Positions 1 through 21,288 of a stretch of DNA of 21,288 nt are shown one piece after another. The DNA is from a virus, in the IMG/VR virus record IMGVR_UViG_3300042987_003558, positions 1 to 21,288 of that record. One strand, 5' to 3'. Made by a program: the position numbers and the translations under genes. How positions within the stretch are numbered: position 1 is the first letter of the stretch; every line of letters begins with the position of its first letter. Below the pieces are notes generated by a model. It was not told where the DNA came from, ran no database searches, and saw nothing but the letters and a program-made list of their open reading frames with translations.

Positions 1-2559
1 AATTGACGGATCAACGCTTGAAGGGTCTCCAACGCCACCCGAAACAATAACTAGATTTGGAGTGGTGCTTCCGCCAGTTTTTGCAACATGAAGAATACCT
101 AGCGGGGCATCCACTCCAATACCCACCTTCCCATCGCTCTTGATGGTCATGCGAGCGGTTGGTGATGATGCGCTATCGGCAGTGGTGCTGAAGACGAGGC
201 GGCCGGGATAGTCGCTCGATCCGGCACTTCCATCAACCTCGCAAGCAATCTGCCCATAGATTCCACCTGCATTGTCCGAAAATGGAAGATAGGTAATCCC
301 CTCTCCAGCGGTCAATCCGGTAGAGCTTGAATCTCTTCGGAAATATACAATGCTGGGCTGCCCTGACGAAAAGTTATTACCCTGGAAGACGGCTCTAGCG
401 GAAACAGAGGCACTAGACGTCCCCACCAACAGGCGGCCCGAACGGTCAATGGTTGCCTTTTTTGATCCCTCAATATAGAAAGATAAACCATTGTAAGTGC
501 CGGTTGAGGATCCAGTGTCTAGCCCAAGGTCGCCAGTGGCGTTATCAACAAATAAGCCGATCCGGTGGTTATTAGAGCCATCAAGTACAATTGCTTCGTA
601 CGAAACCTTGCCAGATGTGTTTGAAAGCCTGACATTTCTGCCGCTGCTAAATAAAGAACTGGCGTCAGCAGCGCCAATCCCTACGTTGCCTCCGTTGGGA
701 TTTAAAAGCAGCGAGTATTTTTGACTTAGATCTGTCCTGTCGGTGGCCTGAATCCACGGGGCACCACTGTTGCAACCAAAGTCCAAAACACCTGTGGTCC
801 CAGAGCCTCCAATGCGAATTGCGGCATTTGGTTGACTGGTGCCCGATGTAGCTGGAACGCCTCCACCTCCAGTGATTCTTGAGTGTAATAAAACGTCAGG
901 GCTCGTAGTGCCCACCCCTACACGCTGTGACGAGTCAATCGTTACTGCAGTAATTGCACCCGTATTTGCCGACGCAGATGTTGCCAGTTCAATGCTGCCT
1001 CCAGTGGAGAGGCCGTTCACATTGATAAATGCAGTTCCACGCGCACTGTTGGGGATAGTGCCGTCAGTCGGCCTGCGGTTGACTGCAACCTGAGTTGTAT
1101 CCCCTACCGTTCCCAGATACATGGCATTAGTATTGCCATTGATTCTGATGTTCTGAGCTGCAGATCCTCCGAGATGTAGAACCTCTGCTGGGCTAGAAGA
1201 CCCCAAGCCTACGCGGCCTGATCCGTCAATAGTGAGCCTATCTCCACCATTGACACGCGCTGTTAACTGATTGACTCCAGCTCCACCAGGGTTGTACCAA
1301 ATGCCCAGTCCGTCCCTGGCGCTGTTGTAGCAATAGAGAGCGTCGTTGGTTGAAATGACACCACGGCAGTCAAGCGTGGTCGAGGGAGCGTTGGTTCCTA
1401 TGCCTACGTTGCCCGGACCAGTTACACAGAACCTTTCAACCCAACTGCTAGAAGCATAGTTCCAAATACCAAAACGCCCTTGCGTCCCTTGAAGCGCAAT
1501 CGTATCAGTAGCTGTTCCGGTGCTGAGGGTTAGGTTTGGTCCTGTTTGAATTCCTGTTCCAGAAGAAGATCTGGTAATTTGAATATCTTGCGCAACATCA
1601 GTTGAACTGTATCCTGCTACGTTTAACTTGCCGACAGGGCTGCTAGTCCCCACCCCTACGCGCCCGCTCGAATCAATCACCAGCGAGTTGACTGGTGCGC
1701 TGCCGTTGAAGCTGACGGCTTGCGTGCTGCCTGCAGTGCCTGCGCCGACGATGTTGACGGTGCCGGTGGAGGTGATGCGGAGGCGTTCGGTTCTTGAGGT
1801 GTAGAAAGCGTGCACTCCACCGCTTGCATCACCAGCGAAATAATGAAGATCAGCGCTCGCGCCGACCCCGAAACCGTACGCTTCCGTAGCGGACTTATAT
1901 AGATTGATTTTCAGTGCATCCCAAGATGCAGAACCGGTTTTGTATGTGTTATCCAGCGTTAAGGATGTAGGGGTAGCCGATGCGCCGCTGGCTGCGCCAG
2001 TGCCAGTAATTGTTGCGCGAATGTTTCCCCCTGCAAAAAGCTGGATATTCGAAATATCCTCGGCTGTTCCTTTGTTGATTTGAATCGCTGTAGCTTCAGC
2101 GCCGCCTGTATCGTTTAGGGATTGAATCTGGAGCAGATTACCTCTGCCGATCATGCGCCAGTATTTCTGCCCCGTGCCACCAGCAGTGCTGCCTAACGTA
2201 AGAGCCCCAAACTGAGAAGCTTCAATCTGAAGGTTTGCAAGGTTGGCCGCAGCAACTCCATAAGAAAAGGGGGATCCGGTTTTTACTCCAACATTCCCAC
2301 TCGCATCAACAAACAACCGCCCCGTGCCGCCCGTACTGATCGCAAGTTGATCCGCGCCAGGGCTATAAATACCAGTGTTAAGATCGCCAGTAAACGCAAG
2401 GCTGGGAGTAGCAGCAGCACCCGTTGCAATCTTCACTACGCCCGTGAACGTCGGCCCAGCGGTCTCCGCCTTGTCCGTGTTCAGGTTGGTGAAGTTTGTG
2501 TCAACCTCCAGGTGCGTCAGCGGGGCTCCCTTGCCAGCGCGGGTGACGATAGTCGTCAT
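1..2559 (-). CDS. Tail fibre / receptor-binding repeat protein, 3' end cut by window edge
   Basis: The frame stays open from the ATG at 2559 to base 1 (853 codons, no in-frame stop on codon-by-codon reading), so the C-terminus lies outside. The N-terminus has TRAGKGAPLTHLEVDTNF, then NLNTDK, a motif I know from the virion-proximal end of cyanophage and other phage fibres. The rest is Gly/Ser/Thr-rich beta sequence with eight imperfect copies of D-x-S-G-R-V-G-V-G-T-S-S-P, near residues 79, 292, 375, 438, 539, 615, 698 and 802. These usually precede trimeric fibre modules and often a C-terminal S74 self-cleaving chaperone, which cannot be checked here. The ATG overlaps the stop of the gpM-like gene (ATGA), so translation is probably coupled. 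Role inferred: host recognition at the tail tip. The structural class is fairly sure; receptor and exact protein name are unknown. Confidence 0.88.
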   Translation of the reverse strand, partial: MTTIVTRAGKGAPLTHLEVDTNFTNLNTDKAETAGPTFTGVVKIATGAAATPSLAFTGDLNTGIYSPGADQLAISTGGTGRLFVDASGNVGVKTGSPFSYGVAAANLANLQIEASQFGALTLGSTAGGTGQKYWRMIGRGNLLQIQSLNDTGGAEATAIQINKGTAEDISNIQLFAGGNIRATITGTGAASGASATPTSLTLDNTYKTGSASWDALKINLYKSATEAYGFGVGASADLHYFAGDASGGVHAFYTSRTERLRITSTGTVNIVGAGTAGSTQAVSFNGSAPVNSLVIDSSGRVGVGTSSPVGKLNVAGYSSTDVAQDIQITRSSSGTGIQTGPNLTLSTGTATDTIALQGTQGRFGIWNYASSSWVERFCVTGPGNVGIGTNAPSTTLDCRGVISTNDALYCYNSARDGLGIWYNPGGAGVNQLTARVNGGDRLTIDGSGRVGLGSSSPAEVLHLGGSAAQNIRINGNTNAMYLGTVGDTTQVAVNRRPTDGTIPNSARGTAFINVNGLSTGGSIELATSASANTGAITAVTIDSSQRVGVGTTSPDVLLHSRITGGGGVPATSGTSQPNAAIRIGGSGTTGVLDFGCNSGAPWIQATDRTDLSQKYSLLLNPNGGNVGIGAADASSLFSSGRNVRLSNTSGKVSYEAIVLDGSNNHRIGLFVDNATGDLGLDTGSSTGTYNGLSFYIEGSKKATIDRSGRLLVGTSSASVSARAVFQGNNFSSGQPSIVYFRRDSSSTGLTAGEGITYLPFSDNAGGIYGQIACEVDGSAGSSDYPGRLVFSTTADSASSPTARMTIKSDGKVGIGVDAPLGILHVAKTGGSTTPNLVIVSGGVGDPSSVDPSI

Positions 2560-2897
2560 GGTTCAAAGACCTGGACAAATGTTGCATCTATTCTACTGCG
2601 GTCCGCGTCAAACATCTCTCTGGTCCACCCTCGGCAGATCCATTTGTAACTAACGACTTCGTTTGGCGGGGTCCAATCAAAAGAAGCCGAATCAAGTGCG
2701 CGTGCATCAAGAAAACTTTCTACAATATTCGCGTCGGCTTCAGACAAATTGAAGCTCAGCGCCCATTCCTTCGGATTTTGATGCAAGCCAAACGCAAGGC
2801 GTTGTTGATAACCATCTCCAAACTCGACAACTCTCGTCTTGGGAGCGCTTGTTTTTGTCGCGGAGTAATTGGGCTGATAGCTGGGGAAGGTTGCCAT
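2556..2897 (-). CDS. Minor tail tip protein, lambda gpM-like
   Basis: 113 residues, close to the 109 of lambda gpM. The signature is clear: VVEFGDGYQQRLAFGLHQNP (residues about 23-42), then KEWALSFNLSEADANIVESFLDAR and a WTPP motif near residue 76. FGDGYxQR, followed by a Trp-containing strand and F-x-W-T-P-P, is characteristic of the phage minor tail family to which gpM belongs. That protein joins the tape-measure complex at the distal tail tip. The ATG shares one base with the tape-measure stop (TAATG), and the gene's own stop overlaps the next start (ATGA), so the three genes are translationally linked. Position directly after the tape measure is the same as in lambda. No oddities apart from the absence of gpL/K/I-type genes immediately after it. 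Confidence 0.9.
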   Translation of the reverse strand: MATFPSYQPNYSATKTSAPKTRVVEFGDGYQQRLAFGLHQNPKEWALSFNLSEADANIVESFLDARALDSASFDWTPPNEVVSYKWICRGWTREMFDADRSRIDATFVQVFEP

Positions 2898-5800
2898 TAG
2901 GAAAGAAGTCCTCCGGGCCGTTTTTGTTTGATAAGTTCCTGCTGAACAGCATTTGCAACAACGCGCCCAAGCTGATTTGCGCTTTGATCGTCGCCTTGCA
3001 CTTTGCTGCCGCTTGCATCAACATTCACAGTAACGTTGATCGACTCGCCCGAGCCGCTCGCATCGACACCCAGGCGCCCCCCTGGGCCGCGAGTGAGGGG
3101 CATGATGGCCTCTGGGCCGGCCTCACCCATCAACCCAGCGCTGAAGCCCGCCCCATCGGCAAAGCGGAACAGGGTTGGCGAGGAGACGATGGAGTTAGTG
3201 AACATCCCTCCTTTGGCAAAGGCGGTGAAGCCCCCGTCAAAAACGCCTCCGTTCGCGAGTGGCGCATATTTTGCAACGTTAGGATTCGAGCCAAGCGCTG
3301 TAGCAGCGTTGCCACCATCACCTCCCTTACCTCCAAACCCAGCAAACATTCTTGCAATGCCAATCGCGACATAGGTGGCAATCATTTGCGCGGCGGCTTG
3401 TAGCAAGGCATTGGCGACAGCGTTCAGGAATTGCGCAAAGACTTCCTGGGCAGTGGTTGTTCCTTTGACCAGCTCCGCAACTCCAGTTGTCATTGCCGTG
3501 CCAAAAGCATCGCCAACTGCAAGAACAGACTGCTGCATTCCCTCTGCCTGGACTTGCGCAAGAGTTAGTTGATTGGTCAATTCAGCAATTTCCCTGGCCT
3601 TGATGGCGCTCCCACTGCGCATCAGCTCAGACTCATACGCCTGTGCAGCGCCGCCGACAAAGCCAGCCCCAAGCCCAGCGCCAGTAGTTTGAATTTGACG
3701 CTGAAGTCCAGTTTTTTCCTCTTCAAATCGTCGCTGCTGAGCGAGCGCCAAAAGCTCTCTATCTAACTCGATTTGTTTTTGGGTATTAGATAGTCCAATC
3801 GCGAGCTGATCAATTAATTTTTGACGCTCTTGACCCTGCAATTTTGTATTTTGCAGAATTTCTTCGTTTTCTTTTTTTGTGTTTTTAATTTTTTCGGCAG
3901 CCTGAGAGTCGAACAAAAGCATCTCTTGTTTATCTTGAGATATTGAGTCAATAGCACCAAGCTCTGCCTTCGCTAAAGCAACAGCCTCGCGTCGCTGCTT
4001 AAGTTCAATCTGCCCGCGAGCAACTTCATAAAGCCTTTGAAGCGCTCCCTGCTCTCTTAATTTTGTCAGTTGCTGTTCAAGATTTAACGACTGACGTTGA
4101 ATTGCTTCATCGCGTGCGTTCAACGTAGTCATTTGCCCGCCAACAGCTCCGGGCGAAACCATCGGTACGTTTGGTCTCTTGATTCCAGAAGAGGCTGATT
4201 GATATTGACTAACAAGAGGGTTAATCGCTTCCCCTGACTCCCAGGCTTTTGTAATAGTATTAAGTGCATTCCACGCGTCGCCAACAGAAGCGCCCTTCAG
4301 TGGATTAACGTGTGTGGTCACATGCGCACCAAATGTTCTCCCGGTTATGCCCTGAGCGCCCAGCATTCCACCAGCGGGAATTTTTGCCCCTTTCGCAACA
4401 TTAATTTTATCGAAATGTCCAAGCAGCAGTTCATACGTTTTTCCGCCAAGCTTAAATTCGCCTGTTATCCAATTGCCATAGCCTTTTCCTGTAGAGCCAG
4501 CCCCCTTTCCCTGGAAGCCAGTGCCTGTAATCGTTAAATCTATGGGCGAGCGAACACCGGCTCCGCGACCACCCGGCATGACAATATCCCAGCCTGTTTT
4601 TTCAGCGTCAGGATCTCTCTTTCTTGAAGTAAAAGCTCCTCCACCAAAGCTAGCAGGTTTAGCGCCACCAGCTTTTCTCTTTGCTTCGGCAATTCTGGCC
4701 TCATCTTCAATCTGTCGCTGAATTTTCAGCCTATAATCAGCAACCTCCATTTCATAATTGAGAGTTGCGCGACGAATCCCGTCAATTTCTTTATTGAGTT
4801 GATAGATATAATTCTCTGTCTCTCGTTTTTGCTTGGCAATATCAAGCTCAAGCATTCTCTTTTTGCTTTCAATTTGCGCCTCACCCTCAGCTTTGGTGCG
4901 CATTACTTCTGCTTCCGCAGCTAAAACTTCTGCGACGCGACCTTCTTCATTCGCAATGCGACGGCGATACTCCAGATCGGCCGTTTCAATCGCAATTTGC
5001 TTGCGAAGCTGATCAGCCTCAATCTGTCGGCGTTGAATTTGTTGCTGTTTATTGAAAATATCTTCAGCAATTCGACGCTGCAATTCAGCGCCCTGACGCT
5101 GCAGGTCAATTGATTGCTGTTGAAGTTGAAAGCCTTCGCGATAAGCAGATTTGATTTCGTCTGCTACTTGACGTGATTTCTGGAAAACAGTTTCCTGCTC
5201 CTCTGGAGACAAAGGCTGAATTTTTGCCTGCTGCGGGGCGATCCTGTTGAGAATCTCTTCTCGCGCCTTTACTCCTGCTCCGGATATGCCAGCTCTCTCA
5301 CCAGAAAGCTTTGCTAGCTCCGCAGCAAAAGCCTGTCTCTGGTCTGGCGTCAATCCAGCAATTCGCTCGCCCAGGCCAACAACTTTGTTGGACTCAACTT
5401 TTGCGCCAACAACCCTAGCAACAAGATTCAGAAAGTCGCCAACAGGCCCAGCGACAAGAGCCTGCATTTGATAATTCAACTCGGCCCACTTCTTGCTTAA
5501 ATTATCTGCAGAAATACCAAGATCAATTAGATCATTGTAGCCTTCAACGCCAACTTTGCTGATAATTTGAGCTTGAATTTGCGCAGCAGCCTCCGCAACC
5601 CTTCCAGATTCTATTAATTTTGAAATATAGTACTCTTGCTGCCTACTTGCAAACAGGCTGGCCTCTTTAAGCTTGTCAAAATTCTCTGCTGGATATTTTA
5701 GGGCTCTACCTGTATCCTGCGCGGCTTGACCGAGCGTATCAAATGCGGTACCAAGCGCAGTGCCGATCAGCGAAAGACCAAAGCCCAGGCCGCCACCAGC

Positions 5801-8800
5801 AAAACCACCAGCAAAACCACCGACGCCACCGCCGATCGAGGCCCCCAGGCCTTGGCCAAACAGCAACGGGAACGCGCCACCGATCACGCCCTCGCTGATT
5901 CCACGAGCAGCCCTAGGACCAACGCGACGGGTCAAAAAGCCGGCCTCGGGTGAACGGCGTTCAGTTTCTCGACTGAGAATTCCAAGCTGTTGAGTCAGCT
6001 CTCGGAAGTCTTGAGTTGTTGGATCAATGCGTTGACGAAGCTCGTTCAAGCGAGCAGCTAATTCTTCAATTTGCTCTCCAGTGGCGCGAGCAATAGGAGC
6101 AAGATCACCAAGCCCCAGAGCACGCTGAAGATCATTAACATTTTGCGGTCCGCCTGCACCAGCGGCGCCGCCACGGCCACCGCCACCAAAGCCGCCAGGC
6201 GGCAAAATACCTGCAATGCCGCCAAGTACGGACGGAACAGCATTGCGAACTTTGTCTATTGCATCTCTGAGACCATCGGTAATCGTAAAACCAAGTATCT
6301 CAAGGGAATCGAGCAGAGAGTCAGAAATGCGTTGAGAAACATTTCCAATCGCAGAAGAAATGCCAAGTCTCTTTTCGCCCGTGATTACATCTGAAATCCT
6401 GGAAAGAGTGCCAGATTTTTGACCGGCTGCAATTCCGCGAGCTTCCTGGACAATTCGCTCTGCCTGCGTAAGATCAGGGCCTTGCTGCAAGCGGCGTGCA
6501 AGCCTGGCAGCGCCAAGGCGAGCAGAAGAAGTAAGAACTCGCGTGATCGCTTCAAATTGTGAATCTTCACCTTCCCAGAAATTATTAACCGCTGCTCGGT
6601 ACTGCTTGATGGACTCAAGCACGACCCTGCTTGCGTCGGTCGAGCGATTGCCTTTCGCGAGAATATTCGCAGGCCCGGAACTTGGAAATTTTGTAGTCGA
6701 AAGATTATATGCGGGGAAGTAAGGGAAGCCAGAGCCAGGAGCACCTATAGGAGGAGTGGAGCCCGGCTGGAAGATTGGGCTGAAAGCAGCAGAAGACTGC
6801 GTTTGGCCGCCGAAACGCCTAAATACAGAAGGCGCAAGGCCAACGCCAAATGCTCTTGACCTGACAGGAAGCCCAGGACCTATATCGCCATAGCCAGGGC
6901 CAAGATTTCTTTGTCCAAAAGTATTGTTAAAAGCATTGGCAACAGAAGGTGCTGCCGATGCAATTTCAACAATAAATGTTGAAACTAAGTTTTCAACAAG
7001 CTCTTGAATAAATTTAGACGGGCTCGCAATTCCAAATGCTTTTTCGATCGCCTGTTTAATCACATCAGCGAAAGATTTAGCCGCCACAGCGGCGGACGAA
7101 GCACCTCCCTTAAGGCTACTGGAGAAAGTAGAAACTAAATTGTTGCCCGTTTTCCCCGCATTAGGAACAACACGATTAAAGTCAGTGACAATTTTGCTAA
7201 TCTCTTGCTGAACTTGTTGCGACGACAATGCAGCTCCGAAACCGGACTCGCCTTTCGCCTGAGCACTTCTTTTCTGTGCAGCTAGGTAACGAGGGCTGCC
7301 AACCATAGTTGCACTGCCCAGGATTGGCGACGAAGGATAACCTTTTTGCGCGTCCCGTATTGATTTATCTGCTGCCTTGCTTGCCGCTTCGGCCGCTTTT
7401 TGTAATTTCAGTTGAGCGGATTCTTGTGCTTTCAGCCATCGCGGGCTTCCAACAATAGAAGTTGCCCCAAGTATCGGAGAGGACGGGTAGCCCCTTTGCG
7501 ACTCCCTGAGTGCTTTATCGGCTGCTCGCTCAGCGGCGCGAGCAATTTGCTGTTGAATTTTCGCGGCACGCTCTTCTGCTAAACGCTGAGAATTCGCACG
7601 CCTCTCTGCAGCAGCGCGATCTCTAGCACGCGCTGCAACAAATTTTGGACTGCCAACCATCGTGGCAGAACCACCAATCGGAGAGGATGGATAACCCTTT
7701 TGCGACTCCCTAAGGATTCTTGCCGCTTCCGAATTTGCGGCCCTTTCCGCTATTGCGGCAACTCTTTCTTGCGCTCGAAGCGCTTTTTCTGCAGCTGCTC
7801 TTGCTCTTTCTTGCGCGGCAAGAAAACGTGGGCTGCCAACCATGGCCACAGTGCCACCGATCGGAGAGGCTGGATAGCCTTTCTGGGCAGCGGAAAGGGC
7901 GGCCTGCTCTGCTTTGCGCTGAGCCTGCAGAGCCTTTGGGCTGCCTGGGAAATTTACGCCTCCACCAACGGGAGAGCGTGGCGCAAATTTTGCAATTCTG
8001 CCGGCTGCCTCTTTTGATTCTCTCTCAATACGGCCTATCGCCGCACTCGCTTTTCTTAGGGCTTCGGAATACGCCTGCTGATCACCGCTACGTGAAGCCT
8101 TAATAACTTCCTCTGCACCAGTTCTTAGCTCTTTAATTTTTCTTTGAGGCTGCACCCCAAGACCACTAATTGCTGTAACGCGCTCTTGGAGCCTGCGACC
8201 AGCCTCAAAGCCCTTATTGGAAAGGGACTGAAGCCTATTGAACTCATTTTGGCTTTCAACTATTCTGCCAAGTTCTGTGGCAAGATTTCTAATCAGTCGA
8301 AGATTTTTTGATCCAGATCCACCAGCAGCATCGTAAGCAGCCTGAATACTACGCGCTTGCCCCTGAAGCTCCTGTGATAGCCCTTTGCCGCCGCCACCTC
8401 TAGAAAACTTACGGAGCCTAGTCTGAAAAAGTTCATTGGCAGCATTCAGCCTTGATTCAGCAATAATTCTCGATTCAGTCTGCCTAAGAAGTATTCTATT
8501 GTTGCTAATTTGATCCCTAGCGTTAACAGCTTCAGCATTGGCCCTTGAAAGCGAAACTCTCGCCAGCCTTTGCTCAACAACAGCCCTTCTTCTATCAGCA
8601 AAAGCGGCAAATCTAGCTTGTCTGTCTGGATCGCGAACAAATCGACCGCCCTCGCCACGCGGCTGCTGTGTACCAGCAACATTTAGACGAATCTGCGAAC
8701 GTTGCAGAGCGCCAGAAGCACTTCTCCATTTTCTTTCTATCTGCGCAATACTATCTTCAATGGCATTTAGCTGACTGGCAAGATTATTGATATTTCTTTG

Positions 8801-8842
8801 ACCGGCAACTAAAATATTAATCTGTGCGTCGTAACTAGCCAC
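2897..8842 (-). CDS. Tail tape measure protein with tandem repeats and embedded M23-like domain
   Basis: 1981 residues, a length fitting a long non-contractile tail. Residues 1-280 are Ala/Arg/Gln-rich predicted coiled coil. Residues about 288-525 carry five imperfect copies of a GYPSSPIxGxxxxVGSPRxLxAQ unit joined by basic helical linkers. A SPSKFIQELVENLVSTF motif near 605-620 is of the type common in tape measures. A Gly-rich hydrophobic stretch lies around 965-1045, long coiled coils follow, an M23-like domain sits at about 1410-1520, a second hydrophobic segment lies near 1813-1840, and the C-terminus has GEAGPEAIMPLTRGPGGRLGV, typical of lambda gpH-like proteins. It sets tail length and probably contacts the host envelope at DNA entry. 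It starts with GTG at 8842, with only a weak AGG upstream, and lies just after a strong terminator, so it may have its own promoter. It ends TAATG into the gpM gene. Confidence 0.95.
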   Translation of the reverse strand: MASYDAQINILVAGQRNINNLASQLNAIEDSIAQIERKWRSASGALQRSQIRLNVAGTQQPRGEGGRFVRDPDRQARFAAFADRRRAVVEQRLARVSLSRANAEAVNARDQISNNRILLRQTESRIIAESRLNAANELFQTRLRKFSRGGGGKGLSQELQGQARSIQAAYDAAGGSGSKNLRLIRNLATELGRIVESQNEFNRLQSLSNKGFEAGRRLQERVTAISGLGVQPQRKIKELRTGAEEVIKASRSGDQQAYSEALRKASAAIGRIERESKEAAGRIAKFAPRSPVGGGVNFPGSPKALQAQRKAEQAALSAAQKGYPASPIGGTVAMVGSPRFLAAQERARAAAEKALRAQERVAAIAERAANSEAARILRESQKGYPSSPIGGSATMVGSPKFVAARARDRAAAERRANSQRLAEERAAKIQQQIARAAERAADKALRESQRGYPSSPILGATSIVGSPRWLKAQESAQLKLQKAAEAASKAADKSIRDAQKGYPSSPILGSATMVGSPRYLAAQKRSAQAKGESGFGAALSSQQVQQEISKIVTDFNRVVPNAGKTGNNLVSTFSSSLKGGASSAAVAAKSFADVIKQAIEKAFGIASPSKFIQELVENLVSTFIVEIASAAPSVANAFNNTFGQRNLGPGYGDIGPGLPVRSRAFGVGLAPSVFRRFGGQTQSSAAFSPIFQPGSTPPIGAPGSGFPYFPAYNLSTTKFPSSGPANILAKGNRSTDASRVVLESIKQYRAAVNNFWEGEDSQFEAITRVLTSSARLGAARLARRLQQGPDLTQAERIVQEARGIAAGQKSGTLSRISDVITGEKRLGISSAIGNVSQRISDSLLDSLEILGFTITDGLRDAIDKVRNAVPSVLGGIAGILPPGGFGGGGRGGAAGAGGPQNVNDLQRALGLGDLAPIARATGEQIEELAARLNELRQRIDPTTQDFRELTQQLGILSRETERRSPEAGFLTRRVGPRAARGISEGVIGGAFPLLFGQGLGASIGGGVGGFAGGFAGGGLGFGLSLIGTALGTAFDTLGQAAQDTGRALKYPAENFDKLKEASLFASRQQEYYISKLIESGRVAEAAAQIQAQIISKVGVEGYNDLIDLGISADNLSKKWAELNYQMQALVAGPVGDFLNLVARVVGAKVESNKVVGLGERIAGLTPDQRQAFAAELAKLSGERAGISGAGVKAREEILNRIAPQQAKIQPLSPEEQETVFQKSRQVADEIKSAYREGFQLQQQSIDLQRQGAELQRRIAEDIFNKQQQIQRRQIEADQLRKQIAIETADLEYRRRIANEEGRVAEVLAAEAEVMRTKAEGEAQIESKKRMLELDIAKQKRETENYIYQLNKEIDGIRRATLNYEMEVADYRLKIQRQIEDEARIAEAKRKAGGAKPASFGGGAFTSRKRDPDAEKTGWDIVMPGGRGAGVRSPIDLTITGTGFQGKGAGSTGKGYGNWITGEFKLGGKTYELLLGHFDKINVAKGAKIPAGGMLGAQGITGRTFGAHVTTHVNPLKGASVGDAWNALNTITKAWESGEAINPLVSQYQSASSGIKRPNVPMVSPGAVGGQMTTLNARDEAIQRQSLNLEQQLTKLREQGALQRLYEVARGQIELKQRREAVALAKAELGAIDSISQDKQEMLLFDSQAAEKIKNTKKENEEILQNTKLQGQERQKLIDQLAIGLSNTQKQIELDRELLALAQQRRFEEEKTGLQRQIQTTGAGLGAGFVGGAAQAYESELMRSGSAIKAREIAELTNQLTLAQVQAEGMQQSVLAVGDAFGTAMTTGVAELVKGTTTAQEVFAQFLNAVANALLQAAAQMIATYVAIGIARMFAGFGGKGGDGGNAATALGSNPNVAKYAPLANGGVFDGGFTAFAKGGMFTNSIVSSPTLFRFADGAGFSAGLMGEAGPEAIMPLTRGPGGRLGVDASGSGESINVTVNVDASGSKVQGDDQSANQLGRVVANAVQQELIKQKRPGGLLS
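4283..4615 (-). other. M23-like (LytM/lysostaphin fold) domain inside the tape measure, probably inactive
   Basis: Tape-measure residues about 1410-1520. Seen: KTGWDIVMPGGRGAGVRSP (1415-1433), GYGNWITG (1454-1461), LLGHFDKINVAKGAKIPAGG (1473-1492) and TGRTFGAHVTTHVNP (1500-1514). This order matches the M23 plan HxGxD ... GYGN ... YAHLS ... VxxGxxVxxGxxIGxxGxTG ... GPHLHFEV. The Asp (D1419) and the His of the HLS element (H1476) are kept, but the first metal ligand His is Lys1415, and the final HxH is spaced as H1507-x-x-x-H1511. A canonical zinc site is therefore unlikely. It may bind peptidoglycan or be structural. Confidence 0.7.
7280..7985 (-). repeat. Five protein-level SPIGG/GSP repeats in the tape measure
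   Basis: Units begin at about residues 288 (degenerate, APRSPVGGGVNFPGSPKALQAQ), 322 (GYPASPIGGTVAMVGSPRF), 383 (GYPSSPIGGSATMVGSPKF), 451 (GYPSSPILGATSIVGSPRW) and 501 (GYPSSPILGSATMVGSPRY). Each is followed by an Ala/Arg/Lys/Glu-rich helix of 12-45 residues, so spacing is irregular (34 to 68 residues). The proline-rich cores would break the coiled coil at intervals. Confidence 0.9.
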
Positions 8843-8882
8843 TTTGCTCGACCTGAGATTGCCAACAGTCTAGCCAAGCACG

Positions 8883-8907
8883 AAAAAGCCGCCCCCGAAG
8901 GAGCGGC
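8883..8907 (-). terminator. Intrinsic terminator with UUCG loop, after tail chaperones
   Basis: In the minus direction GCCGCTCC-TTCG-GGGGCGGC is followed by TTTTT. The stem is 8 bp with one G-U wobble and a tetraloop. It lies 4 bases past the chaperone stop and about 40 bases before the tape-measure GTG. Confidence 0.88.
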
Positions 8908-8910
8908 GGA

Positions 8911-9141
8911 TCAGCGACGACGAGCAGTTTTTTTGGCGTCTTCAATGAGTTTGTCGTTGTTTCGCTTTTTGATCTTGAAATAAGCGTTCCAAAGAATCAT
9001 CTCCTCGTCTGTCATAGATTCCTTGAGCTGAGATAAGGTCATTTTCAACTCTTCTGCAAGAGCGAGTTGAAACATCAACCTCGAATCAGCCTCCAGTACC
9101 TTTTCAATCGCTTTTGATGTCGGGATCTTCTCCCTCACCAC
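8911..9141 (-). CDS. Tail assembly chaperone, T-like downstream frame
   Basis: The open frame after the last upstream stop gives about 76 residues from GTG 9141 (or 75 from GTG 9138). It is helical and charged: SKAIEKVLEADSRLMFQLAL, EELKMTLSQLKESMTDEEMI, LWNAYFKIKKRNND, then a basic tail ending TARRR. Leu-rich helix plus M-T-x-x-E-x-x-x-W-x-A-Y-F resembles the T domain of lambda GT and its analogues, which bind the major tail protein and tape measure during tail assembly. It overlaps the 3' end of the G-like gene by 38 bases in a frame one base ahead. Expression could be by a +1 (or -2) frameshift, giving a G-T fusion, or by starting at GTG 9138, which has TGAGG seven bases upstream. The sequence alone does not decide between these. 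Confidence 0.82.
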   Translation of the reverse strand: MVREKIPTSKAIEKVLEADSRLMFQLALAEELKMTLSQLKESMTDEEMILWNAYFKIKKRNNDKLIEDAKKTARRR

Positions 9142-9469
9142 GAGGCCTCAGAACGCAAAGGATCATCTTTTGCAGATCCTCGTCTTCAACTTCCCTTTTC
9201 AATACAGGAATATCTCCCGGCTTGAAAAGTTTGTCGCCATTTTCGTCGAGTGCTTTCATGACCAAAAGCTGCATGGCGAAACCATTGGTGTCGCTGCCGC
9301 CTTCTTTTTGGGCGCGTTCACGCTCAGCCGCATTCAACGGCGTAACGTAAAAAACATACTCGTCACCGCTGCCCAAGGTAATAACCTGTTTAATGGGCTC
9401 AAAATTTGCGGCTTTGCGAAGAATGTCAACGGCCCTGATCGGGCCGGAAGCAGAAGGTGTGACGGCCAT
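9104..9469 (-). CDS. Tail assembly chaperone, G-like
   Basis: 121 residues, MAVTPSASGPIRAVDILRKA at the start, then beta-rich ITLGSGDEYVFYVTPLNAAE and a helical ALDENGDKLFKPGDIPVLKR segment. Size, the acidic end and its place between major tail protein and tape measure fit the G member of the G/T tail chaperone pair. The overlap with the T-like frame supports this strongly. ATG 9469 has no Shine-Dalgarno, but a promoter-like TTGTCG-17-TATGAT lies 24-52 bases upstream. Near the end, codons GAT CCC GAC ATC AAA AGC GAT TGA contain a CCC that could slip to CCG in the +1 direction, joining the chain at the T-like residues TSKAIEK. Confidence 0.85.
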   Translation of the reverse strand: MAVTPSASGPIRAVDILRKAANFEPIKQVITLGSGDEYVFYVTPLNAAERERAQKEGGSDTNGFAMQLLVMKALDENGDKLFKPGDIPVLKREVEDEDLQKMILCVLRPRGEGEDPDIKSD

Positions 9470-9492
9470 AAAGAAAAAGATGGTCGAGGCAA

Positions 9493-9521
9493 ATCATAGT
9501 CGATCATTCTTCCAGCGACAA
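9493..9521 (-). promoter_or_regulatory. Candidate sigma70-type promoter before tail chaperone gene
   Basis: Minus strand TTGTCG (9516-9521), 17-base spacer, TATGAT (9493-9498). The -10 matches TATAAT in 5 of 6 and the -35 matches TTGACA in 4 of 6. It lies in the 120-base gap between the virion protein gene and the chaperone gene, with a leader of about 17 bases. Support is from the sequence match only. Confidence 0.45.
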
Positions 9522-9589
9522 GCGCCAGCAGAATACCGCTCCGACCAAGAGTTGATGTCAGTAATGTAAGATCGCAAGATTCAAGCGAA

Positions 9590-10879
9590 TCAGCGCGAAA
9601 TCTCCTCCCAGTCCATAGAAGCGAGAATCGTGTCATCGCTGCTATCGGAAGCTATTACAAGAGAAATCTCGTACGGAGTGGAAGTAAAAGAATTGCGTTC
9701 AAGTTGAAACTTGAATAAGGCCTCTTTCAAAATATCAACGCTAGTAGCAGATTGATTTGAAGCGTTAAAAAATCCACTAGCAAGGATCCTTCCACCGGAA
9801 TGCGATGTTCCGCTAATGTTATACGAAACTGCACTGCTTGCTCCAGCGTCAACCCAAGTGCCCTCAGCAGTTGTGCCACTTGCACGCACCTGCCAATTGT
9901 AATTTCCAGTTGAAATTGCCATTGCGGATATGGCAGTCAGAATTACAATCGCATCCAGCCGATTGGGACTTGTTTTCAATCTTAGCGAGATGACTGGATA
10001 GAAGGTTCCAGCCGTACCTAGGGTGCGAGGGGTGTTCACTGGAATTGAAACCGCCTGTTGAAGACCCCTGAGTTCATAGCCGCCCTCGGAAATGACGGTC
10101 GAACAAATCTGCTTCAAAGTGCTAGCGCCAGAAGTGGCAGTAGTATTTTCTATTTCATAACGCAAGGGAAGCGAGGCAGTAGTAATATAAGTACTACCAA
10201 TAAGATTTGCGTGATTAAAAGAGTGACAATGGATGAAAACACCATTAATCGCAAAGCCGACGCGCACGCTTCCAACACCGAGCCATTCAATATCCATCCA
10301 CATAATCTGAGCCTTGGTCGGATCCAAGGTGATTCCGCTTGGCCCGGAGCCATTGAGTTTGTCGGCACTCCAATCAGATTGCGCAACTCGTGTATCAACA
10401 ATCACGCCACTCACGTAACTGCGCTTGCACAAATAAAGCGTGGAGTCTTGCAGCTCAAGATAAATGCCATTTAGCGTCCCAAAATATCCAACGCGTTGAC
10501 GCAATCCTGTTTTCGCGGGGCTAAGCGCAAAAGTATTCAACGCAAGCAAAGACTTTCCTGGCTGATAGCTAAAAACTTTAGTAGTCTCTCGGTAAACTCT
10601 AGATCCAGACGAAGAGGTAACAGAAAGGTCGACAAGTCCTTGGTTTGCGTTGAAAACGGCTGTTCCACCAGTTGCCGTATCAGCAGTCCAGAGCCCGTTA
10701 TCCGCAAAACGATGACTGGAGTCAAACAGTGTCAATGGGTTCGATACTCTGAGGCGCCCAAATGCGTCAACTGAGGCATCGGAAAAATCAGCATCAACCT
10801 CAAGCCGTCCGTCAGCTGTCGCGCCAATTTCCTTGGGTGCGCCAGTAGGCAGAGTTCCGTGAACAATTGCGTCGGGCAT
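9590..10879 (-). CDS. Virion structural protein of the AFGRLRVSNP family
   Basis: 429 residues. Residues 39-61 read AFGRLRVSNPLTLFDSSHRF followed by ADN, with QPGKS near 106, QRVGYFGTLNGIYLEL near 128-143, DIEWLGVGSVRVGF at 196-209 and YITTASLPLRYEI at 231-243. I recognise this as a family that recurs in marine and cyanobacterial phages, usually annotated only as hypothetical or structural. Residues about 280-429 form a second beta-rich domain ending SMDWEEISR. The N-terminal 35 residues (GATADGRLEVDADF) look like a short linker. Its position between the major tail protein and the tail chaperones suggests a tail decoration or tail-associated protein, but that is inference. ATG 10879 lies only 17 bases after a terminator's T-run and lacks a Shine-Dalgarno. 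The next gene is 120 bases away. Confidence 0.8.
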   Translation of the reverse strand: MPDAIVHGTLPTGAPKEIGATADGRLEVDADFSDASVDAFGRLRVSNPLTLFDSSHRFADNGLWTADTATGGTAVFNANQGLVDLSVTSSSGSRVYRETTKVFSYQPGKSLLALNTFALSPAKTGLRQRVGYFGTLNGIYLELQDSTLYLCKRSYVSGVIVDTRVAQSDWSADKLNGSGPSGITLDPTKAQIMWMDIEWLGVGSVRVGFAINGVFIHCHSFNHANLIGSTYITTASLPLRYEIENTTATSGASTLKQICSTVISEGGYELRGLQQAVSIPVNTPRTLGTAGTFYPVISLRLKTSPNRLDAIVILTAISAMAISTGNYNWQVRASGTTAEGTWVDAGASSAVSYNISGTSHSGGRILASGFFNASNQSATSVDILKEALFKFQLERNSFTSTPYEISLVIASDSSDDTILASMDWEEISR

Positions 10880-10895
10880 GATGATGGCTCAATAA

Positions 10896-10920
10896 AGAAA
10901 AAGCCCTGCCGAAGCAGGGC
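10896..10920 (-). terminator. Intrinsic terminator with UUCG loop, after major tail gene
   Basis: Minus direction GCCCTGC-TTCG-GCAGGGC followed by TTTTTCTTTATT. Perfect 7-bp stem, 20 bases after the major tail protein stop. Confidence 0.9.
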
Positions 10921-10940
10921 CGAGGAAGTCAAACAGCAAA

Positions 10941-11717
10941 TCAGGTGGTAGCAAAGTCGAAGTTGACGTTTGCAGAGGGGCGGAAGTTGATGGCGACAGA
11001 AACGGCGTCATCCGGGTTGATGTTCAAGCCGGCCGAGGTCAAGGTCACTTCCATGTCAATGGAGCGACTCTTCGCTTCGTTCACGACACCGCTTACTTCG
11101 ATCCGCTCAACATAGAGCTTCATCGCGGCACCAGCCTGCTTGCGCAGCAGAACGTCCTGGACCAGGCGGTTTGCAAGTCCGCTCTCTTCGTCGGTCATGT
11201 AAACCGTGGCGCTACCGGTAGCATCGCCAAAGCCAGAGATGTACTTGCGGAAGGGGACATACTGGCCCAGGGTCTGACCGATAGTTGTGCAGTCGATTTC
11301 AGAACGCGAGATGTCAAGGGTCCAATCGCGAACTTCAGCAACAGCTGCAAAATCGGCGTAATACACCTCGAACTTGTTGGGAGTTGCAGCAACACCAACA
11401 TCGGTGATTTCCAGCGCAGTTCCACCAACACTGGTGGAAATTTGCATCGCACCGGTGGAGCTGTTGTAGGAAGTGACGTAATAGGTGGTTGCAGCAGAAA
11501 TAGGAGTGGGCAGCGTGCCGGTTCCAGCGCCGCCTGTCTGGGTATTGACGAGCTTGAACTTAACAGGGTCGCCCGCCTTGAAATTGAAATTCGCGCCAGC
11601 ATTGATAAAATCAGCGCCAACGCCGCCAACGGTCACATCAGCCGTGGTAAAAGTGGCTTCAGTACCAGCAGGCTTGTAATAGAAAGCACCGGAAACGCCG
11701 GACAGAGTGGTTGCCAT
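10941..11717 (-). CDS. Major tail protein (tail tube) with inserted beta domain
   Basis: 258 residues from ATG 11717 (MATTLSGVSGAFYYKPAG). The tube core is recognisable in VRDWTLDISRSEIDCTTIGQ (129-148), YVPFRKYISGFGDATGSATV (153-172) and a C-terminal strand set. Between residues about 22 and 118 lies a foreign-looking module: AGDPVKF, GTLPTPISAATTYYV, MQISTSVGGTALEITDVG. Similar GdxVxF ... LPxPisaxTxYYV ... ggxaldiTdxG repeats occur as appended domains in other phage virion proteins. The open frame extends to a TTG at 11795, but that would overlap the upstream gene by 22 bases, and MATTLSGVSG matches a normal tube start. No Shine-Dalgarno is seen before ATG 11717. A 13-bp dyad lies 25-37 bases upstream and a strong terminator follows, as expected for a highly expressed gene. 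Confidence 0.88.
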   Translation of the reverse strand: MATTLSGVSGAFYYKPAGTEATFTTADVTVGGVGADFINAGANFNFKAGDPVKFKLVNTQTGGAGTGTLPTPISAATTYYVTSYNSSTGAMQISTSVGGTALEITDVGVAATPNKFEVYYADFAAVAEVRDWTLDISRSEIDCTTIGQTLGQYVPFRKYISGFGDATGSATVYMTDEESGLANRLVQDVLLRKQAGAAMKLYVERIEVSGVVNEAKSRSIDMEVTLTSAGLNINPDDAVSVAINFRPSANVNFDFATT

Positions 11718-11741
11718 GACGAAAAGGGGTAGTGACGTTAG

Positions 11742-11754
11742 TGGGCACTGCCCA
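11742..11754. promoter_or_regulatory. 13-bp dyad in the major tail protein leader
   Basis: Minus strand TGGGC-AGT-GCCCA, a perfect 5+3+5 inverted repeat that can also be read as 6+1+6. It shares GGC-nGT-GCC with the three dyads before the capsid gene. It could be an operator or an RNA hairpin. Function is unproven. Confidence 0.4.
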
Positions 11755-11773
11755 GCTAAAGACAGGCTAGCGA

Positions 11774-12202
11774 CTACTTGACGCTCGCCTGCCAACCGGT
11801 ATCAATTCGGGCCATAAAATGCTCCGAAGTGTCAGATTGAAGAAATTTAGGCCCGTCGATTCTTCCGGTACGAACGTAAGTTAGTGTTGACGTTTTACCA
11901 GTAGTATTTAATGTTTGCAACACGTCGGCTGCTATTTTGATCATTTCTTGTGCCCTGGCGGGACCGGCATTTTTAGCGGCAAAACAGCGAATGATTAATG
12001 CGCCACGCGCATAATCGAGAGAAGATGTAAGAGTTGGCTCCGTCGTAAGGCCGAAAGTTACATTTATTCTTACATACTCCTTTGGGGCGTCAGGCGGAAC
12101 AGCAGTTACGTTGTCGACGTAAACAGGAATTGATGGGACTTGGTCATTGAAGGCTGCAATCAACGGACCTTCAATTTTGGCGCGAATTGATTGATAATTC
12201 AT
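11774..12202 (-). CDS. Tail terminator protein, DUF4128/gpU-like
   Basis: 142 residues. The pattern MNYQSIRAKIEGPLIAAFND, then VPVYVDNV-like strands, EYVRINVTFGLTTEPTLTSS, a strand GALIIRCFA, a helix AGPARAQEMIKIAADVL and a C-terminal WQASVK fits the DUF4128 and gpU-like tail-terminator fold. Such proteins cap the tail tube and join it to the neck. The ATG shares one base with the stop of the gene before (TGATG), so translation is coupled. Position between the gp10-like neck gene and the major tail gene is the standard one. Family membership is from remembered pattern and gene order. Confidence 0.8.
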   Translation of the reverse strand: MNYQSIRAKIEGPLIAAFNDQVPSIPVYVDNVTAVPPDAPKEYVRINVTFGLTTEPTLTSSLDYARGALIIRCFAAKNAGPARAQEMIKIAADVLQTLNTTGKTSTLTYVRTGRIDGPKFLQSDTSEHFMARIDTGWQASVK

Positions 12203-12780
12203 CAGATACTCCCCTTGCGGATAAATGCGCGATCAACTCCTTGTTTTAAGTCCCTATTTAATGCCCCTCCTTGAATATAATTTGGGAACCAATCTTTTTC
12301 CGCAGTAATTTGAGAGGTAACGTCCTTGTCGGGATTATCCGCTACATCTGCAATTTGCCAGCGAAGATGCTCTTGGTCTGGCCTGCCCGTGCCAAATTTA
12401 ACAACATCACCAATTGGATATGGCTGCTCCTCTGGAGGAGCAAACAAAGATTCCACCTCATCAATAGCAATTCCTGCATGAGGCGCCGTATTAACAACTT
12501 GAAACTGGTTATTTTTGCGCTCTAGCGATTTTTCAAATCTCTCAAGTGGAAAATTTCTCCTGTCGTACTTGTAAACTCGACCCTTGCCACGCGGGGGGCG
12601 CCCCGTTTGACCAGCTGGAACAACATCCCATGCTGAAGAAAATTCACCAGTCCAAGCAGGGCCGGCCTCCGCAAGGCCATTGGCAATTTCAACAGCAGAC
12701 TCCTGAATAGCCTGAGCAAGCTTTCTGTTGATGTCCCTGCCCAGTTGTCTTGCGATTGAAAGATTGCTTCTGCGTGCCAT
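12202..12780 (-). CDS. Neck / head-tail joining protein, HK97-gp10-like
   Basis: 192 residues from ATG 12780. The N-terminal helix MARRSNLSIARQLGRDINRK, then AVEIANGLAEAGPAWTGEFS (about 28-47), where G-P-x-x-T-G-x-x-x-x-x-W is a hallmark of gp10-like neck proteins. Later NTAPHAGIAIDEV corresponds to the N-x-A-x-Y-A-x-x-x-E segment of that family. The C-terminal part (DWFPNYIQGGALNRDLKQGV) completes it. An upstream TTG at 12801 is in frame but would overlap the previous gene; ATG 12780 lies one base after that gene's TGA and has GAGG ten bases upstream, so it is preferred. Tight spacing to both neighbours suggests coupling. Confidence 0.8.
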   Translation of the reverse strand: MARRSNLSIARQLGRDINRKLAQAIQESAVEIANGLAEAGPAWTGEFSSAWDVVPAGQTGRPPRGKGRVYKYDRRNFPLERFEKSLERKNNQFQVVNTAPHAGIAIDEVESLFAPPEEQPYPIGDVVKFGTGRPDQEHLRWQIADVADNPDKDVTSQITAEKDWFPNYIQGGALNRDLKQGVDRAFIRKGSI

Positions 12781-12781
12781 A

Positions 12782-13159
12782 TCAACCGAGCCTCGCAACA
12801 ACTGAGTGCATTATAGGATTGTCGCCACGATAGGAAAGTATGTCGATAATTTTTGCAGTTCTGGTAATGCTATTTTGAGCGTACTCGATCGAATCTGTCG
12901 TCTGTGGGTAGTATCCCGACAGCAGCGAAGCAGCAAAAATAATTTTTACGTCCGTCCTTTGGTAAAAACCCTGAAGCTCTTCTGGTTTTAGTTGAGTGAT
13001 AACAGCCTTGATTGCAATCTTTGTTGTCGATCCAAGAACGGTTCCAGTCTCAGGATCGTAAACTTGATTTGAAGATGCTTTGACGTAGGTCGCGTTAATC
13101 CCAAACTCACTGATCAAGGGCGCTGGGATTGAACCAAAAATCTGATCAATTAGCGCCAT
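12782..13159 (-). CDS. Head closure (stopper) protein, probable
   Basis: 125 residues. It begins MALIDQIFGSIPAPLISEFG with helical character, followed by beta strands (ATYVKASSNQVYDPETGTVL, KIAIKAVITQLKPEELQGFY, VKIIFAAS) and a C-terminal strand pair with TDSIEYAQNSITRTAKIIDI, then YRGDNPIMHSVVARLG. Small beta-barrel proteins with a D-x-I-x-x ... Y-R-G-D-x-P-I-x-x-x-V-x-R ending between the adaptor and gp10-like neck gene are typically head-closure proteins. I identify it by size, fold pattern and position, not by a specific motif. The gap to the adaptor gene is 6 bases and to the next gene one base. Confidence 0.65.
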   Translation of the reverse strand: MALIDQIFGSIPAPLISEFGINATYVKASSNQVYDPETGTVLGSTTKIAIKAVITQLKPEELQGFYQRTDVKIIFAASLLSGYYPQTTDSIEYAQNSITRTAKIIDILSYRGDNPIMHSVVARLG

Positions 13160-13165
13160 GACAAA

Positions 13166-13825
13166 TCAAAACGGCCTACTGGCCCAACCACCATAGGAGG
13201 GGAAGACCTGGCCGCCCACTACGCGAATTCGATTCGGGCGAAATGCGGAATTTCCATAGTAGGGATCAACTTTAGCAACACTGTCTCGCGACACATAAGG
13301 CTGATTGAAACTAGCGTCAACCATGTAGCGATACAAAATATCCATCGAGAACGGGGGAATGTAGTCAATTCCCGTTTGCGGATTGTCGCCCTGCTTGAAT
13401 TTGACGCGCAAAGCACCATCGCCAAGCTCGACTTCTTCATACTGGTTGTTACTTCTCAAGGAAGCGCCACCATCGTCAACTGCAACAGCCGTATAGCCGC
13501 CACCGCTACCAAGAAAAGCCGCCATGTAAGCGACTGCAATTTCAAAGTCAATTGGCAGCGAGTCTGTAGGCAGTTGACGCCCATCAACTTTGATGATTCG
13601 CGGCCAAGACAAAGATTGATCTTGTGTCGCAACAACACCCTTCCATTTGAGAGGGTTGATCGTCATTGTCGCGGCAACAAGAGTTTGCTCTTTTGGTGTG
13701 TTTCCCAGGGCAAGCCAGGCTGTAACACCAGCGCTTGCAGGAATTTCACCCAGAAGTGAAACGGCCCTCGCAACACTCAAAAAGGAATTCGCGGTGGAAG
13801 ATCCCAGGGTCGAAACGAAGGCCAT
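13166..13825 (-). CDS. Head-tail adaptor, DnaT_2-like (gp6-type connector)
   Basis: 219 residues. Residues 10-35 (TANSFLSVARAVSLLGEIPA), AWLALGNTPKEQTLVAATMT, INPLKWKGVVATQDQSLSWP and RIIKVDGRQLPTDSLPIDFE follow the pattern ANSYxSxxxAxxY ... W ... LxxATxxID ... WxGxxxxxxQxLxWPR ... xIPxxxxxAxxxxA. This family is often mislabelled as DnaT-like, but it sits at the connector position in many siphoviruses. Here it directly precedes the head-closure gene, so adaptor is the better reading. The C-terminal 70 residues are rich in Tyr, Pro and Gly (NQPYVSRDSVAKVDPYYGNS). GAGAGG at 13833-13838, eight to thirteen bases before ATG 13825, is one of the few strong ribosome sites in this operon. Confidence 0.8.
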   Translation of the reverse strand: MAFVSTLGSSTANSFLSVARAVSLLGEIPASAGVTAWLALGNTPKEQTLVAATMTINPLKWKGVVATQDQSLSWPRIIKVDGRQLPTDSLPIDFEIAVAYMAAFLGSGGGYTAVAVDDGGASLRSNNQYEEVELGDGALRVKFKQGDNPQTGIDYIPPFSMDILYRYMVDASFNQPYVSRDSVAKVDPYYGNSAFRPNRIRVVGGQVFPSYGGWASRPF

Positions 13826-13846
13826 TGTCGCGCCTCTCTAAGGGGT

Positions 13847-14026
13847 TCAGCTCTTGCTGGCAGTGGTCTTGGTCTTGGGGGCAGTCGCAGGGGCCTTCTT
13901 GGGCTCCTCATCGACCACTGGTGCGGGGCAGGCAACTGGCTCGGCCTCGGCCTCTACCGGCTGCTGGGCTGCGCTCAGGCGGGCCTCTTCTTGCTCGCGG
14001 GCCAGGCGAAAAGTAGCGATTGACAT
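13847..14026 (-). CDS. Small Ala/Pro/Glu/Lys-rich protein downstream of capsid gene
   Basis: 59 residues from ATG 14026, MSIATFRLAREQEEARLSAA at the start, then QPVEAEAEPVACPAPVVDEE and a basic tail KKAPATAPKTKTTASKS. Low complexity, no domain recognised, probably largely disordered after residue 22. GAGGAG at 14031-14036 sits four bases before the ATG, the best Shine-Dalgarno in the window, so strong translation is likely. The frame is open further upstream, but that would run through the capsid terminator. Small proteins of this sort after the capsid gene can be linkers or capsid-associated factors; no function is assigned. Confidence 0.72.
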   Translation of the reverse strand: MSIATFRLAREQEEARLSAAQQPVEAEAEPVACPAPVVDEEPKKAPATAPKTKTTASKS

Positions 14027-14042
14027 GATTCTCCTCGTAGAT

Positions 14043-14073
14043 AAAGCCCCGCCCGGAAAAACCAAGCGGGGCC
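14043..14073 (-). terminator. Hairpin terminator after capsid gene, weak T-run
   Basis: Minus direction GCCCCGC, a 13-base loop, GCGGGGC, then TTTATC. The 7-bp GC stem is strong but the T-run is short, so it may terminate only partly and let the neck genes be read through. It also lies next to the GAGGAG of the following gene. Confidence 0.65.
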
Positions 14074-14086
14074 AAAATTACAACTA

Positions 14087-15070
14087 TCAGATGTAGCAGC
14101 GAAGCTGGGTAATCCGAATGTTGCGGTTATCGGTGAACACTTTGCTCCAGTTGGTACCGGTAGCAAGTTCAGCGTTGCTGGGGGAATTGCCAGCAGCATT
14201 ACCGACCCAGCTGATGCCGTTGGGATGCACGAGGTAGTGCGTACGGTTGATCAGGTAGTCGATGCCCTTGAGGGAATCGCGATCGGTCTCCAGGGGGCTC
14301 TTGGCAGGAGCATTCGCATAGGCGAAAGCGCCAGGGCCGAAGAAGTAGGTGTGCAGAACATCAGCACCGCCAGTGCCAGCGCCAGCCTCAACAGGCAGCG
14401 TGTCGTCAACGAACACCGGGCGACCCAGGTAGGTACCCAGTTCAAGACGCTGAGCGGACAGACGCGTGTCGAGCTGCGAGGTGCTGGAAGCAGGAACAAT
14501 CAGGTCCAGCTTCATCAGGGCGTAGTAGACGCGGGAGTGCATCAGGACGCCAGTCAGCTCATTGCCTGCGTCACCCAGCTTGGCGATGGCATCAACCATC
14601 ACGCCGGACGACAGTTGAGTGGAGGTACCACCAACAGCGTGAGACGAAACCAGTGGGCCGCCGGTAGCAAACAGGCCCTTGATCACATTGATCAGAACCG
14701 ATTGCATGTCGCGAACCCAGTACTGACCGGTGCGACGAGCAATGGCCTGCATGGGATCGGAACCTGCCAGTTCACCAGCAAGATCAGAAGCCTTCCAGGC
14801 GCGACCACGCATGTTGCGCACACCAGTCTGCACATCGCCAGCCAGGGTGGCGGCGGTCAGGCCAGCGGTGTCGTCCAGGATTTCGGAATCGCCGGTCAGA
14901 TCACCGAAGAAAGGAAGATCAATCGTCTTGCCTCCCTTTGCAAACTCAGCCTGGATGGCTTCGTTGGTGACCATCAGGCCGGAAGTAACCAGAGCGTTAC
15001 GGTTTTGCAGCTCTTCCTGCTGGTATTCCAGGAAAAGCTGAGGAATGAAAGGAATGCCAGCGAGCAGCAT
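14087..15070 (-). CDS. Major capsid protein, gp13-like family
   Basis: 327 residues from ATG 15070. Motifs in order: IPFIPQLFLEYQQEELQNRN; ALVTSGLMV; GGKTIDLPFFGDLTGDSEIL; MRGRAWKASDLAGELAGSDP; MQAIARRTGQYWVRDMQSVL; then GDAGNELTGVLMHSRVYYAL; LGRPVFVDDTLPVEAG; ETDRDSLKGIDYLINRTHYL; HPNGISWVG; SPSNAELATGTNWSKVFTDN; and RNIRITQL. I recognise the G-K-T-x-x-x-P-F-x-x-D-L-T-G, R-G-x-x-W and S-N-A-E-L-A-x-x-x-N-W pattern as the gp13-like capsid family, HK97 fold. The open frame goes up to a TTG at 15148, but ATG 15070 has GAGG at 15079-15082 eight bases before it and gives the usual N-terminus. The leader carries three phased dyads and the gene is followed by a hairpin terminator. It forms the icosahedral shell. 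Confidence 0.93.
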   Translation of the reverse strand: MLLAGIPFIPQLFLEYQQEELQNRNALVTSGLMVTNEAIQAEFAKGGKTIDLPFFGDLTGDSEILDDTAGLTAATLAGDVQTGVRNMRGRAWKASDLAGELAGSDPMQAIARRTGQYWVRDMQSVLINVIKGLFATGGPLVSSHAVGGTSTQLSSGVMVDAIAKLGDAGNELTGVLMHSRVYYALMKLDLIVPASSTSQLDTRLSAQRLELGTYLGRPVFVDDTLPVEAGAGTGGADVLHTYFFGPGAFAYANAPAKSPLETDRDSLKGIDYLINRTHYLVHPNGISWVGNAAGNSPSNAELATGTNWSKVFTDNRNIRITQLRCYI

Positions 15071-15107
15071 TGTTCTAGCCTCAAATGGGTTGACGGAAGT
15101 TGCGCCT

Positions 15108-15184
15108 GCGGCACGGCCGCCTTGCGTTAAAAGAAACTTGCGGTACAACCGCTATTTGGGGTTGCCCCCGCGAGGCACGGCCTC
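15108..15184. promoter_or_regulatory. Three 13-bp dyads at exact 32-bp period in capsid gene leader
   Basis: Plus strand: gcggc-acg-gccgc (15108-15120), gcggt-aca-accgc (15140-15152), gaggc-acg-gcctc (15172-15184). Each is a perfect 5-bp inverted repeat with a 3-base centre. Minus-strand consensus is GMGGY-YGT-RCCKC, and the centre is conserved although symmetry does not demand it. Starts are 32 bases apart both times, about three helical turns. No fourth copy is seen at 15076 or 15204. It could be an operator array or a series of RNA hairpins. Confidence 0.6.
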
Positions 15185-15222
15185 TATCAATGGCAGGATA
15201 GCAGCAACGACAATCACGCGTC

Positions 15223-15402
15223 TCAGCGTTTTTTCTTGGCGGCTGGCTTACGTTTTTTAGGCTTCATGTTGCTTTCGCTAGCAGCAATTGCCATCGCTTG
15301 AGCACGAGTTGTAACTTTCGCGCCCGAAGAAGACTTCAAGGTGCCCGCGTAAAATTCACGCATAACTTTTGCAAATTTGTTTTCGGCTTTGGTCTTTTTC
15401 AT
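15223..15402 (-). CDS. Small basic protein, KVTTRAQA family (DUF6496-like)
   Basis: 59 residues from ATG 15402 to TGA 15223. Sequence features: KKTKAENKFAKVMREFYAGT at the start, LKSSSGAKVTTRAQAMAIAA in the middle, and a Lys/Arg tail (PKKRKPAAKKKR). The middle pattern, M-x-E-F-x-x-G-T-L-x-S-x-S-G-x-K-V-T-x-x-x-Q-A-x-A-I-A-x-S-E, is one I know from small proteins of phages and bacteria listed as DUF6496; the function is not known. The very basic tail suggests nucleic-acid contact, an inference. It starts 17 bases after the T-run of a terminator, has no Shine-Dalgarno, and is separated from the capsid gene by a 152-base leader. Confidence 0.8.
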   Translation of the reverse strand: MKKTKAENKFAKVMREFYAGTLKSSSGAKVTTRAQAMAIAASESNMKPKKRKPAAKKKR

Positions 15403-15418
15403 GGCATCGAAAGCAAAT

Positions 15419-15442
15419 TAAAAAGCCCCGCCGAAGCGGGGC
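15419..15442 (-). terminator. Intrinsic terminator with UUCG loop
   Basis: Minus direction GCCCCGC-TTCG-GCGGGGC followed by TTTTTAATTT. Perfect 7-bp stem, 13 bases after the 96-residue gene. Confidence 0.92.
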
Positions 15443-15455
15443 CAGGAAATTAAAA

Positions 15456-15746
15456 TCAGGCAGTGGTATCCAAAGTCCAACCCTTGCCAGTGGCAACAGC
15501 TTTTTCGCCAGCGGTAACGGTTGCGTTTCCGGTGGTGCCGCTGATGTCCAGGGTTTGAGTGCCGGTCACAGTGGGCAGACCTGCAAACAGCTCGACAAGA
15601 TTGGTGCGAGTAAAAGCAGCGGGGATCACATAGATACTGCCGCTTGCCATTCCGGCGTCATAGGACACGCGAAGGGCGGTGATGACTTCTTCGACAGCAG
15701 TGGTGATCTGCCGGCCGATGACGTTGCGATCAGTTTTGAAGGGCAT
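15456..15746 (-). CDS. Unrecognised virion-region protein with LRR-cap-like C-terminus
   Basis: 96 residues. The first half (MPFKTDRNVIGRQITTAVEE, then VITALRVSYDAGMASGSIYV) is helical then beta; no family recognised. The second half reads LVELFAGLPTVTGTQTLDIS, GTTGNATVTAGEKAVATGKG, WTLDTTA. The pattern L-D-[IV]-S-G-x-x-G-x-x-x-[LV]-T-x-x-x-x-A-x-A-T-x-K-G-W-T-[LV] is the last strand and cap that I know from leucine-rich-repeat-like modules in phage virion proteins, here without the preceding repeats. Its place in the head module and its own UUCG terminator suggest a well-expressed capsid-associated or decoration protein; this is inference. ATG 15746 has no clear Shine-Dalgarno. The divergent plus-strand gene starts 64 bases away. 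Confidence 0.7.
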   Translation of the reverse strand: MPFKTDRNVIGRQITTAVEEVITALRVSYDAGMASGSIYVIPAAFTRTNLVELFAGLPTVTGTQTLDISGTTGNATVTAGEKAVATGKGWTLDTTA

Positions 15747-15809
15747 GGCGATTGAGTTGAGCGCTCGAACACATCGTAATCAGGCCGCCCACGCCTAGCC
15801 TTTGAGTGC

Positions 15810-16019
15810 GTGGCAAGAAAAATGACAGAACGAAGAACCTGGGACACGCCGATTCGGTGTCGATGGAACCCAATCATCAGTCATATGCTAAAAGCAGTCG
15901 ATCTGCACAACGAACTATATTTTGACTCAAAAAATATTTGGCACTTAAGCAAGGCAGAGGAAATAAGGAGGCAAATAATAGAATTAAAAAATTGGATTAA
16001 CTTCAAAGAAAATAATTAA
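15810..16019 (+). CDS. Small plus-strand gene inside the head operon, unknown function
   Basis: 69 residues from GTG 15810, or 65 from ATG 15822. It reads MTERRTWDTPIRCRWNPIIS, HMLKAVDLHNELYFDSKNIW, HLSKAEEIRRQIIELKNWIN, FKENN. The composition is that of a real helical protein with regularly spaced Trp and Leu (W-H-L-x-x-A-x-x-x-R-x-x-I-x-x-L-K-x-W-I), and I recall similar small uncharacterised proteins in cyanophages. Nothing else fills this interval. It is the only gene on the plus strand, sits head-to-head with the 96-residue gene and tail-to-tail with the KVKW gene with no base between the stops. The 3' half is AT-rich compared with its neighbours. This pattern is that of a moron, an independently expressed insert. 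No convincing promoter or Shine-Dalgarno was found. Confidence 0.7.
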   Translation: MARKMTERRTWDTPIRCRWNPIISHMLKAVDLHNELYFDSKNIWHLSKAEEIRRQIIELKNWINFKENN

Positions 16020-16292
16020 CTACCATTTTACCTTATCAGACCAAAAAGCTGCAGACATTTTTCCTTTTGCAATATTTTTTGCATGTCTTGCCTTGAAAGA
16101 GCGACGGCGAGCTTTTTCTTTTTCGGTTTGTGGATTGTTACCAGCGCCCGAAACGCCTTGCTGTCCAAATCGAATCAACTTAACTTCGTCGCCATCTTTT
16201 GCAAGAACGGCATGAGACTTGGTTGGATGATTTGGGGTTCTCTTGGGCTTGTTGTAACCCTCGAATGTTTCGCCCCTGTAGGTAATTGACAT
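16020..16292 (-). CDS. Small basic conserved protein ending KVKW
   Basis: 90 residues from ATG 16292. It reads MSITYRGETFEGYNKPKRTP, NHPTKSHAVLAKDGDEVKLI, RFGQQGVSGAGNNPQTEKEK, ARRRSFKARHAKNIAKGKMS, AAFWSDKVKW. I know near-identical small proteins from cyanophages and other aquatic phages, with the same P-T-K-S-H-A-V ... K-L-I-R-F-G-Q-Q-G-V ... R-x-S-F-x-A-R-H ... S-A-x-x-W-x-x-K-V-K-W layout; no function is established to my knowledge. The frame is open to 16388, but a strong terminator (16325-16346) lies in that extension, so the start at 16292 is chosen. The very high Lys/Arg content suggests a nucleic-acid-binding virion or packaging factor (inference). Its stop abuts the stop of the opposing plus-strand gene. 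Confidence 0.83.
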   Translation of the reverse strand: MSITYRGETFEGYNKPKRTPNHPTKSHAVLAKDGDEVKLIRFGQQGVSGAGNNPQTEKEKARRRSFKARHAKNIAKGKMSAAFWSDKVKW

Positions 16293-16324
16293 TTCAAGAA
16301 TGCGTCTATCATGAGCGTAGCAAT

Positions 16325-16346
16325 AAAAAAGCCCCCGAGAGGGGGC
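16325..16346 (-). terminator. Intrinsic terminator after scaffold gene
   Basis: Minus direction GCCCCC-TCTC-GGGGGC followed by TTTTTTATTG. Perfect 6-bp GC stem and six-T run, 22 bases after the scaffold stop. Confidence 0.9.
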
Positions 16347-16368
16347 GTTCATGCGAATAACGATCAAA

Positions 16369-17217
16369 TCACATGTTCTGCAAAGCACGCCCGAGAACGG
16401 GATCGAGCTTGCCAGAAAGACGAGCCTCGGAAATGAGGCGCTTCGCTTTATCGGGATCTTTTTGAAGAATCTCAGCGGCCTTGGTTGCGTTCAAACTATC
16501 CTTGCTGAAGGGATTATTTAAATAAGTGATCGGTGCAGCGCGATTTGGCGCAATGCCCGATCCAGTCGCCCCGCTACCTGCAAAGTAAACAGAAAACTCT
16601 TCGTCATCACGAAGGCGGGAAACTGCATCACGAAGGGAGACAGGATCGTTTTCTGGCCCGTAAACGACAGTTGATTCGTCATCAAGCAAACGAAACTTTT
16701 CCTTCATCAACTTGAACAGGTGAGAAGGACGACGGCATTCAGCTTTTGAAAGCTCGTCAGTCACATAGCGCTCAAGTTTGTTCTCGCGACGCTTCTCCCG
16801 TTCCGTATTACGCTCTTGCTCAAGGCTTTCATTTACCTTGCGCAGGTCGCTGATTTCCTTGCGTAGCGACGCGAACTGGGCCTTCATGGCCTCGTCCATC
16901 GCCTCGGCAGGCGTCTGCCCAAGAGGGTTCGCAGGTGGCTGCTGCTGAGGCTCCTGCGGCTGGCTCTGGACGTTCTCCCTGGACCTGAGGCCCGCGATTC
17001 GATCCGCCAAGCCCTCCTCGTCAAGGTCGTCAGTCAACTCAATACCGGCAACCTTCAAAAAAGTGTCAACAGTTTTCTTTTTCCGGAGATCCTTAAGCAG
17101 CCCCTGATTGGTTGCCTTCAGCTTTGCGTTTTCGCTTTCAGCGCTTTCAGTTTTCTTCTGCAACGCTTCAAGCTGGGCAAGAGCCTCTTCAAAGGACTCC
17201 GGAGTCTGGGAAGGCAT
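16369..17217 (-). CDS. Capsid scaffolding protein
   Basis: 282 residues. Predicted coiled coils at about 8-48 (EEALAQLEALQKKTESAESE) and 112-150 (QFASLRKEISDLRKVNESLE, then QERNTEREKRRENK), with a Gln/Pro-rich linker at 84-98. The second half has CRRPSHLFKLMKEKFRLLDD and DDEEFSVYFAGSGATGSG, a layout known from siphovirus scaffolds. The C-terminus, NNPFSKDSLNATKAAEILQK, then DPDKAKRLISEARLSG, matches the N-P-F-x-K-x-x-x-N-x-T ... L-x-x-x-D-P-x-x-A-x-x-L pattern of phage scaffold tails that bind the coat. Gene order portal, scaffold, capsid agrees. No protease domain is visible. It starts 21 bases after the portal stop without a clear Shine-Dalgarno. Confidence 0.85.
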   Translation of the reverse strand: MPSQTPESFEEALAQLEALQKKTESAESENAKLKATNQGLLKDLRKKKTVDTFLKVAGIELTDDLDEEGLADRIAGLRSRENVQSQPQEPQQQPPANPLGQTPAEAMDEAMKAQFASLRKEISDLRKVNESLEQERNTEREKRRENKLERYVTDELSKAECRRPSHLFKLMKEKFRLLDDESTVVYGPENDPVSLRDAVSRLRDDEEFSVYFAGSGATGSGIAPNRAAPITYLNNPFSKDSLNATKAAEILQKDPDKAKRLISEARLSGKLDPVLGRALQNM

Positions 17218-17238
17218 ACAAAGTCAAATGGTGACTGA

Positions 17239-18987
17239 CTAAATGATAGCACCGTCTGCTTCGCTTGTCTCAATGCTCATTTCGCGAGCCTCAAGATCAG
17301 CGCCTTCGCTCAACGGGCTGCTTACGTCAACTGGAATCTGCCCGCGATTTGTCATCTGGGGCACATTGACGCCAATACCAAGGTCTCGCGCAGTTTCCTT
17401 GCCGTCAAGCCCCATGTCATTCAGCATGTTCGCGACGCTGAAATCAGGCAGGCCTTCAAACATTTCGCCCGCCTCAAGCATCCGAAGGAACATTCCAATC
17501 GTAATTGCATTGCTATCCTTAAACAATGAACTAAGCGCCATAACTTGCTGAGAGTGGAGCTTAACAGGAATGAAGTTTTTACTGATCGTGACGCGAATTT
17601 GATCAAAGTTGCGATACGCGGATGCGTAAAGCAACGCACGATTCAACGCGTCCTCAAGAGATTGCACCAAAACAGCAAGCTGAGAATCACTTTGCGAGCG
17701 ATCAAGTAGTTTTGCAAAGCCTGACTCCGCCTGAGTCTTGCCAGTTGTCATCGCGACAGCAGCAAGACGCTCCATAGCAGACTCAATGCGGGCGAGATTC
17801 TGCAAAGTAGCAGAAGCACCCTCCATCGATGCACTCATCAGATCAAATTTCGCATCAGGATTCTGTGAAAACAGTGCCCTGCCAGCACCCGACTTGATCT
17901 CATCATCCGGGCGCACGCCTGTTCCCGTGAGAATGGGCGAGGATGTAAGGTGAATTGATTCTGCAAGATCAGCGGAGACACTCCAATGATGCAAATTTAG
18001 ACGCGCAATGTCAAAAAGCAAAGGGCGCCCACGGAAGAACGCCTCCTTTTTGCCCCCGAACACAGGAACAAAAGGAATGAACGAGACAGAGAGATAGCTT
18101 GTGTCTTCTAGCGAATATCTATCAACATCACCGGGCGAATTTGTTTTCGCGTAAAGGCGACAACGAACTCGTTGGGTACTTGTTGCAAGTTCTGGTTGAT
18201 CATTTAGCGCGGAAACAGTATTATCAGCAAGATCAGTAATGTCATAAACGCGCACTGCGGGAACGACTTCCTCGAAGAATTCATTGCTTTCGCTTTGGCG
18301 ACGAATTTCTGTCTTGACGCGCAAGTAAGTTGGGAATGCGCCGAATAAATTTTGCGTGCCAATATTGACATTAAACACATCATAGCGACACTCAAGAACC
18401 TGATCCATGCGCATCAGGACAAAATAGGGTCGCGGATTGAGACTTCTCTCTTCTGCGGCGGACAAATTAGGTGGAAGTTTGGGATATTCTACCCAAATTG
18501 CAGAAACACCCCCATCAAGCGCCTCTGTAAAAGCTTCTTTCGCGAAGGAAAGTAGAGAATGCCCCTCCAGGTCGCAGTCCTCAAAAAAATTCGACCACTG
18601 ACCCGGAATAGATTCAGGCAGCGAAACACCCTTGCGAAGCGCGGTGCCCGTTACAAGATCGCGCAGGTGAGAGTAATAGTTCTGAAAGCTGCTCTGTGCG
18701 CGGGTTTTACGTATCTCGTAGCTCTCTGATTCTTCAAGATAGTCCTTAGGTAGATACTCGCTCGACGCTTCAAACAGGTGAAACTCAGGAAGCGTGCAAA
18801 AACGAATCGGCGCGAGACGTGCAATCTGTTCGGCTTGCTCTAGCGAGTAGGCATCAACACCAACGATGCCTTCAATGGCCTCCTCGTATTCGGGATGACG
18901 CCTTTCGAAAGGTACAAGAAAGTCGTCCGAGGATGGGACAAGCGAATTTGGAACGATTGCCACTGCTTTTCGGGACTTTTCAGCCAT
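17239..18987 (-). CDS. Portal protein, DUF4055-like
   Basis: 582 residues. HPEYEEAIEGIVGVDAY (31-47) and YLPKDYLEESESYEIRKTRA (78-97) match the H-P-x-Y ... Y-L-P ... Y-x-x-R-x-x-R-A opening of the DUF4055 portal family. Then LVTGTALRKGVSLPESIP, DLEGHSLLSFAKEAFTEALD (139-158), GGVSAIWVEYP, and further RPLLFDIARLNLHHWSVSAD (321-340) with LAESIHLTSSPILTGTG. The last 150 residues are helical and end in an acidic tail. The portal is the dodecameric DNA gate and docks the terminase. It lies between the terminase and scaffold genes, as usual. ATG 18987 is 18 bases after the terminase stop; a CTAGC-GG-GCTAG inverted repeat fills that gap. Confidence 0.88.
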   Translation of the reverse strand: MAEKSRKAVAIVPNSLVPSSDDFLVPFERRHPEYEEAIEGIVGVDAYSLEQAEQIARLAPIRFCTLPEFHLFEASSEYLPKDYLEESESYEIRKTRAQSSFQNYYSHLRDLVTGTALRKGVSLPESIPGQWSNFFEDCDLEGHSLLSFAKEAFTEALDGGVSAIWVEYPKLPPNLSAAEERSLNPRPYFVLMRMDQVLECRYDVFNVNIGTQNLFGAFPTYLRVKTEIRRQSESNEFFEEVVPAVRVYDITDLADNTVSALNDQPELATSTQRVRCRLYAKTNSPGDVDRYSLEDTSYLSVSFIPFVPVFGGKKEAFFRGRPLLFDIARLNLHHWSVSADLAESIHLTSSPILTGTGVRPDDEIKSGAGRALFSQNPDAKFDLMSASMEGASATLQNLARIESAMERLAAVAMTTGKTQAESGFAKLLDRSQSDSQLAVLVQSLEDALNRALLYASAYRNFDQIRVTISKNFIPVKLHSQQVMALSSLFKDSNAITIGMFLRMLEAGEMFEGLPDFSVANMLNDMGLDGKETARDLGIGVNVPQMTNRGQIPVDVSSPLSEGADLEAREMSIETSEADGAII

Positions 18988-19005
18988 TCTAGCCCGCTAG
19001 TATCT

Positions 19006-20403
19006 CTACCTCCAGCGCGGACGGTTCAAATGAGCAGTTGCGCGAGGCATAGTCTGCCAAATTAGGTACCTGACAGAGTCGCCAGCGTGTGACAAATCGT
19101 TTTTCCCGCCCTTCATAGGCTTGTAATTCTGGTCGTAGCCCCAATTTTCAAGCGCCTGCAGTGTTTCTGCGCATGTTGTTGGGTTCACAAGCACATGATT
19201 GTCGTGAATATGCAGGTTCGCGTGTGCGATAGTCTCCGCGACGGGCGGATTTCTACGTTCTGCGATAACTTTAACGCCCGCGCCCCGCAAAATATCGTGA
19301 TCGCTCTCGGTTGAGCTTGTACTTGCATGGCTTCCGCTCGCGTCTGGGTAGCAACTAACCATGCCCATGGCAAGTTGACGCGGGAAAGTCTTTTTGATAT
19401 GTTCCGCGAGGTCGAAAGTAGTTCTGCAATTGTGCTCTGCAAACACGTGCAGGACCTGCCCATTCGGCCCTGGGCGCACAACTGCATAGCAGGACTGACT
19501 GTTCCCAACGTTGAAGTCCGCGCCCAAAACGATAAGCTCGTTAGGCTCCGGATGAAAGACACTTGTGCAGTGTTTTTGACGATCGAACTCGTAAAATACA
19601 GTTGCCTGCGCAAGATTAACAAATTCGCCGTTAAGATAGGCTTCGATCAAATTCGCGGGGTATGAATTTCTCAGGTTTTCAATGAATCCCGGATCAAGAT
19701 ATGGATTGTCTTCGGTTCTTGCTTTGTAGAGGGCTTTTTCATCGGAAGCCTCGCGTACAAATAAGTTGTAGAGCGCTTTGTGCCCTTCTGGCGTTGACGC
19801 GAAACAAAGCTGAGGGCAGTTGCCCACGCGAACGCGACCCTGAAGTTTGATAATTGCGGATTCGGCAGTTTGTGTAGATACTGTATCAATTTCATCAACG
19901 GTCATGCTTGCGGCATTAACACCGATGAGGCGATTATAGTTTTCAAATGAGCGCAGTAAAACAGTAGTATCGCCCTTAGCGAGCTTCAGCGTGAATACAG
20001 GCAGCGGGCTAGTGCGAAACTCATAAGGTATCGAGTAACGATCAAGAACATCGCGCCAAGCAGGAATTGCAACGTCGCGGAGTAGGGGGATAGTCGGCTC
20101 AAGAAATAGATGCGTATAGCCTGGGCTTTTGAAGCAAAGTAAGACTGACTTTGTAACTGCGGCAAAGCTTTTCCCGCTACCAAATCCACCACACAAGGCG
20201 ACTAGGCGATGCTGAAAGTCGGTGACAAACTGAAATTGATGCGGGAGCAGATCATTGATGATTTTATTTTCACACGCGTGCTGATCGAATGCGTTGTTGT
20301 TCTTTTTTGATAATTTGCGCAGCGTCGAAGAGTCTTCTAACAGCCCGAGCGAATACAGCGCAGCTTTGTCTGCATAACGGCTACTGCGGGCTCTTGCGGG
20401 CAC
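19006..20403 (-). CDS. Terminase large subunit (packaging ATPase and nuclease)
   Basis: 465 residues from GTG 20403. ATPase part: adenine-side QFQFVTD near 56-62, Walker A GGFGSGKS (72-79), Walker B SMTVDEID (166-173, D170 and catalytic E171), coupling motif FASTPEG (201-207). Nuclease part, RNase H-like: ADFNVG (D296), CYPDASG (D354) and SHAGDSVRYL (D442), giving the three metal-binding acids. It cuts and pumps the phage genome into the prohead through the portal. The preceding basic gene's TAG overlaps the GTG (TAGTG), so translation is coupled. No small terminase subunit is evident next to it. Confidence 0.96.
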   Translation of the reverse strand: MPARARSSRYADKAALYSLGLLEDSSTLRKLSKKNNNAFDQHACENKIINDLLPHQFQFVTDFQHRLVALCGGFGSGKSFAAVTKSVLLCFKSPGYTHLFLEPTIPLLRDVAIPAWRDVLDRYSIPYEFRTSPLPVFTLKLAKGDTTVLLRSFENYNRLIGVNAASMTVDEIDTVSTQTAESAIIKLQGRVRVGNCPQLCFASTPEGHKALYNLFVREASDEKALYKARTEDNPYLDPGFIENLRNSYPANLIEAYLNGEFVNLAQATVFYEFDRQKHCTSVFHPEPNELIVLGADFNVGNSQSCYAVVRPGPNGQVLHVFAEHNCRTTFDLAEHIKKTFPRQLAMGMVSCYPDASGSHASTSSTESDHDILRGAGVKVIAERRNPPVAETIAHANLHIHDNHVLVNPTTCAETLQALENWGYDQNYKPMKGGKNDLSHAGDSVRYLIWQTMPRATAHLNRPRWR

Positions 20404-20666
20404 TACTTCTTCTTGCGTCGATGCTGATAGCTTATCTTCTTGCTGCTTGTCTTCTCGCGCTTGAAGCGTTTTTTCTCTGCAGCAGTCAATTCCTTGCTGG
20501 TCTTGGGAGTCTCCTCAGAGACGCGTCTTGAGGGACGGCACGCGGGGTAGCTGCGACGCTTCTCCCCGGCAGATCGCCCACACGGTTTGCCCGTCTTGAT
20601 GTCAATCCACTCCTCATCGAACCAGCGAGACAAGCCCGAGGCGGCACGTTTCATCGTCTTGCTCAT
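20403..20666 (-). CDS. Small basic PCGR-motif protein
   Basis: 87 residues: MSKTMKRAASGLSRWFDEEW, IDIKTGKPCGRSAGEKRRSY, PACRPSRRVSEETPKTSKEL, then a Lys-rich end. The layout L-x-R-W-F-x-E-x-W-x-D-[IV]-x-T-G-K-P-C-G-R ... Y-P-x-C-R-P is one I know from small proteins of aquatic phages and of some large DNA viruses; two Cys (29 and 43) and the basic content suggest a compact nucleic-acid-binding fold, perhaps with metal. Function is unknown. Its ATG overlaps the stop of the YPSAYANAW gene (ATGA), and its own TAG overlaps the terminase GTG. Position before the large terminase invites thought of a packaging helper, but it does not look like a small terminase. Confidence 0.82.
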   Translation of the reverse strand: MSKTMKRAASGLSRWFDEEWIDIKTGKPCGRSAGEKRRSYPACRPSRRVSEETPKTSKELTAAEKKRFKREKTSSKKISYQHRRKKK

Positions 20667-20818
20667 TCGCTAGCTACACGATAGCGTCCCCCTCTCTTTT
20701 TGTATTCACGTACTAACCAAGCATTTGCATAGGCGCTAGGATATACTTTGAATTTACGCTTTGCTGCTGCTTTTACACGAGCGTAAAGCGCTTTGTCAAC
20801 AGGGACGTTTCTGCTCAT
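20663..20818 (-). CDS. Tiny basic YPSAYANAW-motif protein
   Basis: 51 residues from ATG 20818 to TGA 20663: MSRNVPVDKALYARVKAAAK, RKFKVYPSAYANAWLVREYK, KRGGRYRVASE. The core, V-K-x-x-A-K-x-K-F-x-V-Y-P-S-A-Y-A-N-x-W-x-V-x-x-Y-K-x-R-G-G, is a conserved small viral motif I know from marine phages and large algal viruses, where, as I recall, it can be fused to a PCGR-type domain. Here the two are separate genes joined by an ATGA overlap. Net charge is strongly positive. It is the first gene of the terminase run; only a weak AAGAG precedes the ATG. Function is unknown. Confidence 0.82.
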   Translation of the reverse strand: MSRNVPVDKALYARVKAAAKRKFKVYPSAYANAWLVREYKKRGGRYRVASE

Positions 20819-21037
20819 TGCTCTTGATGTCTTTGCTCAACTGTAGCGAGCGCGAATAATTACTGAGTGGCAAGTTTGTAGATTATTTGTTGACTCAGGT
20901 ATTGTAGGTTTAATGATAGATGTAAAGAGGCAGGGGAAAATGGGGAAAAAAAATTTGGGTTGACGGGTTAACGGTCCCGCTGCGCAAAACCCGGTCACCC
21001 CCGGTGGGCCCCGGCGATGGGGCCCTAGGGTGACGCG
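20819..21037. other. Intergenic region before the packaging genes; AT-rich then GC-rich hairpins
   Basis: The left part (about 20830-20960) is AT-rich and includes an A-run (20945-20953). The right part (about 20960-21037) is GC-rich and holds a nested inverted repeat: gtcaccc (20994-21000) pairs with gggtgac (21028-21034), and inside it gggcccc (21006-21012) pairs with ggggccc (21019-21025) across a 6-base loop. A further cgggtt/aacccg pair lies at 20964-20969 and 20988-20993. No ORF is supported. A promoter for the packaging genes is expected here, but no well-spaced pair was found. A cos or pac site is possible but unproven. Confidence 0.5.
20994..21034 (-). terminator. Nested GC-rich hairpin downstream of the 64-residue gene, possible terminator
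   Basis: Minus direction GTCACCC-TA-GGGCCCC-ATCGCC-GGGGCCC-ACCGG-GGGTGAC, then CGGGTTTTGCG. Fourteen base pairs with an asymmetric internal bulge, starting 3 bases after the stop at 21038. The T-run is short and offset, so an intrinsic terminator is only one possibility. Confidence 0.45.
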
Positions 21038-21232
21038 TCAAGCGGTGGCAACGGCGTCAGTTGCGCCGCTGCGGATCAGGGCAAAGGCCAGGCGGGTTGC
21101 GTCTGGCGCGAGCAAGTACTGAATGGCGACGTGAGCGGTTGGGGTGTGCTCGATGGCAACCCTGACGCGGGCTGGATCGTTTGCTGGTTGGAAGCTGTAA
21201 ACGTGTTCCCTAAGCGTGAGTGCGGCGTTCAT
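21038..21232 (-). CDS. Unrecognised 64-residue protein in GC-rich segment
   Basis: ATG 21232 to TGA 21038: MNAALTLREHVYSFQPANDP, ARVRVAIEHTPTAHVAIQYL, LAPDATRLAFALIRSGATDA, VATA. Alternating hydrophobic strands (RVRVAIE, HVAIQYL) followed by a helix (DATRLAFALI) look like a small alpha/beta protein, so it is probably real, but I do not recognise the family. No Shine-Dalgarno is visible; the first copy of a 14-bp tandem repeat ends three bases before the ATG on this strand. It is flanked by two GGGCCCC-type hairpins and is GC-richer than the structural genes, so it may belong to a different genome module. Confidence 0.55.
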   Translation of the reverse strand: MNAALTLREHVYSFQPANDPARVRVAIEHTPTAHVAIQYLLAPDATRLAFALIRSGATDAVATA

Positions 21233-21234
21233 AG

Positions 21235-21262
21235 TGTGAATGGCGGGGTGTGAATGGCGGGG
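21235..21262. repeat. Perfect 14-bp tandem direct repeat
   Basis: tgtgaatggcgggg occurs at 21235-21248 and again directly at 21249-21262. It lies immediately upstream of the 64-residue minus-strand gene, so it could be a doubled operator or a recent slippage duplication. Confidence 0.9.
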
Positions 21263-21278
21263 CCCTGTGATGGGCCCC
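21259..21278. other. GGGGCCC / GGGCCCC hairpin at right end
   Basis: Plus strand ggggccc-tgtgat-gggcccc, a perfect 7-bp stem with a 6-base loop. No T-run follows on either strand. The stem uses the same heptamers as the hairpin at 21006-21025. On the minus strand it would lie downstream of a gene beyond the window edge. Confidence 0.6.
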
Positions 21279-21288
21279 TGGTGCTCGA

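Follow-up and report, generated by a model that had tools for sequence, protein, structure and literature searches.

The window analysed here is a stretch of 21,288 nucleotides of viral DNA (positions 1 to 21,288 of the IMG/VR record IMGVR_UViG_3300042987_003558), whose tail-gene region contains, on the minus strand, two overlapping frames, G and T, followed by a long ORF assigned as the tape-measure gene (Table 1). T lies one base ahead of G, which corresponds to a +1 shift (equal to -2), and the question raised by this locus is how ribosomes translating G would reach T. A preliminary description of this DNA had placed the overlap between a T-frame TGA at 9150-9148, upstream of the opening of T, and the stop codon of G, and had stated that a fusion needs a +1 or a -2 shift; both the coordinates and the frame relation were confirmed. 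It had also offered two ways of expressing T, a slip on a CCC codon followed by G and separate initiation at a GTG codon, and the elements invoked for them (GAT CCC GAC, the GTG at 9138-9136 and a TGAGG seven bases upstream of it) are all present in the window.

Table 1. Features of the G-T region of the window, and the hairpin element of a -1 relative
Feature	Coordinates	Strand	Remarks
G-like tail assembly chaperone frame	9104..9469	-	121 aa; TGA stop 9106-9104
T-like frame, +1 relative to G	8911..9147	-	78 sense codons, then TGA 8913-8911
Proposed +1 slip site AAA AGC	9110..9115	-	P-site codon AAA 9115-9113, A-site codon AGC 9112-9110
T domain of the predicted fusion, after the GCG (Ala) codon	8914..9108	-	IEKVLEADSRL..., 65 residues
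CCC, slip codon proposed earlier	9121..9123	-	Not conserved; GCT, CCT, ACC, CCA and others elsewhere
GTG GTG, alternative starts 9138 and 9141	9136..9141	-	Not conserved
Tape-measure gene, directly after T	2897..8842	-	1981 aa; assigned chiefly from its length and location
Conserved double hairpin immediately downstream of the -1 site A AAA AAC	3349-3432 of L076 (KBS-S-2A), and relatives		Covariation in the first helix

Identity of the G and T frames

The G protein of the window matched phrog_20784 (E 8.6e-25) and, weakly, phrog_344 "tail assembly chaperone" (E 0.0012), and its T matched the tail protein family phrog_337 (E 4.3e-6). With the window included, phrog_344 was matched by 22 of the 27 aligned G proteins and phrog_337 by 22 of the 27 aligned T proteins; the Pfam family TAC_13 gave weak matches to 10 of 27 G proteins (best 0.0026). 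A Pfam search of the window's own G and T gave no match, and no convincing relative was detected by sequence search of the PDB. The AlphaFold2 model of G (mean pLDDT 75.4, built on a 32-row alignment) had as its top PDB match the HK97 tail assembly chaperone 2ob9 (probability 1.00, E 3e-3, TM 0.49-0.54). The phrog_344, phrog_337 and 2ob9 matches support the earlier assignment as a G/T tail-chaperone pair, and we read the two frames as those of a tail assembly chaperone of the lambda type.

The frame of T among relatives

IMG/VR was scanned using as queries the G proteins of the window, KBS-S-2A, L102, L063, AG-345-A17 and L067, and the best 80 loci at most were kept for each query; for three queries these are the best 80 of 448, 575 and 595 confirmed relatives. 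The resulting set, composed of the IMG/VR matches listed plus four named phage records, contains 368 loci with G, window included, and is a sample rather than a census. Some contigs were recovered by two queries (e.g. L061/L114), and exact duplicates were dropped from the counts of distinct contexts.

T was located in each locus by a T profile (HMM). It was found in 362 of the 368 loci, in the +1 frame in 258 and in the -1 frame in 104 of those listed, and never in frame with G, so the +1 overlap of the two genes is not a product of chance; the profile found no T in the remaining six loci (L070, L071, L091, L095, L191 and L304). Among the matches listed, the +1 form comes only from metagenomes and from the single-cell record AG-345-A17, and all the named relatives whose junction was read (KBS-S-2A, S-2L, S-H1, MED4-184, MED4-117, HTVC202P and HTVC026P) are -1.

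A conserved AAA AGC near the end of G

The 3' end of G in the window reads GAT CCC GAC ATC AAA AGC GAT TGA, and the conserved element near the end of the gene is AAA AGC, located 3' of CCC GAC. An in-frame AAA AGN was present shortly before the G stop in 258 of 258 listed +1 loci, the A-site codon being AGC in 246, AGT in 7, AGA in 3 and AGG in 2. These loci give 196 distinct contexts, in which the G stop follows 1-9 sense codons after AAA. AAAAG does not vary in any of them, although the surrounding bases do, and in all 196 AAAA provides a conserved P-site codon able to re-pair in the +1 frame. This invariance is unexplained by either protein alone, because the G-frame residue is Ser or Arg, whereas the T-frame residue is Ala, Val, Gly, Asp or Glu.

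Codon choice at the site is also constrained. Given each locus' own codon usage and assuming independence, finding AAA and not AAG at all 53 cluster representatives has a probability of ~10^-11.6, a value which overstates the case because the representatives are related. In the marine +1 group (~33% GC) AGC makes up 14-31% of AGY codons, yet 62 of 64 A-site Ser codons are AGC; in the window AGC represents 66% of AGY. Avoidance of AAA AGC elsewhere in these loci was not seen (22 occurrences against 26.8 expected in 68,913 codons), and the window's G holds a further in-frame AAA AGG (see below), so either the hexamer by itself causes little slipping or the rate is low.

The position of the site is as telling as its sequence. 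A T-frame stop stands directly before the slip codon in 158 of the 196 contexts (e.g. cTGA AAA GC) and T opens exactly there; in these the frame change must occur at or after the slip codon, because an upstream shift would meet that stop. In the window, T is open for ~33 bases further upstream of the slip, thus the site is not obvious from the window sequence alone. Across the 196 contexts, bases upstream of the site vary most at the third codon position of G (1.69 bits, vs 1.12 and 1.13 at the other two), and bases downstream of it at the third position of T (1.62 bits, vs 1.37 and 1.18). The window clade behaves likewise (G position 3 1.59 vs 0.86/0.97 before the site; T position 3 1.33 vs 0.63/0.37 after it), and the same switch from G third to T third position at the site was present in each of three clades tested. 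The constrained part of T, as marked by where T-phase third-position variation begins, starts at the slip site.

These data bear directly on the CCC codon, where tRNA-Pro was proposed to slip +1 from CCC to CCG (9123-9120), giving ...EDP-TSKAIEK. Slipping on CCC is established for +1 in SPP1 gp17.1*, at CCCUAA (PMC6316719), and CCC G is present both in the window and in L002. However, CCC occupies this codon in just 10 of 46 window-clade contexts, and relatives having Ala, Thr, Val or others there still keep T in +1; moreover, in the 158 contexts mentioned above the T-frame stop right before AAA falls between the CCC position and the T domain. Even L004 (81% identical over the aligned G), which keeps CCC, has a T-frame TGA between CCC and T, so a +1 shift at its CCC would end at this TGA before reaching T. 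A slip at CCC is, in our judgement, highly improbable.

The other rival is independent translation of T from GTG 9141 or GTG 9138, using TGAGG as ribosome site. The window does offer the start codons (a second GTG, at 9141-9139, directly precedes GTG 9138), a 5-base SD-like element and a T frame open far enough upstream to include both GTGs, and a T-frame start of some kind precedes the slip in 20 of the 196 contexts. The other 176 lack any T-frame ATG, GTG or TTG there, and in such contexts the first T-frame start appears 6-58 codons into T and is absent in 4, so that usable T starts are lacking in most relatives. Within the window clade, 18 of 46 contexts have an upstream start, at five different offsets, and 28 have none; GTG 9138 is lost even in L002, which reads GTG GCG at this position and whose G is 100% identical. 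Where T is open upstream (22 contexts of this clade), the 24-base stretch preceding the slip varies most at G position 3 (1.30 vs 0.75/0.64 bits), and since G position 3 is T position 2, no T-frame selection is seen upstream of the slip. Separate initiation is therefore very unlikely, and conservation across the relatives, when checked, sustains neither the CCC-G nor the GTG put forward previously.

Proposed slip and predicted product

A +1 slip of tRNA-Lys at AAA AGC (9115-9110), yielding a 185-residue G-T chaperone, is very probably the way in which T is reached in the window, as judged from comparison of sequences. Most ribosomes would end G at its TGA, while in a minority the peptidyl-tRNA-Lys on AAA 9115-9113, with AGC waiting in the A site and its slow decoding as the putative trigger, would move one base forward along the AAAA run (9115-9112). 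There tRNA-Lys would re-pair perfectly on AAA 9114-9112 and GCG (9111-9109) would be read next as the first +1 codon. The resulting fusion, ...GEGEDPDIK-A-IEKVLEADSRL..., would consist of 119 G residues, one Ala and 65 further residues, and by analogy with lambda gpGT it would link the tape measure and the tail-tube subunits.

The same final frame would be reached by a -2 slip in the AAA AGC region, a kind of shift known in the tail chaperones of Mu (PMC5009743) and of phage 9g, at CCCUUUUUUU (PMC4276943). Nevertheless, the slip sequences of those phages are different, and a -2 movement would force tRNA-Lys to re-pair on UGA, UAA, CCA and similar triplets: one of three bases is matched in 160 contexts and two of three in 36, a poor pairing when compared with the +1 slip, where three of three are matched in all 196. 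These counts agree with the earlier remark that no good -2 heptamer is present, and we regard a -2 shift as having only a very small chance of being correct. A +1 slip is favoured also, in part, because orthologues have canonical -1 heptamers at the homologous point. A canonical -1 shift on an X XXY YYZ heptamer was considered for the window and ruled out, given that T is +1.

Signals flanking the proposed slip sites

In the KBS-S-2A-like -1 phages, the double hairpin listed in Table 1 has an RNAalifold energy of -39.4 kcal/mol (10 sequences). On 15 distinct rows helix 1 was 97.9% paired, against at most 49% for slid versions, and 14 cells over the two helices were changed on both sides. Over the 20 rows of -1 loci with A heptamers, the fold z averaged -3.09. 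No consensus structure was obtained for the +1 sister clade of these phages (54 sequences), and in the window clade no downstream RNA structure was found (mean z -0.31; empty RNAalifold consensus, 43 sequences). No clear up- or downstream stimulator was found in the window clade. In vitro, upstream duplexes raise +1 and weaken -1 shifting and downstream structures do the opposite (PMC6321510); these effects, as described in that source, fit the pattern seen here of a -1 form with a 3' hairpin and a +1 sister without it.

Pairing of the SD type upstream of the slip differed among +1 clades. In the window clade the best pairing was -7.05 kcal/mol, vs -6.42 in permuted codons; the corresponding values were -10.97 vs -6.68 kcal/mol in the marine clade and -7.62 vs -4.98 in a mixed set of other +1 loci (n=9), while in the KBS-like clade pairing was weaker than in permuted codons (-7.21 vs -8.16). 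An SD stimulator common to every +1 clade was thus rejected, since within-gene synonymous permutation kept it clearly only in the marine clade and the mixed set.

The marine +1 clade deserves a separate description. In its 67 contexts synonymous change is nearly absent at most of codons -10 to -3, where the sequence is often AAG GAG GTN ... GAG GCT AAA GCC, and a Shine-Dalgarno core lies 23-30 bases upstream of the slip, a spacing much longer than that of prfB. Some 10 codons ahead of the slip, an SD-like AAGGAGGT and an invariant GGCTAAAGCC are present in L078 and its marine relatives. Together these elements may possibly act as a 5' stimulator of the +1 slip with unusually long spacing. The invariant GGC-UAAA-GCC could form a small hairpin, a structure without covariation support because the segment never varies.

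Direction of the proposed shift within the family

Among the 104 listed -1 loci the junction is A AAA AAC in 59, G GGA AAG in 12 (the heptamer of lambda), A AAA AAA in 11, C CCA AAG in 7 and C CCA AAA in 5, with CCC AAG AAC lacking a full heptamer in 10. The slip points of both forms are homologous, as seen when ...VDM-K-A-LKRELSKDN... of L136 (+1) is aligned to ...VDV-K-N-LKRELKQDN... of L084 (-1), two loci whose G plus T are 76.5% identical; L344 (+1) and L343 (-1) are 79.7% identical. The -1 sisters would, as read from their sequences, make fusions of a length matching that of the +1 fusions.

A careful tree was built from the short proteins of 78 cluster representatives, leaving out the long-branch rows L075, L077, L079, L117 and L207 (all -1). 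Three changes of direction are needed on this tree, of which at least two are required by supported branches; a single change sufficed in none of the 200 bootstrap trees, and holding all +1 rows together was rejected (p-AU 0.0125). A quick tree of 83 rows, including the five long-branch ones, needs six changes. The +1 group L101-L110 is nested in a clade of 26 rows (support 100/99) whose remaining members are -1, thus this group is likely to have passed from -1 to +1, with the same AAA AGC. Based on these trees, shift direction has probably flipped at least twice in this G-T family.

We consider it reasonably likely that direction is evolutionarily switchable, with -1 sites (A AAA AAC, C CCA AAR, G GGA AAG) and +1 sites (AAA AGN) replacing each other at least twice while the fusion form was kept; this includes that the +1 clade of the KBS-S-2A lineage regained the AAA AGC of distant +1 clades. 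If true, AAA AGN plus its 5' elements would be a reusable bacterial +1 cassette, and a working rule would be contradicted, by which orthologues that rely on ribosomal frameshifting keep its direction, as observed by Antonov et al. 2013 (PMC3711429). The flips found here are an exception to this rule as worded in that source. Differences in direction have already been listed for Listeria phage coat proteins and for a fungal gene (PMC5009743).

Antonov et al. 2013 (PMC3711429) interpreted the occurrence of both directions in a single family as pointing to transcriptional slippage, which, together with assembly errors, has to be weighed as a source of the shifted frames without ribosomal frameshifting. 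However, the run in the window has four A, compared with the runs of more than seven A in that work, the -1 relatives have heptamers of the tRNA type, accompanied in one clade by a supported 3' hairpin, and a single site common to 196 distinct contexts argues against both slippage and assembly errors. We regard an origin of this kind as extremely improbable.

Comparison with known systems

The locus resembles lambda gpG/gpGT in gene order (tail genes, G, T, tape measure) and in having the shift near the 3' end of G, and differs from it in the +1 direction of the window, in the use of AAA AGN instead of X XXY YYZ and in that no 3' structure was found in the window clade. The cyanophage KBS-S-2A and its relatives share orthologous G and T, a homologous shift point and predicted fusions matching in length and context, but KBS-S-2A itself uses -1 at A AAA AAC, followed by the strong double hairpin. 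A P-site tRNA slipping +1, as proposed here, is the mechanism of prfB (CUU UGA) and SPP1 gp17.1* (CCC UAA), where the A site is slow; there CUU or CCC abuts a stop, whereas in the present family AAA precedes a sense codon and the stop comes later. Natural +1 programmed sites in bacteria are few.

According to Atkins et al. 2016 (PMC5009743), tailed phages variously use -1, -2 or +1 shifts for the chaperone fusion, and the same source considers a +1 fusion "very likely" in the haloarchaeal myovirus HSTV-2, which has an archaeal host and is likened to the window here by shift direction alone. PRFect searches for four identical bases as its forward motif, but its authors state that a general motif for forward shifts is yet to be identified (PMC10274946). 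In the open-access literature no paper was recognised as describing this site or family. Shifting of +1 type in tail chaperones is already known; the AAA AGC site and the flips of direction are the new part. The 196 distinct contexts (53 clusters, among the matches listed) represent one invariant forward site accompanied by close -1 relatives with an equivalent predicted protein, thereby offering a ready comparison of what sets the direction in which the ribosome slips.

Other features of the loci

A second in-frame motif of this type, AAA AGG, occurs inside the window's G (9194-9199, minus strand), and another in-frame AAAAG in G was seen in 3 of 53 +1 representatives. Among -1 loci, L318, L321, L322, L324, L331, L335, L336, L337, L347, L364 and L369 have the junction C CCC AAG AAC followed by a stop, with no full X XXY YYZ; such junctions may permit slipping of the P-site tRNA alone, on C CCC. 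L371 and L373 (MED4-184 and MED4-117), also -1, have the junction GCA AAG GAA TCC TAA, without a standard heptamer.

The tape-measure ORF of the window matched Tape_meas_lam_C with E 0.67, below cut-off, and its residues 1416-1513 are Peptidase_M23-like (24.4 bits, under the Pfam cut-off of 28.7). Immediately before G lies a 429-aa ORF (9590-10879, minus strand) belonging to the virion structural protein family phrog_1645 (E 7e-142). KBS-S-2A and S-2L have no gene of this type ahead of G; in S-2L that place is taken by the major tail gene, the G homologue of this phage lying between the annotated major tail and tape-measure genes. No tRNA gene was found in the window, and the psbA family PF00124 was found in 0 of 34 large records.

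The T frame is unannotated in KBS-S-2A, S-2L, HTVC202P, HTVC026P, MED4-184 and MED4-117 (in the set L076, L077, L079, L370-L373), and in S-H1 a shorter separate hypothetical protein is annotated at T; a fusion that environmental phages need has thus been missed by annotators. A scan of GTDB genome contigs gave one G relative, L369, in a gammaproteobacterial metagenome bin, and this single case suggests that the phages of this family seldom occur as prophages.
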